A stretch of DNA of 64,000 nucleotides from Blastococcus sp. CT_GayMR16 (GTDB lineage: Bacteria > Actinomycetota > Actinomycetes > Mycobacteriales > Geodermatophilaceae). Positions within the stretch are counted from its first letter, which is position 1. Each line of letters starts with the position of its first letter. The position numbers were made by a program, and so were the translations under genes. Positions 1 to 64,000 of this stretch are shown piece after piece. The stretch covers positions 124,001-188,000 of the forward strand of contig NZ_SPQK01000006.1 in assembly GCF_004570875.1 (NCBI RefSeq). The letters run 5' to 3'. Below the pieces are notes generated by a model that saw only the letters and a list, made by a program, of their open reading frames with translations, was not told the origin of the DNA and did no database searches.

Positions 1-101
1 ACCGCCGCGTACCGGTTCCAGTTGGCGAAGCCGGTCTTCCGGGTGAAGGGGGTCAGCTGGTCGCCGACGGCGACCTCGCGGGTCTGTGCCGTGCTGGTCA
101 T
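1..101 (-). CDS. MaoC-family dehydratase, N-terminal fragment (runs off window)
   Basis: This is the start of a gene on the reverse strand that continues beyond the left edge. The 33 visible residues begin MTSTAQTREVAVGDQLTPF and continue with a TRKTGFANWNRYAAV stretch, which is the usual N-terminus of MaoC-like hot-dog enoyl-CoA hydratases (family knowledge). It lies 28 bp downstream of a FAS1-type dehydratase gene on the same strand. Such adjacent pairs are known to form heteromeric hydratases, for example the ChsH1/ChsH2 type of steroid degradation. The catalytic part is outside the window, so the function rests on the N-terminus and the neighbour. Confidence 0.6.
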   Translation of the reverse strand, partial: MTSTAQTREVAVGDQLTPFTRKTGFANWNRYAA

Positions 102-129
102 CGACTCGTCCTCTCGTCGTCGTTGGCGC

Positions 130-669
130 TCAGTAGCGGATCAGCGTCGTGCGGCCGCGCTTGACCAGCGCGCCGTCCTGGTTGGTCCAGGTGTCCTCCA
201 TGACCGTGAAGAGCATCAGGCCGAGCCGGCCGCGACGCTCGGAGTAGGAGGCCAGCCGGTTGACGCCGGTGATGACGTCCCCGGACCGGATGGGAGCGCC
301 GTACTCGGCCTCCATGCCGCCGTTGAGCATGAACGTCAGCCCCGGCCCCGCGACCCCGATCTGCTTCTCGGTCGAGTCGGGGTCGTTCTGCTCGCCCACG
401 GCGCCCGACGGGTGGGTGGTCACCTCGGCGGCGGCCCAGGCGAAGGGGTTGAACTCCTCCGGCGCGGTCAGCGGGGCGTCGCCGCGCAGGTAGTGCGCCG
501 GCGGCTCCTCGGGCCAGTAGACGGCCAGTGCCCAGCGGCGGATGTCGGAGTCGGTCACCGGGAAGCTGACCCGGCGGGCGATCTCCGTCCCGGTGGCGGC
601 GGCCATCTCCGGGGAGATGTTGGTGTCGGTCTCGGACGCTGTGTCGGTCTCGGACGCTGTGTCGGTCAC
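130..669 (-). CDS. FAS1-like / MaoC N-terminal-domain dehydratase subunit
   Basis: The protein has 179 residues with a single hot-dog domain. Motifs such as RRWALAVYWPEEPPAHYL near residues 44-61 and GVAGPGLTFMLNGGMEAEYG near 105-124 are typical of the FAS1-type dehydratase (MaoC N-terminal) domain. In this family the partner subunit (here probably the truncated gene just downstream) supplies the catalytic Asp/His, and this one helps bind acyl-CoA. It probably hydrates a trans-2-enoyl-CoA in beta-oxidation. The N-terminus carries a perfect duplication encoding TASETD twice from an 18-bp DNA repeat, which looks like a recent slippage tract outside the fold. The ATG start at 669 is the only one that precedes the fold comfortably. 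Confidence 0.75.
   Translation of the reverse strand: MTDTASETDTASETDTNISPEMAAATGTEIARRVSFPVTDSDIRRWALAVYWPEEPPAHYLRGDAPLTAPEEFNPFAWAAAEVTTHPSGAVGEQNDPDSTEKQIGVAGPGLTFMLNGGMEAEYGAPIRSGDVITGVNRLASYSERRGRLGLMLFTVMEDTWTNQDGALVKRGRTTLIRY
623..667. repeat. 18-bp tandem repeat in N-terminal codons of the dehydratase gene
   Basis: Two perfect copies of GTGTCGGTCTCGGACGCT (623-640 and 641-658) are followed by a 9-base partial copy (659-667). The unit keeps frame and encodes TASETD on the reverse strand, so copy-number change would only lengthen an acidic, probably disordered N-terminus. Confidence 0.9.
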
Positions 670-760
670 GGGCGTTCCTCCTCGTGAGGGCGGTCGGCCG
701 ACGGGGAGGCCCGTCGGATGCGGTCCCGTGGCCGACCGGCCCGGGAGGTCTGGATGCGGC

Positions 761-2152
761 TCACGCGAGCTGCTCGACGAAGGCGCGCAGCTGCCGGAGG
801 TTGCGGCACTCCACGACGGTGTCGCAGTAGGGCGCGTAGCGGCCGATGACGGAGTCGCCGCTGTCCCACGCCGCCGCCTGCTCCGGGTTGAGCCAGTGCA
901 GCGCGCCGGCCCGCCGGCGGATCGCGGCCAGGCTCTTCTCCTGCGGGTCGTGGTAGTTGCCCCGGGCGTCGCCGAGGATCAGCACGGTGGTCCGCCGGGT
1001 CAGCTCCTCGGCCCACCGGTCGGCGAACGTGGCCATCGCGTTGCCGTAGTCCGACCGGCCGTCGAGCCACACCCCCGCACCGGCCGCGTTGATCCGGCGG
1101 CCGGCGTCGGCGATGTCGTCGGACTCCTCGATCAGCGCGGTCACCTCGTCGACGCCGTCGACGAAGGCGAAGCTCCGCACCGAGGAGAACTCCGAGCGCA
1201 GGGCGTGGACCAGCTGGAGCGTGAAGCCGGCGAAGGTCGCAACCGAGCCCGAGATGTCGGCCAGCACCACCAGGCGGGGCTTCGCCGGGTGCGGTGCTCG
1301 GAACACCGGCGTGACCGGGACGCCGCCGGTGGACATGGCGTTGCGGACGGTCCGGCGGAAGTCGAGGTGACCGCGGCGCTTGTGCCGGCGCCGCTCGGCC
1401 AGCCGGGCGGCGAGGGCCCGGGAGAGCGGCCGCAGCACCTCGCGGAGGGCGTCCACCTGTTCGCGGGAGGCGGTGAGGAAGTCGACGTCCTCGGGCAACG
1501 GCGTCCGCAGGGTGCGCGCCACGGCCTCCGCGCCCCGGTCGGCCACGAGACGACGGCGGATCTCGCCCTCGACCGCCAGCCGCAGGCCCTCCACCCGCGC
1601 CTCGGACTGCTCCACCACCAGGCGTGCGTGCAGGTGATCGGCGCCGGCCGGGGCCTCGGTGACGAGGCGGGTGACCAGGCCCTCGGCATCGATCGCGCGC
1701 ATGGTCCGGAAGAGGTTGAACGTGCCCGCCACCGGCTGGCCCGGCACGAGGGCCGCGTGCCGCTCGACGTACAGGCCGGCGATCGCCCGCACCAGCGTGC
1801 TGTCGTCGGAGCGCATCGCGCGCAGCAGCACCTCGCGCAGCGCCAGGTCGTCGAGGTCGTCGAGCCCGCCCCCGCCGCCGCCCCCGCCGCCGGGCAGCCC
1901 GGCGTCCTCGGCCGCCTCGCCGTCCTCGGCGTCGGGCGCGCGCAGGCCGAAGAAGAGGTCGAAGACCGTGTCGAAGGTCGGCAGGTGGTCGGTGGTCTTC
2001 ACCAGCACCGACCGCAGCGCCACCTGCACCGCGCGCCGGTCCAGGACGTCGACGTGCTCGAGGCTGCGGGCGGCGTCGATGGCCGAGCTGACCGACACCG
2101 GGACCCCGGTCGCGCGCAGCTCGGCGATGAGCCCCTCGACCGCGGTCAGCAT
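761..2152 (-). CDS. vWA domain protein, CoxE-like
   Basis: The protein has 463 residues. The C-terminal half is a von Willebrand A domain with an intact MIDAS start at D299-I-S-G-S303 after the strand RLVVLA, and the overall pattern matches the CoxE-like (VWA_CoxE) family. These proteins work with MoxR AAA+ ATPases in metal-centre insertion or protein remodelling (family knowledge). A MoxR gene lies nearby at 2883-3827 on the same strand, so the two probably act together although a hydrolase gene sits between them. Residues 88-96 are a run of nine glycines followed by an Asp/Leu-rich segment, probably a flexible linker. I chose the ATG at 2152 because longer readings give Arg-rich non-protein-like sequence and run into the opposing hydrolase gene. 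Confidence 0.85.
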   Translation of the reverse strand: MLTAVEGLIAELRATGVPVSVSSAIDAARSLEHVDVLDRRAVQVALRSVLVKTTDHLPTFDTVFDLFFGLRAPDAEDGEAAEDAGLPGGGGGGGGGLDDLDDLALREVLLRAMRSDDSTLVRAIAGLYVERHAALVPGQPVAGTFNLFRTMRAIDAEGLVTRLVTEAPAGADHLHARLVVEQSEARVEGLRLAVEGEIRRRLVADRGAEAVARTLRTPLPEDVDFLTASREQVDALREVLRPLSRALAARLAERRRHKRRGHLDFRRTVRNAMSTGGVPVTPVFRAPHPAKPRLVVLADISGSVATFAGFTLQLVHALRSEFSSVRSFAFVDGVDEVTALIEESDDIADAGRRINAAGAGVWLDGRSDYGNAMATFADRWAEELTRRTTVLILGDARGNYHDPQEKSLAAIRRRAGALHWLNPEQAAAWDSGDSVIGRYAPYCDTVVECRNLRQLRAFVEQLA

Positions 2153-2163
2153 CCCGGCGTCCC

Positions 2164-2169
2164 TATGCT
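2164..2169 (+). promoter_or_regulatory. Putative -10 of a leaderless transcript for the alpha/beta hydrolase
   Basis: TATGCT ends 6 bases before the GTG start of the hydrolase gene. A TANNNT box 6-7 bases before the start codon, with no Shine-Dalgarno sequence, is the usual signature of leaderless mRNAs in actinobacteria. No convincing -35 box is visible. Confidence 0.5.
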
Positions 2170-2175
2170 CCCGGC

Positions 2176-2871
2176 GTGCCGAACTCTCCGCTGCCGCCGG
2201 TCCTGCTGGTGCACGGCATCGGCTCCTCGTTCGAGCACAACTGGCAGCGCACCGGCTGGGTGGACATCCTCGGCCTCGACGACCGGACCGCCGTCGGCTT
2301 CGAACTGCCCGGCCACGGCGGCTCCACCACACCGCTGGACGGCGACGCGGCCGTGCGGGAGCTGACCGAGGTGGTCTCCGGCCACGGGCTGGTGGACGCC
2401 GTCGGGTTCTCCGCCGGGGCGATGCTGCTGGCCCGCGTCGCGGTGGCCGTACCGGAGGCGTTCCGCCGCCTGGCGCTGCTCGGCATCGGCGACCGCAGCT
2501 GGGGTGCGGGGGAGGAGGGCGACAGCGGCGCCCTGGACCTGGCCGCCGCGCTGGAGAGCGACACCGAGGACGGGGACCCGCGCGTGCGCATCTTCCAGCG
2601 GCTGGCGCGGTCGGCCGGGAACGACCCCGTGCGCGTCGCCGGCTACCTCCGGACGGCGCCGTCCCTGCCGTCCCCGGAGCAGCTCGCGGCGGTGACCTGC
2701 CCGACGCTGATCGTGGTGGGGGAGCGGGACGCGGTCGGACCGGCCGACCGGCTGGCCGCTGCCTTCGCCGACGCGCGGGCCGTCGTCCTGCCCGGCGTGG
2801 ACCACATGGCCACGACGACGGACGTCCGCTGCCAGGACCGGGTGTCGCGCTTCCTCGCCGAGAACGGCTGA
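2176..2871 (+). CDS. Alpha/beta-fold hydrolase
   Basis: The 231-residue protein has a full alpha/beta hydrolase pattern: LLVHGIGSS oxyanion loop near residues 10-18, nucleophile elbow GFSAG with Ser79, probable acid Asp186 in VVGERD, and His210 in GVDHM. There is no signal peptide, so it is cytoplasmic. The substrate cannot be deduced; it may be an ester or a ring-cleavage product. It stands alone on the plus strand between a vWA gene (divergent, 23 bp away) and a MoxR gene (convergent, 11 bp away). The GTG start is supported by the fold beginning almost at once and by the -10-like box just upstream. Confidence 0.85.
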   Translation: MPNSPLPPVLLVHGIGSSFEHNWQRTGWVDILGLDDRTAVGFELPGHGGSTTPLDGDAAVRELTEVVSGHGLVDAVGFSAGAMLLARVAVAVPEAFRRLALLGIGDRSWGAGEEGDSGALDLAAALESDTEDGDPRVRIFQRLARSAGNDPVRVAGYLRTAPSLPSPEQLAAVTCPTLIVVGERDAVGPADRLAAAFADARAVVLPGVDHMATTTDVRCQDRVSRFLAENG

Positions 2872-2882
2872 GCCCCCGCGCA

Positions 2883-3827
2883 TCAGCGTGCGCCGGTGCC
2901 GCGCCCGGTGAGTTCGCCCGTCGCGCGCTCGATGTCGCTCTGGTGCTTGAGCAGCACGTGCAGGTGGCGCAGCAGCGCCTCGCCGTCCACCTCGGCGACC
3001 CCGAGCATCAGCAGGGTGCGCGCCCAGTCGACGGTCTCCGACACCGACGGCCGCTTCTTCAGGTCCATCCGCCGCAGGGAGGCGACCGCCGCCGCCACCT
3101 GGTCGGCGAGGTGCTCGCTGACGCCCGGGACCCGGCTCAGCACGATGTCGCGCTCCCGCTCGGGCGTCGGGTAGCCGACGTGCAGGAACAGGCAGCGGCG
3201 CTTGAGCGCCTCGGAGAGCTCGCGGCTGTTGTTCGACGTCAGGAAGACCAGCGGGCGCTGCCGGGCGGTGACCGTGCCGAGCTCGGGGATGGAGACCTGG
3301 TAGTCCGACAGCACCTCGAGCAGCAGCGCCTCGGTCTCCACGTCGAGCCGGTCCACCTCGTCGATGAGCAGCACGACCCGGTCCTCGGCCCGGATCGCCT
3401 CCAGCAGCGGCCGGCGGAGCAGGTAGTGCTCGCTGAAGATGTCCGCCTCCACATCGGACCACCCGGAGCCGTTCTCTCCGCCGGCCACCTGCCCCGCCTG
3501 GATGCGGAGCAGCTGCTTGCGGTAGTCCCACTCGTACAGGGCCTTCGACTCGTCGAGGCCCTCGTAGCACTGCAGCCGGATCAGCCGCGCCCCGGTCGCC
3601 AGGGCCACGGACTTGGCGAGCTCGGTCTTCCCGGTGCCGGCGGGGCCTTCGACGAGGATCGGCTTCTCGAGCCCGTGCGCGAGGTGGACGGTGCCGGCGA
3701 TCGTCTCGTCGGGCAGGTAGCCGACCGCGCGCAGCATGTCCGCGACGGCCTGGGGGGTGGCCGGGAACGAGGGATCGGCGGGCAGCAGCCCGTTCGCCGT
3801 GGACGCGGGAGAGGTCGGGTCGGACAC
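2883..3827 (-). CDS. MoxR-family AAA+ ATPase
   Basis: The protein has 314 residues from the GTG at 3827. Walker A GPAGTGKT is at about residues 61-68, Walker B VVLLIDEV at 151-158, and a LTSNNSRELSEALKRRCLF sensor/arginine region follows. This matches the MoxR group of AAA+ chaperone-like ATPases that pair with vWA proteins. The likely partner is the CoxE-like vWA protein at 761-2152. An in-frame ATG at 3872 would add 15 residues (MLAVRAAPLGRGPLL); I prefer the GTG because that extension looks poorly protein-like, but the start is not certain. Confidence 0.85.
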   Translation of the reverse strand: MSDPTSPASTANGLLPADPSFPATPQAVADMLRAVGYLPDETIAGTVHLAHGLEKPILVEGPAGTGKTELAKSVALATGARLIRLQCYEGLDESKALYEWDYRKQLLRIQAGQVAGGENGSGWSDVEADIFSEHYLLRRPLLEAIRAEDRVVLLIDEVDRLDVETEALLLEVLSDYQVSIPELGTVTARQRPLVFLTSNNSRELSEALKRRCLFLHVGYPTPERERDIVLSRVPGVSEHLADQVAAAVASLRRMDLKKRPSVSETVDWARTLLMLGVAEVDGEALLRHLHVLLKHQSDIERATGELTGRGTGAR

Positions 3828-3873
3828 GAGGAGGGGGCCCCTTCCGAGGGGAGCTGCGCGGACGGCGAGCAAT

Positions 3874-3892
3874 TGCGGGGAGGCTTACGGTA
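3874..3892. promoter_or_regulatory. Operator candidate, shared palindrome site 1
   Basis: TGCGGGGAG-G-CTTACGGTA has a perfect right half of the shared palindrome (CTTACGGTA) and a degenerate left half. It lies directly upstream of the -35 box of the acyl-CoA dehydrogenase operon and upstream of the divergent MoxR gene. Confidence 0.45.
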
Positions 3893-3898
3893 GCGCAT

Positions 3899-3928
3899 TT
3901 GACAGGGGACTGAGGCCTGGGTCACGAT
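3899..3928 (+). promoter_or_regulatory. Putative promoter of the acyl-CoA dehydrogenase pair
   Basis: A perfect -35 TTGACA (3899-3904) and a weak -10 CACGAT (3923-3928) are separated by 18 bp, about 130 bp before the GTG at 4061. Confidence 0.4.
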
Positions 3929-4060
3929 GCATCCGCTGGCGGCTGCGACCGCCTTCCGGGGGTGTCCCGTTGAGGCGCTCGCGGGCAGCATGCCCGGCCG
4001 GGCCTGCGGCCCGACGCACCGGTCCGCCGGGCCCCGACCGCCGCGAAGAAGGGACCCGAG

Positions 4061-5203
4061 GTGGACCTCGACCTGTCTCCCGATCAGAAGTTGTTCGTCG
4101 AGGCGACGCGCGACTTCATCGACAAGACCATGCCGCTCACCGCGGTCCGCGAGCTGGCCAAGCGCGACCAGGGGTTCGAGCGGTCGTGGTGGGACCGCGG
4201 CGCCGAGCTCGGCTGGGCCGCGCTGCTGATCCCCGAGGAGTCCGGCGGGGGCAGTGTCTCCGGCGAGGGGCTGCTCGACCTCGCCGTCCTCGCCGAGGAG
4301 CTGGGGCGCACCGTCGCACCGGCGCCCCTCCTGGCGACGAACACGGTGATCGCCGGCCTGCTCGCCGCGACGGACGGCCCCGACCACAGCGCGGAGCTCG
4401 AGCAGCTGGCGGCCGGTGAGCTGATCGGCACCTGGGCGGTCTACGAGCCCGGCAGCGGCTTCACCCCGCTGTCCCCGGGACTGACCGCCAACCGCAAGGG
4501 CGAGACCTATGTGCTCGACGGCGTGAAGGACCGGGTGGAGGTCGCCGACCAGGCGGACCTGCTGCTCGTGACGGCCACCACCGACGAGGGGCCCACCCAG
4601 TTCCTCGTGCCGGCGGCCACCGACGGCGTCACGGTGACGCCGACCTGGAGCCTGGACCTGGTGCGGCGCTTCGGCGAGGTGCGCTTCGACGGCGTGGAGG
4701 TCGGCGTGGATGCCGTCGTCGGCCGTCCCGGCGCGGCCGCCGACGCCGTGGAGCGGCAGCTGCAGGTCGCGGTCGTGCTGCAGACCGCCGAGACCGTGGG
4801 CGCGATCTTCCGGGTCTTCGAGTTCACCGTGCAGTGGGCCTTCGACCGCTACACCTTCGGCCGCCCGCTGGCCTCCTACCAGGCGCTCAAGCACCGGTTC
4901 GCCGACATGAAGACCTGGGCGGAGGGCAGCGCCGCGATCTCGCTGGCGGCCGCCCGAGCGGTCCAGGCCGGCAGCCCGGAGGCCGCGACGCTGGTCAGCT
5001 CGGCGAAGTCCTACGTCGGCGCCAAGGCACCCCAGATCGTGCAGGACTGCGTCCAGATGCACGGCGGGATCGGCGTCACGTGGGAGCACGACCTGCACCT
5101 CTACCTTCGCCGCGTCACGGTCAACCGGGCGATGTACGGCACCCCCGAGGAGCATCGTCGGCGGATCGCCGACCTCATCAGCGCCGAGAAGGAGATCGCA
5201 TGA
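4061..5203 (+). CDS. Acyl-CoA dehydrogenase, small/alpha-type subunit
   Basis: The 380-residue protein matches the acyl-CoA dehydrogenase fold: N-terminal helical domain, middle beta domain, and C-terminal helical domain with FDRYTFGRPLASYQALKH and QMHGGIGVTWEHDLHLYLRR. It introduces the alpha-beta double bond into an acyl-CoA using FAD. Divergent subunits of this kind usually form an alpha2beta2 enzyme with the adjacent larger-type subunit, as shown for the FadE heterotetramers of steroid side-chain degradation (family knowledge). The next gene starts inside its stop (ATGA), so the two are translationally coupled. It uses a GTG start with a purine-rich tract GAAGAAGGG upstream, and the shared palindrome lies in front of the promoter. 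Confidence 0.9.
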   Translation: MDLDLSPDQKLFVEATRDFIDKTMPLTAVRELAKRDQGFERSWWDRGAELGWAALLIPEESGGGSVSGEGLLDLAVLAEELGRTVAPAPLLATNTVIAGLLAATDGPDHSAELEQLAAGELIGTWAVYEPGSGFTPLSPGLTANRKGETYVLDGVKDRVEVADQADLLLVTATTDEGPTQFLVPAATDGVTVTPTWSLDLVRRFGEVRFDGVEVGVDAVVGRPGAAADAVERQLQVAVVLQTAETVGAIFRVFEFTVQWAFDRYTFGRPLASYQALKHRFADMKTWAEGSAAISLAAARAVQAGSPEAATLVSSAKSYVGAKAPQIVQDCVQMHGGIGVTWEHDLHLYLRRVTVNRAMYGTPEEHRRRIADLISAEKEIA

Positions 5204-6474
5204 GCCAGGCAACGGCCGCTCCGGTGACCACCGGTCCCGACGGCATGGAGACGGTGGAGTCCTTCCGGCTCCGGGCGCGCGCCTGGCTGGCCGAGAACAT
5301 GCCCCGGCTGCCCGAGGCGACCGACGACGTCGCACCCGAGGGCGACGACGACGCCGCCTGGGTCCGCGCCCGCGAGCTCCAGCGCACGCTCTGGGACGGC
5401 GGGTTCGCCGGAATCTGCTACCCGAAGCAGTACGGCGGCCTGGGCCTCTCCGAGGCGCACCAGCACGCGTTCACGGAGGAGTCGCTGCCCTACGAGATGC
5501 CGCTGCTGCTCAACGTGCCGACGCTGTCCATCTGCGCACCGGTGATCCTCGACATGGGCACCGAGGAGCAGAAGCTCGAGCACCTGCCCAAGGTGCTGCG
5601 CGGCGACGAGGTGCTCGTCCAGTTCCTGTCCGAGCCCAGCGGTGGCTCCGACCTCGCGGGCCTGATCACCCGAGCCGACCGGGACGGCGACGTCTTCCGG
5701 ATCAACGGGGCGAAGACCTGGAGCACCAGCGCCTACGCCGCCGACTTCGGGCTGTGCCTGACGCGGACGGACGCGACCGTGCCCAAGCACCGCGGCCTGA
5801 CGATGTTCCTCATCCCCACCAAGGCGCCGGGCATCACCATGCGCCGGATCACCCAGGTGAACGGGTCGACGGAGTTCTGCGAGGAGTTCTTCGACGACCT
5901 CGTCGTGCCGGCGAGCTCCGTCGTCGGCGAGGTCAACGGCGGCTGGACCGTGGGCTCGCGGCAGCTGTTCCACGAGCGGACGGCCGTCGGCGGCGGCTCG
6001 CCCTACGTGAGCGGTCAGGGGGCCCGCAGCGCCGGGACGGCGAAGCTCGACCTCGCCGAGCTGGCACGCGAGACCGGCCAGGGCGACGACCCGCGGGTCA
6101 AGGAGCTCGTGGGTGAGGCCTACGCGCAGGAGAAGGTCCAGGAGGCACTAATCGGCCGCATCGTCTCGGCGGTCGAGAAGGGCCAGTTCCCTGGACCGTC
6201 GGCGTCGATCATCCGGCTCTTCCACGCCGAGACCGACCAGCAGCACGTCGACTACGAGGTGGCCATCGCCGGCAGCGCGGCGGTCACCGGCCCGGCCGGC
6301 CAGCGCAGCGCGGGTTACGCCGGACAGCACTACCTGATGCGCCAGGGCGCGAGCCTCGGCGGCGGCAGCACCGAGATGGCCCGCAACATCATCAGCGAGC
6401 GCATCCTCGGCATGCCGCGGGAGCACGCCGCCGACCGCGACGTGCCCTTCAACGAGGTCAAGCGCGGCCGCTGA
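5200..6474 (+). CDS. Acyl-CoA dehydrogenase, large/beta-type subunit
   Basis: The 424-residue protein has the typical FLSEPSGGSDLAGLITRA flavin-binding segment, INGAKTWSTSA, and the C-terminal SLGGGSTEMARNIISERILG, where the Glu in STEM is the expected catalytic base. It should be the catalytic partner of the upstream subunit. The ATG at 5200 overlaps the upstream stop by four bases (ATGA). Compared with the other pairs in this window, the segment between the middle and C-terminal domains is longer and has a glycine-rich GGGSPYVSGQG stretch. Confidence 0.92.
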   Translation: MSQATAAPVTTGPDGMETVESFRLRARAWLAENMPRLPEATDDVAPEGDDDAAWVRARELQRTLWDGGFAGICYPKQYGGLGLSEAHQHAFTEESLPYEMPLLLNVPTLSICAPVILDMGTEEQKLEHLPKVLRGDEVLVQFLSEPSGGSDLAGLITRADRDGDVFRINGAKTWSTSAYAADFGLCLTRTDATVPKHRGLTMFLIPTKAPGITMRRITQVNGSTEFCEEFFDDLVVPASSVVGEVNGGWTVGSRQLFHERTAVGGGSPYVSGQGARSAGTAKLDLAELARETGQGDDPRVKELVGEAYAQEKVQEALIGRIVSAVEKGQFPGPSASIIRLFHAETDQQHVDYEVAIAGSAAVTGPAGQRSAGYAGQHYLMRQGASLGGGSTEMARNIISERILGMPREHAADRDVPFNEVKRGR

Positions 6475-6607
6475 CGCATTCCCCCGCCCGACCCGTTCCC
6501 CCCCGCTCGATCGTCGTCCGGGCCGCCACACCGGTCCGACGGCGGTCCCGCAGGTGTTCCCGCACGTTCCCCCGGACGTCCCCGGGGACTGCTGCGGGCC
6601 GCGTTAT

Positions 6608-6620
6608 TGACGCAGCGTCA
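6608..6620. promoter_or_regulatory. Short perfect palindrome, possible operator
   Basis: TGACGC-A-GCGTCA is a perfect 6-bp inverted repeat about its central A, 54 bp upstream of the Liv promoter -35 box. It could bind an activator or repressor; no family can be assigned. Confidence 0.3.
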
Positions 6621-6673
6621 CCCGCCCTCCGGACCGGAGATGCGGAACGAGTGCGGAAGGTTCGCCCAAATCA

Positions 6674-6702
6674 TTGACGTGATGTGGGTCATCTCCTACC
6701 GT
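6674..6702 (+). promoter_or_regulatory. Promoter of the Liv transporter operon
   Basis: TTGACG (6674-6679) and TACCGT (6697-6702) are separated by 17 bp. This is the best-spaced sigma-70-like promoter in the window, and the -10 lies inside an inverted repeat. Confidence 0.6.
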
Positions 6703-6725
6703 TCGCCTCAGTGAGTCAACGGTAG
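6696..6725. promoter_or_regulatory. Inverted repeat overlapping the -10 box of the Liv promoter
   Basis: CTACCGTT (6696-6703) and AACGGTAG (6718-6725) are perfect 8-bp inverted arms with a 14-base spacer. The left arm contains the -10 box, so a bound repressor would block transcription. The TACCGT/ACGGTA core resembles the shared palindrome elsewhere in the window, but the spacing differs. Confidence 0.45.
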
Positions 6726-6814
6726 GGCTTTCGATAAGGGCCCGAGTGCCCGTCCGACACCGAAGGCCCACCCTCACACCCCCGACCGAGCCTCGAGCTC
6801 CAGGAGCGCCCATC

Positions 6815-8824
6815 GTGCTGAGCTACCTGATCGCCGGACTCGCCGTAGGGGCGGTGTACGCGATCTCGGCCATGGCCCTCGTGATCACGTACAACGCCTC
6901 GCGCGTCTTCAACTTCGCGCAGGGCGGTATGGCGTTCTTCATCGCCTACTGCTTCTACTGGCTCGTCAATGACGTGGGCCTGAACTCCTACCTCGCCGCG
7001 GCCATCGCCGTCCTCGTGATCGCGCCAGTGCTGGGCCTGTTCCTGTGGGCCGTCCTGCTGGGCCGGCTCAGCTCCGCCACCCCGCTCGCCCGGCTGGCCG
7101 CCATGATCGGCCTCTCCGTCGCGCTGACGGCCGGCACGAGCGTGATCTTCGGCCACGAGACGATCGTCCAGCCGAAGGGCATCATCCAGAACTCCGGCCA
7201 GGCGCTCAAGCTCGGTGGCGTGTCGGTGAGCGACGAGCAGCTGCTGATCCTGGTCGTGGCCGCGCTCATCGCCGGCGTCGGCTACCTCGTGCTGAACAAG
7301 ACCTCGGCCGGCCTGATCACCCGTGGCGCCGTCGACTCGCAGATGATGACCGTGCTCACCGGTACCAACCCCGGCAAGGTCGTCGCCGGGACGTGGATGG
7401 TCGGCACGGCGATCGCCGGACTCGCCGGCATCCTGATCATGCCGTCGGTCGGCCTGTCGGCCATCGGGTTCGCCAACGTCGTGGCGGCGTCCTTCGCCGG
7501 TGTCGTCATCGGCCGGCTGACCAACCTCTGGTGGGGCTTCTTCGGCGCACTCGCCGTCGGCGTCGCCCAGTCGGTCGTCATCCCGTACCTGCCTGACGAG
7601 GGCCTGCTCGCCACGGCGCTGCGTCCCAGCATGCCGTTCCTCTTCATGCTGATCGCCATCCTGGTACAGATCCGCAGCGCCGGCGTCCGCGACGACACCC
7701 AGTCGCGTGAGGTGGCCCGGCTCAGCACCAAGGCCGAGTCCAACGAGGCGCACGTCCACGCCGTCATGCGCGACCAGCGCGGGGCCTGGGACCGCTGGGT
7801 CGGCTGGGCCGTCCTCGCCGTCGTCGTGTTCCTCGTCCCGATCGTGTTCGAGCAGTTCTGGGTCGGCGTGATCGCGCTCGGCATGGCCTACGGCATCGCG
7901 CTGCTGTCCATCCGCCCGGTCACGGGCGAGACCAACGTCGTGAGCCTGTGCCAGATCTCGTTCGTGGGGATCGGGGCGATCGCCGCGGCGCAGCTGTCGA
8001 CGACATATGGCTGGGACGTCACGACGTCGCTGATCATCGGTGCCGTCGTCGCCGCGCTGTGCGGGCTCGTGGTCGGCGTGGTCTGCCTGCCCCTCGGGCA
8101 GCTCTACGCCGCGATCACCACGTTCGCGTTCGCGCTCCTCGCCGAGCAGGTCATCTACACGCGGCCGACCTTCTCCAACAACGACTCCGGGGTCTTCCTC
8201 GACCGCCCGACCATCGCCGGGGTCTACCTGCTGGACAACACCCAGTTCTTCTACTTCGCGACCGCGGTCTTCCTCGTCGTGGCCGGCGTGCTCGCGCTGC
8301 TCCGCCGGTCGACCGCGGGCCTCGCCCTGGCGACCATCCGCTCGAGCCGGGTCCGGGCGTCCACGCTGGGCATCCCGATCTACCGGTCGCGGTTGGCGCT
8401 GTTCGCCCTGGGCGCCGCGATCGCCGGCCTGGCCGGCGGGATCATCGCCAGCTACCAGTACGTGGCCTTCCCGGCCGGCTACAGCGCCGCACTCGGCCTG
8501 ACCTGGTTCGCCATCGCGGTGGCCCAGGGCCCGTCGAGCATCGGCGGCCTCGCGGCCGCGGGCCTGTCCCTGTCGGTCGCACCTGCCCTGTTCGGCACGT
8601 TCCTGCCGACCCGCCTGGCCGACGTCCCCGCCGTGCTCTTCGGCCTGATGGCCATCCAGATCGTGGCCAACCCGGCGGGCATCAACCCGCAGCTGCGGTC
8701 GGCCTTCCGCCTGCTGGCGCGGAAACTCACGCCCCAGCACCCGCCGAACCCGCCCGGTGACGACGAAGGAGTCCGTGCCGACGTGTCCACCAACGCTCCG
8801 GTCCCCGTGGGGAGCTCCCGATGA
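6815..8824 (+). CDS. Fused branched-chain-type ABC permease (LivH-LivM)
   Basis: The 669-residue membrane protein joins two inner-membrane permeases normally made separately. Residues 1-295 are LivH-like (LSYLIAGLAVGAVYAISAMA, TNLWWGFFGALAVGVAQS). A charged cytoplasmic linker follows (about 296-320, with AESNEAHVHAVMRDQRGAW). Then comes a LivM-like part (VIALGMAYGIALLSIRPVTG and AAIAGLAGGIIASYQYVAFPAGYS). It forms the channel of a Liv/HAAT importer working with the two downstream ATPases. I chose the GTG at 6815 because AGGAG lies 8 bases upstream and the first membrane helix begins at once; an ATG at 6746 would only add a Pro/Arg-rich tail. No substrate-binding protein gene is nearby, so the ligand is unknown. 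Confidence 0.92.
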   Translation: MLSYLIAGLAVGAVYAISAMALVITYNASRVFNFAQGGMAFFIAYCFYWLVNDVGLNSYLAAAIAVLVIAPVLGLFLWAVLLGRLSSATPLARLAAMIGLSVALTAGTSVIFGHETIVQPKGIIQNSGQALKLGGVSVSDEQLLILVVAALIAGVGYLVLNKTSAGLITRGAVDSQMMTVLTGTNPGKVVAGTWMVGTAIAGLAGILIMPSVGLSAIGFANVVAASFAGVVIGRLTNLWWGFFGALAVGVAQSVVIPYLPDEGLLATALRPSMPFLFMLIAILVQIRSAGVRDDTQSREVARLSTKAESNEAHVHAVMRDQRGAWDRWVGWAVLAVVVFLVPIVFEQFWVGVIALGMAYGIALLSIRPVTGETNVVSLCQISFVGIGAIAAAQLSTTYGWDVTTSLIIGAVVAALCGLVVGVVCLPLGQLYAAITTFAFALLAEQVIYTRPTFSNNDSGVFLDRPTIAGVYLLDNTQFFYFATAVFLVVAGVLALLRRSTAGLALATIRSSRVRASTLGIPIYRSRLALFALGAAIAGLAGGIIASYQYVAFPAGYSAALGLTWFAIAVAQGPSSIGGLAAAGLSLSVAPALFGTFLPTRLADVPAVLFGLMAIQIVANPAGINPQLRSAFRLLARKLTPQHPPNPPGDDEGVRADVSTNAPVPVGSSR

Positions 8825-9630
8825 CCGCCGTGCAGGAGCGGCCCGAGATCGTGACCCAGGAGGTAGCCCTCAAGCTCGAGGGCGTGACCGTGCAGTTCGG
8901 CGGCGTCCGCGCGCTGGACGACGTGTCGATGCAGGCCTACCCGGGCGAGGTGACCGGCCTCATCGGTCCCAACGGCGCCGGGAAGTCCACGCTGCTCGCG
9001 GTGGCCTCGGGGCTGCAGCCCCCGGTCAAGGGTGAGGTCTTCCTCGAAGGTGCCCGGTTGACCGGGCGGGCCCCGCAGGCGTTCGCGAAGGCCCGCATGG
9101 CGCGGACGTTCCAGTCCCCGCAGCTGGTCAAGGACCTCGACGTCCGCCAGCATCTGGTCCTGGCCTTCCGGGTCCGGACCGGCCGCAGCCTGCTGAGCGA
9201 CATCAAGAGCGCCTTCGGGCCGAAGATGACCAAGGACGAGCGGGAGCGGGCCGACCTGCTGCTCGGCTCGCTCGGGCTCAGCGACGTGGCCCACCTCGGG
9301 CCCGCGGAGCTGCCGCTGGGCACGCGGCGCCTCGTCGGCGTCGCCCAGTGCGTGGGCATGGACCCGAAGGTGCTGCTCCTCGACGAGCCGACAGCCGGGC
9401 TGAACCAGCGGGAGACCGACCGGTTCGCCGAACTGGTCACCACCCTCTCCCGGGAGCGCGGTATCGCCACGGTGCTCGTCGAGCACGACATCGACCTCGT
9501 CCTGTCGATCAGTGCCCGGATCTTCGTCCTCGACTTCGGCAAGCTCATCGCCTCCGGAACGCCCTCGGAGATCCGCAAGAACAAGGCCGTCCAGGCCGCA
9601 TACATCGGTTCGACGGAGGTCGGGGCATGA
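8821..9630 (+). CDS. livG: ABC transporter ATP-binding protein LivG
   Basis: The 269-residue ATPase has Walker A GPNGAGKST, a MARTFQSPQL Q-loop typical of LivG, and LLLDEPTAGLN as Walker B plus D-loop, ending with HDIDLVLSISARIFVLDFG. The ABC signature is atypical: ELPLGTRRLVGVAQ stands where LSxGxQ is expected. It energises uptake together with LivF and the fused permease. Its ATG overlaps the permease stop (ATGA), which indicates a coupled operon. Confidence 0.93.
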   Translation: MTAVQERPEIVTQEVALKLEGVTVQFGGVRALDDVSMQAYPGEVTGLIGPNGAGKSTLLAVASGLQPPVKGEVFLEGARLTGRAPQAFAKARMARTFQSPQLVKDLDVRQHLVLAFRVRTGRSLLSDIKSAFGPKMTKDERERADLLLGSLGLSDVAHLGPAELPLGTRRLVGVAQCVGMDPKVLLLDEPTAGLNQRETDRFAELVTTLSRERGIATVLVEHDIDLVLSISARIFVLDFGKLIASGTPSEIRKNKAVQAAYIGSTEVGA

Positions 9631-10361
9631 GCGACGTACTGCTGTCGGTCAAGGATCTTCGGATCGTCTACGGCGAGGCCCAGGCGGTCGACGGGGTCTC
9701 CTTCGACGTCCCGCAGGGCCAGTGCCTCGCCATCCTGGGGGCCAACGGCGCCGGGAAGAGCAGCATCGCCCAGTGCCTGGCCGGGCTCGTGCCGGCGGCG
9801 TCGGGGTCGATCACCATCGACGGCGAGGACACCACGAAGGCGCACGGTCACGTGCTCGCCAAACAGGGGGTTGCCTACCTGCCCGAGGGGCGCGGGATCT
9901 TCCCGACGCTCAGCGTGGCCGACAACATCAGCCTCGGCGTGCGGGTCTGCGCGAAGGACAAGCGGGCCGCGGCCGAGGAGCGGGTGTACGAGTACTTCCC
10001 CATCCTGGGCAAGCGGCGCAAGCAGCAGGCGGCCACGCTCTCCGGTGGCGAGCAGCAGATGCTCGCCGTCGGCCGCGCGCTGGTGACCGACCCCAAGCTC
10101 ATGGTCGTCGACGAGCTGTCGCTGGGTCTGGCGCCGCTCATCATCGATGACATCTACGCGGCCCTGAGGATCGCCAAGGACGGCGGCACGACGATGGTGC
10201 TCATCGAGCAGTACGTCGAGCGGGCGCTGGCCTTCGCCGACAACGCCATGGTGCTCCGGCGCGGCGTCGTCGCGTGGGAGGGGCCGGCCAACGGGGCGGC
10301 CGAAGCCGTGGCCCACAGCTACATGGGCGACACCGCCATCGACACGGCGCTCGCCTCGTGA
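9627..10361 (+). CDS. livF: ABC transporter ATP-binding protein LivF
   Basis: The 244-residue ATPase has Walker A GANGAGKSS, YLPEGRGIFPTLSVADN (typical of LivF) and the signature LSGGEQQMLAVGRAL. Walker B reads LMVVDELSLGLAP, where almost all homologues have DEPSLGLAP; the catalytic Glu is kept but the Pro is Leu. The ATG at 9627 overlaps the livG stop (ATGA). It is the last gene of the operon, followed by a strong hairpin. The substrate could be an amino acid or, as for other Liv-type systems near acyl-CoA genes, an aromatic or aliphatic acid; this is inference. Confidence 0.93.
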   Translation: MSDVLLSVKDLRIVYGEAQAVDGVSFDVPQGQCLAILGANGAGKSSIAQCLAGLVPAASGSITIDGEDTTKAHGHVLAKQGVAYLPEGRGIFPTLSVADNISLGVRVCAKDKRAAAEERVYEYFPILGKRRKQQAATLSGGEQQMLAVGRALVTDPKLMVVDELSLGLAPLIIDDIYAALRIAKDGGTTMVLIEQYVERALAFADNAMVLRRGVVAWEGPANGAAEAVAHSYMGDTAIDTALAS

Positions 10362-10412
10362 CGCCCGGCAGCTGAGACGACCGCATCTGTACACCCGCAG
10401 CTGACCTGCCCG

Positions 10413-10445
10413 CTACCGCCCGCCGGAATCCCCGGCAGGCGGTGG
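10413..10445 (+). terminator. Hairpin terminator of the Liv operon
   Basis: Arms 10413-10426 and 10432-10445 form a 14-bp stem with one mismatch (10421/10437) and one G-T pair, and a 5-base loop. No T-run follows, which is common in high-GC actinobacteria. Confidence 0.55.
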
Positions 10446-10573
10446 CGGGCACACGTCCGTTCGGGCGACCCCCGTCACGATTCCGGGCCGTCATGGCTTA
10501 GATTGCTGGTGAAGATCCAGCGGGTCACCGGCTCGTGACGAGGCGGTGACATCTCCCTCACCGAGGAGGCGAC

Positions 10574-10666
10574 GTGGCGAGGTCAAGCGCGTGCGCCCGT
10601 GCCCGTGCCGGCGTGAACCGCCCGTCCGTCGTGGGTCGCGCCGTCCATCCCGTCCGCCAGCGTTAA
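10574..10666 (+). CDS. Possible 30-residue leader peptide
   Basis: A GTG start 4 bases after GAGGAGGC opens a 30-codon frame ending TAA at 10664-10666, 13 bases before the MaoC start. The peptide begins VARSSACARARAGV and is Arg/Ala-rich. The Shine-Dalgarno is stronger than that of the following gene, so translation here might control it. The peptide itself matches nothing I know and may be fortuitous. Confidence 0.25.
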   Translation: MARSSACARARAGVNRPSVVGRAVHPVRQR

Positions 10667-10679
10667 GGGGCCTGCTGCA

Positions 10680-11531
10680 ATGCCACTGGATCTGTCCGCG
10701 GTCGGACATCACCGCGCGCCGACGACGGTGACGTGGGACTCCACCAGGGCGATCCTCTACGCCCTGGGTGTCGGGGCGGGCAGCGACGACCCGGAGCTCG
10801 AGCTGGAGTTCACCACCGAGAACTCCATCGACCTCGAGCAGGCCGTGCTGCCGACCTTCCCCATCGCGCTCGCGGTCGGGGGCGGCGAGGAGCCGTGGCA
10901 CGACGTCGACGCCACCAAGATCCTGCACGCCGACCAGGCGCTGACGGTGCACGCAACCCTGCCGCCGTTCGGCGAGGCCCTCATGGAGGCCGGCGTCGAC
11001 GCCATCTTCGACAAGGGCAGCGGCGCGCTGGTCGAGCTCAGCAACCGGATGACCGACCCGTCCGGCCGGCTGCTGGCCGAGATGGTCTCCGGCGCCTTCC
11101 TGCGCGGTGAGGGGGGCTTCGGCGGCGACCGTGGGCCCGCGTCGACGTGGCAGCTGCCGACGCGCAAGCCCGACGCCGTCGTCGAGCAGGCGACGATGCC
11201 GTGGCAGGCACTGCTGTACCGGCTCTCCGGCGAGCGCAGCCCGCTGCACACCGATCCCGAGTACGCCGCCCTGGGTGGGTTCAACCGGCCGATCCTGCAG
11301 GGCGCCTGCACCTACGGCTTCGCCGGTCGCGCGATCCTGCAGGCGGTGTACGGCGGCGATCCCGACCGCTTCGGCTCCATGTCGGCGCGCTTCGCCGCCC
11401 CCGTCGTCCCGGGCGACGTGCTCCGGACCTCGATCTGGCAGCAGGACGTCGGGATCGTCTTCGTCACCCACACGGCGAAGGGCACGCTCGTCCTCGACCG
11501 CGGCATCGCCACGGAGCGCCCCGTCGGCTGA
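10680..11531 (+). CDS. MaoC-type enoyl-CoA hydratase (hydratase 2)
   Basis: The 283-residue protein has the two-hot-dog layout of R-specific hydratase 2. The motif YRLSGERSPLHTDPEYA followed by GFNRPILQG corresponds to the hydratase-2 motif, whose usual form is SGDxNPLHxDP. Here the catalytic Asp position is Glu and the Asn is Ser, while the His is kept. It should add water to an enoyl-CoA, but the Asp-to-Glu change could alter activity. It stands between the Liv operon and an aldo/keto reductase gene on the same strand. The ATG start has only a weak GGGG tract upstream. Confidence 0.85.
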   Translation: MPLDLSAVGHHRAPTTVTWDSTRAILYALGVGAGSDDPELELEFTTENSIDLEQAVLPTFPIALAVGGGEEPWHDVDATKILHADQALTVHATLPPFGEALMEAGVDAIFDKGSGALVELSNRMTDPSGRLLAEMVSGAFLRGEGGFGGDRGPASTWQLPTRKPDAVVEQATMPWQALLYRLSGERSPLHTDPEYAALGGFNRPILQGACTYGFAGRAILQAVYGGDPDRFGSMSARFAAPVVPGDVLRTSIWQQDVGIVFVTHTAKGTLVLDRGIATERPVG

Positions 11532-11580
11532 GAGCCGGCTGCGCACTGCCGGTTCGAACCGCCCAGGGGCTTGTCAGGCG

Positions 11581-11594
11581 GTCCGATGTCGGAC
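11581..11594. promoter_or_regulatory. 14-bp perfect palindrome upstream of the aldo/keto reductase
   Basis: GTCCGA-TG-TCGGAC lies about 130 bp before the start codon, next to a weak -35-like TTGTCA (11572-11577). It is a possible regulator site; no family can be assigned. Confidence 0.3.
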
Positions 11595-11721
11595 ACGGTG
11601 CACGAGGGGCCGTCGCTGCGACGGTGCGCGGGTGCCTGGACACCCCCTTGCTGGAGAGTGGCCGAGCCGGAGCCGGAGCCTGCTGCCCAGCTCCCCGGAT
11701 GCGATCAGTGAGGAAGCCACC

Positions 11722-12753
11722 ATGGAATTGCGTGTTCTCGGCCGGTCCGGAGTGCGGTTCTCGACGCTCACGCTCGGGGCGATGGCCTTCGGCAGCATGG
11801 GCAACACCGACCGCGACGACTGCGTCCGGATCATCCACCGCGCCCTGGACGCCGGCATCAACGTCGTCGACACCGCCGACGTCTACTCCGGCGGTGAGTC
11901 CGAGGAGATCGTGGGCCAGGCGCTCAAGGGACGGCGCGACGACGTCGTCCTCGCTACGAAGTCCTACAACCCCATGGGCCGCGACCCCAACCGCCGCGGA
12001 TCCTCGCGTCGCTGGATCATCCAGGCCTGCGAGGACAGCCTCCGGCGGCTCGGGACCGACTACATCGACCTGTACCAGCTGCACCGGCCCGACGAGAACA
12101 CCGACATCGAGGACACCCTCGGCGCCCTGACCGATCTGGTCCGGCAGGGCAAGGTGCGGATGATCGGCTCCTCGACCTTCCCGGCCGAGGCGATCGTGGA
12201 GGCGCACTGGGCCGCGGAGCGGCGCGGTACGGAACGGCTGCGCTCGGAGCAGCCGCCGTACTCCATCTTCGTGCGGGGCATCGAGCGCGACCTGCTGCCC
12301 ACCTGCCAGCGCTACGGCATGGGCGTGATCGTGTGGAGCCCCCTCAACGGCGGCTGGCTGACGGGCAAGTACCGCCGGGACGAGCCGATGCCCAGCGACT
12401 CGCGCTTCGCCCGCACCGGGCGGGGGCCGTGGGGGATCGATTCCCCGGGGGCCGACCGCAAGCTCGACCTGCTGCCGGAGCTCGAGGTGGTGGCCAAGGA
12501 CAGCGGCACCGACCTGATCGGGCTCTCCCTGGCGTTCACCGTGGCCCACCCCGCCGTCACCTCGGCGATCATCGGGCCGCGCACCATGGAGCAGCTGGAG
12601 AGCCAGCTGGCGGCCGCGGACCTGCGCCTGGACGACGCGGCGCTCGACCGGATCGACGAGCTCGTCGCCCCGGGGGAGACCGTCGCGCGCAACGACCTCT
12701 CGTTCGAGCCGCGGGCGATCCGGCACAAGGCCCAGCGGCGCATCCGCGGCTGA
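11722..12753 (+). CDS. Aldo/keto reductase
   Basis: The 343-residue TIM-barrel reductase carries the full AKR tetrad: Asp50 (VVDTADVY), Tyr55, Lys80 (LATKSY) and His121 (LYQLHRP). SAIIGPRTMEQLESQL near the C-terminus is the usual NADP-binding region. It reduces aldehydes or ketones or oxidises the alcohols; the substrate is unknown. The ATG at 11722 is preceded by GAGGAAGC at good distance, and a longer upstream reading is not protein-like. It ends at a strong bidirectional terminator facing the fused acyl-CoA dehydrogenase. Confidence 0.9.
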   Translation: MELRVLGRSGVRFSTLTLGAMAFGSMGNTDRDDCVRIIHRALDAGINVVDTADVYSGGESEEIVGQALKGRRDDVVLATKSYNPMGRDPNRRGSSRRWIIQACEDSLRRLGTDYIDLYQLHRPDENTDIEDTLGALTDLVRQGKVRMIGSSTFPAEAIVEAHWAAERRGTERLRSEQPPYSIFVRGIERDLLPTCQRYGMGVIVWSPLNGGWLTGKYRRDEPMPSDSRFARTGRGPWGIDSPGADRKLDLLPELEVVAKDSGTDLIGLSLAFTVAHPAVTSAIIGPRTMEQLESQLAAADLRLDDAALDRIDELVAPGETVARNDLSFEPRAIRHKAQRRIRG

Positions 12754-12761
12754 CGCGACGA

Positions 12762-12803
12762 GAGGCCCGTCCGGCCGGCGACGAGCGCCGGCCGACGGGC
12801 CTC
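12762..12803. terminator. Bidirectional hairpin terminator between convergent genes
   Basis: The arms starting GAGGCCCGTC and ending GACGGGCCTC pair over 18 bp with one bulged base and a 5-base loop ACGAG. It lies between the convergent stops of the aldo/keto reductase and acyl-CoA dehydrogenase genes. Confidence 0.75.
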
Positions 12804-12819
12804 CCGGTCGTTCAGTGGG

Positions 12820-14985
12820 TCAGCGGTTCAGCGGGTCGCGGGGGAGGCCCAGGATCCGCTCGGCGATCACGTTCCGCGTGATCTCCGAGGTGCCGCCGGC
12901 GATGGTGAGGCACCGGTCGAACAGGTACTCGAAGGTGAGCTCCGGGGTCTCGCCGATGACCGCCGCGGGGCCGGCGATCCGCATGCCCTCCTCGGTCACC
13001 CGCTGGGCGTGCTCGGCCGACAGCAGCTTGGTGATGTTGCCCTCCGGCCCCGGTCCCGTGGAGGCCAGCGCGCGGGCCACGGCCCGCAGGTTCAGCAGCA
13101 CCATGGCCTGTTCCTCCGCGATCAGCGCGCCCACCGCGACGGTGGCGGCGCCGTCGCCGGGTGCGAACTTCTCGGCCAGCTCGGTCAGCTCGGTGGCGGC
13201 CAGCCCTTCGCGGCTGCCCCCGCCGATGGTGACCCGCTCGTTCCCGAGCGTCGCCCGCGCCACGGTCCAGCCGTTGTCGACCTCGCCGACGACGTCGGAG
13301 TCGGGGATGAACACGTCATCGAAGAAGACCTCGTTGAACAGCGCCTCACCGGTGATCTCCCGCAGGGGGCGCACCTGCACACCCGGGGCCTTCATGTCGA
13401 TGGCCATCGCGGTGATGCCCTTGTGCTTGGGGGCGTCCGGGTTGGTGCGGACCGTCGCCAGGCCGCGGTTGCAGTTCATCGCGTCGCTGGTCCAGACCTT
13501 CTGGCCGTTGACCAGCCAGCCGCCCTCGACGCGGACGCCCTTGGTGCTGACGGCGGCGGCGTCGGACCCGGCACCGGGCTCGCTGAACAGCTGGCACCAG
13601 CGGAGCTCGCCGGCCAGGCTCGGTGCGACCCAGCGCTCGACCTGCTCGGGGGAGGCCTGCTGGGTCAGCGTGAGCACCAGCCACGAGCCGATGCCCAGGT
13701 TGGGCATGGAGATGCCGGCGAGCTCCTCCTCGAGGACCAGCTGCTGGACGGGGCCGGCACCCAGGCCGTACGGCGGGGACCAGTGCGGCATCAGGTACCC
13801 GGAGGTGGCGAGCAGGGCGCGCCGGTCCGCCTCGGGCGTCGCGTCGAAGCGCTCGACGAAGGCCCGGGCCTCGACGCGGTACTGCTCGGCCTCCTCGGGG
13901 AGGTCGACGCCGTACGCCCGGCGGGTGCCCGACAGCGTCTGGGCGTAGACGGACCGGCGCGCGGCGTCTCCGGGGCCCACCAGCGCCGCCAGGCTGCTCG
14001 CGCGGCGGAGGAACAGGTGCGCGTCGTGCTCCCAGGTGAAGCCGATCCCGCCGTGGATCTGGATGTTCACCTGGGCGTTGGTGATGTAGGCGTCCAGTGC
14101 GATCGCGGCGGCCACGTCGGCCGCCAGGGCGGCCTGCTCCGGCGAGCCGTCGGCGCGGGCCGCGTCCCAGGCCACCGCGACGGCGAGCTCGGCCCGGACC
14201 AGCATCTCGGCCAGGTGGTGCTTGATCGCCTGGAACGACCCGATGATCCGCCCGAACTGCTCGCGGACCTTCGCGTACTCCAGGGCCATGTCCAGCGCCG
14301 CGCGGGCGCCGCCGGAGGCCTCGGCTGCACCCAGGGTGCGGGCCAGCCGGGTGAGGAGCGCAGCCGCGCCGGGCAGGACGTCGTCCTCGGTGACGGCGAC
14401 GCCGGCCAGCCGGACGCGGGCGAGGTCCTGCGTCGGGTCGAGAGCCGTCACCGGCTCCACGGTGACTCCTTCGGCGGTGGCGGCGACCACGACGACGTCG
14501 TCCCCGCTGACGACCAGCAGGACGTCGGCGGCGCGGCCGGCCAGCGCCGGGCCGGCGTCACCGGCGAGCCCGTCGGCCGTCCGCACGACGCCGGGTGCGG
14601 CGGGGGTGAGGGCGATCCCGGCGACGGTGCTGCCGTCGGCGAAGCCGGGCAGCCAGCGGGCGCGCTGGGCGTCCGACCCCGCCCGGTCGATGGTCGCCGA
14701 GGCCACGGCGGAGGCGAGGAACGGGCCGGGGACCACCGAGCGGCCGAGCTCCTCGACGACGACCGCCAGCTCCTCGAGACCGGCGCCCTCGCCGCCGAAC
14801 TCCTCGGGGAGGTGCAGCCCGGTCCAGCCCATGCCGGCCATCCGCGTCCAGAAGTCGCCGCGGGACGAGGGAGCCTCGGGGGACTCCAGGGCCGCGCGCG
14901 CCTGGGCCGACACCTTGCTGTCGCGCAGGAACGCGCGGGCGACGTCGGCGAGGGACTGATGGTCCTCGGTGATGGCCAGCGGCAT
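12820..14985 (-). CDS. Fused double acyl-CoA dehydrogenase (FadE34/FadE6-like)
   Basis: The 721-residue protein contains two complete acyl-CoA dehydrogenase modules. The N-terminal one (about 1-345) is of small-subunit type, with REQFGRIIGSFQAIKHHLAE and QIHGGIGFTWEHDAHLFLRR. The C-terminal one (about 365-721) is of large-subunit type, with LFSEPGAGSDAAAVSTKG and the base-bearing TIAGGTSEITRNVIAERILG. It is thus a one-chain version of the two-gene pairs found elsewhere here. Length and order match mycobacterial FadE34 and FadE6; FadE34 acts on steroid side chains (family knowledge). It is divergent from the ligase gene, and the GAGGAG Shine-Dalgarno fits the ATG at 14985. Confidence 0.92.
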   Translation of the reverse strand: MPLAITEDHQSLADVARAFLRDSKVSAQARAALESPEAPSSRGDFWTRMAGMGWTGLHLPEEFGGEGAGLEELAVVVEELGRSVVPGPFLASAVASATIDRAGSDAQRARWLPGFADGSTVAGIALTPAAPGVVRTADGLAGDAGPALAGRAADVLLVVSGDDVVVVAATAEGVTVEPVTALDPTQDLARVRLAGVAVTEDDVLPGAAALLTRLARTLGAAEASGGARAALDMALEYAKVREQFGRIIGSFQAIKHHLAEMLVRAELAVAVAWDAARADGSPEQAALAADVAAAIALDAYITNAQVNIQIHGGIGFTWEHDAHLFLRRASSLAALVGPGDAARRSVYAQTLSGTRRAYGVDLPEEAEQYRVEARAFVERFDATPEADRRALLATSGYLMPHWSPPYGLGAGPVQQLVLEEELAGISMPNLGIGSWLVLTLTQQASPEQVERWVAPSLAGELRWCQLFSEPGAGSDAAAVSTKGVRVEGGWLVNGQKVWTSDAMNCNRGLATVRTNPDAPKHKGITAMAIDMKAPGVQVRPLREITGEALFNEVFFDDVFIPDSDVVGEVDNGWTVARATLGNERVTIGGGSREGLAATELTELAEKFAPGDGAATVAVGALIAEEQAMVLLNLRAVARALASTGPGPEGNITKLLSAEHAQRVTEEGMRIAGPAAVIGETPELTFEYLFDRCLTIAGGTSEITRNVIAERILGLPRDPLNR

Positions 14986-15049
14986 GGCAACTCCTCAACA
15001 CTGAAGGGGGACCCGGTCGCCTCTCAGGTGCGTCTCGGGGTCGTCTCCT

Positions 15050-15077
15050 TGTTATACCGTATTGCTTACTGTAAAGA
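15050..15077 (+). promoter_or_regulatory. Putative promoter of the acyl-CoA ligase
   Basis: TTGTTA (15050-15055) and TAAAGA (15072-15077) are 16 bp apart. The shared palindrome fills the spacer, which is the classical position of a repressor site. Confidence 0.45.
15055..15073. promoter_or_regulatory. Operator candidate, shared palindrome site 2
   Basis: TACCGTATT-G-CTTACTGTA is the best two-sided match to the consensus TACCGTAAG-N-CTTACGGTA. It lies between the fused acyl-CoA dehydrogenase (reverse) and the ligase (forward), within the spacer of the ligase promoter. Confidence 0.6.
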
Positions 15078-15218
15078 TGCTCCCCAGATCGTTCCGCATC
15101 TGAGGAGACCGCCTGTGCTCCCGTTCCGGCAGCTTCCGGGGGAGCGGACGTTCACGGATCCGCACAGAGTCGTGCCGGCACGGCTCCTCGCGCACGACAC
15201 CGAGCCACGAGGACTGCG

Positions 15219-16703
15219 ATGAACCTGACCACCCTGCTCGAGATGATCGCCTCCGGCTTCGAGGACCGCGTCCTGCTGGGCCCGCGGGCATCCGGGGTCA
15301 CCGGCGGACGGCTGCGCGATCTGGCGCACCGCGGCGCCGGCGTCATCCAGGAGAGCGGCGCGACGGTGGTCGTCTTCCTGGGCGGCAACGGGCCGGCCCT
15401 CCCGATGGCGATGTTCGCCGCCTCGGTCGCGGGCCTGCCGTTCCTCCCGGTCAACTACCGCCTGGCCGACGAGCAGATCGAGGAGATCCTCTCCCGGCAC
15501 GAGGCCCCCTTCATCATCGCCGAGGACCCGGCGCGGGTGCACGAGTCGGCGATCAGCATCGACGAGTGGGTCACCCGCTGCACCGAGCACGAGCCGATCG
15601 CCGACCCGGCCGACCCCGACCTCGAGGACGTCGCCATCATCCTGATGACGAGCGGGACGACGGGGGCGCCCAAGAGCGCGCTGCTGCGGCACACGCACCT
15701 CACGTCCTACGTCGTCGGGTCGGTCGAGTTCGCCGGCAGCGAGGACACCGACGCGACGATCGTCAGCGTGCCGCCGTACCACATCGCGGCCGTGGCGAAC
15801 CTGCTGTCCAACCTCTACTCGGGCCGCCGGATCCTCTACCTCGACCGGTTCAGCGCCGAGGAGTGGCTGCGCATCGTGACCGACGAGGGCGTCACCCACG
15901 CCATGGTCGTGCCCACCATGCTGTCGCGGATCGTGGACCTGCTCGAGGCCACCGAGGCCCAGGGACCGAGCACGCTCCGGTCCATCTCCTACGGCGGCGC
16001 GAAGATCTCCGCCGGCGTCCTCCGGCGGGCCCTGCAGCGATTCCCGGAGGCCGGTTTCGTCAATGCCTACGGCCTGACCGAGACGGCGTCCTCGATCGCG
16101 GTCCTCGGGCCCGACGACCACCGGGCGGCACTGGAGTCCGACGACCCGGAGGTGCAGGCACGGCTGGGCTCGGTGGGCCGGGCACTGCCCAACGTGGTCA
16201 TCGAGGTCCGCGACGAGTTCGGCCAGCAGTGCCCTCCCGGCGTCGTGGGCGACCTCGTCGTCCGGGGCTCGCAGGTCGCCGGCGAGTATGCCGAGGCGGG
16301 CAGCCAGCTCGACGACGACGGCTGGTTCGTCACGCGGGACCGCGGCTACGCCGACAGCGAGGGCTTCCTGTTCATCCAGGGCCGGTCCGACGACACGATC
16401 ATCCGCGGCGGGGAGAACATCGCCCCGGCCGAGATCGAGCACGTCCTCGCCGAGCACGAGGCGGTCGTCGACGTCGCGGTCGCCGGCGTGCCGGACGAGG
16501 AGTGGGGCCAGCGGATCGCGGCCTTCGTCGTCGTCAAGACCGGGTCGACCGCCACCGCCGACGAGCTGCGCGAGTTCGTCCGTCAGCGGCTGCGGGGTTC
16601 GAAGACGCCCGACGTCATCTCGATCCTGCCCGAGCTGCCGCACACCCCGACCGGAAAGGTGCTGCGCCGGCAGTTGGTGGCCGACCTGCTCACCACTGCC
16701 TGA
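15219..16703 (+). CDS. Acyl-CoA ligase (class I adenylate-forming)
   Basis: The 494-residue enzyme shows the ANL motifs in order: TSGTTGAPK (144-152), NAYGLTETAS, TRDRGYADSEGF, GRSDDTIIRGGENIAPAEIE and PTGKVLRR with the catalytic Lys480. It activates a carboxylic acid to acyl-AMP and then acyl-CoA, the entry step for the beta-oxidation enzymes around it. The specificity pocket cannot be read without a structure. It is divergent from the fused acyl-CoA dehydrogenase and probably co-regulated through the palindrome at 15055-15073. GAGGACTGC precedes the ATG. Confidence 0.92.
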   Translation: MNLTTLLEMIASGFEDRVLLGPRASGVTGGRLRDLAHRGAGVIQESGATVVVFLGGNGPALPMAMFAASVAGLPFLPVNYRLADEQIEEILSRHEAPFIIAEDPARVHESAISIDEWVTRCTEHEPIADPADPDLEDVAIILMTSGTTGAPKSALLRHTHLTSYVVGSVEFAGSEDTDATIVSVPPYHIAAVANLLSNLYSGRRILYLDRFSAEEWLRIVTDEGVTHAMVVPTMLSRIVDLLEATEAQGPSTLRSISYGGAKISAGVLRRALQRFPEAGFVNAYGLTETASSIAVLGPDDHRAALESDDPEVQARLGSVGRALPNVVIEVRDEFGQQCPPGVVGDLVVRGSQVAGEYAEAGSQLDDDGWFVTRDRGYADSEGFLFIQGRSDDTIIRGGENIAPAEIEHVLAEHEAVVDVAVAGVPDEEWGQRIAAFVVVKTGSTATADELREFVRQRLRGSKTPDVISILPELPHTPTGKVLRRQLVADLLTTA

Positions 16704-16719
16704 GGGCTCTCGACAGACG

Positions 16720-16756
16720 AGAACCGCCGGCGCCCCGAGGGGGCGCCGGCGGTTCT
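16720..16756. terminator. Bidirectional hairpin terminator
   Basis: A perfect 17-bp stem (16720-16736 with 16740-16756, outer arm AGAACCGCC) with a 3-base loop lies between the convergent ligase and TetR genes. Confidence 0.8.
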
Positions 16757-16773
16757 GTCGTTCGTCGGTCGGG

Positions 16774-17520
16774 TCAGCCGGCGGGGACGGCGTCCTTGGC
16801 ACTCCGGGCGCGGGCGACGCACGGCTCGTCGGACTCCTCGTCGAGCAGGAGCCGGAGGCCGCGGATGCTGTTCTCCAGGCCGAACTCGAAGTCCTCGTCG
16901 CTGGTCATGGACATCGTGTGCGGCTGGGCCATCGCGGTGAGCACCGTCAGGCCGGGAGTGCTCGCGAACGCCTCGCTGGCCGACTCCGGCCGGCCGGAGG
17001 CCGACCAGCTGCGCTCGAGGAACAGGTGGCCGCGCGAGAAGACCGACAGCGCGCTGTAGGCGTACATCGCGGCGTCGGGCGTGAACCCGGCCTTCACGAG
17101 GACGTCGAGCACGAGATCGATGCGCTGCGCCGCGATCCGGGTGGCCTCCGGCGTGAGCGGGCCGGTGCGCATGACGATCAGGTCGCAGAGGAGCCCGTTG
17201 GTCCGGAACACCTCGCGGAACTGACAGAAGTACGTGCGGACGTAGTCGTCCCAGGGAAGGTTCGGGGAGAGGTCGAAGCTGCGGTCGAACTCCGCCATCG
17301 CCCGCTCGGTCATCGTGTCGAGCAGTTCTTCCTTGCTGCGGAAGTACCAGTAGATGCTCGTCACGCCGACGTCGAGCCGCTGCGCGAGGCGCGGCATGCT
17401 CAGGGCGTCCAGGGACTCCTCGGAGGCGAGCTCGTAGGCGCCGAGAAGGATCTCCTCAGCGCTGATCGAACCGCGCGCACGACGCTTGCGGGGCGAATTC
17501 TTGCGCGTTGGGGTCGACAC
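16774..17520 (-). CDS. TetR-family regulator
   Basis: The 248-residue protein begins with a basic tail (TRKNSPRKRRARG) and then a TetR helix-turn-helix near residues 25-70 (LSMPRLAQRLDVGVTSIYWY, FRSKEELLDTM). The C-terminal ligand domain is unlike its neighbours and cannot be assigned. The GTG at 17520 is supported by AGGAAGGAGG just upstream. It lies between the ligase and thiolase genes, so it is a candidate regulator of the shared palindrome, but nothing in the sequence proves which TetR binds it. Confidence 0.85.
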   Translation of the reverse strand: MSTPTRKNSPRKRRARGSISAEEILLGAYELASEESLDALSMPRLAQRLDVGVTSIYWYFRSKEELLDTMTERAMAEFDRSFDLSPNLPWDDYVRTYFCQFREVFRTNGLLCDLIVMRTGPLTPEATRIAAQRIDLVLDVLVKAGFTPDAAMYAYSALSVFSRGHLFLERSWSASGRPESASEAFASTPGLTVLTAMAQPHTMSMTSDEDFEFGLENSIRGLRLLLDEESDEPCVARARSAKDAVPAG

Positions 17521-17672
17521 GCCTGCCTCCTTCCTGAGAGCACGAGGCTCCAGGATAAGGGGCGAACCGGTTGGTCCGCCCGTACCGGGGCTTGTTCTCA
17601 CCCCTCGTGAGGGTTCGAGGCAGCCCCTCGGATACGCCCGGGGAACCGCGTCGTTCCGGGACGTCTACATCA

Positions 17673-18830
17673 TCAGGTACCGATCAGTTCCAAGATCGTG
17701 GCGTTGGCCATACCCCCGGCCTCGCACATCGTCTGCAGGCCGTACCGGGTCCCGGTCGCCTGCATCTGGTGGACGAGGGTGGTCATGAGGCGCGCGCCGG
17801 AGCCGCCCAGGGGGTGTCCGAGCGCGATCGCTCCGCCGCGCGGGTTGACCCGCTCGGAGTCGGCACCGGTCTCGGCGAGCCAGGCCAGCGGCACCGGCGC
17901 GAAGGCCTCGTTGATCTCGAAGGCCCCGATGTCACCGATGGACAGTCCGGCCCGGTCAAGCACCTTCCGCGTCGCCGGGATCGGGGCGCTCAGCATGATG
18001 ACCGGGTCGTCGCCGGCGACGACCGTGGTGTGGATGCGCACCAGTGGGCGCAGCCCCAGCTCGCGGGCCTTCTCCGACGTGGTCACCAGCAGGGCGGCCG
18101 AGCCGTCGGAGATCTGGCTCGCGTTCCCGGCGCTGATCACGCCGTCGGCCTTGAAGGGGGTCTTCAGCGAGGCCAGCTTCTCCAGCGTCCCGCCGGGGCG
18201 GATGCCCTCGTCGGCGACGACCGTGCCGTCGTCCGTGGTGACCGGGGTGATCTCGGCGTCGAAGGCGCCGTCGGCCTGGGCCTTGGCGGCCTTCTCGTGT
18301 GACCGGAGCGAGTACTCGTCGAGCTGGGTCCGGGAGAGGCCCCAGCGCTCGGCCATCATCTCCGCGCCGATGCCCTGGTTGGGCCGGATGCCGTCGTAGC
18401 GCTCCAGGAAGCGGGGACTGAACGGCTCGCCGAGGGCGCCGTCGCCGATGGAGGAGCCCATCGGCACGCGGCTCATCGACTCGACCCCGCCGGCGACGAT
18501 GACGTCGGCCTGGCCGCTGACGACCGTCGCGGCGGCGAACGCCACCGCCTGCTGGGAGGACCCGCACTGCCGGTCGATGCTGGTGCCGGGGACCGACTCG
18601 GGCCATCCCGCGGCCAGCACGGCGTTCCGGGCGACGTTGTAGGTCTGCTCACCGGCCTGGGTCACGCAGCCCCAGTACACGTCGTCGACGACCGCCGGAT
18701 CGATGCCCGAGCGCTCGATCAGCGCCGCCAGGACGGAGGCGGAGAGGTCCACCGCGTGCAGTCCCGACAGCCCCCCGCTCCGCTTGCCGACGGGGGATCG
18801 CACTGCCTGGCAGATCACGGCGTCTCGCAT
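17673..18830 (-). CDS. Thiolase (acetyl-CoA acyltransferase)
   Basis: The 385-residue enzyme has both thiolase cysteines, Cys89 in SIDRQCGSSQQA and Cys369 in TMCEAGGMANA, and His339 in GGAIALGHPLGGSGAR. It cleaves 3-ketoacyl-CoA in the last step of beta-oxidation, or runs the reverse condensation. The length is typical. The shared palindrome lies 38 bp before the start codon, consistent with control together with the acyl-CoA dehydrogenases. GAGGAGT precedes the ATG. Confidence 0.93.
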   Translation of the reverse strand: MRDAVICQAVRSPVGKRSGGLSGLHAVDLSASVLAALIERSGIDPAVVDDVYWGCVTQAGEQTYNVARNAVLAAGWPESVPGTSIDRQCGSSQQAVAFAAATVVSGQADVIVAGGVESMSRVPMGSSIGDGALGEPFSPRFLERYDGIRPNQGIGAEMMAERWGLSRTQLDEYSLRSHEKAAKAQADGAFDAEITPVTTDDGTVVADEGIRPGGTLEKLASLKTPFKADGVISAGNASQISDGSAALLVTTSEKARELGLRPLVRIHTTVVAGDDPVIMLSAPIPATRKVLDRAGLSIGDIGAFEINEAFAPVPLAWLAETGADSERVNPRGGAIALGHPLGGSGARLMTTLVHQMQATGTRYGLQTMCEAGGMANATILELIGT

Positions 18831-18867
18831 GTACCACTCCTCGGGTCCGGGAGGACTTCCTGCACCG

Positions 18868-18886
18868 TACCGAGTTCCTTACGGTA
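18868..18886. promoter_or_regulatory. Operator candidate, shared palindrome site 3
   Basis: TACCGAGTT-C-CTTACGGTA has a perfect right half and the outer TACCG of the left half. It lies 38 bp upstream of the thiolase start, in the gap that also precedes a TetR gene. Confidence 0.5.
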
Positions 18887-18960
18887 TGGATACTCCGCTG
18901 TCCCTCCTATCTCCGGGCGCCGCCCTTCCGGCCCCCTCCCGCCGGGTATCCGGCAGCAGT

Positions 18961-18989
18961 TTCATCACTGCAGGGGGAGCCACTACACT
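18961..18989 (+). promoter_or_regulatory. Possible promoter of the TetR gene at 19084
   Basis: TTCATC (18961-18966) and TACACT (18984-18989) are 17 bp apart, giving a leader of about 90 nt. The -35 match is weak. Confidence 0.3.
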
Positions 18990-19083
18990 CGCGAACCCAC
19001 CTCGGTGGCCGGCCGGCCACCGGAACCGCGGCTCGGGGCGCCACCAACCCGGGTGGCGACAGGACCCGCGGAGGGAGCCCGTC

Positions 19084-19764
19084 GTGACTGTCGCACCCCG
19101 CAGGTCGGCGCCCGCGTCCCCGGAGAGCCGGGCCGCACCCACGGGTCCCCTCAGCGTGGCCGAGATCGTCGAGACCGGCCTGCGGATGGGCGTCCGCGAC
19201 GGCTTCGAGACCCTCAGCATGCGCACGCTGGCCCGCGAGCTGAACGTGTCGACGATGGCGCTCTACCACCACGTCCCCAACAAGGGCGGCCTGATGGTCC
19301 TGCTGGTCGACGCCGTGCTGGCGGGGATTCCCGTCCCGCCGCCGGACTACGGGGACTGGACCGAGCGGTTGCGCGAGCTCAACGAGCGCAGCAACGAGGT
19401 GCTGAGCAGCTTTCCCGGCCTGGACCGGGTGATGTTCGACATCCCGCCGACGCCCGAGGGCTGGCGGCTGATGAACGGCTACGTGCAGATCCTGCTGGAC
19501 GCGGGGTTCCCGGAGCGGGAAGCGGCCCTGGCCTTCAGCGTCGTGCACTCCTACGGACTCGGGCGCGCGACGATGGAGCGCGAACTGCGGCGCAGCCGTC
19601 GTCCGGACGACGCCCCCGATCTACCTGCCCTCGACCAGCTCAGCCGGCACTGGGCGAGCATGCACCGCCCCGCGGCCCGGGGTTTCGCGATGGACGTGAT
19701 CGTGGCCGGTCTCCGGTCGATGCTGGACGACTGCGAAGCGCCGGACCGGCCGCGGCGTCCCTAG
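19084..19764 (+). CDS. TetR-family regulator
   Basis: The 226-residue protein has a TetR helix-turn-helix (LSMRTLARELNVSTMALYHHV) at about residues 45-65, followed by PNKGGLMVLLVDAVLAG. The long C-terminal domain resembles the TetR-like ligand domains often seen in actinobacteria. The GTG at 19084 is preceded by GGAGGGAGC. It is divergent from the thiolase and immediately upstream of the palindrome-controlled hypothetical/LLM genes, so it is a strong positional candidate for the regulator of the shared palindrome (inference). Confidence 0.82.
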   Translation: MTVAPRRSAPASPESRAAPTGPLSVAEIVETGLRMGVRDGFETLSMRTLARELNVSTMALYHHVPNKGGLMVLLVDAVLAGIPVPPPDYGDWTERLRELNERSNEVLSSFPGLDRVMFDIPPTPEGWRLMNGYVQILLDAGFPEREAALAFSVVHSYGLGRATMERELRRSRRPDDAPDLPALDQLSRHWASMHRPAARGFAMDVIVAGLRSMLDDCEAPDRPRRP

Positions 19765-19788
19765 CGCGGACGGGGTGTTGCGGCGGTA

Positions 19789-19807
19789 TATCGTCAGCCT
19801 TACGACA
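19789..19807. promoter_or_regulatory. Operator candidate, shared palindrome site 4
   Basis: TATCGTCAG-C-CTTACGACA matches 14 of 18 consensus positions on both sides. It lies between the TetR stop and the small hypothetical gene. Confidence 0.5.
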
Positions 19808-19905
19808 AGAGGGTTCCGTCACCGTCGCCGATTGACACGGCGGGGTGGCGGCCCGACGATCCGGCCTCGGGGCCGATCGGCACCGTTGAAGCATGAGGAG
19901 GGCTC

Positions 19906-20202
19906 GTGAGCCTGAAAGTCGGCAGCCGGTTGCGGACGCCCACGTCCACCGCGGAGGTCATCGTCGTGAAGGCGGCAGCCACCGACGGTGAGCTGCAGTG
20001 CGCCGGCGGCGCGATGACCACCGAGGACGTCACCGTCGAGGACCAGGGTGGGAGCGGTTCCCCGATCCTGCTCGGCAAGCGCTACACCGACACCGACAGC
20101 GGCCTCGAGTTGCTGGCGACGAAGCCGGGCGCCGGCCCCTTGGTGTTCGACGGCCGTGAGCTCGGCATCAAGTCGGCCGCCACGCTCCCCGCGTCCGACT
20201 GA
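19906..20202 (+). CDS. Small hypothetical protein (98 aa)
   Basis: I do not recognise this protein. It begins MSLKVGSRLRTPTSTAEVIV and has alternating beta-like hydrophobic stretches (AEVIVVKAA, SGLELLATK), one Cys, no membrane helix and no signal peptide. The GTG start follows AGGAGGG, a good ribosome site. It sits under the shared palindrome, between a TetR gene and an LLM oxidoreductase on the same strand, so a role in the same catabolic response is likely but its activity is unknown. It could be a small cupin-like or accessory binding protein; that is only a guess from the beta pattern. Confidence 0.65.
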   Translation: MSLKVGSRLRTPTSTAEVIVVKAAATDGELQCAGGAMTTEDVTVEDQGGSGSPILLGKRYTDTDSGLELLATKPGAGPLVFDGRELGIKSAATLPASD

Positions 20203-20328
20203 CCGGCCCCGCGGCCACCCCGTCAGCCCTCGGCTGACGGGCGCCGCGACGGCACGAGCGTCACCGGCCTCCTCGCCGAGGTGGGCCGCCATCGTCTCCG
20301 GCACTGCGGCCGGGATCGAGGAGAGCAC

Positions 20329-21381
20329 ATGCGCATCGGCATGCCCATGTCCTACAGCGGGGACTTCGCCGAGACGGCCGGGGTGATCGCCGAGTACGAG
20401 GCGGCGGGGCTCGACATCGTCTTCGTCACCGAGGCGTACTCCTTCGACTCGGTCAGCCAGCTCGGTTACCTGGCCGCCCGGACGACGACGCTGGAGATCG
20501 CGTCGGCCATCTTCAACATCTACTCGCGGTCGCCCGCGCTGCTGGCCATGACCGCCGCCGGCCTCGACTACGTGTCCGGCGGCCGCTTCACGCTGGGGAT
20601 CGGCGCGTCCGGCCCGCAGGTCGTCGAGGGCTTCCACGGGGTTCCCTACACCGCGCCCCTGGCCCGCACCCGTGAGGTCGTCGACATCTGCCGCACGGTG
20701 TGGCGGCGCGAACCGCTCGAGCACGACGGGCCGCAGATCCAGATCCCGCTCAGCCCCGAGCGCGGCGGCGGCGGGCTCGGCAAGCCGCTCAAGCTCATCA
20801 ACAGGCCGGTGCGTCCGCGGATCCCGATGCTGCTCGCCGCGCTGGGCCCGAAGAACGTCGCGCTGGCCGCGGAGCTCTTCGAGGCCTGGGAGCCGATCTT
20901 CTACTACCCCGAGGGCAGCGCCGAGGCGTTCGGCAAGGCACTGGAGGACGGGAACGCGAAGCGCGACCCCGAGCTGGGGCCGCTGCAGATCGTCGCCGAC
21001 ACCAACGTGCTGGTCACCGACGACCCGGACGAGGAGGCGCGCGGCCTGCAGAAGGTCCGCGAGCACCTCGCGCTCTACGTCGGCGGCATGGGGGCCAAGG
21101 GCAAGAACTTCTACAACGACCTGGCCGTCCGCTACGGGTTCCCGGAGGAGGCGGCCGCCGTCCAGGACCTGTTCCTCGGCGGGCAGCGGGCCGAGGCCGC
21201 CGCCGCCCTGCCCGACGAGCTGGTCCGTGGGGTGTCGCTGGTCGGGCCGCGCTCCTACGTGGCCGAGCGGGTGGCGGCGTTCGCCGCCTCCGGGGTGACC
21301 ACGGTCAACGCCGCGCCGCTGGGGGAGGACCACGCCACCCGGCTCCGCTCGGTCGCGACCCTCAAGGAGCTCGTCGCCTGA
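20329..21381 (+). CDS. LLM-class F420-dependent oxidoreductase
   Basis: The 350-residue luciferase-like TIM barrel contains FTLGIGASGPQVVEGFHGV, typical of F420-dependent LLM enzymes, and AGLDIVFVTEAYSFDSVS near the N-terminus. It probably oxidises or reduces a catabolic intermediate with F420 (or FMN) in the cytoplasm. Close relatives are often annotated only at family level, so the substrate is unknown. I chose the ATG at 20329, preceded by GAGGAGA; an upstream in-frame GTG adds a non-conserved tail. Its stop is 3 bp from the convergent amidohydrolase stop. Confidence 0.87.
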   Translation: MRIGMPMSYSGDFAETAGVIAEYEAAGLDIVFVTEAYSFDSVSQLGYLAARTTTLEIASAIFNIYSRSPALLAMTAAGLDYVSGGRFTLGIGASGPQVVEGFHGVPYTAPLARTREVVDICRTVWRREPLEHDGPQIQIPLSPERGGGGLGKPLKLINRPVRPRIPMLLAALGPKNVALAAELFEAWEPIFYYPEGSAEAFGKALEDGNAKRDPELGPLQIVADTNVLVTDDPDEEARGLQKVREHLALYVGGMGAKGKNFYNDLAVRYGFPEEAAAVQDLFLGGQRAEAAAALPDELVRGVSLVGPRSYVAERVAAFAASGVTTVNAAPLGEDHATRLRSVATLKELVA

Positions 21382-21384
21382 CCG

Positions 21385-22785
21385 TCAGGTGCCCGACCGC
21401 AGCCGGCCGCCGATGAGCACCGCGCGCACGGCTCCGGCGTCCGGCCCGGCGAGGACGGTGCTCGACGGGCGGTCCAGCAGCACCACGTCTGCGACGGCCC
21501 CGGTCCGGATCCTCCGGGGAGTGCCCGGAGCGGCGGGGTCGGCCAGGTAGGCGGCCAGCGCCTGGCGAGGGTCGAGGCGCTCGTCCCCGGCGACCACCCG
21601 TCCCGCGGCCGTCCTCCTCGTCACGGCGGCCTCGATGACCGCCCAGGGGTCCAGCGGACCGTAGGGGGCGTCGCTCGACAGCGCGAGGGGCACACCGGCG
21701 GACAGCAGGCTGCGGCAGCGGTACAGGTCGCGGTGCTCGTCCTCGGGGACGCCGTCCAGGTAGTCCTCGCCCCGGTGGGCCAGGAAGCCGGGCTGCGTGA
21801 CGACGGTCAGCCCGCGGCGGGCGAGGTCGGGCACCAGTTCCTCCGGCACGAGCGCGGCGTGCTCGATGCGGTCGCCCGAAAGCGGGCCCGCGACGTCGAG
21901 GGCGGCCAGCAGCAGCACGAGGGCCGCGCGCGTGACGCAGTGGACGGCGACCGGGCGGCCGGCGGCGTGGGCCCCGGCGATCCGGGCGGCGAGGTCGTCC
22001 AGGCCGGGCAGGGCGGAGTCGGCGATCACGATCTTGTACGGGCCGACGCTCGCGCCGGGGACTCCGGGAGCGGGCTGGTCCAGGGGTACGCCGAGGAACT
22101 GGACCCGCTGCGGCAGCGCGCCGCTCTTCATCGCGTCCGTCACGGCCGCCAGCGCCTCGGGCGCCAGGTCCGGCGTCGCATCGGTGACGGCCGTGATGCC
22201 GAGCCGGGTGAGCCGGTCGCCGACCGCCCTCAGGTCGGGCGGCGGGTCCTGGGGGAGCAGCCGGCGGAGCTCGGCGTCGGACCGCCACAGCCGGCCGGTG
22301 GGCCGGCCCGCGCCGTCGCGCTCGATCCCGGGGGCGTCCGTCCCGGCCAGCCGCAGCCACTCGATCGCCGCGCTGTTGAGCATCCACAGTGCTCCGCTGC
22401 GGTGCTGCATGCGCACCGGACGGACCGCGTGGAGTCGGTCCAGGGCGGTCGCGTCCAGGTCTCCGGCCACGGTCTCGATGTAGCCGACCCCGCGCACCCA
22501 CCCGGACGGGTCCGCGGCCGCCGCGCCGAGTGCCGCCGCGAGTGCCGCCCGGTCGTCGACCGCGGGAGGGCCGCAGAGCACCGAGCGGTCGGCCGCGGCG
22601 AGCGCCAGCAGGTGCAGGTGGGCGTCCCAGAGGCCGGGGAGCGCGGCGCCGCCCCGGCAGTCCAGTTCGTCCTCGCCTCGCCGGTCCAGCGACGGACCGA
22701 TCTCGGCGATCCGGCCGTCGCGCAGCCGCAGGTCGACGCCCGCCCGCCCGTCGACCTCGGCGTTCCGGAGCAGCACGCCGGTCAC
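21385..22785 (-). CDS. Amidohydrolase family protein (YtcJ-like)
   Basis: The 466-residue protein has the amidohydrolase barrel signatures: DAHLHLL with His56/His58, VAVHCVTRAAL, GDRIEHAALV and LSSDAPYGPLDPW carrying the late metal-binding Asp. It should hydrolyse an amide, lactone or related bond with a metal centre. The GTG start overlaps the stop of the preceding CoA-transferase gene (GTGA), so the two are co-translated. The link to a CoA-transferase suggests a ring or amide opening step, but this is inference. Confidence 0.82.
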   Translation of the reverse strand: MTGVLLRNAEVDGRAGVDLRLRDGRIAEIGPSLDRRGEDELDCRGGAALPGLWDAHLHLLALAAADRSVLCGPPAVDDRAALAAALGAAAADPSGWVRGVGYIETVAGDLDATALDRLHAVRPVRMQHRSGALWMLNSAAIEWLRLAGTDAPGIERDGAGRPTGRLWRSDAELRRLLPQDPPPDLRAVGDRLTRLGITAVTDATPDLAPEALAAVTDAMKSGALPQRVQFLGVPLDQPAPGVPGASVGPYKIVIADSALPGLDDLAARIAGAHAAGRPVAVHCVTRAALVLLLAALDVAGPLSGDRIEHAALVPEELVPDLARRGLTVVTQPGFLAHRGEDYLDGVPEDEHRDLYRCRSLLSAGVPLALSSDAPYGPLDPWAVIEAAVTRRTAAGRVVAGDERLDPRQALAAYLADPAAPGTPRRIRTGAVADVVLLDRPSSTVLAGPDAGAVRAVLIGGRLRSGT

Positions 22786-24065
22786 GGCAGCGGGATGCCG
22801 AGCTCGCCGAGCACCTCGGCGGTGTGCGCACCGGCCGCCGGCGCCGTCCCCGCCACGGTCCGCCCACGGGGACGGGCGACGGGAACCTGTCCGGCGTCGG
22901 TCTCGAGCACCCAGCCCGAGGCGGACGCCTCCGCGGCCCGGGGAGCCTGCTCGGGCCCGTCGGGCAGCGTGGCCGCCACGACGTCGGCCATCGCGACGTC
23001 CCAGAGGACGCCCGAACCGTCCGCGGGCGCGGTGAGGGCGAGCGCGGCGGCGGTCAGGCCGGTGAGCGGATCGGCCAGCGCGTCACCGCAGAAGAGGGGC
23101 GCTCCGACGTCGTCCGCGACGACGAGCCCGGCGCCGGCCGCGACGTCGTCGCCGAACCCGACACGGGCTGAGTCCCGACCGGCGGCCGTGATGGAGATCC
23201 AGGTCGTCCCGTCGGCGACGGCGGCGGCCGCGTCGAGCCCGAACCCGGCGAGGGCGCGGGGCCGCGACGCCTCGATCACGATGTCGGCGGCCGCCACCAG
23301 CGCGGCCAGCGCGCGGCGCTCGGCAGGCAGCTCGGGATCGAGCACCACCGACCGGTGCCCCGCGTGCAGGAGCCGGTAGAACGCGGGGTCGCCCCGCCGG
23401 GCGCCGTCCGGACGGGACGGGGTCTCCACCTTGACCACCCGGGCGCCGGCGAGGCCGAGCAGCGCGGCGCACAGCGGTCCGGCCCACAGCGCGCTGAAGT
23501 CGACGACGAGCAGGCCGTCGACCGATCGCGGGGGGTGGGCCGGGAACGGCGGGGGAGGAGGGGGCCGGTGCACGGGTGCGGCCGCGATGCCGAGCAGCTG
23601 AGCCCGCTCGGCCAGGTCGCTCCCCGGGTGGACCCGGAGCCAGTCGGCGACGCCGGGCCAGGGGTCGGCGCCGAGTTCCGCGCTGACCAGAGCGCTGAGC
23701 AGCTGGGGATCCACGTCGCGCGCGCAGGACACGGCCGCCCAGCCGTCCGCGGTGGGGAGCAGTCGGCAGCTCCCGCCGGGGGAGACGGGGCCGCGCCGGA
23801 CGTGGCCGGTGAAGGCGGCCCGCTCGGCGAGGAGGGCCGGCCCGTCGACGGACACCGGGCAGCGGGTCCCCGCCGTCGCCGCGGCGATCGCGTGGGCGAG
23901 CTCGCGGGCCCGGGTCGCGCCATGACCGGGCGGCACCAGCGGGGGTCCGTCGGGGCGGCCGGTGAGGTGGACGACGCCGCTGCGTGCCCAGTCGGCTGCC
24001 GCGTCGGCGTCCGCGAGGGAGCGGCCGAGTGCGGCGCTGGACGGACTCGGCACGCCGCCGACCAT
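22782..24065 (-). CDS. CaiB/BaiF-like CoA-transferase with permuted domain order
   Basis: The 427-residue protein has class III CoA-transferase segments in an unusual order. VVDFSALWAGPLCAALLGLA and RVVKVETPSRPDGARRGDP, normally at the N-terminus, start near residue 190 after a run of six prolines. The small-domain pattern (LLPTADGWAAVSCARDVDP ... LGIAAAPV), normally near the C-terminus, is at about 95-170. It probably moves CoA between acids. The ATG at 24065 follows AGGAGGAGG and is clearly better than an upstream start. It is divergent from the enoyl-CoA hydratase with a half-site of the shared palindrome between them. Confidence 0.75.
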   Translation of the reverse strand: MVGGVPSPSSAALGRSLADADAAADWARSGVVHLTGRPDGPPLVPPGHGATRARELAHAIAAATAGTRCPVSVDGPALLAERAAFTGHVRRGPVSPGGSCRLLPTADGWAAVSCARDVDPQLLSALVSAELGADPWPGVADWLRVHPGSDLAERAQLLGIAAAPVHRPPPPPPFPAHPPRSVDGLLVVDFSALWAGPLCAALLGLAGARVVKVETPSRPDGARRGDPAFYRLLHAGHRSVVLDPELPAERRALAALVAAADIVIEASRPRALAGFGLDAAAAVADGTTWISITAAGRDSARVGFGDDVAAGAGLVVADDVGAPLFCGDALADPLTGLTAAALALTAPADGSGVLWDVAMADVVAATLPDGPEQAPRAAEASASGWVLETDAGQVPVARPRGRTVAGTAPAAGAHTAEVLGELGIPLP

Positions 24066-24126
24066 ACGTTTTCCTCCTCCTGCGGGCGGGCGTCGATCGC
24101 GTCCTTGACCGGGGAAGCGGCCGCTC

Positions 24127-24135
24127 CTTACGGTA
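24127..24135. promoter_or_regulatory. Half-site of the shared palindrome (site 5)
   Basis: CTTACGGTA is a perfect half-site followed by ACTGTC; the left half is absent. It lies in the divergent gap between the CoA-transferase and enoyl-CoA hydratase genes. Confidence 0.4.
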
Positions 24136-24169
24136 ACTGTCAAAACGTCAATTCCAATGAGGGGATCCC

Positions 24170-25063
24170 GTGACGGACTTCAGCTTCATCACCTACGAGA
24201 CGATGGACGAGGGCCGGATCGCCCGGATCACCCTCGACCGGCCCAAGGCCCGCAACGCCCAGAACCGGGGCCTGCTCGTGGAGCTGGACGAGGCGTTCCT
24301 CGCGGCCGAGGCCGACGACCAGGTGCGCGTCGTCATCCTCCGCGGGGCCGGGCCGATGTTCTCGGCCGGGCACGACATGGGGTCGGCCCTCTCGACCGCC
24401 GAGCGTGAGCCGGGGCCCGACCAGCACTGGTCGTTCCAGGTCAACGGCGGCACCCGGCCGGCGCCCGAGGCCCGCATGCTGCAGGAGTGGCACTACTTCT
24501 TCCGGAACACCCTGCGGTGGCGTGACCTGCGCAAGATCACCGTCGCCGAGGTGCACGGCAAGGTCTACGCGGCCGGCCTCATGCTGATGTGGGCCTGCGA
24601 CCTGATCGTGGCGGCCGAGGGCACCGAGTTCGCCGACGTCGTCGGCACGCGGCTGGGCATGTGCGGCGTCGAGTACTTCGCCCACCCGTGGGAGTTCGGC
24701 CCCCGCAAGACGAAGGAGATGATGCTGACCGGCGACTCCATCACCGCCGAGGAGGCGCACCAGCTCGGCATGGTCAGCAAGATCTTCCCCGCCGACGACG
24801 TGTCCGAGAAGACGGTCGAGTTCGCCCGGCGGATCAGCACGGTCGACACGATGGCGGCCCTGCTCATCAAGGAGTCGGTCAACCAGACGGTCGACAACAT
24901 GGGCTTCCACAACGCGCTCAACGCCTGCTTCACCATGCACCAGGTCAACCACTCCGCCTGGGCCGAGCGCACCGGGGGCTATCCGGCGGGCACGCCGGAG
25001 TTGGGGGTGGTCGCGTGGAACGAGGCCCCGCCGGTCCGCCCCCTCGTCGTCGACCAGCCCTGA
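24170..25063 (+). CDS. Enoyl-CoA hydratase/isomerase family protein
   Basis: The 297-residue crotonase-fold protein has the oxyanion segment AGPMFSAGHDMGS and the second half GKVYAAGLMLMWACDLIVAA. The two Glu of classical enoyl-CoA hydratase are not present at the usual places (GLMLMW and GTRLGMCGVE), so it may be a hydratase with altered chemistry, an isomerase or a hydrolase. The GTG start follows GAGGGGA. A TetR gene follows on the same strand, and a half-site of the shared palindrome lies about 35 bp upstream. Confidence 0.85.
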   Translation: MTDFSFITYETMDEGRIARITLDRPKARNAQNRGLLVELDEAFLAAEADDQVRVVILRGAGPMFSAGHDMGSALSTAEREPGPDQHWSFQVNGGTRPAPEARMLQEWHYFFRNTLRWRDLRKITVAEVHGKVYAAGLMLMWACDLIVAAEGTEFADVVGTRLGMCGVEYFAHPWEFGPRKTKEMMLTGDSITAEEAHQLGMVSKIFPADDVSEKTVEFARRISTVDTMAALLIKESVNQTVDNMGFHNALNACFTMHQVNHSAWAERTGGYPAGTPELGVVAWNEAPPVRPLVVDQP

Positions 25064-25072
25064 GCGTCGACC

Positions 25073-25105
25073 TGCGATGACTCTGCGATGACTCTGCGAT
25101 GACTA
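25073..25105. repeat. Three 11-bp direct repeats before a TetR gene
   Basis: TGCGATGACTC occurs twice (25073-25083, 25084-25094) and TGCGATGACTA once (25095-25105). The period of 11 bp is one DNA turn, so a protein could bind all copies on one face. TAGGGT at 25104-25109 could be a -10 box for the TetR gene. Confidence 0.7.
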
Positions 25106-25154
25106 GGGTCCCGGAGTCGGGGAACCGGCTCCGGGACCGATCAGGGAGGGTCCA

Positions 25155-25844
25155 GTGCCGTCAGGCAGCACGAGCAGCGACACGGCACCCGAGGGGGTCG
25201 TGCCGCGTCGCCGTCCGGGCCGGCCGCCGCAGTCCGAGGGGGCCGAGACCCGTCGGCACATCCTCGAGGTGGCGACCCGCCACTTCCTGCAGGCCGGCTA
25301 CGACGGGACGTCGATGCAGGCCATCGCGGAGGACGCGGGACTCACCCGGACCGCCCTCTACAACTACTTCAGGTCGCGCGCCGACCTCGCGCGCGCGGTG
25401 CTGTTCGAGCACACCGTCGAGTCCGCGCGGCGGGGGCTCGGCCACCAGTGGTGGGTCGATGCCCCGGTGGACGGGCTCTCGGGGCGCGAGCGGCTCCGCG
25501 GGCTGCTGCGGGCAAGCCTCGACGACGCGCTGCGCACCCTCGAGATGGGCGACTTCTACATGATCCTGGTGCGGGAGAGCGCGAACGATCCGCAGCTGCG
25601 CAAGGCGCTGCGCGACTACGTCGGCGGCCTGCGGAACGCCATCCGCGCGATCCTCGACGAGTCCGTGTCCTCCGGGGAGCTCCCGGAGGACACCGACGTC
25701 GACCGGCTGCTGGAATCCGTGCTCGGCATGGCCTGGGCCCTGTCGTCGGGGATCACGACCGCGCCGAGTGACAAGGTGCGCCGGCAGGTGTCACTCGCCC
25801 TGGACCTGGTGCTGGACACCGCTCCGTGGCGTGCGGTCACATGA
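25155..25844 (+). CDS. TetR-family regulator
   Basis: The 229-residue protein has a basic RRRPGRPPQ arm and a TetR helix-turn-helix (TSMQAIAEDAGLTRTALYNYF) at about residues 52-72. The GTG start follows GGGAGGG. The direct repeats 50 bp upstream are a likely self-control site. Its 3' end overlaps the convergent thioesterase gene by 8 bp. Target genes may be the enoyl-CoA hydratase just upstream or the thioesterase/acyl-CoA dehydrogenase cluster. Confidence 0.85.
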   Translation: MPSGSTSSDTAPEGVVPRRRPGRPPQSEGAETRRHILEVATRHFLQAGYDGTSMQAIAEDAGLTRTALYNYFRSRADLARAVLFEHTVESARRGLGHQWWVDAPVDGLSGRERLRGLLRASLDDALRTLEMGDFYMILVRESANDPQLRKALRDYVGGLRNAIRAILDESVSSGELPEDTDVDRLLESVLGMAWALSSGITTAPSDKVRRQVSLALDLVLDTAPWRAVT

Positions 25845-26688
25845 CGCCGGAGGACGCCCCCCGCTGGGTCACGTGGTCCGGGAAGGCGCGGACGAAGGCG
25901 TCCTGGACGAAGGAGGCCACGAGCCGGCCGTCGGCGGTGTGGATGCGCCCGGTCCCGTAGACCCGGCCGCCTCCGGCGTAGCTGCTCTCGTTCGACACCA
26001 GATGCCAGCCGGCGGCGTCGAAGGACTCGTGGAACGTCAGCGTGTGGGTGACGACGCCGGTGGAGAGCGACTCGTGCGCCATGCCCATGCCGATGCCCTC
26101 GTGGGGACGCATCGCGGCGCCGATGATCAGGCTGTCGGTGTACCAGGCGGCGAGCGCGTGGTTCCGGGCCCGGTCGCCGGCCGGGGCCGACGGCCAGCGG
26201 ACCCAGGCGAACAGTTCCGGGGGCCCGTCGGCGGCGACGCCCTCCAGGTCGACGCCCCCGGCCAGGCGTAGCTCCGAACCCGACTCGGTCAGCCCGGGTG
26301 CGGGCGCCGCGGCCTCGGGCCCGCCGATCTCCGGGAACGGCGCCGCATGGCGCATCACGTCGGCCTCGTCGCTGTCGAGCAGGACCGTCGCCCGGCACAC
26401 GTGCCGGTCGCCCTGCGTGACCGCGACCCCGACCGTCGCCATCGTCCGACCGAGGTGGATCGGGTCGACGGTCACCGTCAGCGGCCGGCCGGTGTCCCCG
26501 GTCCGCGGGAACATCACCTGGGCGGTGCGGACGTGCTTGTCGGGCTGCACCGCCGCGGCGGCCATGACCACCTGGCCGAGCAGCTGGCCGCCGAAGACCG
26601 GCCGGCCGCCGCCGAGCGCGACGCTGTCCGCCTCGAAGGTGAGGTCCCCGGTGCGCCGGAGATCGAGGGCGTCCAGCGCCGACTCCAC
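25837..26688 (-). CDS. Acyl-CoA thioesterase II (TesB-like)
   Basis: The 283-residue double hot-dog protein has VFGGQLLGQVVMAAAAVQP near residues 30-48 and HESLSTGVVTHTLTFHESF toward the C-terminus, as in TesB-type thioesterases. It would release free acids from acyl-CoA and so recover CoA. The GTG at 26688 gives the usual TesB length; no ATG is available, and the preceding gap to the acyl-CoA dehydrogenase stop is only 29 bp, so it is the last gene of that operon. Confidence 0.85.
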   Translation of the reverse strand: MESALDALDLRRTGDLTFEADSVALGGGRPVFGGQLLGQVVMAAAAVQPDKHVRTAQVMFPRTGDTGRPLTVTVDPIHLGRTMATVGVAVTQGDRHVCRATVLLDSDEADVMRHAAPFPEIGGPEAAAPAPGLTESGSELRLAGGVDLEGVAADGPPELFAWVRWPSAPAGDRARNHALAAWYTDSLIIGAAMRPHEGIGMGMAHESLSTGVVTHTLTFHESFDAAGWHLVSNESSYAGGGRVYGTGRIHTADGRLVASFVQDAFVRAFPDHVTQRGASSGVM

Positions 26689-26717
26689 GGCGGTTCCCGG
26701 GGCCGCAGGCCGCGCGG

Positions 26718-27878
26718 TCAGCGGGACCGCGGGAGGCCGAGGGCGCCGCGCGCCAGGTTGTTGCGGTAGATCTCGGTGGTCCCGCCGTAGATCGCCGTCC
26801 CCGGAGCGAACAGCCGCGCCCAGCCGATCAGGCCGTGGGCGATCGCACCCTCGGCGCCGTCGGTGAGGATGCCGGCGGGCGCGGTCAGGTCGGCCAGGGC
26901 GTCGGCGTGCCGGATCAGCGTCTCGGCCGCCATGACCTTGCCGAACTCGCCCGGGGTGTTCCAGCAGACCTCGATGTCCAGCAGCGCGGTGGCCAGCTGC
27001 TGGCGGACCACCGGGTCCTCGATCAACGGGCGGCCGTCGGCACCCGTCGTCTGCACCGCCCAGTCGACGGTGTACTGGACGAGCCGTTCCAGCGTGCGGG
27101 TGAACGCTGCGCCCATGGAGCCGTTGAGGTCCTCGAGCGCGTCGAAGTCGCCCTTGCCGTGCTCGGCGGCCAGCGGCTCCGAGACGACCCGCCACCCCTC
27201 GTTGACCGGGCCGAGGCGGTAGCTGTCGGGGATACGGACGTCGCGGTAGAAGGTCATGTTGGTGCGCACGCGGCCCATGGCCCAGATGGGCTGCACCTCG
27301 ACGCCCTCGGAGTCCATCGGGACCAGGAACATCGTGAGGGTGCGGTGCTTGTCCTCGACCGGGCCCGTCCGGGCCAGCATGAACACGTAGTCGGACTCGT
27401 GCGCGTAGGTCGTGAACATCTTCGCGCCGTTGATCACCCAGGTGTCGCCGTCCTGCACGGCCCGCGTGCGGGCGGCGGCCATGTCCGAGCCGCTGTCGGG
27501 CTCGCTGTAGCCCAGGCAGAAGGACTTGCGGCCGCTGGCGAGGTCGGGCAGCACGGTGGCCTTGAGCTCCGGGGAACCGTGCGTGCGCAGGGTGGGGAGG
27601 ATCAGGTCGTTGTTGTAGTTGGGCACCCGGTACTCGTCGAACAGTGCCGTGAGCAGCCGCGCCTCGACGGCGCCCAGCCCGGCGCCGCCGTCCTCCGGTG
27701 AGGTCCGCGGGTGCACCCAGCCGCGCTCGGCGAGCACCTCGACGAGCTCGGGGGTCGGCCGGTCGTGGTCGAGGGCGATGATGTGCGGGTCCGGCGTCCA
27801 GTGCTCCTCGAGCAGGCGGCGGGCCTCGGCCTCGAAGGCCTCCTGGGACGGGTCGAGCGCGAGCGGACCGAAGTTCAT
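26718..27878 (-). CDS. Acyl-CoA dehydrogenase, large subunit (pair A)
   Basis: The 386-residue protein has CLGYSEPDSGSDMAAARTRA, VINGAKMFTTYAHESDYV and GTAIYGGTTEIYRNNLARGALGLPR, with the Glu of TTEIYRN in the catalytic position. It is the larger partner of the gene just upstream; the ATG shares its A with that gene's TGA stop. It is clearly paralogous to the plus-strand protein at 30271-31461 (shared CLGYSEP/CLGYTDP, INGAKMFTT/LNGAKMFTT, YGGTTEIYR/YGGTVEVFR). Confidence 0.92.
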   Translation of the reverse strand: MNFGPLALDPSQEAFEAEARRLLEEHWTPDPHIIALDHDRPTPELVEVLAERGWVHPRTSPEDGGAGLGAVEARLLTALFDEYRVPNYNNDLILPTLRTHGSPELKATVLPDLASGRKSFCLGYSEPDSGSDMAAARTRAVQDGDTWVINGAKMFTTYAHESDYVFMLARTGPVEDKHRTLTMFLVPMDSEGVEVQPIWAMGRVRTNMTFYRDVRIPDSYRLGPVNEGWRVVSEPLAAEHGKGDFDALEDLNGSMGAAFTRTLERLVQYTVDWAVQTTGADGRPLIEDPVVRQQLATALLDIEVCWNTPGEFGKVMAAETLIRHADALADLTAPAGILTDGAEGAIAHGLIGWARLFAPGTAIYGGTTEIYRNNLARGALGLPRSR

Positions 27879-29065
27879 CAGGACTCCCGGGAGGTGATCA
27901 GGTCGGCGGCCGGGCGGCTCGTCGCGGAGGTGATGCGGACGGGCGCGGTGGCCGGTGCTGCCGGCGCGGCGGCGGGGGTGGCGGCACGGGCCGCGAGCCG
28001 GTCGAGCCCGGCGGCGATCGTCTGCAGGTGGAGGGAGGACCCCCCGCCCAGCTGACCCCAGACCGCGGCCCGGCGGTGGAACAGCGACACGTCGGCCTCG
28101 AGCATGATGCCGAAGCCGCCGTGGACGTGGACGCACTTCATGGTCACGTCGGTGGCCACGCGCGCGGCGTTCGCGAGCGCCATGGTGGGCAGGTCGGGGC
28201 GGGAGTCGGGCTCCTCGGCGAGGAACCACGCCGCCTTGAGCGTCAGGTTGCGTGCGGTCTGCACGGCCTCGTGGACGTCGACGAGCGTGTGGCTGATGGC
28301 CTGGAACGCCGCGATCGGCGTGCCGAACGCCTTGCGCTGCACCGTGTACGTGCGGGCGAGCAGGCTTGCGCCCTCCGCCAGGCCGACCAGCGCCGAAGCG
28401 GTGGCGACCTGCCACTCGGCCTCCGCGCGGCGCCACAGGGCGCGCGCGGCCTCCCCGGTGGCGAGCACGCTGCGCTCGACCATCGGATCGGCGGGGTCCC
28501 ACCACGCCACGGGAGCGGATCCCTGGTTGTCGGCAGGCGCCGGTGTCGACTCCCGACGGAGCAGCACCAGGTCGTCGCCGTCCATCGCGAGGACGCCGCG
28601 GGCAACGGCGCCGCTGGGCACGAGCTGGGCCCCAGGCCGGCGGGCGGACAGGGGCGCGATCGACAGGATCAGGTCGCCGGCGACGGCCGGGGCGAGCTCG
28701 GGGTGCGTCTCGGGCAGCTCGGCCAGCAGCCGGGTCGCGACGGCGTGGTCGACCAGCGGCACGGGGGCGACGGTCCGCCCGACCTCCTCCGCGGCCAGCA
28801 CGAGCTCGGTCAGGCCGGCGCCCTGACCGCCGTGCTCCTCCGGCAGGGACAGGTCGGCGATGCCGGCCCGGAGCGCGGACCGCCAGAGCGACTCGTCGAA
28901 ACCGAGCGGCTCCGCGGCGCGCACCACCTCGGCTGGGGACTGCTCGGCGAAGAACTCCCGCAGCATGGCGCGGACGTCGACGTCGTCCTCACTGAGCGAG
29001 TAGTCGTTCCAGCGCAGCTCGATGGCCACGGTCATCTCCCGGTGGTGAGCCCTGATGTGGGTCAT
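27878..29065 (-). CDS. Acyl-CoA dehydrogenase, small subunit (pair A)
   Basis: The 395-residue protein has the small-subunit pattern, with AFGTPIAAFQAISHTLVDVH and VHVHGGFGIMLEADVSLFHR. It shares long identical stretches with the divergent gene at 29219 (RAAEPLGFDE, NQGSAPVAWW versus NQGSTPLAWW, APVPLVDHAVATRLLA), so the two are paralogues. An Ala/Pro-rich tail of about 30 residues extends the C-terminus. Either the ATG at 29065 or the one at 29035 (MTVAIELRW) could be the start. It forms an operon with its large subunit and the TesB gene. Confidence 0.88.
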   Translation of the reverse strand: MTHIRAHHREMTVAIELRWNDYSLSEDDVDVRAMLREFFAEQSPAEVVRAAEPLGFDESLWRSALRAGIADLSLPEEHGGQGAGLTELVLAAEEVGRTVAPVPLVDHAVATRLLAELPETHPELAPAVAGDLILSIAPLSARRPGAQLVPSGAVARGVLAMDGDDLVLLRRESTPAPADNQGSAPVAWWDPADPMVERSVLATGEAARALWRRAEAEWQVATASALVGLAEGASLLARTYTVQRKAFGTPIAAFQAISHTLVDVHEAVQTARNLTLKAAWFLAEEPDSRPDLPTMALANAARVATDVTMKCVHVHGGFGIMLEADVSLFHRRAAVWGQLGGGSSLHLQTIAAGLDRLAARAATPAAAPAAPATAPVRITSATSRPAADLITSRES

Positions 29066-29136
29066 GGCGGTCCCGCGGCCGTCGGACGGGGGACCGACGC
29101 CGGTTCCGCCAGGTGCGGCCGAGAAACTGACGCCGC

Positions 29137-29148
29137 GTTATATCTAAC
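29137..29148. promoter_or_regulatory. Short inverted repeat in the divergent acyl-CoA dehydrogenase gap
   Basis: GTTA-TATC-TAAC lies about midway between the two divergent acyl-CoA dehydrogenase operons (29066-29218) and is A/T-rich in a GC-rich setting. It could be an operator or overlap a -10 box for either operon. It is not a copy of the CTTACGGTA palindrome. Confidence 0.35.
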
Positions 29149-29218
29149 CCACGGGCTCCTGCGGGTCAAGGTCGACGGAGGTATAGGCCCCACGGCGCCG
29201 AAGTGACATGGTGTCGAT

Positions 29219-30259
29219 ATGGACCGGTTCGAACTGCGTCGCCAGGACTTCTCCCTCGACGAGGACCAGAAGGCGCTCCAGACCTCCGTCGCCGAGTTCT
29301 TCGCCAAGCAGTGCCCGACCGGCACGGTGCGCGCCGCGGAGCCCCTGGGCTTCGACGAGGATCTCTGGCGCAGGGTCCTCGACCTGGGTGTGGCGTCGAT
29401 GAGCCTCCCCGAGGCCCGCGGTGGGGACGACGCCACGCTCGTCGACCTCGTCCTGATCGCCGAGGAGTTGGGCCGAGCGGTCGCGCCCGTCCCCCTCGTC
29501 GGGCATGCCGTGGCGACCCGCCTCCTGGCCCGGGCCGGCGCCTCCGACGAGGTGCTGGCGCCCGCGGCCCGCGGCGATCGCGTGTTCGCGCTCGCCCCCG
29601 CCGCCGTGCGGAACGGTCGCCGGCAGCTGGTGCCCGACGCCGCTGTGGCCGCCGACGTGCTCGCGCTGTCCGGGGACAAACTGGCGCTCCACTCGGCGGC
29701 GGGACCGGCGCCGCACGTGGCCAACCAGGGCTCCACCCCACTTGCCTGGTGGGCTCCGGACCCGGGGCAGGAGCGGGTCGTGCTGGCCGTGGGCGACGAG
29801 GCCAGGGACCTGCACCGGGCTGCGGTCGCCGAGTGGCGGCTCCTGACGGCGGCAGCCCTGGTCGGACTGACGGAGGCCGCCCTGCACCTTGCGGTCGAGT
29901 TCGCGAAGACGCGCCGGACCATGGGGGTGCCGATCGGCACCCTGCAGGGTGTCGCGTTCCCCCTGGCCGACGTCGCGATCGCCGTCTCCGGCGCCCGGAA
30001 CCTGGTGTGGAAGGCGGCCTGGCTCACCGAGCACGAGCCGGGATCGCGCCCCGAGCTCCCGCTGATGGCCTTCGACTACGCGGTCCGGACGGCGACCCAC
30101 GGCACCACGACGTCCGCGCACATGCAGGGTGGCCTGGGATTCACCGCCGAGGCCGACGCGAGCCTGTACTTCCTGCGTGCCAAGGGCTGGAGCCTGCTCG
30201 CCGTAGGCCCAGGGGAGAACCTGCAGGACATCGGCGACCTGATCACCGGCACGGACTGA
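29219..30259 (+). CDS. Acyl-CoA dehydrogenase, small subunit (pair B)
   Basis: The 346-residue protein is paralogous to the small subunit of pair A on the other strand, but lacks its Ala/Pro tail. It has the RRTMGVPIGTLQGVAFPLAD and AHMQGGLGFTAEADASLYFL segments of the family. It presumably pairs with the next gene. The start ATG has only a weak purine tract upstream, so translation may be modest or leaderless. Confidence 0.9.
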   Translation: MDRFELRRQDFSLDEDQKALQTSVAEFFAKQCPTGTVRAAEPLGFDEDLWRRVLDLGVASMSLPEARGGDDATLVDLVLIAEELGRAVAPVPLVGHAVATRLLARAGASDEVLAPAARGDRVFALAPAAVRNGRRQLVPDAAVAADVLALSGDKLALHSAAGPAPHVANQGSTPLAWWAPDPGQERVVLAVGDEARDLHRAAVAEWRLLTAAALVGLTEAALHLAVEFAKTRRTMGVPIGTLQGVAFPLADVAIAVSGARNLVWKAAWLTEHEPGSRPELPLMAFDYAVRTATHGTTTSAHMQGGLGFTAEADASLYFLRAKGWSLLAVGPGENLQDIGDLITGTD

Positions 30260-30270
30260 GGGACGAGGAC

Positions 30271-31461
30271 ATGGACTTCGGCACGATCGAACTCACGCCC
30301 GAGCAGCAGGAATTCGCCGACGAGGTGCGGTCGTTCCTCGACGCGCTCGTCACACCCGACGTGCTCGAGCACGAGCGGGCGCACGGCGACGGCTTCAACG
30401 AGCGCGTCCACCTCGCCCTGGGCAGCCGCGGCTGGCTGACACCGCAGTGGTCGCCCGAGGACGGCGGCGCGGGGCTGGACCCGCTCCGCCGCCGCATCCT
30501 GGAACTGGAACTGCAGCGCCACCGGGTCCCCGACATCACCGCGGGCACCACCAACCTGGTGTGGACGGCGGTCGACCGGTTCGCCGATCCCTCCCTGCGG
30601 GACGAGCTCGCACCCCGGGTCGCCGACGGCACCGCGCGCTTCTGCCTCGGTTACACCGACCCCGAGGGCGGCTCGGACATCGCGGCCTCGCGCCTGCGCG
30701 CCGTGCGGGACGGCGACGAGTGGGTGCTCAACGGCGCGAAGATGTTCACCACCGGCGCGCAGAACTGCCAGTACACCTTCCTGATCGCCCGCACCGACCC
30801 CGAGCTGCCCAAGCACAAGGGCCTCACCATGTTCCTGGTCCCGCTGGCCGCGCCGGGAGTGGAGATCCAGGCCATCCGCACGTTCGGCGGGGAGCGCACC
30901 AACGCCGTCTACTACGGCGACGTGCGCATCTCCGACCGCTACCGCCTCGGCGGCGTCAACGACGGCTGGGCGGTGCTGCACGGACCGCTCGACGAGGAGC
31001 ACAGCGTCGGCACGGCCAGCGACGGACTCGCTGACCCGTCGGTCGGCCGCAGCTTCCTCCGCCCGCTGGAGGTCGCGCTCGACGAGACGCTCGCCTGGGC
31101 CCGCGAGACGGGGCCCGACGGCAGCCGCCCGGTCGACGACCCGTCGGTGGTGGCCCGGCTGGCCCGGGTCGCCGTCGAACTCGAGGCCGGCGTCGTCACG
31201 CCGGGGCCCATGGGCCGGGTCAAGGGTTCGCTCGCGATCGTGGAGGGCGCGGCCGAACTGCTGGACCTGACGGGGGCCGTGGGCCTGCTCTCGCCCGGCG
31301 CGGACGGGGCGCTCGGGGACGGCGACGTCGACTTCGCCCACCGGTGGGCACAGGGAACCGCCACGTACGGCGGCACCGTCGAGGTGTTCCGCACCATCAT
31401 CGCCCAGCACGTCCTGGGCCTTCCTCGCGCCGGCTACCCCGGCAGCAAGGTGCTCATGTAG
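30271..31461 (+). CDS. Acyl-CoA dehydrogenase, large subunit (pair B)
   Basis: The 396-residue protein has CLGYTDPEGGSDIAASRLRA, LNGAKMFTTGAQNCQYTFLI and GTATYGGTVEVFRTIIAQHV, with Glu in TVEVFR as the likely base. GGGACGAGGAC precedes the ATG, 11 bp after the small-subunit stop. Pair B mirrors pair A, so both probably arose by duplication of one alpha/beta unit and now act on related but different acyl-CoAs. Confidence 0.92.
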   Translation: MDFGTIELTPEQQEFADEVRSFLDALVTPDVLEHERAHGDGFNERVHLALGSRGWLTPQWSPEDGGAGLDPLRRRILELELQRHRVPDITAGTTNLVWTAVDRFADPSLRDELAPRVADGTARFCLGYTDPEGGSDIAASRLRAVRDGDEWVLNGAKMFTTGAQNCQYTFLIARTDPELPKHKGLTMFLVPLAAPGVEIQAIRTFGGERTNAVYYGDVRISDRYRLGGVNDGWAVLHGPLDEEHSVGTASDGLADPSVGRSFLRPLEVALDETLAWARETGPDGSRPVDDPSVVARLARVAVELEAGVVTPGPMGRVKGSLAIVEGAAELLDLTGAVGLLSPGADGALGDGDVDFAHRWAQGTATYGGTVEVFRTIIAQHVLGLPRAGYPGSKVLM

Positions 31462-31476
31462 CGGTCCCGGCGCCGC

Positions 31477-33057
31477 TCAGCGGACGGTCGTCGCTTCGGG
31501 AACGGCTGCCCTCGGGGAGGCCGGCCCGCCCAGCAACCCGGACGCCGGCGGTGGCGCCACCGTCGGCATGAAGTCGACCTCGGTCTCCGCGGCCAGCGCC
31601 TCGGCGGCCGTGATGTGCACGTGCCGGCTGGGGGCGAGCCGGAACAGCGGCACGGCGACGGCGGTGGCCAGCAGACAGGCGCCGGCCGCCATCCAGAACA
31701 CGGAGCTGAGGGCTCCGAAGGTGGGGAAGGACGCCCCGGCGATCAGGGTGGAACCCATCGTGACGACGGCAGCGATGGCGGCGCTGGACAGCGAGGTGCC
31801 GAACGAGCGCAGCAGCGTGTTCAGGCCGTTCGCCGACGCCGTCCCGGTCACCGGCACCGCACTCATGATCAGGATGGGCATCGCCGCGTAGGTCAGGGAC
31901 GTGCCGACGCTGACCAGCATCGAGCCCGACACCACCTGCCACAGCTCGGCGCTGAAGAACACGCGGACGACGTAGGAGGCAGCCATGCTGCCCGCGCCGA
32001 TCAGCAGCGTCGCCTGTGCCCCGATGCGGTTGATGACCGTCGCCGAGATCGGTGCCATCGCCCCGAAGACCAGGGCGCTCGGAGCCATCCAGACGCCGGT
32101 GCTGATCACGTCCAGGCCCAGGCCGAAGCCGGTGCTGGTCGGCAGCTGCAGCAGCTGGGTCGTCACGAGGAGGTTGGCGAACATGCCGAAGCCCAGGAGC
32201 ACGGCGGTGATGTTGACCAGCAGCACGGCCGGCCGGCGGGCGATCCGGACGTCGACCAGCGGATTGGGCACCCGGAGCTGGAGGGGGACGAAGGACACCA
32301 GCAGGACCGCCCCGCCGAGGCCGGCACCGAGGGTGAGCGCAGACGCCCAGCCCCATTCCGCGCCCTTGGAGAGCGCGAGCAGGACGGCGGTCAGCCCCGT
32401 CGAGAGCACCAGTGCGCCGCGGAAGTCGAACCTGCCGCGCGTGCGTGTCGGGGACTGCGAGAGGACGAGGGGAACGGCCAGCAGCATGAGGGCACCGGCG
32501 ACCGCGGTCACCCAGAACAGCGCGTGCCAGTCGAAGTGCTCGGCGATCAGGCCGGACAGCGGCAGCCCCGCCCCGGCCCCGATCGCCAGGGTGGCGCTCA
32601 TGAGCGCCACACCAAGGGGCACGCGCTCGGAGGAGAGCTCGTCGCGCATGACCGCGATCCCGACCGGGATGAGGGCCAGCCCGACCCCCTGCATCGCCCG
32701 GCCGGCGACGACGGGGCCCAGCGAGTGGCTCATCGCCGCCAGCAGCGAGCCGCTGACCATGACCGCGAGGCAGACGCTCATCAGCAGGCGCTTGCCGAAC
32801 ATGTCCGCCAGTCGCGTCACGACCGGCGTCGCGACGGCGCCGGCGAGGAGCGTCGCCGTCACCAGCCACGAGGCGTTGCTCGCCGAGGTGTCCAGCAGTT
32901 CGGGCAGGTCCGGCAGCACGGGGATGATCAGCGTCTGCTGGAGGGCCGTGACCGTTCCGCACAGGGACAGCGTCGCCAGCACCAGCCCCATCGGCCTGCG
33001 CCGGGCGGCCGGGGCGGTGGCCGGGGGCAGCTGTCGTACCGGCGTCCGTCGGTTCAC
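31477..33057 (-). CDS. MFS drug exporter, EmrB/QacA (DHA2) type
   Basis: The 526-residue membrane protein has many hydrophobic helices, consistent with the 14-helix DHA2 type, and motif A TRLADMFGKRLLMS after helix 2. It probably expels toxic organic compounds by proton antiport. The C-terminal tail of about 50 residues is hydrophilic and Pro/Ala-rich. The GTG at 33057 follows GAGGAGC. It is downstream of a cupin and an SDR on the same strand, with a 91-bp gap that carries its own inverted repeat. Confidence 0.9.
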   Translation of the reverse strand: MNRRTPVRQLPPATAPAARRRPMGLVLATLSLCGTVTALQQTLIIPVLPDLPELLDTSASNASWLVTATLLAGAVATPVVTRLADMFGKRLLMSVCLAVMVSGSLLAAMSHSLGPVVAGRAMQGVGLALIPVGIAVMRDELSSERVPLGVALMSATLAIGAGAGLPLSGLIAEHFDWHALFWVTAVAGALMLLAVPLVLSQSPTRTRGRFDFRGALVLSTGLTAVLLALSKGAEWGWASALTLGAGLGGAVLLVSFVPLQLRVPNPLVDVRIARRPAVLLVNITAVLLGFGMFANLLVTTQLLQLPTSTGFGLGLDVISTGVWMAPSALVFGAMAPISATVINRIGAQATLLIGAGSMAASYVVRVFFSAELWQVVSGSMLVSVGTSLTYAAMPILIMSAVPVTGTASANGLNTLLRSFGTSLSSAAIAAVVTMGSTLIAGASFPTFGALSSVFWMAAGACLLATAVAVPLFRLAPSRHVHITAAEALAAETEVDFMPTVAPPPASGLLGGPASPRAAVPEATTVR

Positions 33058-33101
33058 TGAGCTCCTCGGTGCCGGGCCTCTCGCGGATGCACCTTTAGGC
33101 C

Positions 33102-33117
33102 GTATAGCCAGATATAC
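33102..33117. promoter_or_regulatory. Inverted repeat upstream of the MFS gene
   Basis: GTATA-GCCAGA-TATAC has perfect 5-bp arms. On the reverse strand it includes TATACG and TATATC, possible -10 boxes, so it could be both promoter and operator for the exporter. Confidence 0.45.
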
Positions 33118-33148
33118 ACCGGCGATCCGACCGGCGCGCGCACACCCG

Positions 33149-33499
33149 TCAGGACGGGTCCGCGACCTCGTGGGCGCCGGTGGTGACCGACACGTGGACC
33201 AGCCCGACCTGGGCGGCCGCACCGTGCACGTGCCACTCGCCAGGCGCTGCCAGGACGACGTCGCCGGGGCCGATCTCGAGCCGTTCGCCGCCCGCCTCGA
33301 CGAAACCCTCGCCGGCCGTGACCACCAGCACCTGGCCCTCGCGGTGCATGTGCAACGGGGTGGCGGCGCCCGGCGCGAAGGTCATCAGGCCGACGTCGAG
33401 CGACCCGGGTGCGGACACCGGCCCCTGCAGCCAGTCGGCGGAGAGGCCGGCGCCGACGTCCGGACCGTCCGGCGCGGGACCGCCGCGGACCAGTCTCAC
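33149..33499 (-). CDS. Cupin-domain protein
   Basis: The 116-residue protein is a single cupin: PLHMHREGQVLVVTAGEG is cupin motif 1 (His, His, Glu) and PGEWHVHGAA is motif 2. A metal-bound dioxygenase, isomerase or sensor role is possible; I cannot decide. The GTG start overlaps the SDR stop (GTGA), so it is translated with the SDR. Confidence 0.8.
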   Translation of the reverse strand: MRLVRGGPAPDGPDVGAGLSADWLQGPVSAPGSLDVGLMTFAPGAATPLHMHREGQVLVVTAGEGFVEAGGERLEIGPGDVVLAAPGEWHVHGAAAQVGLVHVSVTTGAHEVADPS

Positions 33500-34254
33500 T
33501 TGGGCCCGAAGCGCATTCCTGCGTCCAGCCGCAGGCACTGGCCGTTGAGCATCGGGTTGTCGACGATGGCGAGCGCGAGCTTGGCGTACTCCTCGGGCCG
33601 CCCCATCCGCTTGGGGAACGCGTTGCCGGCGATGAGCGGAGCGATCCGGCTGTCGTCCATCTTCGCCGTCCCGCCGGTGGCGAACAGGCTGGGGGCGATC
33701 GCGAGAACCCGGATCCCGAGTGAGCCGAGGTCGCGCGCCATGGTCAGGGACATCCCGGCGATCGCGGCCTTGGCGGCGGTGTAGGAGACCTGGCCGATCT
33801 GTCCCTCGAACGCGGCGATGGACGCGGTGTTGATGATGACGCCGCGCTCGTCGTCCTCGGGCTCGTTGCGGCTCATGTAGTCCGCCGACAGCCGGTTGAT
33901 GTTGAAGGTGGCGACGACGTTGAGGTCGAGCACCCGGCGGAAGGTCTCCAGGTCGTGCGGGCCCTCCTTCGTGAGCGTGCGCTTGGCCGCGCCGCCCCCG
34001 GCCGTGGTGACGGCGATGTGCAGCCCGCCGAGCGCGGCCACGGCGTCGTGCAGGGCCCGCTCGGTGCCGTCGAAGTCGGTGACGTCGCACTCGTAGAACG
34101 TGCCGCCGAACTCGGCCGCGACCTCGGCGCCGGCCGAGGTGGGCCGGTCCAGCACCGCCACGTCGGCGCCGCCCTTGGCGAGCGCCTGTGCGGTCGCGCG
34201 GCCCATGCCCGATGCGCCCCCGACGACGATGGCCTTCTTGCCCTGGATCTCCAC
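33496..34254 (-). CDS. SDR-family 3-hydroxyacyl-CoA dehydrogenase-like protein
   Basis: The 252-residue Rossmann protein has VVGGASGMGRATA for NAD binding and the catalytic set Ser145, Tyr158 and Lys162 (QVSYTAAKAA). The sequence resembles type-II 3-hydroxyacyl-CoA dehydrogenase (17-beta-HSD10-like), which fits beta-oxidation. GGGAG precedes the GTG start. The gene is divergent from a crotonase gene with the shared palindrome between them. Confidence 0.87.
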   Translation of the reverse strand: MEIQGKKAIVVGGASGMGRATAQALAKGGADVAVLDRPTSAGAEVAAEFGGTFYECDVTDFDGTERALHDAVAALGGLHIAVTTAGGGAAKRTLTKEGPHDLETFRRVLDLNVVATFNINRLSADYMSRNEPEDDERGVIINTASIAAFEGQIGQVSYTAAKAAIAGMSLTMARDLGSLGIRVLAIAPSLFATGGTAKMDDSRIAPLIAGNAFPKRMGRPEEYAKLALAIVDNPMLNGQCLRLDAGMRFGPK

Positions 34255-34345
34255 GTGAACTCCCTTGTCCCGGATGCGGTGAGGGGTCGGCGGAGCGGCA
34301 GTCAGCGTGCGAGCCGGTCCGCAGAACGGTCCTTGCGCACTACCT

Positions 34346-34364
34346 TATGGTAAGCCTTTCGTGA
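34346..34364. promoter_or_regulatory. Operator candidate, shared palindrome site 6
   Basis: TATGGTAAG-C-CTTTCGTGA matches 13 of 18 consensus positions. It is overlapped on its left by a second small palindrome TACC-TTAT-GGTA (34341-34352). It lies between the divergent SDR and crotonase genes. Confidence 0.45.
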
Positions 34365-34449
34365 CTGCGCAAGAGACGGTTCCCGTCGAGGTGCAGGAGT
34401 CCGCGCGCACGGCGCGGCACGGGCCCGGTCACACGATGGAGGACACGCA

Positions 34450-35229
34450 ATGGCAGAGGTCGAGAAGGAGCGCCGGGGCGCGGTGCAGGTGCTGAGGATC
34501 AACCGTCCGGAGGCGCGCAACTCGCTCAACATCGGGGTGCTCGCCGGCCTCGGCAACGGCATCGCGGAAGCCGACGCCGACCCGGAGATCCGGTCGATCG
34601 TGATCACGGCGACCGGCGACAAGGCGTTCTGCGCGGGCATGGACCTGCGCGGCTTCGCCGAGGGCACCGGCGGCGCGCAGTCCGACGAGGACAAGGCCGG
34701 TCTGGCGGGCTACCAGCGGTTCGTGCGCGAGGGCGTCGATACCCCGGTGATCGGGGCCGCCAACGCCACGGCGGTCGCCGGCGGGTTCGAGCTGCTCCTG
34801 GCCTGCGACATGGTGGTCGCCTCGTCGGCGGCCCGGTTCGGCCTGCCGGAGGTCAAGCGCTCGCTGTTCGCCGCGGGCGGCGGCGTGTTCCTCGGCGGCC
34901 GCATCCCGCTGGCCGTCGCCCTCGAGCTGACGCTCACCGGTGACTACGTGGCGGCCGAGCGCGCGTTCCAGCTCGGGCTGATCAACCGCGTCGTCGCCCC
35001 GGAGCAGGTGCTCGACGAGGCGGTGGCCCTGGCCGACCTCATCTCGGCCAACGGCCCGCTCGGCGTGCAGGCCACGAAGCGGCTGGTCCGCGCGGCCGCG
35101 GTGCTCCCGGCCGACCAGGTGTGGGCTCTGCAGGCGGAGCTCCAGCCGGAGGTGTTCAACAGCGTCGACGCCAAGGAGGGCGCCACCGCCTTCATCGAGA
35201 AGCGGGCTCCCGTCTGGCAGGGGCGGTGA
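34450..35229 (+). CDS. Enoyl-CoA hydratase (crotonase)
   Basis: The 259-residue protein has AFCAGMDLRGF for the oxyanion hole, GGFELLLACDMVVA with the first catalytic Glu, and FGLPEVKRSLF with the second, so it should be a true hydratase. It adds water to an enoyl-CoA in beta-oxidation. GGAGGACACGCA precedes the ATG. The flavin reductase gene starts inside its stop codon (GTGA). Confidence 0.9.
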   Translation: MAEVEKERRGAVQVLRINRPEARNSLNIGVLAGLGNGIAEADADPEIRSIVITATGDKAFCAGMDLRGFAEGTGGAQSDEDKAGLAGYQRFVREGVDTPVIGAANATAVAGGFELLLACDMVVASSAARFGLPEVKRSLFAAGGGVFLGGRIPLAVALELTLTGDYVAAERAFQLGLINRVVAPEQVLDEAVALADLISANGPLGVQATKRLVRAAAVLPADQVWALQAELQPEVFNSVDAKEGATAFIEKRAPVWQGR

Positions 35230-35825
35230 CCGAAAGCCTCGACCTGGCCGCTGCCGACGCCGTCCTCTCCGGGCTCCGGCCGTTCCCGGTGGCGGTCACC
35301 ACGACGGCGGGCGGCCGGGCCAACGGGCTGATCTCGCTCTCCGCCGGGGCGGGCAGCGTGCTGCGGGAGGCGCCGCGCGTCCAGATCAGCCTGGCCAAGC
35401 GGAACCTGACCCACGACCTGGTCAAGGAGTCGGGCGTCTTCGCGATGCACCTGCTGGCCGGCGGCGACGACGACGTCCTGGCGGCCTCGCTGGCGATCAT
35501 CATGACGCTCGGCGGGAGCTCCGGACGCGACGGCGACAAGCTCGCGACGCTGGCCACGAAGCCGGGGGTCACGGGGTCGCCGATCCTCACCGACGCCCTG
35601 AGCTACGTGGAGGGCCGGGTGGTCGCGTCGCTCGACACGGAGGAGAACACGCTGTTCCTCGCCGACGTCGTCGCGGCCGACCGCCTGCGGCGCGCGCCCC
35701 GGCTCGACATCGGCACCGCGTGGAAGGCCCTGCCTCCGGAGTGGACGCAGAGCTACGAGCGTGGCCTCGTGCACGAGTACAACGCGGCACGGCGCGGCAG
35801 GGGACTACCCGAACAGCCGGTGTGA
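35226..35825 (+). CDS. Flavin reductase-like FMN-binding protein
   Basis: The 199-residue split-barrel protein has NGLISLSAGAGSVLREAPRV and QISLAKRNLTHDLVKESGVF, typical of flavin reductases that supply reduced FMN/FAD to two-component monooxygenases or act on NAD(P)H alone. No partner oxygenase is adjacent; the P450 and LLM enzymes are several kb away. The GTG start overlaps the crotonase stop by 4 bases. Confidence 0.82.
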   Translation: MTESLDLAAADAVLSGLRPFPVAVTTTAGGRANGLISLSAGAGSVLREAPRVQISLAKRNLTHDLVKESGVFAMHLLAGGDDDVLAASLAIIMTLGGSSGRDGDKLATLATKPGVTGSPILTDALSYVEGRVVASLDTEENTLFLADVVAADRLRRAPRLDIGTAWKALPPEWTQSYERGLVHEYNAARRGRGLPEQPV

Positions 35826-35829
35826 CGGC

Positions 35830-37440
35830 TCAGGTCGTCTCGAAGGCCGTGCCGGTGGGGTCGACCGAGCGCGGGTCCTGCTCGACGTGGTGCACCTCGG
35901 CCGGAGCCGTCCGGCGGCCGGGGATGGTGGCCGCGGCGTACGCGGCACCGCACAGGGCGATGCCGGCGGCCACCCACAGGGACAGCCGGATGCCGGACAC
36001 GTACGCCTCGTGGGCGGCGAGCTCGAGCGCCGCACGCGCCTGCGCCGGCAGCCCCGCGCCGACCGCCAGGGCGTCGGTCAGCGACGTGCCGGCCGCCTCG
36101 GCCGCCACCGGGCTGACGCCCCGGTCCGGTGCGGTGAACGAGGCCGTGTACCCGACCGCCGTCAGCGCTCCGCCCAGGGCGACGCCGAGGGCCTGACCGA
36201 CCTGGCGGGTGAGCTGGTTGACCGCCGAAGCGCCACCGGACCGCTCGGCGGGCACCGAGGTGACCACCGCCTCCGTGCTGGCCGGTACGAAGGAGCTGAA
36301 CGCCAGGGCCATCAGCGCGAAGCCCAGGCACAGGACGAGGTATCCCGAGTTCACCGTCATGGTGGAGATGACGAGCGCCGCGCAGGCGATGAGCGCGATG
36401 CCGCCGCTGACCATGGCCCGGATGCCGAACCGCTCGATCAGCCACGGGGTGCGGGGCACGACGAGGAAGTTCACGACGGTCACGGGCACCGAGATCGCCA
36501 CCGCCGCGGCCAGGGGGGTGTAGCCCTTGCCCAGCTGGAGCGCCAGGCCGGCGAGGTACATGGCGCCCGTCATCGCCAGGAACGCGACCGTGAGCGCGAC
36601 GGTGGCGCCGCGCAGCTGCCGGTTGGCGAAGATGGTCAGGTCCAGCATGGGCGCGGGCGTCCGCCGTTCCCAGGCCACGAACGCGGCCCCCAGCGCCACG
36701 GCTGCGGCGAACACGCCGAGGACGACGCCGTCCGTCCACCCCCGCGAGGGGCCCTCGATGATGCCCCAGATCAGCGCCCCGAGCGCTGCTGTCGAGAGCA
36801 CGCCCCCGGCCACGTCGAAGCGGGCCGCCGCCGGGTCCCGCGAGGTCGGGACGACGACGTAGCCGAGGACCACCGCCACCACGATCAGCGGCAGCGTGAC
36901 GTAGAAGCAGGACTGCCACGAGGTCCAGCCCAGCAGCAGCCCGCCGGCGATCGGGCCGATGAAGGCGCCGGTCGCGTTCATCAGCGTCCAGTAGGCGATC
37001 GCCCGTGTGCGCTGCGCCGGCTCGGTGAAGACGTTGACCAGGATCGACAGGGTCGCCGGCATGACGAGCGCCGCCCCGATCCCCATCACCGTGCGCCAGA
37101 CGATCAGCGGACCCGGGTTCTGCGAGAGCGCCGCAGCGACGGAGGCGAGCCCGCACAGCACCAGCCCGGCCATCATCACGCCCCGGCGGCCGAACCGGTC
37201 GGCCACCGCCGCGCCGGTCAGGAGCACCCCGGCGAACGCGACGATGTAGGAGTCGACGATCCACTGGAGCTCGGCGTCGTCCGCGCCGATGTCCCGGACC
37301 AGGCTCGGCAGCGCGACGTTCAGGATGCTGGTCTGGATGGTGACGACCACCAGGCTGATGCAGAGCACGGCGAGCGCCCACCACGGATGCGCGGCGACCC
37401 CGGCGGCGTCCTGCGCCACGGGACGACGCCGGAGTGCCAT
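35830..37440 (-). CDS. MFS drug exporter, DHA2 type
   Basis: The 536-residue membrane protein starts WWALAVLCISLVVVTIQTSI and carries motif A VADRFGRRGVMM; the pattern fits a 14-helix exporter. The C-terminal 40 residues are soluble. Its ATG shares a base with the TAA stop of the aldo/keto reductase gene (TAATG), so it is part of a compact MFS-AKR-MFS operon. Confidence 0.9.
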   Translation of the reverse strand: MALRRRPVAQDAAGVAAHPWWALAVLCISLVVVTIQTSILNVALPSLVRDIGADDAELQWIVDSYIVAFAGVLLTGAAVADRFGRRGVMMAGLVLCGLASVAAALSQNPGPLIVWRTVMGIGAALVMPATLSILVNVFTEPAQRTRAIAYWTLMNATGAFIGPIAGGLLLGWTSWQSCFYVTLPLIVVAVVLGYVVVPTSRDPAAARFDVAGGVLSTAALGALIWGIIEGPSRGWTDGVVLGVFAAAVALGAAFVAWERRTPAPMLDLTIFANRQLRGATVALTVAFLAMTGAMYLAGLALQLGKGYTPLAAAVAISVPVTVVNFLVVPRTPWLIERFGIRAMVSGGIALIACAALVISTMTVNSGYLVLCLGFALMALAFSSFVPASTEAVVTSVPAERSGGASAVNQLTRQVGQALGVALGGALTAVGYTASFTAPDRGVSPVAAEAAGTSLTDALAVGAGLPAQARAALELAAHEAYVSGIRLSLWVAAGIALCGAAYAAATIPGRRTAPAEVHHVEQDPRSVDPTGTAFETT

Positions 37441-38339
37441 TACAGGGCGGCGGCCCGGTCGATGCGTCCGTAGTCCTCGTCCGACAACGACACCCAGGCC
37501 CCGTCGATGTTGTCGTCCAGGTGGGCCACCTTGGAGGTCCCCGGGATCGGCAGCATCAGCGGCGAACGCCGGAACAGCCAGGCGAGGGCGACCTGCTGGG
37601 GCAGCACGCCCATCTCGGCCGCCACCTCGGCGACCGTGCGGCCCGCCAGGTTCGGCTGGACGGCGATCGGCTGCCAGGGGAGGAACGGGATGCCGGCCGC
37701 CTCGCACGCGGCCAGGACACTCTCGAAGGCGCGGTCGGAGGCGTTGTAGCGGTTCTGCACCGAGACCACCGGGAACATCGAGCGGGCCAGCTCCAGCTGG
37801 GCCTCGCTCACGTTGCACACCCCGATGTGCGCGACCTTGCCCTCCTGCTGCAGGTCGGCGAAGGCGCCGAGGGTGTCGGCGTAGGGAACCGAGGGGTCCG
37901 GCACGTGCACCTGGTAGACGGGCAGGCAGTCCAGCCGGAGCGCTGTCAGGCTCTTCTCGGCCTGGACCCTGATGTTCTCCGGCCGGCCGCTGGGCGGCAT
38001 GGTCGCGTGCCCGGGGTCCATCCGGGCCGGCCGGAAGCCCGCCTTGGTGCCGATCACCAGGTCGTCGGGATAGGGGTGCAGCGCCTCGGCGATGATCTCC
38101 TCGGACTCGCCCAGCCCGTAGATGTCGGCGGTGTCGAAGAACCGCACGCCGCGCTCGTACGCCCGCCGGCACAACCGCACGGCCTCGGCGCGGTCCCGCT
38201 TGCCCTCGGCGTTGCGGGCGCTGGAGACGCGCATCGCGCCGAAGCCCAGCCGCCCGACCGTGCGGTCGCCGAGGGAGACGGTGCCGACGGTGGTGTCGTC
38301 GAGTGTGCGTGCGTCCATCGGGATCTCCTCGGTGGTCAT
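37440..38339 (-). CDS. Aldo/keto reductase
   Basis: The 299-residue protein has the AKR tetrad Asp69 (FFDTADIY), Tyr74, Lys99 (GTKAGF) and His145 (YQVHVPD). It is distinct from the AKR at 11722. The ATG at 38339 overlaps the upstream MFS stop (ATGA) and follows AGGAGC; a second ATG at 38318 (MDARTLDD) after GAGGAGATCC is an alternative. Placed between two exporters, it may detoxify an aldehyde or ketone that is also exported. Confidence 0.9.
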   Translation of the reverse strand: MTTEEIPMDARTLDDTTVGTVSLGDRTVGRLGFGAMRVSSARNAEGKRDRAEAVRLCRRAYERGVRFFDTADIYGLGESEEIIAEALHPYPDDLVIGTKAGFRPARMDPGHATMPPSGRPENIRVQAEKSLTALRLDCLPVYQVHVPDPSVPYADTLGAFADLQQEGKVAHIGVCNVSEAQLELARSMFPVVSVQNRYNASDRAFESVLAACEAAGIPFLPWQPIAVQPNLAGRTVAEVAAEMGVLPQQVALAWLFRRSPLMLPIPGTSKVAHLDDNIDGAWVSLSDEDYGRIDRAAAL

Positions 38340-39628
38340 GGGTGCTCCTGCTTTAGGGGGAGGACCTCGCGGCCGTCGTCCACCGGGGGCGGCAGGTGGG
38401 GCTCGATGGCCCGGCTGTCGTGCATCCGCAGCGCGAGCACCGCGGCGGCGGCGGCACACCCGGCGGTCAGCAGGAAGACGAGCACGAACGGGCCCGGGGT
38501 GGTCGAGTCGGCGGCCAGCGCCGTGAAGAGCCCGATCCCGACGACGGCGCCGATCTGGTTCGCCGTCTGCTGCAGCGAGACGGCCACGCCGAAGTCCTCC
38601 TCGCGGACGGCGTGGCCCATGGCGGAGATCAGCCCCGGCTGGGCGTGGCCGAGGGCCCAGCCGCTCAGGGGAAGGGCGAGGGCGATGACGACGACGCTCT
38701 CGATGGCCGCGCCCACCGCCATCAGTCCCAGGACGAGCGCCAGCGCGGCGCTCGCGACGATCACGAGCCTCCGCTCGCCGTAGCGAACGCCGAGGCGTCC
38801 GGCCACCGGCGCGGCCAGCATGATGAAAGTCGCCCGCGGGACGGTGATCAGCGACGTCACCGCGACGGAGATGCCGAGCACCGAGAGCAGTAGCAGCGGT
38901 GTGATGACGAAGTTGCCCATCCAGCCGGCACCGAGCAGGAACGTCGCCGCGCAGACCACCCGGGTGTTCCTGGCGGCCAGCACCCGCAGGGGGAGCAGGG
39001 GCGAGGGGGCCCGGCGCTCGATCACGACCAGCGCCCAGACGGCGAACGGAACGAGCGCCAGGCAGATCAGGGGGATCGGCGACAGGCCCCAGGCGCCGAG
39101 CCGGTTGATCCCGAAGGTCAGCAGGAGCGTCGCGATCGCCAGCGCCGCCGCGCCGGCCACATCCAGGTCGCCCTCGGCGCGCACCCCGTCGTCCTTCGGG
39201 AGCGTGGCGAGCGCGAACGCCAGCGCCAGGAAAGCGATCCCCGCGTGCACGAGGAAGATCGGCCGCCAGCCGACGAGGTCCACGAGTGGGCCGCCGATCA
39301 CCACGCCGACAACTGCGGCGCCCGCGAGGGTCCCGGAGGCGAGCGAGGACGCCCGCACCCGCTGCTCGGCGGGATACGCGCGGAACAGGATGGCGAAGGT
39401 CGCGGGCACGGTGGCGGCCGCCCCGAGCTGCGACAGCGTGCGGAAGGCGATGAGGCTGGGCGCGCCCCAGGCCATCGCGGTGAGGACCGAGAAGGTGCCG
39501 GCGAGGATCAGGCCGAACAGGTACAGCCGGCGGTGACCGCGCAGGTCACCCAGTCGGCCCAGCACGGGTGTCGCGACCGCGGAGGCCAGCATCGGCGCCG
39601 TCGTCACCCAGGCGATGGTCGAGGGCAT
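38336..39628 (-). CDS. MFS transporter; first helix lies upstream of the first standard start
   Basis: From the first in-frame ATG (39628) the protein is 430 residues, with motif A LGRLGDLRGHRRLYLFG. The same frame stays open upstream to a stop at 39887 and encodes WLLVACLIGIFSTTFPATI just before MPSTIAWVTT, which is a typical first MFS helix. No in-frame ATG, GTG or TTG exists upstream; ATGs at 39744 and 39759 and a GTG at 39786 are in another frame. The real start may be non-standard, or there is a frameshift near 39.73 kb. It leads the MFS-AKR-MFS operon. Confidence 0.8.
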   Translation of the reverse strand: MPSTIAWVTTAPMLASAVATPVLGRLGDLRGHRRLYLFGLILAGTFSVLTAMAWGAPSLIAFRTLSQLGAAATVPATFAILFRAYPAEQRVRASSLASGTLAGAAVVGVVIGGPLVDLVGWRPIFLVHAGIAFLALAFALATLPKDDGVRAEGDLDVAGAAALAIATLLLTFGINRLGAWGLSPIPLICLALVPFAVWALVVIERRAPSPLLPLRVLAARNTRVVCAATFLLGAGWMGNFVITPLLLLSVLGISVAVTSLITVPRATFIMLAAPVAGRLGVRYGERRLVIVASAALALVLGLMAVGAAIESVVVIALALPLSGWALGHAQPGLISAMGHAVREEDFGVAVSLQQTANQIGAVVGIGLFTALAADSTTPGPFVLVFLLTAGCAAAAAVLALRMHDSRAIEPHLPPPVDDGREVLPLKQEHP

Positions 39629-39850
39629 CGAGTCGAGGTCGAGGGCGATCGGTTGCAGCGAGATCGTCAGGATTGTCGCCGGGAACGTGGTCGAGAAGAT
39701 CCCGATCAGGCAGGCGACGAGCAGCCACCGGGCGCGGCGGGCATCCCCGGCGGACTCATCGGTGGCAGCGGAGAGCCCGGAAGCACGTGGCGAGCTGATG
39801 CGGATCGCGTCCTCGTCGTCGGGAGGGCGGCGAACACCAGGCCGAAGTCC

Positions 39851-39880
39851 CCTCCCGACCGATGTTCTTCGATCGGGAGG
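39851..39880 (-). terminator. Hairpin after the vWA gene
   Basis: CCTCCCGA (39851-39858) and TCGGGAGG (39873-39880) are perfect 8-bp arms with a 14-base loop, about 40 bp downstream of the vWA stop on the reverse strand. There is no T-run, so it is a weak terminator candidate. Confidence 0.4.
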
Positions 39881-39922
39881 CGGCCGTCAAGAGCGTTCCG
39901 GGAAGGCTTTCGATATCACCGT

Positions 39923-40693
39923 TCAGCGGCGGTCGGCGAACAGGTCGCTCATCGCCGGGGGGACGTCCCGGTGGGTGCGGATCAGCCGGACGCGACCGCG
40001 GCCCATGGCGGCCAGATCCCGGCCCAGGTCGGTATCGACCTCGCCGGAGACGTCGACCAGCACGTCCAGTCGCGGGAGGCCGGCGGCCACCGTCCGCGGA
40101 TCGGGTCCGGCGTTGTGGACGCAGTCGGACAGGAGCAGCACCCGAGCGTCCCGCGGGGAGACGCCGGCGAGCTGACGGCGGGCCACCTCGAGGGCGAACG
40201 CCACGTTCGTCAGCCCGCCGGTGGGCACCCGGAGCAGGAGGTCCAGGAGAGCGGTCGGGTCGACGGGCTCGCCGAGCCGCAGCAGGACCGCGGCGTCGGA
40301 CCAGAAGGCGACCACCGCGACCCGGTCGCGGGCCAGCTCGCCGGCCAGCGCGCCGACGGCCGCGGCCGCCGTGCGTATCCGCTCGCCCCGCATGGATCCG
40401 GAGACGTCGACCACCAGGACGACCGACCGGCGCATCCGCCGGTGCTCCCGGACGACGACGTCGTCGTCGTCGGGGAATGGCGTCTCGGCCAGCGCATCCA
40501 GGGTGCGGTCGAGATCGATGTCGTCCGACCCCGCGCGCCACCGGACGCTGGTGAGCTCTCCACCCGCGGCCCGGGCGCGGTCGTCCTTCCGGGGGCGGGC
40601 GACGGCAAGCCGGCGGGCGATCTCCCGGGCCCGTCGTCGTGCGAGCGCGTCGCCGTCCGTCGTGGAGGCGTCGAGGTCGGCGAGGGCGATCAC
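39923..40693 (-). CDS. vWA domain protein, chelatase-D-like half
   Basis: From the GTG at 40693 this is a 256-residue protein with a vWA domain and intact MIDAS D96-V-S-G-S100 after SVVLVVDV. The reading frame is open and codon-like from 40927 onward, adding about 78 residues (with PKQLDTEPALFRPGSGG), but has no standard start there. The stop of the AAA+ gene (40928-40930) lies in this same frame. It may therefore be the second half of one AAA+/vWA protein interrupted by TGA, or a separate gene starting at the GTG. It would pair with the AAA+ ATPase as Mg-chelatase-type or MoxR/vWA systems do. Confidence 0.75.
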   Translation of the reverse strand: MIALADLDASTTDGDALARRRAREIARRLAVARPRKDDRARAAGGELTSVRWRAGSDDIDLDRTLDALAETPFPDDDDVVVREHRRMRRSVVLVVDVSGSMRGERIRTAAAAVGALAGELARDRVAVVAFWSDAAVLLRLGEPVDPTALLDLLLRVPTGGLTNVAFALEVARRQLAGVSPRDARVLLLSDCVHNAGPDPRTVAAGLPRLDVLVDVSGEVDTDLGRDLAAMGRGRVRLIRTHRDVPPAMSDLFADRR

Positions 40694-40927
40694 CTCGCCC
40701 TGCTCGTCGGAGGAAGCCGGGGTGGTGCCGCCGGCCGGGCCCGACGGGCCGTCGCGGCGAGGTGAACTCGTCGTGGTGACGAGGGCCTGCCCGCCGCTGC
40801 CGGGGCGGAAGAGTGCGGGCTCGGTGTCCAGTTGCTTGGGCCGGCGGCGGAGCGGCTGGAGGTGGCGGCGTGGTCCGGTGCCGCGCCGGCCCGGCCGCGA
40901 GACCGGCGAGTCCGCAGCGACTGTCCT

Positions 40928-41923
40928 TCAACCGGGGTCGGCCGCGGCGGGCTGCAGGAGGAAGTGGTCCTCCCAGATCTCCCGGAGCACTGCCTCCGGC
41001 GACTCCGCGAGGGTCTCGTCGAGGTGGATGCGACCCGACAGCGCCACGAGCATGGCGTCCAGCACCACGGCGGTGTAGTCACCGGGCAGGTCGCGCGGCG
41101 GAAGTTCCGAATCCACCTCGGGCAGCGCGACATCGCGCAGCGCGGCCAGCTGGGCAGCCACCAGCGCCACGTCGATGGCGCCGCGCACACTGCTGCCCTG
41201 GCGGACGGCCTCGCATTCCCGGGTCGCCCTCGTCACGGCGACCGCGTCGGCGATCAGCCGGCCGGAGTCCACCTCGGTCCGCCAGGAGACGATGCCCCGT
41301 TCTGCGGCGGGGTCCTGGTAGTCGACGGCGAGGCGGCACAGGCGGTCCAGGACGCCCGACGACAGCCGCGTCGTCCCGATGTTGTCGTAGGGGTTCATCG
41401 AGGCGACGACCCGGAAGGTCGACCGGGCCTCCACCGTGCCCAGGCGCGGCACGGTGATGCGTCGCTCGGCCATCGCGGTGAGCAGTGTGTTGAGCGTGTC
41501 CTCCGGCGCGCGGTTGAACTCCTCCACGTACAGGAAGCCCCCGCTGCGCATGGCGGTCACCAGCGGTCCGGCGACGAAGTTGTCCTCGGTGTAGTCCTCC
41601 CGCAGGACCCGGGCCGGGTTGTGGTGACCGACGAGTCGCGCCGGGGTGAGGTCGGCGTTGCCCTCGACGAAGAGCAGGGGGATGCCCCACTCGTGGGTGA
41701 TCGACCGCAGCAGGGTGGATTTCGAGGTCCCCGGCGGGCCCTCGATGAGGACGTCGCGGCCTGCCGCGATGGCCGCCAGCAGCAGGTCCAGTTCCCGTTC
41801 CCTGCCGACCAGGTGCGTGGCGATCCGGGTGCGCAGCTCGCGGACGGCGGCACCGTCGACCCGGGTGACCCGGACACCGGTGATGTCGGTATCGGGCTGG
41901 GTGCCGGTGGTGATCTCGCTCGT
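40928..41923 (-). CDS. MoxR/Mg-chelatase-type AAA+ ATPase with non-standard start
   Basis: The frame encodes a full AAA+ domain: Walker A GPPGTSKST, Walker B GGFLYVEEFNRAP, and VASMNPYDNIGTTRLSSGVL with the sensor region. The only standard start is a GTG at 41560, which would cut off Walker A and cannot give an active enzyme. The best full start is ACG at 41921-41923, in the context CGAGGAG-CACGCC-ACG, giving 331 residues beginning (M)SEITTGTQPDTD. An ATG mutated to ACG, a sequence error or genuine ACG use are all possible. It follows the CoA-transferase gene on the same strand. Confidence 0.7.
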   Translation of the reverse strand, partial: TSEITTGTQPDTDITGVRVTRVDGAAVRELRTRIATHLVGRERELDLLLAAIAAGRDVLIEGPPGTSKSTLLRSITHEWGIPLLFVEGNADLTPARLVGHHNPARVLREDYTEDNFVAGPLVTAMRSGGFLYVEEFNRAPEDTLNTLLTAMAERRITVPRLGTVEARSTFRVVASMNPYDNIGTTRLSSGVLDRLCRLAVDYQDPAAERGIVSWRTEVDSGRLIADAVAVTRATRECEAVRQGSSVRGAIDVALVAAQLAALRDVALPEVDSELPPRDLPGDYTAVVLDAMLVALSGRIHLDETLAESPEAVLREIWEDHFLLQPAAADPG

Positions 41924-41965
41924 GGCGTGCTCCTCGGGGTGACGGCGGACAGGGCGGGGGAGTTC

Positions 41966-43198
41966 TCAGGTGACGGCGCCGGCGATCTTGAGCTGGAGGA
42001 GCTCGTCGTCGGTCTTCCCGAGCTCGCGGAGGATCTCGTCGGTGTGCTCCGCGAACTGCGGGGCACGGGAACTGGTCGCCGGGGTCTCATCGAACTGCAC
42101 GGGGTTCGCGACGAGCTCGCGGGGGATCCCGTCGGCGTCGGTGACCTGCGCGATGAACCCGTTCTGCCGCAGTGCGGTGTCCATCCCCACCTCGTAGGTG
42201 TTCTGGACCAGCGCCCACGGCCCCGTCGTGCCCTCCATCCGCGCGACCCATTCGTCATAGCTCAGGCCACCGAGGATCTCCGCGACGATCTCCGCGGCGT
42301 CGAGGGCATTGGCCATGATCTTCGCGGTGGTGTCGAAGCGCTCGTCCCGGGCGAGCTCCGGACGGCCCACGGCGGCGCAGAACTCCGGCCAGTACTTCCC
42401 CGGCTGCAGCATCGTCAGCATCACCCAGCGGCCGTCGGCGGTCCGGTAGGCGCCGGCGAGGGGGTTGCCGGCCGACCCGTGCTTCGGTGCCACGGTCGGG
42501 GGGAGCGGCCCGCCCGCCAGCAGGGCGAGATTGACCGAGAACTGCGTCGCCCAGGCACCTACGCCCAGCAGCGACACGTCGACGATCGACGGGTCGCCGG
42601 TGACCTTCCGGGCGTACAGCGCGGCGGCGATGCCGCCGGCGATGGTCATCCCGCCCATCGAGTCCCCGTACGCCCCGGTGGGCATGCCGAGCAACTGCTC
42701 GGCGCCGGGCGGGGTGACGCTCGCGGCGCTGCCGCCGCGGCCCCAGAAGGCTGTGCTGTCGTACCCGCCCTTGTCGGCGTCGTCCCCGCGGGCGCCGAAG
42801 CCGCTGCCCCGGACGTAGATGATGTCCGGGTTGATCGCCCGCACGTCCGCCACGTCGATCCCGAGCTTCGCCCTGGCCGACGGCAGGTAGTTGGTGACGA
42901 AGACGTCGGAGCGGCCGATCAGCTCGGCGAGGACCGCCTTCCCCCCGGGGGTCGCGAGGTCCAGCCCGATGCTGCGCTTGCCCCGGTTCGGGCCTTCCAT
43001 GATCGGGAAGAAGGTCGTCGTCGGGTTGACGACGTCGAGCCCCAGCAGCCGGACGAGCCCGCGCTGCGCGTCGCCGGTGACCGCGTGCTCGACCTTGATC
43101 ACGTCGGCGCCCCACTCGGTGAGCACCGCCCCGGAGGCCGGCACGAACGTGAACTGGGCGACCTCGAGGACGCGGACGCCGTCCATCGGACGATTCAC
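41966..43198 (-). CDS. CaiB/BaiF CoA-transferase (class III)
   Basis: The 410-residue protein has the normal domain order: GVRVLEVAQFTFVPASGAVL, ADVIKVEH, GPNRGKRSIGLDLATPGGK, GGYDSTAFWGRGG with the probable catalytic Asp147, and a late YRTADGRWVMLTM segment. It moves CoA between acyl groups, for activation without ATP. GAAGGAGATCC precedes the GTG at 43198; an upstream GTG would only add a Gly/Pro tail over the hairpin. The P450/ferredoxin genes lie upstream on the same strand. Confidence 0.9.
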   Translation of the reverse strand: MNRPMDGVRVLEVAQFTFVPASGAVLTEWGADVIKVEHAVTGDAQRGLVRLLGLDVVNPTTTFFPIMEGPNRGKRSIGLDLATPGGKAVLAELIGRSDVFVTNYLPSARAKLGIDVADVRAINPDIIYVRGSGFGARGDDADKGGYDSTAFWGRGGSAASVTPPGAEQLLGMPTGAYGDSMGGMTIAGGIAAALYARKVTGDPSIVDVSLLGVGAWATQFSVNLALLAGGPLPPTVAPKHGSAGNPLAGAYRTADGRWVMLTMLQPGKYWPEFCAAVGRPELARDERFDTTAKIMANALDAAEIVAEILGGLSYDEWVARMEGTTGPWALVQNTYEVGMDTALRQNGFIAQVTDADGIPRELVANPVQFDETPATSSRAPQFAEHTDEILRELGKTDDELLQLKIAGAVT

Positions 43199-43219
43199 CG
43201 GATCTCCTTCGTTCGTGGT

Positions 43220-43254
43220 TGCGGGTCCAGGGCCTGACCGGCCCGGGACCCGCA
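43220..43254 (-). terminator. Strong hairpin between ferredoxin and CoA-transferase genes
   Basis: Arms 43220-43234 and 43240-43254 pair over 15 bp with one A-G mismatch and a 5-base loop. On the reverse strand it follows the ferredoxin stop, so it probably ends or attenuates the P450-ferredoxin transcript before the CoA-transferase gene. Confidence 0.65.
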
Positions 43255-43259
43255 TCGCA

Positions 43260-43451
43260 TCACTCGGCGGTCGAGATCGCCCGCTCGGGACAGACGTTGA
43301 CCGCGTCCTGGGCCTGGTCGGCGTAGGCGGGCGGCACGTCCGGTGCTATCACCGTGCCGTAGCCGCTGTCGTCGTCGGTGAAGACCTCCGGGGCCAGTTC
43401 GTAGCACCGGCCGTGGCCCTGGCAGCGGCCCTGGTCGATGGCGACCTTCAT
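43260..43451 (-). CDS. [3Fe-4S]-type ferredoxin
   Basis: The 63-residue protein begins MKVAIDQGRCQGHGRCYELA. Cys10, Cys16 and Cys54 are the only cysteines, and His stands where a fourth ligand would be (CxxHxxC), which is the usual sign of a [3Fe-4S] P450 ferredoxin. Its ATG overlaps the P450 stop (ATGA), so it is most likely the direct electron donor of that P450. Confidence 0.92.
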   Translation of the reverse strand: MKVAIDQGRCQGHGRCYELAPEVFTDDDSGYGTVIAPDVPPAYADQAQDAVNVCPERAISTAE

Positions 43452-44683
43452 CGGGCGTCTCCGGCAGGGACGTCCCACACCAGCGGCAGGTGGTCGATGC
43501 CGCGCAGGGACGACGGGGTCCACTCCACGGCGACCCCCGGCTTCAGGCGGTACTCGGGGATCCTCCGGTGCCATTCGCGGATCACCACGCGCAGCTCCAT
43601 CCGGGCCAGGTGCGAGCCGAGGCACCGGTGGGGGCCGCCGCCGAAGGCCAGGTGGCTCTTGTCCTTGCGCCGCAGGTCGACCTGCTGGGAGCCCGGGACG
43701 TCGGGGTCGAGGTTGGCCGCGGCGAGAGCCGGCAGCACCAGGGTGCCGGCGGGGATGGGGCAGCCGGACAGCTCGGTGTCCCGGGTCGCCCGGCGCGCCG
43801 CGGCGCCCATGACCGGGCTCTCCCAGCGCAGCAGCTCCTCGATGAGTCCGTCCATGGACTCCGGTTCGTCGACGAGCAGCTGGCGGGCCTCCGGGTGCTC
43901 GATCAGGTAGTTGAAGATGCACTCCAGCGAGATCGTCACCGTGTCGAGGCCGGCCGCCAGGAGCAGGAAGAGGATGCGGAGGATCTCGCTCTCCGACAGC
44001 TTCCGGCCGTCGTCGACGTCGGTGGTGAGCAGGAAGGTGATCAGGTCGTCCCGCGGCTGCTCCCGGCGCGCGGCGAGCTCCTGGGAGAACCGCTGGTAGA
44101 TCTCCCCGACGGTCTGCATCTGCAGCTGCTGCCCGGCCTCGCGGCTGCCGGCGACGATCTCCGGGCGGATCATGATGTCCTTCCAGCGCACCATGTCGTC
44201 GAGCTCCTCCTCGGGCAGACCGAGCAGGGTGAGGAACGTCAGACAGGGCAGCGGGACGGCGACGTCGGCGGAGAAGTCGCACTGGCCGGTGTCGATGAAC
44301 GCGTCGATCATCTGGTTCACGTGGTCGGTCACCGCCGGCTCGAGCGCCTTCATCCGCTTCGGCGAGAACAGCGGGTCGAGAACCCTGCGGTAGATCGAGT
44401 GCTGCGGCGGGTCGACGCCCAGCGGGATGACCGGCTCGGCGCTGCCCATGATCGGCGTCGTCTCGTTCGACCACAGGTCGGTGTCGCGCAGGACCGATTC
44501 GACGTCGGCGCGCGAGAGCGCCGCCGGGCCGTCGCGGTGCTCGTCGAAGTCGACCGGGCACCGGGCGCGCAGTTGCGCGTAGTAGGCGCGCGGGTCGTTC
44601 GCCCGCTCGCGCATGAACTGCTCGAGCCGGGCCTCCCGCTCGGCGTCCGGGGGTCCGGCCTCGACGGTGGTCTGGGCAGCCAT
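43448..44683 (-). CDS. Cytochrome P450
   Basis: The 411-residue enzyme has the heme loop FGGGPHRCLGSH with Cys354 as axial ligand, the I-helix LLLAAGLDTVTIS (the usual acid/alcohol pair is D-T here) and the EELLRWESP ExxR motif. There is no membrane anchor, so it is a soluble bacterial class I P450. It probably hydroxylates the growth substrate, a terpene-, alkane- or steroid-like compound, using the adjacent ferredoxins and the reductase at 46826-48010. AGAGGAG precedes the ATG. Confidence 0.93.
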   Translation of the reverse strand: MAAQTTVEAGPPDAEREARLEQFMRERANDPRAYYAQLRARCPVDFDEHRDGPAALSRADVESVLRDTDLWSNETTPIMGSAEPVIPLGVDPPQHSIYRRVLDPLFSPKRMKALEPAVTDHVNQMIDAFIDTGQCDFSADVAVPLPCLTFLTLLGLPEEELDDMVRWKDIMIRPEIVAGSREAGQQLQMQTVGEIYQRFSQELAARREQPRDDLITFLLTTDVDDGRKLSESEILRILFLLLAAGLDTVTISLECIFNYLIEHPEARQLLVDEPESMDGLIEELLRWESPVMGAAARRATRDTELSGCPIPAGTLVLPALAAANLDPDVPGSQQVDLRRKDKSHLAFGGGPHRCLGSHLARMELRVVIREWHRRIPEYRLKPGVAVEWTPSSLRGIDHLPLVWDVPAGDAR

Positions 44684-44732
44684 GGGCGTCTCCTCTGTCT
44701 CGGAACTGGGCAGGCGGATCGAGCGGGTGGAG

Positions 44733-45077
44733 CTAGTCGGAGCGCGGGCCGGCGGCCTGCACGAGGTCGGTGTCCTGGCCGACGACGCCGACCCGGTCGG
44801 AACCCATGGGCGTGCCGAGCGGCGCGTTGCGCCCGGGTAGGACGTCGGTGAAGAAGCGTGCGTTGTCGGCCTGGTGGACGCGCAGCGCGTCGGGCAGGTC
44901 GTCCTCGTAGTAGATGGCGTCGCTGGGGCAGGCCGGCTCGCAGGCGCCGCAGTCCACGCACTCCTCGGGGTTGATGTACAGCGCCCGGGCGCCCTCGTAG
45001 ATGCAGTCGACGGGACATTCCTGGATGCACGTGCGGTCCAGGACGTCGATGCATGCCTCGGTGATCACGTAGGTCAC
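44733..45077 (-). CDS. 7Fe ferredoxin (FdxA-type)
   Basis: The 114-residue protein has cysteines at 9, 17, 21 and 25 and a second set at 40, 43, 46 and 50 (ECVDCGACEPACP). This is the layout of bacterial 7Fe/8Fe ferredoxins that carry [3Fe-4S] and [4Fe-4S] clusters. It is the first gene of the P450 group and a second possible electron carrier. The C-terminal tail after residue 85 is unusual and not iron-binding. The GTG follows GAGGACC. Confidence 0.9.
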   Translation of the reverse strand: MTYVITEACIDVLDRTCIQECPVDCIYEGARALYINPEECVDCGACEPACPSDAIYYEDDLPDALRVHQADNARFFTDVLPGRNAPLGTPMGSDRVGVVGQDTDLVQAAGPRSD

Positions 45078-45230
45078 TGGGGGTCCTCGTCTCGGTGGCG
45101 CGGCGGGTCACGTCAGCTGCCGGGTCGCCTCGGGTGCCACGGCCACGCGGCGAGCGAACGAAACTGCATTCGGTATCGCGCCTGAGACGACAGACCGATG
45201 TGTATCAGTGTCGCGCGTCACATACAAGCC

Positions 45231-45259
45231 TTGAGTGTGGTCTGGCTCACGCGTAATTT
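45231..45259 (+). promoter_or_regulatory. Promoter of the aldehyde dehydrogenase
   Basis: TTGAGT (45231-45236) and TAATTT (45254-45259) are 17 bp apart, 46 bp before the ATG, in the divergent gap with the ferredoxin gene. Confidence 0.5.
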
Positions 45260-45304
45260 CCGGCACTACGGCTCATTCGCGAGACGCAACCCACTGGAGG
45301 ACTC

Positions 45305-46789
45305 ATGTCGGACCCAGGCCTCGTTCCCTACGACCCCGAGCGCCGGATGCTCATCGACGGCACGTTGGTCGAGGCCGCGTCCGGCAAGACCTTCGACAAC
45401 ATCAATCCGGCCACCGAGGAGGTGCTGGGGGACGTTGCGGACGCCGACGCAGAGGACATGCGCCGAGCCATCGCCGCGGCGCGGCGGGCGTTCGACGAGA
45501 CGTCGTGGAAGACCGACCACGCGTTCCGTGCCCGCTGCCTGATCCAGCTGCAGGACGCGATCCAGGGCGAGCTCGAGCAGTTCCGCTCCGAACTCGTGGC
45601 CGAGGTCGGCACCCCGGTGATGGTCACCAGCATCGCCCAGCTCGAGGCGCCGCTCGCGGACGCCTTTGCCTGGCCGGCCAAGCACATCGAGGAGTTCCAG
45701 TGGGAGCGCGAGCTGCCGAAGGCAGCCCCCTTCGGCGTGCCCAGCCGGCGCTTCGTCTGGAAGGAGGCGCTGGGCGTCGTCGGCAGCATCGTGCCGTGGA
45801 ACTATCCCTTCGAGGTCACCGCCAACAAGCTTGCGCAGGTGCTCGCGACCGGCAACACCACCGTCCTCAAGCCGGCTCCCGACACCCCCTGGAACGCCAC
45901 CCGGCTGGGCCGGCTGATCCTCGAGCGGACCGACATCCCGGCGGGTGTCGTCAACGTGGTGACCTCGTCTGACCACCTGGTCGGTGAGGAGCTGACACTC
46001 GACCCGCGCGTCGACATGATCTCGTTCACCGGCTCCACCGTGACCGGCAAGCGGATCATGGAGAAGGGCGCGGCCACCCTGAAGCGGGTGTTCCTGGAGC
46101 TGGGCGGCAAGTCGGCGATGATCGTGCTCGACGACGCCGACTTCGCATCCGTCGTCCCGAGCGGCATGTCGGTCTGCATGCACGCCGGCCAGGGCTGCTC
46201 CATGCAGACCCGCATGCTCCTGCCCCGCTCCCGCTACGAGGAGGGCGTCGAGCTCATCACCGCGGCGATGAAGCAGGTGCCCTACGGCGACCCGACCGAC
46301 CCGAACAACATGATGGGTCCGGTCATCAGCGCCAAGCAGCGGGCCCGCATCGAGGGCTACATCCAGAAGGGCGTCGACGAGGGCGCCAAGCTCGTCGTCG
46401 GTGGCGGACGTCCTGCCCACCTGCCGAAGGGCTGGTTCATCGAGCCCACGCTCTTCGTGGACGTCGACAACTCGATGACCATCGCGCGGGAGGAGATCTT
46501 CGGCCCCGTGCTCACGGTCATCCCGTACGACGACGACGAGGACGCGATCCGGATCGCCAACGACAGCGAGTACGGGCTGTCGGGCGGCATCTTCTCCGCC
46601 AGCAACGAGCGGGCCATGGCCATGGCCCGCCGGCTGCGGGTCGGATCCCTCGGGGTCAACGGCGGCGTGTGGTACTCCGCGGACTCGCCCTACGGCGGCT
46701 ACAAGGCCAGCGGCGTGGGCCGGCAGAACGGGATCGAGGGGTTCGAGACGTACCTGGAGACCAAGGCCGTCGCCATCATCGACAACTGA
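45305..46789 (+). CDS. Aldehyde dehydrogenase (paralogue 1)
   Basis: The 494-residue NAD(P)-dependent enzyme has Asn166 (VPWNYPFE), Lys189 (LKPAPDTP), Glu265 (LELGGKS) and catalytic Cys298 (AGQGCSMQTR). It oxidises an aldehyde, probably one made by the P450 and alcohol dehydrogenases nearby, to an acid ready for CoA activation. It is paralogous to the enzyme at 50614-52098 throughout its length. GGAGGACTC precedes the ATG and a hairpin terminates it. Confidence 0.93.
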   Translation: MSDPGLVPYDPERRMLIDGTLVEAASGKTFDNINPATEEVLGDVADADAEDMRRAIAAARRAFDETSWKTDHAFRARCLIQLQDAIQGELEQFRSELVAEVGTPVMVTSIAQLEAPLADAFAWPAKHIEEFQWERELPKAAPFGVPSRRFVWKEALGVVGSIVPWNYPFEVTANKLAQVLATGNTTVLKPAPDTPWNATRLGRLILERTDIPAGVVNVVTSSDHLVGEELTLDPRVDMISFTGSTVTGKRIMEKGAATLKRVFLELGGKSAMIVLDDADFASVVPSGMSVCMHAGQGCSMQTRMLLPRSRYEEGVELITAAMKQVPYGDPTDPNNMMGPVISAKQRARIEGYIQKGVDEGAKLVVGGGRPAHLPKGWFIEPTLFVDVDNSMTIAREEIFGPVLTVIPYDDDEDAIRIANDSEYGLSGGIFSASNERAMAMARRLRVGSLGVNGGVWYSADSPYGGYKASGVGRQNGIEGFETYLETKAVAIIDN

Positions 46790-46805
46790 GCGCTGGTCGG
46801 GTCGA

Positions 46806-46846
46806 CTCGCCGCCGCCCGCCCTCGTCAGGCGCGGGCGGCGGCGAG
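46806..46846 (+). terminator. Hairpin terminator after the aldehyde dehydrogenase
   Basis: A perfect 15-bp stem (46806-46820 with 46832-46846, arm CTCGCCGCCGCCCGC) has an 11-base loop. The right arm overlaps the last codons of the convergent reductase gene. Confidence 0.6.
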
Positions 46847-48010
46847 GGCGTCCTCGTAGGGTGCGCCGTCCCGGAGCAGCGGCCGCATCCGCATGACCCA
46901 CCTCGGTGCGGCGGCTCCGAGCACGGCGGTGACGACGCCGTCGCGGCCGTAGACGGCCAGCAGCCGGTCGGCATCCGGGCCCACGCGCAGCAGGGTCACC
47001 TGGTCGTCGGGGTGCGGCATGCCCAGGATCTGGAGCTTGGACCCGTACTGGTCGCTCCAGAAGTACGGGACCTCCGCCAGGGCGACCGGCGCACCCGCCA
47101 GGTCCCGCGCCACGGCGGTGCCCTGGTCGGCCGCGCTGGTCCAGTGCTCCATCCGCAGGTGCGTCCCGAACAGCGGGTGCTCCCACCGGGCGACGTCGCC
47201 GGCTGCCCAGACCCCGTCCACCGAGGTGCGGCCGGTGGCGGTGCAGACCACGCCGTTGTCGACCGCGATCCCCGAGCCGTCGAGCCACTCGGTGTCCGGC
47301 AGCACGCCCAGGCCGACCAGGACGACCGGTGCTGAGAGGGTGGACCCGTCCGACAGCAGGAGTTCGCGGTCGGGTCCCTCGCCGCGTGCCTCGACGACCG
47401 ACCTGCCGCACAGCAGGCGTACCCCGGCGTCCTCGTGCATCCTGGCGACCTCGGCGGCCACCTGCCCTCCGAGGATGCGGGCCAGCGGCGCGGGGAGGAG
47501 TTCCAGGAGGGTGACGTCGGCGCCGAGCGCGCGGGCGCTCGCCGCGACCTCGCACCCGATGAGTCCACCGCCGACGATCGTGAGGGTCCCGGTGCGCCGG
47601 ATGTCCTCCGCGAGCGAGCGCGAGTCCTCCAGGGTGCGCAGCACGTGTGCGCCGGCGCCGCTGATGCCCGGCAGCGTGCGCGGACGGGCGCCCGTCGCGA
47701 CGACCAGTGCGTCGTAGTCCAGTCGCTCGCCGTCGTCCAGCAGGACGGTCCGCTCGCCCGGGCGCAGGGCCACGGCGCGGCTGCCTAGGCGCAGGTCGAC
47801 GTCGAGGTCGCTCCAGTCGTCCCGCAGGGGGGCGTCCGGCCGCTCGCCCCGCAGCACCTGCTTGGAGAGCGGTGGCCGGTCGTAGGGCGCGTGCGCCTCC
47901 GCGCAGACGACGGTGATGCGGCTGTCCAGGCCGAGCCGCCGCGCCTCCTCGACCGTGCGCGTGGCCGCGAGACCACCGCCGGTGACCACGATCGAGCGGG
48001 GGGCTGTCAT
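46826..48010 (-). CDS. FAD-dependent ferredoxin reductase
   Basis: The 394-residue protein has the N-terminal nucleotide motif VVTGGGLAATRTVEEARR, PYDRPPLSKQVL typical of ferredoxin reductases of oxygenase systems, a second Rossmann TIVGGGLIGCEVAASA and VWAAGDVA near the FAD site. It would pass electrons from NAD(P)H to the ferredoxins of the P450. GGAGGTCCC precedes the ATG at 48010; a longer GTG start adds a non-conserved tail. It is divergent from the mycofactocin-type SDR gene. Confidence 0.9.
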   Translation of the reverse strand: MTAPRSIVVTGGGLAATRTVEEARRLGLDSRITVVCAEAHAPYDRPPLSKQVLRGERPDAPLRDDWSDLDVDLRLGSRAVALRPGERTVLLDDGERLDYDALVVATGARPRTLPGISGAGAHVLRTLEDSRSLAEDIRRTGTLTIVGGGLIGCEVAASARALGADVTLLELLPAPLARILGGQVAAEVARMHEDAGVRLLCGRSVVEARGEGPDRELLLSDGSTLSAPVVLVGLGVLPDTEWLDGSGIAVDNGVVCTATGRTSVDGVWAAGDVARWEHPLFGTHLRMEHWTSAADQGTAVARDLAGAPVALAEVPYFWSDQYGSKLQILGMPHPDDQVTLLRVGPDADRLLAVYGRDGVVTAVLGAAAPRWVMRMRPLLRDGAPYEDALAAARA

Positions 48011-48072
48011 GGGACCTCCGAGCAGTCGAGTTTCCCGGCAGAGATTTCTTGCCACGGTGTCGCACGGGATGG

Positions 48073-48096
48073 TTGCATGCGGATGGCTTGCATGCG
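48073..48096. repeat. Direct repeat TTGCATGCG upstream of the SDR
   Basis: TTGCATGCG occurs at 48073-48081 and 48088-48096 (period 15 bp), each containing the palindrome GCATGC, between the divergent reductase and SDR genes. It is a likely site for a regulator of the P450/SDR system. Confidence 0.55.
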
Positions 48097-48128
48097 ATGC
48101 ACGTCACATCTAACGAGGAGGCAGTGGC

Positions 48129-48989
48129 ATGGGCCGTGTCGAAGGCAAGGTCGTCTTCATCACCGGAGCAGCACGGGGCCAGGGTCGGGCCCACGCCTTG
48201 CGCCTTGCCGAGGAGGGTGCCGACATCATCGGCATCGACATCTGCGAGGACATTTCGACCAACGCGTACCCGATGGGCTCCCGGGAGGAGCTCGATGAGA
48301 CCGTCCGGATGGTCGAGAAGCTCGACCGCCGGATGATCGTCAGCACCGCGGACGTCCGCGACCGGGCGGCGGTCAAGGCCGCCCTCGATGCCGGGGTCGC
48401 CGAGCTCGGCCGGCTGGACGCCGTCGTCGCGAACGCCGGCATCTGTCCCCTGGGCACCACGGGTGGCGAGGCCTTCGTCGACGCCCTGCAGGTGGACTAC
48501 GCGGGGGTCATGAACGCCGTCGAGGCCGCCCTTCCGCACCTGGAGGACGGTGCGTCGATCGTCGCCACCGGCAGTCTCGCGGCGCTCCTGCCCGGCACGG
48601 TGGACGCGCCGGGCAGCGGCTCCGGCGGCCTGGGCTACTCGCTGGCGAAGCGGTTCATCGCCTCGTTCGTCAACGACCTCGCCTACGTCCTGGCCCCGCA
48701 GAAGATCCGCGTCAACGCCGTCCACCCGACGAACGTGAACACGATGCTGCTCAACAACGACCAGATGTACGGGATCTTCCGTCCGGACATCGAATCCCCG
48801 AGCCGGGACGACGCACTGGTCGCCTTCCCCGCGATGCAGGCGATGCCCATCCCGTTCGTGGAGCCGGAGGACATCGCCGCGATGGTGCTGTTCCTGGTCT
48901 CCGACGAGTCGCGCTACGTCACGGGCATGCAGATGCGCGTGGACGCCGGCGGTTACGTCAAGAGCCGTCCGCAGCAGCCGACGTTCTGA
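48129..48989 (+). CDS. Mycofactocin-coupled SDR oxidoreductase (carveol dehydrogenase-like)
   Basis: The 286-residue SDR has ITGAARGQGRAHALRLAEEG, a longer second-strand loop (DICEDISTNAYPMGSREEL) and catalytic Ser149, Tyr170 and Lys174. This enlarged SDR form with GQGRAHA is the group described as mycofactocin-dependent, where NAD stays bound and mycofactocin carries the electrons (family knowledge). It probably oxidises a secondary alcohol such as a terpene alcohol produced by the P450. No mycofactocin biosynthesis genes are in the window. AACGAGGAGG precedes the ATG. Confidence 0.88.
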   Translation: MGRVEGKVVFITGAARGQGRAHALRLAEEGADIIGIDICEDISTNAYPMGSREELDETVRMVEKLDRRMIVSTADVRDRAAVKAALDAGVAELGRLDAVVANAGICPLGTTGGEAFVDALQVDYAGVMNAVEAALPHLEDGASIVATGSLAALLPGTVDAPGSGSGGLGYSLAKRFIASFVNDLAYVLAPQKIRVNAVHPTNVNTMLLNNDQMYGIFRPDIESPSRDDALVAFPAMQAMPIPFVEPEDIAAMVLFLVSDESRYVTGMQMRVDAGGYVKSRPQQPTF

Positions 48990-48994
48990 CACAG

Positions 48995-49031
48995 TGCCCC
49001 GTGGCGGCCCGGTCCGGACCGCCGCGGGGCA
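48995..49031 (+). terminator. Hairpin terminator between SDR and TetR genes
   Basis: TGCCCCG pairs with CGGGGCA and an inner GGCGG with CCGCC, one mismatch between them. It lies just after the SDR stop. Confidence 0.6.
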
Positions 49032-49055
49032 TCGGTGTCGAAGGAATGGGAGCCG

Positions 49056-49742
49056 ATGACTGAGACCGTCGAGGTGGCCGGCACGATCCGGGTGCGGCTG
49101 GACGAGGCATTGCTGGACTACCTCCGATCCGTGCACGGCGATGGCGCCCTCGGCGAGATCAGCGTGGATGCGGTCGCGCAGGCAGCGGGCGTCTCGCGGG
49201 CCACCGCCTACCGGTATCTCGGCAGCCGCGACGAGTTGCTCTACCGCGCCGCGATCATGCTGGCCGAGGCGCACATGGGGCGCTGCGAGGAGATCCTGTC
49301 GCGCACCGCCACGGTGGCCGACCGCCTCGAGGAGGCGTTCGCCTACACCGTCCGGGAGACGACGGGCGACGAGCTGCTCCAGCTGCTCCTCCGGTCGCCC
49401 CGCGCCGAGGCCATCGACGAGGCGCTGCGCGCCATGACGGGCGACCTCTTCTCGGAGGCGGTCCGCGCCGGGCAGGAGGACGGGCAGGTCCGCACGGACG
49501 TCTCCGCCCCGGAACTGATCGCCTGGCAGGTGGAGCAGCTCTACGTGGTCGTCCGGCTGGCGCTGGACGAGGAGCAGGCGCGCTCCTACGTCCGGCGCTT
49601 CATGGTGCCGGCGCTGCGCCCGGCGGGGGAGCCCGACGCCGGCCTGAAGCCGCACGTGCGCGCCGTTCTCGACGACGTCCACCGCCGGCTGCAGGACCTC
49701 GACCGGAGCGTGGGCAGAGCCCGTTCGGCACTGGACGACTGA
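49056..49742 (+). CDS. TetR-family regulator
   Basis: The 228-residue protein has a helix-turn-helix ISVDAVAQAAGVSRATAYRY at about residues 40-60, then LGSRDELLYRAAIM. I chose the ATG at 49056 (MTETVEVAG) with GGGAG upstream; a GTG at 49035 adds seven residues. It lies between the mycofactocin-type SDR and a dehydrogenase gene and may control the P450/alcohol cluster, perhaps through the TTGCATGCG repeats. Confidence 0.83.
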   Translation: MTETVEVAGTIRVRLDEALLDYLRSVHGDGALGEISVDAVAQAAGVSRATAYRYLGSRDELLYRAAIMLAEAHMGRCEEILSRTATVADRLEEAFAYTVRETTGDELLQLLLRSPRAEAIDEALRAMTGDLFSEAVRAGQEDGQVRTDVSAPELIAWQVEQLYVVVRLALDEEQARSYVRRFMVPALRPAGEPDAGLKPHVRAVLDDVHRRLQDLDRSVGRARSALDD

Positions 49743-49756
49743 GCCGGGGGTGCGGC

Positions 49757-50617
49757 ATGCGCGTCGGGTTCGTCGGGCTCGGAGATCAGGGCGGCCCCAT
49801 CGCGTCCCGGATCCACGGCGGGGGCTTCCCGCTCACGCTCTGGGCCCGTCGCGGCCGCTCCCTGGAGCCGTTCGCCGGCACTGACGTCGAGATCGCGGCC
49901 GGCCCGGCGGACCTGGGCCGGCGGTCCGACGTGGTGGGGGTCTGCCTCTTCGACGCGGCCGGCGTCCGGGAGGTGCTGCTGGGGCCGGGCGGGGTGGTCG
50001 AGGGGATGCGCCCCGGTGGGATCGTTCTCGTGCACACCACGCTGTCGCCCGACGAGGTGCGCGACATCGCTGCCGAGGTGACCGCCGCCGGTCTGTCGTT
50101 GCTCGACGCCCCGGTCAGTGGCGGCAACGCCCGGGCGGTGGAGGGCACCCTCACGGTCATGGTGGGCGGCGACCGGCAGGCGCTGGACCAGGTGCGGCCG
50201 GTCCTCGCGACCTACGCCACCGACGTCGTGCACCTGGGCGGCATCGGAGCCGGACAGACCGCCAAGCTGCTGAACAATGCCTTGTTCACGGCGCAGCTCG
50301 TCCTCGCCGACGACGTCCTCCGCATCGGGGAGGTGCTCGGCCTGGATCCGGGGAGCCTGGCCAGGGTCCTCGGGACCAGCAGCTCCGCGGGCACCGCCTC
50401 GCGCGTCCGCTTCGACGTCGGCTCGCTGGCGGGGCTCGCCGCGTCACTGGCCGATGCAGCTCTGAGCAAGGACGTCGGCCTGCTCGGGCAGGCGATGGCC
50501 GGCCGGCCACGGGAGGACGTCCTGGCGGTCGCGGAGCGCTTCGTCGCCGCGATGGAGGACGCCCGCGGCGCCGGCGCCCCGGAGGACGCCGGCGGCCGGG
50601 CGGTGGACCGGCGCTAG
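49757..50617 (+). CDS. 3-Hydroxyisobutyrate dehydrogenase-like NAD(P)-dependent enzyme
   Basis: The 286-residue protein has the Rossmann start MRVGFVGLGDQGGPIASRI, substrate loop DAPVSGGNARAVEGTLTVMV (Ser121) and catalytic Lys170 in AGQTAKLLNN, the standard layout of beta-hydroxyacid dehydrogenases. It oxidises a beta-hydroxy acid or reduces the semialdehyde; together with the adjacent aldehyde dehydrogenase, a branched-chain acid step is plausible. Its TAG stop overlaps the stop of the convergent aldehyde dehydrogenase in a shared CTAG. Confidence 0.88.
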   Translation: MRVGFVGLGDQGGPIASRIHGGGFPLTLWARRGRSLEPFAGTDVEIAAGPADLGRRSDVVGVCLFDAAGVREVLLGPGGVVEGMRPGGIVLVHTTLSPDEVRDIAAEVTAAGLSLLDAPVSGGNARAVEGTLTVMVGGDRQALDQVRPVLATYATDVVHLGGIGAGQTAKLLNNALFTAQLVLADDVLRIGEVLGLDPGSLARVLGTSSSAGTASRVRFDVGSLAGLAASLADAALSKDVGLLGQAMAGRPREDVLAVAERFVAAMEDARGAGAPEDAGGRAVDRR

Positions 50618-52098
50618 GAGAGCCAGCCGACCAGCTTGGTCTCGGTGTACTGCTCGAAGCCCTCGATGCCGTTCTGGCGGCCGATCCCGCTGGTCTTGTA
50701 GCCGCCGTAGGGGGCGTCGGCGCCGTACCAGATGCCGCCGTTGACGGAGATGGACCCGGTGCGGATGCGGTCGGCGATGGCCATGCCGCGCTCCAGGGAG
50801 CCGGAGAAGACCCCGCCGGAGAGTCCGTACTGGCTGTCGTTGGCGATCCGGATCGCGTCCTCGTCGTCGTCGTAGGGGATGACGGCGAGGACGGGGCCGA
50901 AGACCTCCTCCTGGGCGATGGCCATCGAGTTGTCGACGTCCACGAACAGCGTGGGCTCGATGAACCAGCCCTTCGGCTGGTTCGCCGGGCGGCCGCCACC
51001 GACGACCAGCCGGGCGCCCTGTTCCACGGCGCGGTCGATGTGTCCCTGGACGCGGTCCCGCTGCAGGGCGCTGACCTGCGGCCCCTGGATGTTGCTCATG
51101 TCCTTCGGGTCGCCGTAGGGGATGTTCTGCATGACGGCGGTGAGGATGGCGACGCCCTCGTCGTAGCGGCTGCGGGGGAGCAGCACGCGGGTCTGCAGCG
51201 CGCAGCCCTGCCCGGCGTGCATGCACGCGGCGGCGGCCGAGGGGAGGACGGCGGCGAGGTCCGCGTCGTCGCAGACGATCATCGCCGACTTGCCGCCGAG
51301 CTCCAGGAACACCTTCTTGAGCGTCGCCGCGCCCTTCTCCATGATCCGCTTGCCGGTGGCGGTGGAGCCGGTGAAGGAGATCAGGTCGACGCGGGGGTCG
51401 AGCGTGAGCTCCTCGCCGACCAGGTGGTCAGAGGAGGTCACGACGTTGACCACGCCGGCCGGGATGTCGGTCCGCTCGGCGATGAGCCGGCCGAGGCGGG
51501 TGGCGTTCCACGGGGTGTCGGGGGCGGGCTTGATGATCACGGTGTTGCCGGTGGCCAGGATCGGGCCGAGCTTGTTGACCGTCACCTCGAAGGGGAAGTT
51601 CCAGGGGACGATCGCCCCGATCACCCCGAGGGCTTCCTTGCGGACGGCGCGGTGCGAGGTCAGCCCGGCCAGGTCGTTGTCGGGGAGCCGGCGCTCCCAG
51701 GGGTACTCCTCGATCATCTTCGCCGGCCAGCGGAAGGCATCCGCGAGCGGCCAGTCCAGCTGGGCGGAGTAGGTCACCGCCACCGGCGTGCCGACCTCGT
51801 CGACCAGCTCGGCGCGGAACTGGTCGACCTCGGACTCGATCGCCTCCTGGAGCTGCTCGAGGCAGTGCTTGCGGAAGGTGTGGTTGGTCGACCAGTCGGT
51901 CTCGTCGAAGGCGCGTCGGGCCGCGGCGATGGCCCGGCGCATGTCCTCCTTGGTGCCGTCGGCGACCTGGCCGAGCACCTCCTCGGTGGCCGGGTTGACG
52001 TTGTCGAACTCGGCTCCGTTCGAGGCGCCGACGAGCTCGCCGTCGATGAGCATGCGCTTCTCGGGGGTGTAGCCGGCCAGGGCGGGGATCTCGGTCAT
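50614..52098 (-). CDS. Aldehyde dehydrogenase (paralogue 2)
   Basis: The 494-residue enzyme has Asn167 (VPWNFPFE), Lys190, Glu266 (LELGGKS) and catalytic Cys299 (AGQGCALQTR). It is colinear with the enzyme at 45305 and shares long identical stretches such as ERTDIPAGVVNVVTSSDHL, so one is a duplicate of the other. It lies downstream of an alpha/beta hydrolase on the same strand. Its role is again aldehyde-to-acid oxidation, perhaps on a later or shorter intermediate. Confidence 0.93.
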   Translation of the reverse strand: MTEIPALAGYTPEKRMLIDGELVGASNGAEFDNVNPATEEVLGQVADGTKEDMRRAIAAARRAFDETDWSTNHTFRKHCLEQLQEAIESEVDQFRAELVDEVGTPVAVTYSAQLDWPLADAFRWPAKMIEEYPWERRLPDNDLAGLTSHRAVRKEALGVIGAIVPWNFPFEVTVNKLGPILATGNTVIIKPAPDTPWNATRLGRLIAERTDIPAGVVNVVTSSDHLVGEELTLDPRVDLISFTGSTATGKRIMEKGAATLKKVFLELGGKSAMIVCDDADLAAVLPSAAAACMHAGQGCALQTRVLLPRSRYDEGVAILTAVMQNIPYGDPKDMSNIQGPQVSALQRDRVQGHIDRAVEQGARLVVGGGRPANQPKGWFIEPTLFVDVDNSMAIAQEEVFGPVLAVIPYDDDEDAIRIANDSQYGLSGGVFSGSLERGMAIADRIRTGSISVNGGIWYGADAPYGGYKTSGIGRQNGIEGFEQYTETKLVGWLS

Positions 52099-52138
52099 GA
52101 GGTCGGTCCTTCTTCGTTGATGGACGGGAGGGAAGAGG

Positions 52139-53002
52139 TCAGCGGGGGAGTGCGTCGAGGAAGCCGAGCACCTCGCGGGTGAAGACGTCGTTGTCGTCGC
52201 CGGCCACCATGTGCCCGGTGCCGCGGACGTCGACGAAGCGCGAGCCGGGCACGAGTTCGAGGAGCTCGGCGGCGCCCTCGGGGCTGACGACGTCGGACTG
52301 CTGCCCGCGCACCAGGAGGGTCGGGATGGTCAGCGACCGGGCGGCGTCCTTCAGCCGCTCGTAGCTCAGCACGCCGCGGGTCTCGTCGTCGTCGCCACCG
52401 TCGTCGCGCCGCATGAGCGCCGGGTCCCAGTGCCAGTGCCAGCGGCCGTCGTCCCGCAGCCGGACGTTGCGCTTCAGCCCCTCGAGACTGGCCGAGCGCT
52501 CCCGGTGCGGGTTGTAGGCGGACACGGCGTCGGCGACCTCCTCGAGGGTCGCGAACCCGTCCGGATTGGCCGTCATGAAGTCCTTGACCCGTGCGGCGCC
52601 GACCGGCTCGATGCGCGGGGCGACGTCGACGAGGACCAGCCCGCGAGCCTTCAGGTGCCCCTCGCCGGCCGCCACGAGCGACGTCACCCCGCCCATCGAC
52701 GCGCCGATGAGGACCGGCGGCTGGTCGAGTGCGGCGGTCACCGCGACCAGGTCGCCGATCAGGGCGTCCATGGAGTAGTTGCGGTCGGGCGCCCAGGAGC
52801 TGTCGCCGTGGCCGCGCGTGTCCAGCGTGACCGACGTCCAGCCCTGCGTCGACAGGGTGCGGGCGGCGTTCTTCCACGAGTGCCGGGTCTGGCCACCGCC
52901 GTGGGTGAGCAGCGCCGTCCCGCGGGGGTCCTCGGCGGCGAACACGTCCGCGGCCAGCTCCACACCGTCCGCGTCGAACCGCCGCTGCACCGGATCTGCC
53001 AC
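52139..53002 (-). CDS. Alpha/beta-fold hydrolase
   Basis: The 287-residue protein has LLTHGGGQTRHSW as the oxyanion loop, GASMGG with the nucleophile Ser and GTGHMVAGD with the catalytic His. PRIEPVGAARVKDFM in the cap region resembles esterase/lactonase-type members. It could open a lactone or ester made by the oxidative enzymes. The GTG start at 53002 lacks a strong ribosome site. It is upstream of the aldehyde dehydrogenase by 40 bp and probably co-transcribed. Confidence 0.87.
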   Translation of the reverse strand: MADPVQRRFDADGVELAADVFAAEDPRGTALLTHGGGQTRHSWKNAARTLSTQGWTSVTLDTRGHGDSSWAPDRNYSMDALIGDLVAVTAALDQPPVLIGASMGGVTSLVAAGEGHLKARGLVLVDVAPRIEPVGAARVKDFMTANPDGFATLEEVADAVSAYNPHRERSASLEGLKRNVRLRDDGRWHWHWDPALMRRDDGGDDDETRGVLSYERLKDAARSLTIPTLLVRGQQSDVVSPEGAAELLELVPGSRFVDVRGTGHMVAGDDNDVFTREVLGFLDALPR

Positions 53003-53114
53003 AGCTCACTGCTCCCGTCCAGCCGCCGGCACGATGCGGCTCAGAGCCGCCCGTGCCGGGGAACGCCGCTGCGACGTCGGCCGCAGGGCCGTGCGAAGGT
53101 GCTTATCGAGACCC

Positions 53115-53144
53115 TTGCAGTAGACCACGCCACACGCGTATGAC
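53115..53144 (+). promoter_or_regulatory. Possible promoter of the SDR at 53196
   Basis: TTGCAG (53115-53120) and TATGAC (53139-53144) are 18 bp apart, 51 bp before the ATG. Confidence 0.4.
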
Positions 53145-53195
53145 CGAGTCCGGATCCCGCAGGCACCGATGCCTCGTCGGTAGACAGGAGCACCC

Positions 53196-53963
53196 ATGTC
53201 CCGCTGGCAGGACAAGGTCGTCCTCATCACCGGAGGCGGGGCGGGCATCGGCCGCCACTACGCCCACCGCTGGGCCGCAGAGGGCGCGTCCCTCGTCATC
53301 GCCGATCTCGACCCGGCGGCCCATGGCCGGGTCGTCGAGGAGCTCGAGGGCCTCGGGGCGCAGGCACTCGGGGTCACGATGGACGTCTCCGACGCGGCGG
53401 CAGTCGAGGCGGCGGTGGGGGGCGCGGTCGACCGGTTCGGCGGGATCGACGTCCTCGTCAACAACGCGGGCATCCACCTGCAGCACGCGCAGCTGCCGTT
53501 CACCGTCGAGGCCGTGCCGAAGTGGCGGCAGGTCCTCGAGGTCAACGTCCTCGGGGTGCTGACCTGCTCGGCAGCCGCGCGCACCGCCATGGCCGGACGG
53601 GACGGTGCGGCGATCGTCAACCACTCGTCGATGGCCGCCTACCTCGGCGGCGGGGCGTACTCGGTGTCCAAGCTGGCGCTGAACTCGCTCACCGTGGGCC
53701 TGGCGGAGGCATTCGCCGAGGACGGGATCCGGGTCAACGGCATCGCGCCGGGGCTGGTCGACTCCGAGTCGGCGGTCGAGTGGATGAACGACCCCGAGCG
53801 GGCCGGCATCCAGCAGACGCTGGTGGCCGGGCAGATGATCAAGCGCCCCGGGCGGATGACCGACCTGGCCGACGTGGCCCTCTGGCTGTGCTCGCCGGAG
53901 GCGAGTTTCGTGACCGGTCAGACGATCCTCGTGGACGGCGGCTTCACGAAGAAGCCGTACTGA
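53196..53963 (+). CDS. SDR-family oxidoreductase
   Basis: The 255-residue Rossmann protein has LITGGGAGIGRHYAHRWAAE, NNAG at 89-92 and catalytic Ser144/145, Tyr155 and Lys159 (AYSVSKLA). It ends with TGQTILVDGGFTKKPY. It is a classical SDR, probably an alcohol or hydroxyacyl dehydrogenase. It stands alone between a divergent hydrolase and a convergent GntR regulator, whose stop is 13 bp away. AGGAGC precedes the ATG. Confidence 0.88.
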   Translation: MSRWQDKVVLITGGGAGIGRHYAHRWAAEGASLVIADLDPAAHGRVVEELEGLGAQALGVTMDVSDAAAVEAAVGGAVDRFGGIDVLVNNAGIHLQHAQLPFTVEAVPKWRQVLEVNVLGVLTCSAAARTAMAGRDGAAIVNHSSMAAYLGGGAYSVSKLALNSLTVGLAEAFAEDGIRVNGIAPGLVDSESAVEWMNDPERAGIQQTLVAGQMIKRPGRMTDLADVALWLCSPEASFVTGQTILVDGGFTKKPY

Positions 53964-53976
53964 TCCCTGGGTTGGC

Positions 53977-54843
53977 TCAGGCGGTCTCCTCCCGGCTGCG
54001 GCCCGCGGGGAACGACAGGCGCCGGAATCCCGCGGTCGCATCCGGTGAGGTCGCGTCGATCAGCCGGTCACCGAGCCCCGCCAGGATCAGCTCCTGGCGG
54101 CCCTCCCCGTGCCGTCGGGCGAGGTCCTCCGCGGCTGCGGCGTCGCCGGCCCCGATGGCCCGTGCCATCCGGCGGTGCTCGTCCAGCAGGTGCTCCCGGC
54201 CGGCGACATCGGGGTACCGCCCGGTCTGCCACGTCTCGCTCGCCCAGGTCTCCTCCTGCGTCGTCCAGACGGCGACCAGGCTGCGGACCAGCAGGCGGAC
54301 GGCGGTGTTCGGTGTGCTGTCGACGACCAGGTCGTGGAACTCCCGGCCGAGCCGCGTGAACTCCGGGCCGTCGTCCAGCGCGTCGGCGGTGCGGGCCAGG
54401 TTGTCCTGCAGGGCCGGGAGCAGCGCCTGGTGACGGTCGGGACGGGTCGCGCAGGCCGCGGCGCAGACCGGTTCGAAGAACAGCAGCGCCTCGGCCAGCT
54501 CCCGCAGATGGGTGCGCTCGCCCTGCAGCGTGAGACCGATCGCGTGGGCGACGGAGGCCCCGTCGGGGCGGTGCACCTCGGCACCTCCCACCTTGCCGCG
54601 GCGGACGGTGATGAGCCCCTCGACCTCCAGGATCCGCAGGGCCTCCCGGACCGACGGCGCGCCGACCCCGAACGTCGCCATCAGCGACTCCTGCGTCGGC
54701 AGCGTCCCGACCCCGGCACCGAGGATGCGCTCGCGCAGCTGGGCGGCGACCGTCTCGGCGACGCGGTCCGACCGTGGACGGCGAGGGCCCCCGGGATCGC
54801 CGGCTGTGTCCCCGGATGTCTCCCCGGTCCTGTCCCCGCTCAC
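53977..54843 (-). CDS. GntR-family regulator with FCD domain (FadR type)
   Basis: The 288-residue protein has an N-terminal winged helix (TLPTQESLMATFGVGAPSVREALRILEVEGLI) at about residues 47-78. A helical FCD ligand domain follows, including EFHDLVVDST and LLDEHRRMARAIGAGD, where metal-binding His residues are expected. Such regulators sense acids or acyl-CoA. It is divergent from a zinc alcohol dehydrogenase with the shared palindrome between them, so it is the only non-TetR candidate for that site. The first 25 residues are disordered and Gly-rich. It starts with GTG. Confidence 0.87.
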   Translation of the reverse strand: MSGDRTGETSGDTAGDPGGPRRPRSDRVAETVAAQLRERILGAGVGTLPTQESLMATFGVGAPSVREALRILEVEGLITVRRGKVGGAEVHRPDGASVAHAIGLTLQGERTHLRELAEALLFFEPVCAAACATRPDRHQALLPALQDNLARTADALDDGPEFTRLGREFHDLVVDSTPNTAVRLLVRSLVAVWTTQEETWASETWQTGRYPDVAGREHLLDEHRRMARAIGAGDAAAAEDLARRHGEGRQELILAGLGDRLIDATSPDATAGFRRLSFPAGRSREETA

Positions 54844-54924
54844 CGGCTCCAGGATGACAGGTCGGCGTCCGCCCGGCCTGTGGATCGGGCCGCCGTTGAC
54901 ACCGCTCGGCGGTGTAGCGGAGTA

Positions 54925-54943
54925 TCCGGTAAGCCTTACGACG
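54925..54943. promoter_or_regulatory. Operator candidate, shared palindrome site 7
   Basis: TCCGGTAAG-C-CTTACGACG has a perfect core GTAAG-C-CTTAC and weaker flanks. It lies between the divergent GntR regulator and alcohol dehydrogenase genes. Confidence 0.5.
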
Positions 54944-55015
54944 ACGCCCGCCGCGGCCTCGTCCTCGTGTGCCGTCCCCTCTCCGGTCGGTCACCTCCTG
55001 CGCCGAGAGGTCCCC

Positions 55016-56068
55016 ATGCCCACGACAGTCCCCGCCCTCGTCGCCCCCGCTCCCGGTGCGAAGTTCGAGCGCTCCAGCATCGCGCGCCGCGACGTCGGGG
55101 AGCACGACGTGCTGATCGACATCGCCTACGCCGGCATCTGCCACTCCGACATCCACCAGATCCGGGAGGAGTGGGGCGCCTCGATCTTCCCGATGGTGCC
55201 CGGCCACGAGATCGCCGGCGTCGTGAGCGCCGTCGGCCCCGGAGTCACCCGGTACGCCGTCGGTGACCGGGTCGGCGTCGGCTGCTTCGTCGACTCGTGC
55301 CGCGAGTGCGAGCACTGCCTCTCCGGCGACGACCAGTACTGCCTCAAGGGCAACGTCGCGACGTACAACGGCAAGGACTACTCCGGCGAGGTGACCTACG
55401 GCGGCTACTCCACCGCGGTGGTCGTCGACGAGAACTACGTCCTGGGGATCCCCGAGGGCATCGCGCTCGACGAGGCGGCGCCGCTGCTGTGCGCGGGCAT
55501 CACCACGTGGTCGCCGCTGAAGCACTGGAACGCCGGGCCCGGCATGAAGGTCGCCGTCGTCGGCATGGGCGGGCTCGGGCACATGGCGGTCAAGCTCGCC
55601 GCCGCCCTGGGGGCAGAGGTGACCGTGCTCAGCCAGACGCTGTCGAAGGAGGAGGACGGTCGCCGGTTCGGCGCCGCGCACTACGTCGCGACCAGCGACC
55701 GGGCCGCCTTCAAGGAGCTCAGGGGCACGTTCGACCTGATCATCAACACGGTCTCTGCCGACATCAAGGTGAACGCGTTCCTCGGCCTGCTGCGCCTCGA
55801 CGGGACGTTGGTCTTCGTCGGGGCTCCGGAGAACGCCCAGTCGTTCAACGTGTTCTCGCTGCTCGGCGGACGCCGCAGCCTGGCCGGTTCCGCCATCGGC
55901 TCGATCCGCGAGACGCAGGAGATGCTCGACTTCTGCGCCGAGCACGGGATCGGCGCCGAGGTCGAGACCATCTCGGCCGACCAGGTGGACGCCGCCTACG
56001 ACCGCGTGGTCGACAGCCAGGTGCGCTACCGGTTCGTCATCGACACCGCCACGATCCCCGCACCCTGA
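55016..56068 (+). CDS. Zinc-dependent alcohol dehydrogenase (cinnamyl alcohol dehydrogenase-like)
   Basis: The 350-residue medium-chain dehydrogenase has the catalytic zinc ligands Cys42 (GICHSDIH) and His64-Glu65 (VPGHEIAG), the structural zinc set Cys95, 98, 101 and 109 (DSCRECEHCLSGDDQYC) and the NADP fold VVGMGGLGHMAVKLA. This layout is typical of the cinnamyl-alcohol/YahK group that uses NADP(H). It interconverts a primary alcohol and an aldehyde. GAGAGGTCCCC precedes the ATG. The crotonase gene follows after 14 bp. Confidence 0.92.
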   Translation: MPTTVPALVAPAPGAKFERSSIARRDVGEHDVLIDIAYAGICHSDIHQIREEWGASIFPMVPGHEIAGVVSAVGPGVTRYAVGDRVGVGCFVDSCRECEHCLSGDDQYCLKGNVATYNGKDYSGEVTYGGYSTAVVVDENYVLGIPEGIALDEAAPLLCAGITTWSPLKHWNAGPGMKVAVVGMGGLGHMAVKLAAALGAEVTVLSQTLSKEEDGRRFGAAHYVATSDRAAFKELRGTFDLIINTVSADIKVNAFLGLLRLDGTLVFVGAPENAQSFNVFSLLGGRRSLAGSAIGSIRETQEMLDFCAEHGIGAEVETISADQVDAAYDRVVDSQVRYRFVIDTATIPAP

Positions 56069-56082
56069 CGGCGGGGGCTCTC

Positions 56083-56808
56083 GTGGCCGACGTCGAGGTA
56101 CGCCGGGACGGCGCGGTCGCGACCGTCACGTTCAACCGGCCCGACCGGCTCAACGCGATGACCGGGGAGTCCTTCGACCTGCTCCGCGCGGAACTCGAGG
56201 TGCTGGCCGCGGACGACGCGGTGCGGGCCGTCGTCCTCACCGGCGCCGGGCGCGGGTTCTGCGCCGGTGGTGACCTGTCCACGCTGGCGGGGAGCAACGA
56301 ACCGGGCGACGCCGCGGACCTCGAGGCGACCATGGCGCGGCTGACCCGCAACGCGACCCTGCTGCGGGAGATGCCGAAGCCCACCATCGCGGCGATCAAC
56401 GGCCCGTGCGCGGGGGCGGGCCTGTCCCTGGCCTGCGCGTGCGACCTCCGCTACGCGGCCGAGGGTGCCGTCTTCAAGTCGGCGTTCCTCTCCGCCGGTG
56501 TGCCCGGCGACTACGGCGGCACCTGGACGCTGCCCCGGGTCGTCGGGCCGGCGATGGCCCGGCAGCTGTACCTCGCCGACGAGCGGATCGACGCGGCGAC
56601 CGCCCTGCGCATCGGGCTGGTCGGCGCGGTGGTGCCGGCCGAGGCACTGCTGCCGGCTGTGGCCGTGCTGGCCGAGCGGCTGGCCGCGGCGCCGGCGCAC
56701 GTGGTCCGGGCGATGAAGGCGAACTTCAACGACGCCGACGACCTGGACCTGCCGGCGCACCTGGTGCGGGAGAGCGCGCGCTTCGTCGAGGCCCGCCTGA
56801 CCCGCTGA
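56083..56808 (+). CDS. Enoyl-CoA hydratase/isomerase family (PaaG-like)
   Basis: The 241-residue crotonase has RGFCAGGDLSTL for the oxyanion hole and GPCAGAGLSLACACDLRYAA. The classical Glu pair is absent; GVPGDYGGTW with an Asp resembles isomerases of the PaaG type, so an isomerase or ring-opening role is more likely than simple hydration. The GTG at 56083 follows GGGGG, 14 bp after the alcohol dehydrogenase stop, so they share an operon. Confidence 0.85.
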   Translation: MADVEVRRDGAVATVTFNRPDRLNAMTGESFDLLRAELEVLAADDAVRAVVLTGAGRGFCAGGDLSTLAGSNEPGDAADLEATMARLTRNATLLREMPKPTIAAINGPCAGAGLSLACACDLRYAAEGAVFKSAFLSAGVPGDYGGTWTLPRVVGPAMARQLYLADERIDAATALRIGLVGAVVPAEALLPAVAVLAERLAAAPAHVVRAMKANFNDADDLDLPAHLVRESARFVEARLTR

Positions 56809-56814
56809 CAGGGC

Positions 56815-57453
56815 TCAGCGCACCCTGCCGAGCCCGGCCATCAGGTGGTCGATCGCCGTCACGGCCCGATCTCGTGCGGCCGCGGGGTCAGCGGCGTTCG
56901 CGATGAAGAGGGCGGCCTCGTCGATGGCGGCCAGCAGGACGTGCGCCAGGACGTCGACGGGCTGGTCGGGCAGCTGGCCACTGTCCACCGCGCGTGCGAG
57001 CAGCCGGTGGATCGCCCCCAGTCCGTAGCGCTCCTCGAGCGCCCGCCACTCCGCCCAGCCGAGCACCGCCGGGCCGTCGATGAGCAGGACCCGCTGGACC
57101 TCCGGCGTCAGGGAGGCGTCGAGGAACCCCAGCAGCCCGGTGCGCAGTTGACCCAGCGGATCCTCGGCGCCGCCGGCGCTCGTTCCGGCGGAGGTGAGCA
57201 GGTCGTCCTCCACCTGCTCGAACACCGCCAGGAACAGCGCCTTCTTGTCCGCGAAGTGGTGGTAGAGCGCCCCTCGCGTTCCGACACCCGCTGCGCTGAC
57301 GATCTCCTCGGTGCTGGTCGCGAAGTAGCCCTTCTCCACGAACAGCCGACGTGCCGCCGCGATCAGTGCCGTGCGCGTCTCCTCAGCGCGGCCGGCGACC
57401 GCGGCCGAGCGGAGCGGCAACGCGGAGCCCGTCGTCCGTTGCCCCTTCTCCAT
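56815..57453 (-). CDS. TetR-family regulator
   Basis: The 212-residue protein has ETRTALIAAARRLF and STEEIVSAAGVGTRGALYHHF, a clear TetR DNA-binding domain. A perfect 23-bp palindrome lies 14 bp before the ATG at 57453. The alternative GTG at 57471 would lie inside that palindrome, which is why I chose the ATG. It is divergent from the epoxide-hydrolase-like gene and most likely represses both genes. Confidence 0.88.
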   Translation of the reverse strand: MEKGQRTTGSALPLRSAAVAGRAEETRTALIAAARRLFVEKGYFATSTEEIVSAAGVGTRGALYHHFADKKALFLAVFEQVEDDLLTSAGTSAGGAEDPLGQLRTGLLGFLDASLTPEVQRVLLIDGPAVLGWAEWRALEERYGLGAIHRLLARAVDSGQLPDQPVDVLAHVLLAAIDEAALFIANAADPAAARDRAVTAIDHLMAGLGRVR

Positions 57454-57466
57454 GCCGTGAGTATGT

Positions 57467-57489
57467 TCCACATACAGCCTGTATGTGGA
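57467..57489. promoter_or_regulatory. Perfect 23-bp palindromic operator
   Basis: TCCACATACAG and CTGTATGTGGA are perfect inverted 11-bp arms around a central C, between the divergent TetR and epoxide-hydrolase-like genes. TetR operators are typically palindromes of 15-23 bp placed like this. It overlaps the likely promoters of both genes. Confidence 0.85.
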
Positions 57490-57510
57490 CCTCTCGAGGG
57501 GGAGACCGGA

Positions 57511-57918
57511 ATGAGTGACTCAGCGAACGTCGTCCGTCAGTTCTGCGACCTGATGGTCACGCGGGACGCCTCGGCGCTGCGGGCGTTCCTCGCGGACGAC
57601 GCCATCTACCAGAACGCGGGGATGCCGGCCTCGGTCGGAGCGGCGGCGATCGTGGAGAACCTGGCGGGCCAGTTCGGGGCCTTTCCGGACTCCTACGAGT
57701 ACAAGACCATCAACCTGGCCGCCGACGGCGATGTCGTGCTCACCGAGCGGCTCGACATGATCGCCACGCCGACGGGGGTGCAGGGTGTGCCGGTGATGGG
57801 CACCTTCGTCGTGCGCGACGGGAAGATCGTCCGCTGGACCGACTACTGGGACACCAGCCTGCCCGGCAAGATGATGACCGGGGAGGACGTCAGCGCGCTC
57901 GTTCCGGCGAGCTACTGA
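57511..57918 (+). CDS. Limonene-1,2-epoxide hydrolase-like protein
   Basis: The 135-residue protein has the small cone fold of the limonene-epoxide hydrolase/SnoaL group. Residues Tyr33-Asn35 (AIYQN), Arg80-Asp82 (TERLDM) and Asp111 (WTDYWD) match in order and spacing the known active site of limonene epoxide hydrolase (Tyr53, Asn55, Arg99, Asp101, Asp132). It would hydrate an epoxide without metal. This supports a terpenoid or steroid-like substrate for the region. GAGGGGGAGA precedes the ATG. Confidence 0.85.
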   Translation: MSDSANVVRQFCDLMVTRDASALRAFLADDAIYQNAGMPASVGAAAIVENLAGQFGAFPDSYEYKTINLAADGDVVLTERLDMIATPTGVQGVPVMGTFVVRDGKIVRWTDYWDTSLPGKMMTGEDVSALVPASY

Positions 57919-57934
57919 CGGTCGGCCGCCGCAC

Positions 57935-58543
57935 TCAGCGCCAGGCGAACACCGGCTGCTCGAGGTGGGCGACGCGGGTGTCGCGGCCGCGACAGGCCAC
58001 CTGGCAGAACTGGTAGAGGATCGCGGCGGTCGGCGCGTGCACGTGCCCGCCGAGGAACGGGAGCTGGATCACCGGTGCCTCGGACTCGGGGATGCGGACG
58101 AACCGCGGCTCGACGTCGAGGTCGGTCAGCGGTACGTGGTGCACCGCGGCGACCTCGTCCTCCGCGGGGGCTAGCTCGCCGGTGACGCCGGCCCAGCAGA
58201 CCACCGGAGTCATGACGTACCCCGACCGCGTCACGTAGTCGTCGAGCAGTCCGAGGACGGCGGCGTCGTCGAGCCGCAGCCCGACCTCCTCGTCGAGCTC
58301 GCGCAGCGCACCCTCGACCGCAGTCTCGCCCGGGTCGAGCCGGCCGCCGGGCAGCGCCCACTGACCGGCGTGGGCGCGCAGCCGGGCGGCCCGGCGGGTG
58401 ACGAGCAGCGACAGCGTGCCGCCGTCCCCGGTGATGCTGACCGCGACCGCCGCCTGCTTCAGGTCCGGCCGGTCCGCAGCGTGTCGGGGGAAGCGTGCGA
58501 TGCGGTCGGCGACGGTCGCCCGGTCGATCAGTCCTCCGCCCAC
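57935..58543 (-). CDS. NUDIX hydrolase (CoA pyrophosphatase-like)
   Basis: The 202-residue protein has the NUDIX box GGRLDPGETAVEGALRELDE-EVG and, just before it, VTRRAARLRAHAGQWALP, the pattern of NudL-type CoA pyrophosphatases. It probably cleaves CoA or acyl-CoA derivatives or a nucleotide. The GTG at 58543 overlaps the upstream SDR stop by 16 bp; it is the only start giving the full domain. Confidence 0.83.
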   Translation of the reverse strand: MGGGLIDRATVADRIARFPRHAADRPDLKQAAVAVSITGDGGTLSLLVTRRAARLRAHAGQWALPGGRLDPGETAVEGALRELDEEVGLRLDDAAVLGLLDDYVTRSGYVMTPVVCWAGVTGELAPAEDEVAAVHHVPLTDLDVEPRFVRIPESEAPVIQLPFLGGHVHAPTAAILYQFCQVACRGRDTRVAHLEQPVFAWR

Positions 58544-59361
58544 AGCGCCTCGTCGGTCATGCCGCCGGCCAGGATCGGTCCGCCGTCGATCGGCAGGGTC
58601 TGCCCGCTCACCCAGCCGCTCATGGGGCTGACGAAGAACAGCACGCCCTGGGCGATGTCGGCGGGATAGCCGACGCGCCGGAGCGCCACGTGCTCGCCCA
58701 TCGTCTCGGGGGTCTCGCCGAAGCGGGCCCAGGAGCGCACGGCCCCTTCTGACGCCACACCGCCGACGGCGATGGCGTTGCAGCGGACGCCGCGCGGACC
58801 CCACTCCGCGGCGGCCACCCGGGTGAGCATCTGCAGGCCCGCCTTGGCCGCCGAGTAGGCGGCGCCGCCCTTGACGCCCTGCACGCCCGCGGCGGAGGAG
58901 ATGTTGACGATCGCCGGCGAGTCGGACTTCAGCAGGTGGGGGAGGGCCGCCCAGGAGCAGAGATAGGCCGACGTGAGGTTGAGGTCGACGGCGTTGGCCC
59001 ACCGGTCGGGCGGGGTGTCCTTGAGCGGGAACATGTACGCGCCGCCGGCATTGTTGACCAGGATGTCGAGGCGCCCGTAGTGCTCGACGGCCCGGCGCAC
59101 GAGCTCCGTCACGTCCTCGGCCTTGCGGACGTCGGTCGGGACCGTGATCGCCTGCCGGCCGGTGGTCGCGACGACGCTCGCGGCCGTCTCCTCCAGTGGC
59201 CCGGGCTTGCGCCCGGCGAGGACGACGTCGGCGCCGTGCTCGGCCAGCAGATGGGCCGTGCGGGCGCCGATGCCCGTTCCGCCTCCGGTGATCACCGCGA
59301 CCTTGCCGGTCAGGTCGAGCAGCGGATGGAGTGGAACGGCTTCCGGGAGAGGGAACGACAT
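58528..59361 (-). CDS. SDR-family oxidoreductase
   Basis: The 277-residue protein has VAVITGGGTGIGARTAHLLA, NNAGG at 103-107 and Ser155, Tyr169 and Lys173 (AAYSAAKAG). The sequence resembles 2,4-dienoyl-CoA reductase or enoyl-reductase-like SDRs (LVNNAGGAYMFPLKD). A role in handling unsaturated acyl-CoA is plausible. It overlaps the NUDIX gene and is 50 bp downstream of a zinc dehydrogenase on the same strand. Confidence 0.87.
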   Translation of the reverse strand: MSFPLPEAVPLHPLLDLTGKVAVITGGGTGIGARTAHLLAEHGADVVLAGRKPGPLEETAASVVATTGRQAITVPTDVRKAEDVTELVRRAVEHYGRLDILVNNAGGAYMFPLKDTPPDRWANAVDLNLTSAYLCSWAALPHLLKSDSPAIVNISSAAGVQGVKGGAAYSAAKAGLQMLTRVAAAEWGPRGVRCNAIAVGGVASEGAVRSWARFGETPETMGEHVALRRVGYPADIAQGVLFFVSPMSGWVSGQTLPIDGGPILAGGMTDEALWAED

Positions 59362-59411
59362 GGCCTGAGCAGATCAGTCGACGGCCCCGAAGGGAAGGGG
59401 GGTGGCGCAGG

Positions 59412-60452
59412 TCAGGGTCGCAGCAGCACCTTGATCGACCGGCGCTCGTCCATGGCCCGGTAGCCCTCGGCCACGTCGGCCAGCGCCAGCTCGGTGTCGA
59501 AGACCCGTCCTGGCCGCAGGTCGCCCGCGAGGACGTCGGCCAGCAGGTCGGGCAGGTACGCACGCACGGGCGCGACGCCGCCGGCATAGCCGATGTTCCT
59601 CGCGAACATCTGCCCGAGCGGGAGCTGGCCGAACGGGGCGCCGACGCAGCCCAGCCGGCCGCCCGGCCGGACGGCGCCGACCGCCTGGGCCATCGACTCC
59701 TGGGAGCCGACGCACTCCAGGGCGGCATCGGCTCCGTCGGGCCCCAGCAGCTCGCGGACGGCGGCGACCCCGTCGTCCCCGCGCTGGTCGACGATGTCGG
59801 TCGCGCCCATCGCCCGCGCCAGGTCCTGCCGGTCCGGGTGGCGGCTCATCATCACGACCCGCTCGGCCCCGAGCCGGCGGGCGGCCAGGACCCCGCACTG
59901 CCCGACCGCGCCGTCACCGACCACGACGACGGTGTCCCCGGGAGCGACCCGCGCCGAGACCGCGGCGTGGTGCCCGGTGCCCATGACGTCGGTGAGCGCC
60001 AGGAGATCGGGCACGAGGTCGTCGCCTGCGTCTCCTGCGCGGACCAGCGTGCCGTCGGCCAGCGGCACCCGGACGAACTCCGACTGCCCGCCGTCGGCGA
60101 GTATCCCGGTGCGGTCGGGCGCGCCCCAGAAGGACCCGTGCTCGCACGACGTCGGCAGGCCGCGCAGGCAGTGCCGGCAGGTGCCGTCGCTGATGGCGAA
60201 CGGGGCGATCACCAGGTCGCCGGGCGTGAGGGTCGCGACGGCTGAGCCGACGGACTCGACGACGCCGATGAACTCGTGGCCGATCCGCTTGGGGAAGGCG
60301 GTCGGCGCCTTCCCGCGGTAGGGGTGCAGGTCGGACCCGCAGATGCAGGCGGCGGTCACCCGGACGACGGCGTCCGTCGGGTGATGGACCTGGGGGTCGG
60401 GGACCTCGGTCAGGTGGATCTCACGGACGGCGTCGAGGAGGGTGGCGAGCAC
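59412..60452 (-). CDS. Medium-chain alcohol dehydrogenase-like protein
   Basis: The 346-residue protein has catalytic zinc ligands Cys38 (CICGSDLH) and His59-Glu60 (RIGHEFIG) and the fold GDTVVVVGDGAVGQCGV. In the structural zinc loop (SDGTCRHCLRGLPTSC) the first Cys of the usual CGxC is Asp, so that site has three Cys and one Asp. It probably oxidises an alcohol with NAD(P). It starts with GTG, and no strong ribosome site is visible. Confidence 0.88.
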   Translation of the reverse strand: MLATLLDAVREIHLTEVPDPQVHHPTDAVVRVTAACICGSDLHPYRGKAPTAFPKRIGHEFIGVVESVGSAVATLTPGDLVIAPFAISDGTCRHCLRGLPTSCEHGSFWGAPDRTGILADGGQSEFVRVPLADGTLVRAGDAGDDLVPDLLALTDVMGTGHHAAVSARVAPGDTVVVVGDGAVGQCGVLAARRLGAERVVMMSRHPDRQDLARAMGATDIVDQRGDDGVAAVRELLGPDGADAALECVGSQESMAQAVGAVRPGGRLGCVGAPFGQLPLGQMFARNIGYAGGVAPVRAYLPDLLADVLAGDLRPGRVFDTELALADVAEGYRAMDERRSIKVLLRP

Positions 60453-60501
60453 GCCTCATCGTGCCCCTTACCGTGCCGTCGTCCACAGGCGGGGGGAGGG
60501 G

Positions 60502-60645
60502 TCAGCGGCGGGCGGCGAGGGAGGCGATCTCGTGCGCGGACTCCTGGGTGGGGGCCAGGTCGAAGGCGCGCTGCAGTGCGCGTTCCTCCCGCAGGTGGGC
60601 CCGGGTCGAGCGGTGCCGGGCGAGGACGGTGCGCAGGCTGGTCAT
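60502..60645 (-). CDS. Small conserved-type hypothetical protein (47 aa)
   Basis: A 48-codon frame starts with ATG after AAGGAATCC and encodes MTSLRTVLARHRSTRAHLRE onward, ending SLAARR. The pattern is helical and strongly charged, with good codon usage. Small proteins of this type occur in other actinobacteria, but I know no function. It is just downstream of the GNAT gene on the same strand (19 bp) and probably co-transcribed. Confidence 0.65.
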   Translation of the reverse strand: MTSLRTVLARHRSTRAHLREERALQRAFDLAPTQESAHEIASLAARR

Positions 60646-60664
60646 GGCGGATTCCTTGTCGGTG

Positions 60665-61162
60665 TCAGGAGTGGGTCGGAGCAGTGGCCGGCGCGAGCGG
60701 GCTCGCGACGGTGAAGACGTCGGCGTCCGGGGTGAACGCGGAGCCGGGCAGCAGGCGCCGGATGAGGGAGAGGACGCGGTCGTTGTCGCGCTGGACGGTC
60801 GCGGTCAGCGTGCGCACGCCCCGGCGGGCGGCCAGGTCGATGAGCTCGACCAGGAGCTGGCGCCCCAGGCCGACGCCCTGCCAGGCGTCCTCGACGACGA
60901 TCGCGAACTCGGCGGTGCCGGGGTCAGCGGGGGAGCGGTCGTACCGGGCCACCCCGACGACCTCTCCGCCGACGAGGCCGACCACGGCCTCACGCAGGTC
61001 GTGGTCGACGGTCACGAGACGGTCGACGGCCTCGGGTGGCAGGCCGCGCAGCGGCGCATGGAAACGGCGGTACACCGTGTCGGGCGACAGTCGCGGCCAC
61101 AGCCGGCGGAACAGCGTCCGGTCGTCGGGTCGCACCGGCCTCGTCGCGACGGCGATGTCCAT
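60665..61162 (-). CDS. GNAT-family N-acetyltransferase
   Basis: The 165-residue protein has GNAT motif A WQGVGLGRQLLVELIDLAAR (Q/R-x-x-G-x-G/A) and VVGVARYD before it. It transfers acetyl from acetyl-CoA to an unknown amine or protein. The ATG at 61162 is supported by AGGAGG 6 bases upstream; an ATG at 61219 would cross the HxlR operator region. It is divergent from the HxlR gene. Confidence 0.87.
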   Translation of the reverse strand: MDIAVATRPVRPDDRTLFRRLWPRLSPDTVYRRFHAPLRGLPPEAVDRLVTVDHDLREAVVGLVGGEVVGVARYDRSPADPGTAEFAIVVEDAWQGVGLGRQLLVELIDLAARRGVRTLTATVQRDNDRVLSLIRRLLPGSAFTPDADVFTVASPLAPATAPTHS

Positions 61163-61175
61163 GTCCGGCCTCCTG

Positions 61176-61226
61176 GGTTCGTCGGATGAACTGTGCTCCT
61201 CCGATGTCAGGTTCGTCAAGTGAACC
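61176..61226. promoter_or_regulatory. Two similar 17-bp operator sites
   Basis: GGTTCGTC-GGA-TGAACT (61176-61192) and GGTTCGTC-AAG-TGAACC (61210-61226) are 34 bp apart and identical at 13 of 17 positions. Each carries a GTTC/GAAC inverted repeat. They lie between the divergent GNAT and HxlR genes and are probably bound by the HxlR protein. Confidence 0.7.
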
Positions 61227-61235
61227 CAGGAGTTC

Positions 61236-61241
61236 TATGCT
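61236..61241 (+). promoter_or_regulatory. Putative -10 of a leaderless HxlR transcript
   Basis: TATGCT ends 7 bases before the GTG at 61249, the same sequence and spacing style as in front of the hydrolase gene at 2176. Confidence 0.45.
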
Positions 61242-61248
61242 GGGCGGT

Positions 61249-61704
61249 GTGAGTGAAGCCTCGTGGGACCGGTCCCGGTGCTCCGTCGCCGGGACGCTGG
61301 GCGTCGTCGGTGAGAAGTGGAGCCTGCTGGTGCTGCGGGAGGCGTTCTTCGGCGTGCGCCGGTTCGCCGACTTCCAGCGCCTGCTCAGGATCCCGAAGGC
61401 GGTGCTCAGCGACCGGCTCGCCACGCTCGTGGAGCAGGGGATCCTCGCGCGGGTCCCGTACCAGGCCGAGGGGGAGCGGCAGCGGCACGAGTACCGGCTG
61501 ACGACGAAGGGCCGCGACCTCTATCCGACCCTCGTCGCCCTCATGCAGTGGGGCGACACGTACCTGGCCGATGGGCCGGCGCCGCTCGAGCTGCGCCACC
61601 AGGACTGCGGCGCGCCGGTGCACCTGGAGCTGCGCTGCGAGGCCGGGCACGCGGTCGAGGGGCCGCGGGCGGTCCGGCCGGTCCGGGCCACTCCCGTCGG
61701 CTGA
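61249..61704 (+). CDS. HxlR-family regulator
   Basis: The 151-residue winged-helix protein has RCSVAGTLGVVGEKWSLLVL and LLRIPKAVLSDRLATLVEQG, the HxlR fold with one N-terminal Cys (Cys8) that in some relatives senses aldehydes or quinones (family knowledge). A C-terminal extension holds further cysteines in HQDCGAPVHLELRC, possibly metal-binding. The GTG at 61249 fits a leaderless start; an ATG at 61237 is an alternative. It probably controls itself and the GNAT gene. Confidence 0.85.
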   Translation: MSEASWDRSRCSVAGTLGVVGEKWSLLVLREAFFGVRRFADFQRLLRIPKAVLSDRLATLVEQGILARVPYQAEGERQRHEYRLTTKGRDLYPTLVALMQWGDTYLADGPAPLELRHQDCGAPVHLELRCEAGHAVEGPRAVRPVRATPVG

Positions 61705-61750
61705 CCCGACGGGCTGGACCCCCGGCCCCCGCGCTTGCAGACTGCGGCCC

Positions 61751-61963
61751 ATGAGCGACGTCGCCAAGGGCCCGGCCAGCTACTTCCCGTCGATCGAGAA
61801 GAAGTACGGCCGGCCGATCCCGGAGTGGAAGGACCTGATCCGGGCGTCGCCGCTCACCAGGCACATGGAGCTGGTGGCCTGGCTCAAGTCCGAGCACGGG
61901 ATGGGCCACGGGCACGCCAACGCACTGGTGGCCGACACCCTCGCGGAGGACGCGACGGCCTGA
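61751..61963 (+). CDS. DUF4287-family protein
   Basis: The 70-residue protein begins MSDVAKGPASYFPSIEKKYG and contains RHMELVAWLKSEHGMGHGHA, the pattern of the DUF4287 family. Function unknown. It follows the HxlR gene by 46 bp. Confidence 0.8.
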   Translation: MSDVAKGPASYFPSIEKKYGRPIPEWKDLIRASPLTRHMELVAWLKSEHGMGHGHANALVADTLAEDATA

Positions 61964-61976
61964 GGGTGGGCCGAGC

Positions 61977-62456
61977 TCAGCCCAGGTGGGCGCGGAGCGC
62001 GGCCACCACGAGCCGGTGGTCCTCCAGCTGCGGCAGCCCGGAGACCACCACCAAGCCGACCGGGCCGACCGAGCGCACGATCACCGGGAACGCACCGCCG
62101 TGGGCGGCGTACCGCAGCGGGTCCAGGCCGTACTCCTCCTCGAACGTCGTCCCCTGCTCCACGCTCGCTTGGCGCACGTAGAGCGAGCTGTGGCCGAACC
62201 GGTCGACGACCGCGGCCTTCCGCTCGATCCACGCGGCGTTGTCGGGCGTCGCGCCCGGGAGCGCGACGTGGAAGAGCCGGTGGTGGTTGCGGCTGATGTC
62301 GATCGCCACCGGTGCGCCCTGGCGCCGGGCGACGGCCGCGAGCGCCGTCCCGAGCTCCCAGGCGTCGTCGTTGGTGAAGGAGCCGAACTGCAGCTCGGCC
62401 TCCTCGGCGGCGAGATCGGCCACGGACGGCCAGGACACGGCGGCGGCGTCGGTCAT
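61977..62456 (-). CDS. UPF0303 / heme-degrading-domain protein
   Basis: The 159-residue protein contains ALPGATPDNAAWIERKAAVV and GAFPVIVRSVGPVGLVVVSG. This is the pattern of the UPF0303 (GlcG/HbpS-like) family, often annotated as a heme-degrading domain. Direct activity is uncertain. It lies 11 bp downstream of pabB on the same strand. Confidence 0.78.
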   Translation of the reverse strand: MTDAAAVSWPSVADLAAEEAELQFGSFTNDDAWELGTALAAVARRQGAPVAIDISRNHHRLFHVALPGATPDNAAWIERKAAVVDRFGHSSLYVRQASVEQGTTFEEEYGLDPLRYAAHGGAFPVIVRSVGPVGLVVVSGLPQLEDHRLVVAALRAHLG

Positions 62457-62467
62457 ACCGAGAGTTC

Positions 62468-63622
62468 CTACCCTGCGCACGGGATGAGCGGGCCGCCCAG
62501 GATGGCCGCCTTGGCCAGCAGCTCGGCCCGCTCCGCGGCCGGGTCGGAGCCCCAGGTGATGGCACCGCCCGCGCCGTACACGGCCGTTCCCGACGCCCGG
62601 TCGACGACGACGGTGCGGATGGCCACGCCGAAGCGCGCCCGGAACGCCGCCCCCGGCGGCGCGACCAGGCCGACGGCGCCGCAGTACACCCCGCGCGGGC
62701 CGTGCTCCAGGTCCCGGATGAGCTGCATGCTCGCCCGCTTCGGAGCCCCGGTGACCGAGCCGCACGGGAACAGCGCGCGGAACACGTCGACGAGGCCGAC
62801 GTCGGCCCGCGTCCGGGCGGTGATCTCCGAGGTCAGCTGCCACACGGTCGGGTAGCGCTCGAGCGCGAACAGCTCCGGGACGTCGACGCTGCCCACCCGG
62901 GCGACCCGGGAGAGGTCGTTGCGCAGCAGGTCGACGATCATCAGGTTCTCGGCCCGTTCCTTCGGGCTGGCCCGCAGGTCCTCGCCCCGGTGCCGGTCGT
63001 CGTCGGCCGTGCGCCCGCGGGCTGCGGTGCCCTTCATCGGCCGGGTCCGCAGCCGGTCGCCGTCCCACTCGAAGAAGAGCTCGGGGCTCGCGCCGGCGAT
63101 CACGTGCCGGCCCAGGTCCAGGTACGCGTGGTGCGCACCGCCCTGCGCCGCGGCCAGGGCGGCGTAGAGGTCCGCGGGGTCGCCGTCGAACCGCGCCCGG
63201 AGCCGGTCGGTGAGGTTCACCTGGTAGGAGTCGCCGGCCGCGATGGACGCGCGGACCCGGTCCACCGCCAGGCGGTGCTCGGCGTCGGACCAGTCCGGCC
63301 GCCAGTCCAGCGCTGACGTGCCGGCCGATGTCACGGGGTCGACGGGCCGAGGCGGCCCGCAGAGCCCGAACCAGGCGAGCGGCGGGCCGTCGGGATCGGG
63401 CGGGTGGACCGGCAGGGCTGCGTCCAGGGCGGCCGCGGCCTCGTAGCCGACGTAGCCGAACGCCCAGTGCCCGGCGGCGGTGGCGCGCTCGACCTCGGCC
63501 AGCACCGGGACGACGTCCTCGAGGGTGCGGGCCGTGAGCACCCGGAACGGCGGCGGGCAGCGCATCGCCGTGCCGCTGCGGAGGTCGTCGAACCGCGCCC
63601 ACAGTGTGCCGCTGCCGGTCAT
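62468..63622 (-). CDS. pabB: Aminodeoxychorismate synthase component I (PabB-like)
   Basis: The 384-residue chorismate-binding enzyme has GDSYQVNLTDRLRARF, RTRPMKGTAARGRTADD, AENLMIVDLLRNDLSRVARV and LFPCGSVTGAPKRASMQLIR, the conserved order of PabB and TrpE. Its short length and the PMKGTAARG form favour PabB over anthranilate synthase. It makes aminodeoxychorismate from chorismate for folate. There is no partner PabA or lyase next to it. Confidence 0.88.
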   Translation of the reverse strand: MTGSGTLWARFDDLRSGTAMRCPPPFRVLTARTLEDVVPVLAEVERATAAGHWAFGYVGYEAAAALDAALPVHPPDPDGPPLAWFGLCGPPRPVDPVTSAGTSALDWRPDWSDAEHRLAVDRVRASIAAGDSYQVNLTDRLRARFDGDPADLYAALAAAQGGAHHAYLDLGRHVIAGASPELFFEWDGDRLRTRPMKGTAARGRTADDDRHRGEDLRASPKERAENLMIVDLLRNDLSRVARVGSVDVPELFALERYPTVWQLTSEITARTRADVGLVDVFRALFPCGSVTGAPKRASMQLIRDLEHGPRGVYCGAVGLVAPPGAAFRARFGVAIRTVVVDRASGTAVYGAGGAITWGSDPAAERAELLAKAAILGGPLIPCAG

Positions 63623-63655
63623 CGCACCGCCTCCTCTGCCGAGCGCGCAGCGTAG

Positions 63656-64000
63656 TCAGGGCGGTGGCGGGAACCCGTCGGTCAGCCCGACAGCGGCCGG
63701 GTCCTGCATCAGCCGCCGGAGTTCGGCGCCGAAGCGCGTCGCGGGAGCTCCGTCGACGACGTCGTGGTCCACGGTCACGGTCAGGTCGAGGACGTCGCGC
63801 ACGACGATCTCGTCGCCGACGGCCCGCGGGCGCCGGTCCAGCCCGCCCACCACGACGACCAGGGACGCCAGGGTGGGCGGCGCGATCGCGAAACCGCCGC
63901 CGCCGGCGAACATCCCGACCGCCGTCACCTGCACGGTGCCGGTGCGGAGGTGCGCGTGCACCGACCGGCGCAGAACCGCGTACATCAGGGGGAGGACCCC
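63656..64000 (-). CDS. 2-Oxoacid dehydrogenase E2-type acyltransferase, C-terminal part
   Basis: The gene runs off the right edge; the 115 visible residues form the C-terminus. TVTVDHDVVDGAPATRF carries the HxxxDG catalytic motif, and VGMFAGGGGFAIAPPTL is the other conserved segment of the catalytic domain. It could be a lipoyl E2 or a free-standing relative. The N-terminal part is not visible; an ATG at 63985 is internal. Confidence 0.78.
   Translation of the reverse strand, partial: GVLPLMYAVLRRSVHAHLRTGTVQVTAVGMFAGGGGFAIAPPTLASLVVVVGGLDRRPRAVGDEIVVRDVLDLTVTVDHDVVDGAPATRFGAELRRLMQDPAAVGLTDGFPPPP

Follow-up and report, generated by a model that had tools for sequence, protein, structure and literature searches.

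A conserved in-frame UGA between the AAA+ and vWA domains of a mycofactocin-associated actinobacterial gene points to probable programmed stop codon readthrough

Results

The window, our term for the whole 64,000-nucleotide stretch of Blastococcus sp. CT_GayMR16 DNA analyzed here, carries on its minus strand a MoxR-type AAA+ open reading frame (40928..41923; 331 aa) that extends from an ACG codon at 41923 to a TGA and ends in ...LLQPAAADPG immediately before this stop. The ORF scores above the Pfam gathering thresholds for both AAA_5 (87 bits) and AAA_3 (61 bits), it contains the Walker A motif GPPGTSKS (41717..41740), and NorQ/CbbQ are among its closest solved structures. After the TGA (40928..40930), the same minus-strand frame stays open from 40927 down to a second stop (TGA 39925-39923), and this downstream part (39923..40927; 334 aa plus the stop) matches VWA_2 with 56 bits and bears a MIDAS motif, DVSGSM (40391..40408), whose residues, 174-179, are invariant among orthologues. 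The structure model of the vWA part has moderate confidence overall, and Foldseek placed the MIDAS domains of NorD and Rea1 among its closest solved structures. The locus thus holds both halves of a MoxR AAA+/vWA system: an AAA+ domain with a Walker A motif and a vWA domain with a DxSxS MIDAS.

Between the two domains lies a linker (40694..40927) that reads R-x-V-x-A-D-S-P ... PLRRRPKQL ... and that is of low confidence in the structure model; judging from that model, it is probably flexible. The original prediction had placed the AAA+ stop (TGA 40930-40928) in frame with the vWA ORF and had described 40927-40693 as open, with GTG 40693 as the first standard start. Reading the ORFs and the frame directly bore out both statements, coordinates included: across the 234 bases between the TGA and this GTG (40691..40693), we found no ATG, GTG, or TTG in the AAA+/vWA frame. 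Nor does the AAA+ ORF contain an ATG, GTG, or TTG upstream of its Walker A motif. We placed its start at ACG 41923-41921 from homology and from a Shine-Dalgarno-like GAGGAG (41930..41935) located 6 nt upstream. In Modestobacter and other Geodermatophilaceae, this position holds CTG (CTG ACC GAG CAC), with GAGGAG-like sites before it, and these codons suggest that the AAA+/vWA operon may use a weak, non-standard start.

We gathered orthologues from 61 related genomes, 399 genomes of the order, a named genome collection, and 198 genomes of the class, located the AAA+ stop in each, and read the frame onward. Removal of near-identical junctions left 107 distinct orthologous junctions, and the stop codon was TGA in every one (107/107). 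The arrangement of the window gene, TGA followed by AGR with the vWA coding sequence in the AAA+ frame, was present in 104 of these; the exceptions were L074, which has a -1-frameshift arrangement, and two loci that are partial or degenerate (L075 and L077). Nine more TGA-type orthologues came later from two Rhodococcus plasmids and the class-level search, bringing the set to about 113 distinct. Our full-length set (n = 102) consists of the 104 minus L014, whose vWA coding sequence is interrupted after 125 codons, and L078, which is cut short. A few copies are decayed: L077 and L014 have frame breaks, and L172 has an extra TGA within its AAA+ part.

TGA-type orthologues occur in at least eight actinobacterial families, with hosts in Geodermatophilaceae, Nocardiaceae (Rhodococcus and Williamsia), Gordonia, Pseudonocardia, Kineosporia, Streptosporangiaceae, Cryobacterium, Microbacterium, other Microbacteriaceae, and Granulicoccus (Propionibacteriaceae). 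When 67 AAA+ sequences were placed in a tree, those of the TGA type (33 were sampled) formed one group with 100/97 support. Two records likely reflect misbinning or mislabeled assemblies: a Mucilaginibacter MAG contig (L121) that looks actinobacterial inside a Bacteroidota MAG, and a junction labeled Kitasatospora arboriphila (L128) that is Williamsia-like.

This distribution bears directly on one reading offered by the original prediction, namely that a single protein had been broken by a point mutation. A sequencing error or a pseudogene would belong to the same class of explanation, for which nothing speaks but the in-frame stop itself. The same TGA is found in more than 100 distinct orthologues, closed isolate replicons included, and both the codon and its context are fixed in isolates and closed replicons of many families. 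A point mutation is thereby ruled out, the probability of this whole class is negligible, and, judged by this comparison of sequences, the AAA+/vWA locus is not a broken gene.

The alignment of the orthologous proteins begins at the very first residue past the TGA. Over codons 1-9 after the stop, pN/pS was 0.41 in frame 0, compared to 0.88 in frame +1 and 2.29 in frame -1, while the end of the AAA+ ORF, which served as a control, gave 0.30 in frame 0. The residues following the TGA conform to a conserved string, R-x-(V/I)-x-A-(D/E)-(S/T)-P, in which codon 2 is loosely constrained and clear selection on the amino acid begins no earlier than codon 3. The original prediction had noted coding-type third positions between 40927 and 40693, and both the alignment from residue 1 and the frame-0 ratio agree with it: by these sequence criteria, the linker after the stop is translated as protein.

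We found no conserved start codon within the first 130 codons after the stop, where ATG, GTG, or TTG was present in no more than 42% of orthologues at any column. At the column of GTG 40693, the vWA start proposed in the original prediction, the figure was just 22%, which runs counter to the possibility that orthologues are two proteins with the vWA beginning at the equivalent of this codon. Moreover, 11 of the 102 full-length orthologues lacked ATG, GTG, and TTG throughout the first 78 codons after the stop, the length of the open stretch noted in the original prediction, and in Rhodococcus ruber the first ATG after the stop is codon 49. RefSeq annotates the loci on the Rhodococcus plasmids (L193 and L194) as two separate genes, a MoxR ATPase and a VWA protein, leaving 48 codons after the stop unannotated in R. 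ruber and 15 in R. qingshengii; current annotation thus omits conserved protein sequence. These two-gene annotations are what favors a separate vWA gene whose ordinary start would lie downstream (GTG 40693, for example), with an untranslated linker. We consider such a gene very unlikely, since the linker is conserved as protein right up to the stop, the orthologues have no start position in common, and the 48 codons that pass without an ATG in R. ruber are mostly conserved linker.

Relatives of the TGA-type genes join the two domains by other means. In another family of the phylum, one relative (L182) has an uninterrupted AAA+-vWA ORF with the same linker, in which PLSRKPKVL replaces PLRRRPKQL. 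A related group, made up of L203-L205 and L074 (100/97 support in the tree of 67 AAA+ sequences), has CAT TTT TTC, and with it a T6 run, near the AAA+ end in GC-rich DNA, and its vWA is in the -1 frame; here T_TTT_TTC is a probable U_UUU_UUC frameshift site. A paralogous family shows 46-54% identity in the AAA+ part. Its members are either fused or carry G_GGA_AAA one codon before a TGA, their vWA being in the -1 frame and GAGGAG frequently lying upstream; the latter are probable cases of programmed -1 frameshifting, judging from heptamer and frame. Further paralogues have less typical G-rich runs at the position of G_GGA_AAA. Paralogue loci include the window genome's own frameshift-type paralogue (L080, contig C28:339-1160), L023-L026, L088, L089, and L098, in several genomes near mftC. 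The chlD-type layout, with a slippery heptamer followed by a -1-frame vWA, is therefore found in the L203-L205/L074 sister lineage and in paralogues but not at the window gene, where the vWA is in frame 0.

We also compared codon usage around the stop, which in the window reads GGT-TGA-AGG (40925..40933, minus strand). The codon after the TGA was AGA in 62 and AGG in 40 of the full-length orthologues, that is, AGR in 102/102, against a background of 3.9% AGR among the remaining Arg codons of these two ORFs and of 0-13% at 13 other conserved Arg columns. Before the TGA, GGT was used by 80 of the 102 (78%), compared to 13% of Gly codons elsewhere. Among neighboring mft genes, an AGR triplet followed the TGA in 0/66. 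The excess of AGR and GGT at the stop indicates that the bases around it are selected beyond amino-acid needs. No conserved RNA structure downstream of the TGA was found among the orthologues, so that any signal would need to be a short one close to the stop. In E. coli, tRNA-Trp is especially liable to misread a UGA when the next base is A (Engelberg-Kulka 1981, cited in PMC5289835). A search for other readthrough genes with the same 12-mer gave 13 further sites in the window genome, none of which resembles the end of a gene continued by an in-frame extension; at one of them (L214), long frames are open to either side, but a gene in another frame probably covers the site.

The invariance of AGR also weighs on the main rival explanation, in which ribosomes terminate at the UGA and reinitiate within a few codons on a non-standard codon (e.g., GUC or AUC at codon 3), yielding a separate, low-level vWA protein. 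Such reinitiation would fit the onset of strong amino-acid conservation at codon 3, and odd starts may occur in this operon, since ACG or CTG seems to serve as the start of the AAA+ gene. However, it would leave the AGR unexplained, and it is at odds with codon 3 itself, which is mostly GTC, with the far better start GTG, one mutation away, in only 6 of the 107 junctions, and which reads GCG in two orthologues and, in R. qingshengii, GAG. The purine-rich stretch is, in addition, too near codon 3 to act as a Shine-Dalgarno sequence, and relatives are fused or have the vWA in the -1 frame. We therefore judge reinitiation to be unlikely. The split gene with an unusual start that the original prediction had offered as its second reading is similarly disfavored by the lack of a conserved start and by the fused or frameshift-joined relatives.

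Two other ways of reaching the vWA were considered and rejected: initiation in the -1 frame at a TTG that overlaps the stop (TTGA), as the base before the TGA can be T, C, A, or G and pN/pS in this frame is 2.29, and an RF2-type +1 shift at GGT-TGA, as the vWA lies in frame 0. In-frame stop hopping, in which the peptidyl-tRNA bypasses the UGA and the fusion is still made without insertion of a residue, is discussed as possible in a review (PMC5009743), and sequence alone does not separate bypass from readthrough. Nevertheless, no matching take-off and landing codons are conserved, with GGT upstream and AGR followed by variable codons downstream, and a hop seems to us highly improbable.

The UGA might instead encode selenocysteine, and the window genome does have a tRNA-Sec close to a SelB gene (contig C11:253181-255668), which suggests that the host probably makes selenoproteins. 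Yet among 25 other genomes with the same TGA, tRNA-Sec was not above the family cut-off in 23, the two in which it was being those of Gordonia rhizosphera and Pseudonocardia parietis. Since most of the TGA hosts tested thus lack tRNA-Sec, selenocysteine cannot be the general explanation. The fused relative L182 has no Cys at the stop position, and no conserved hairpin follows the UGA, so that selenocysteine insertion is extremely improbable.

The recurrent neighbors of the gene in orthologue genomes are MftC, MftD, MftE, and MftF, an MftA-like peptide ending in MCGVY, and mycofactocin-coupled SDR oxidoreductases. In the sample of the order, mftC was present in 47 of the 47 genomes with an AAA+ match at E < 1e-100, compared to 205 of 399 overall, counts that are not phylogenetically independent. 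In the window, the upstream neighbor of the gene is a CoA transferase, with P450-, ferredoxin-, and MFS-like ORFs (named by eye) around it, and in the window genome mftC is on contig C28.

Discussion

The AAA+/vWA locus combines the features of a readthrough gene, with an in-frame stop kept across distant species, selection on the frame after the stop, no conserved start, and a conserved stop context. We infer from these that programmed UGA readthrough probably makes two proteins from this one gene. Most ribosomes would terminate at the TGA, and their product would be a MoxR-type AAA+ ATPase of about 331 aa. A minority, held by a local signal, Pro-Gly(GGU)-UGA-AGR, would decode the UGA with a near-cognate tRNA, most likely tRNA-Trp, and would continue in frame through the flexible linker into the vWA domain, and their product would be a fusion (AAA+-linker-vWA) about 666 aa long. 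Short and long forms would probably assemble together into hexamers with a vWA/MIDAS domain on just part of the subunits, and the rate of readthrough would then set the ratio of AAA+ to vWA.

MoxR AAA+ proteins with vWA partners are remodeling or metal-insertion chaperones, and a hexamer of NorQ binds one NorD (PMC9976466). Given this stoichiometry and the NorD/Rea1-like vWA of the window gene, we infer that the subunits with a vWA domain would be a minority provided by readthrough. The resulting rings may serve mycofactocin-linked enzymes as a remodeling chaperone. The NorQ/NorD and CbbQ/CbbO systems (PMC9976466) likewise consist of a MoxR AAA+ protein and a vWA protein with a MIDAS, although these are encoded by two separate genes, whereas the window gene has a single frame with a UGA and a mycofactocin-linked context.

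In the chlD/bchD-type chelatase genes, as proposed for the window gene, an AAA+ protein alone and an AAA+-vWA fusion arise by recoding between the domains. For the chlD genes, which are distantly related to the window gene, measurements in E. coli put frameshifting between AAA+ and vWA at 10-63% (Antonov et al. 2013, PMC3711429), and it has been argued to give both chelatase subunits from one gene (2022, PMC9227772). The window gene differs in that its vWA is in the same frame, with a UGA to be read through and no slippery run. The original prediction had pointed to BchD-like chelatase-type proteins, with AAA+, linker, and vWA in one chain; the resemblance to BchD is only distant, with scores of 27.8 and 30.2 bits against the BchD-ChlD NCBIfam model (equivalog cut-off, 499.55) and of 29.6 and 41 bits against Cob-chelat-sub (cut-off, 779.45).

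Bacterial selenoprotein genes also contain an in-frame UGA within their coding sequence, but most of the TGA hosts that we tested lack tRNA-Sec. Among viruses, the coat/A1 gene of Q-beta is a stop codon readthrough gene. The window gene would share with such viral systems, which include gammaretroviral gag-pol (PMC5009743), a leaky in-frame stop and a minor, C-terminally extended product; it differs from them as a bacterial chromosomal gene found across actinobacterial orders, whose relatives use frameshift layouts or fusion. Readthrough replaces frameshifting in some retroviruses, though not in RF2 or antizyme genes (2016 review, PMC5009743). We found no report of UGA readthrough in an AAA+/vWA gene in the literature searched, with subscription journals mostly outside its scope.

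We think it likely, with more reserve than for readthrough itself, that GGU-UGA-AGR is a dedicated, non-selenocysteine readthrough cassette that fixes the ratio of AAA+ to AAA+-vWA, that has been interchangeable in evolution with -1 frameshifting and with fusion, and that serves a maturation machine of mycofactocin-dependent metabolism. Conserved, functional stop codon readthrough in bacterial chromosomal genes has rarely been documented beyond selenoproteins. Related genes appear to reach the same two-product outcome by readthrough, by -1 frameshifting, or by fusion, and this interchangeability of recoding mechanisms would then be directly testable. If true, our proposal would explain in simple genetic terms why MoxR machines might have AAA+ and vWA at a fixed ratio, and the finding draws attention to a part of the mycofactocin system that has been overlooked.
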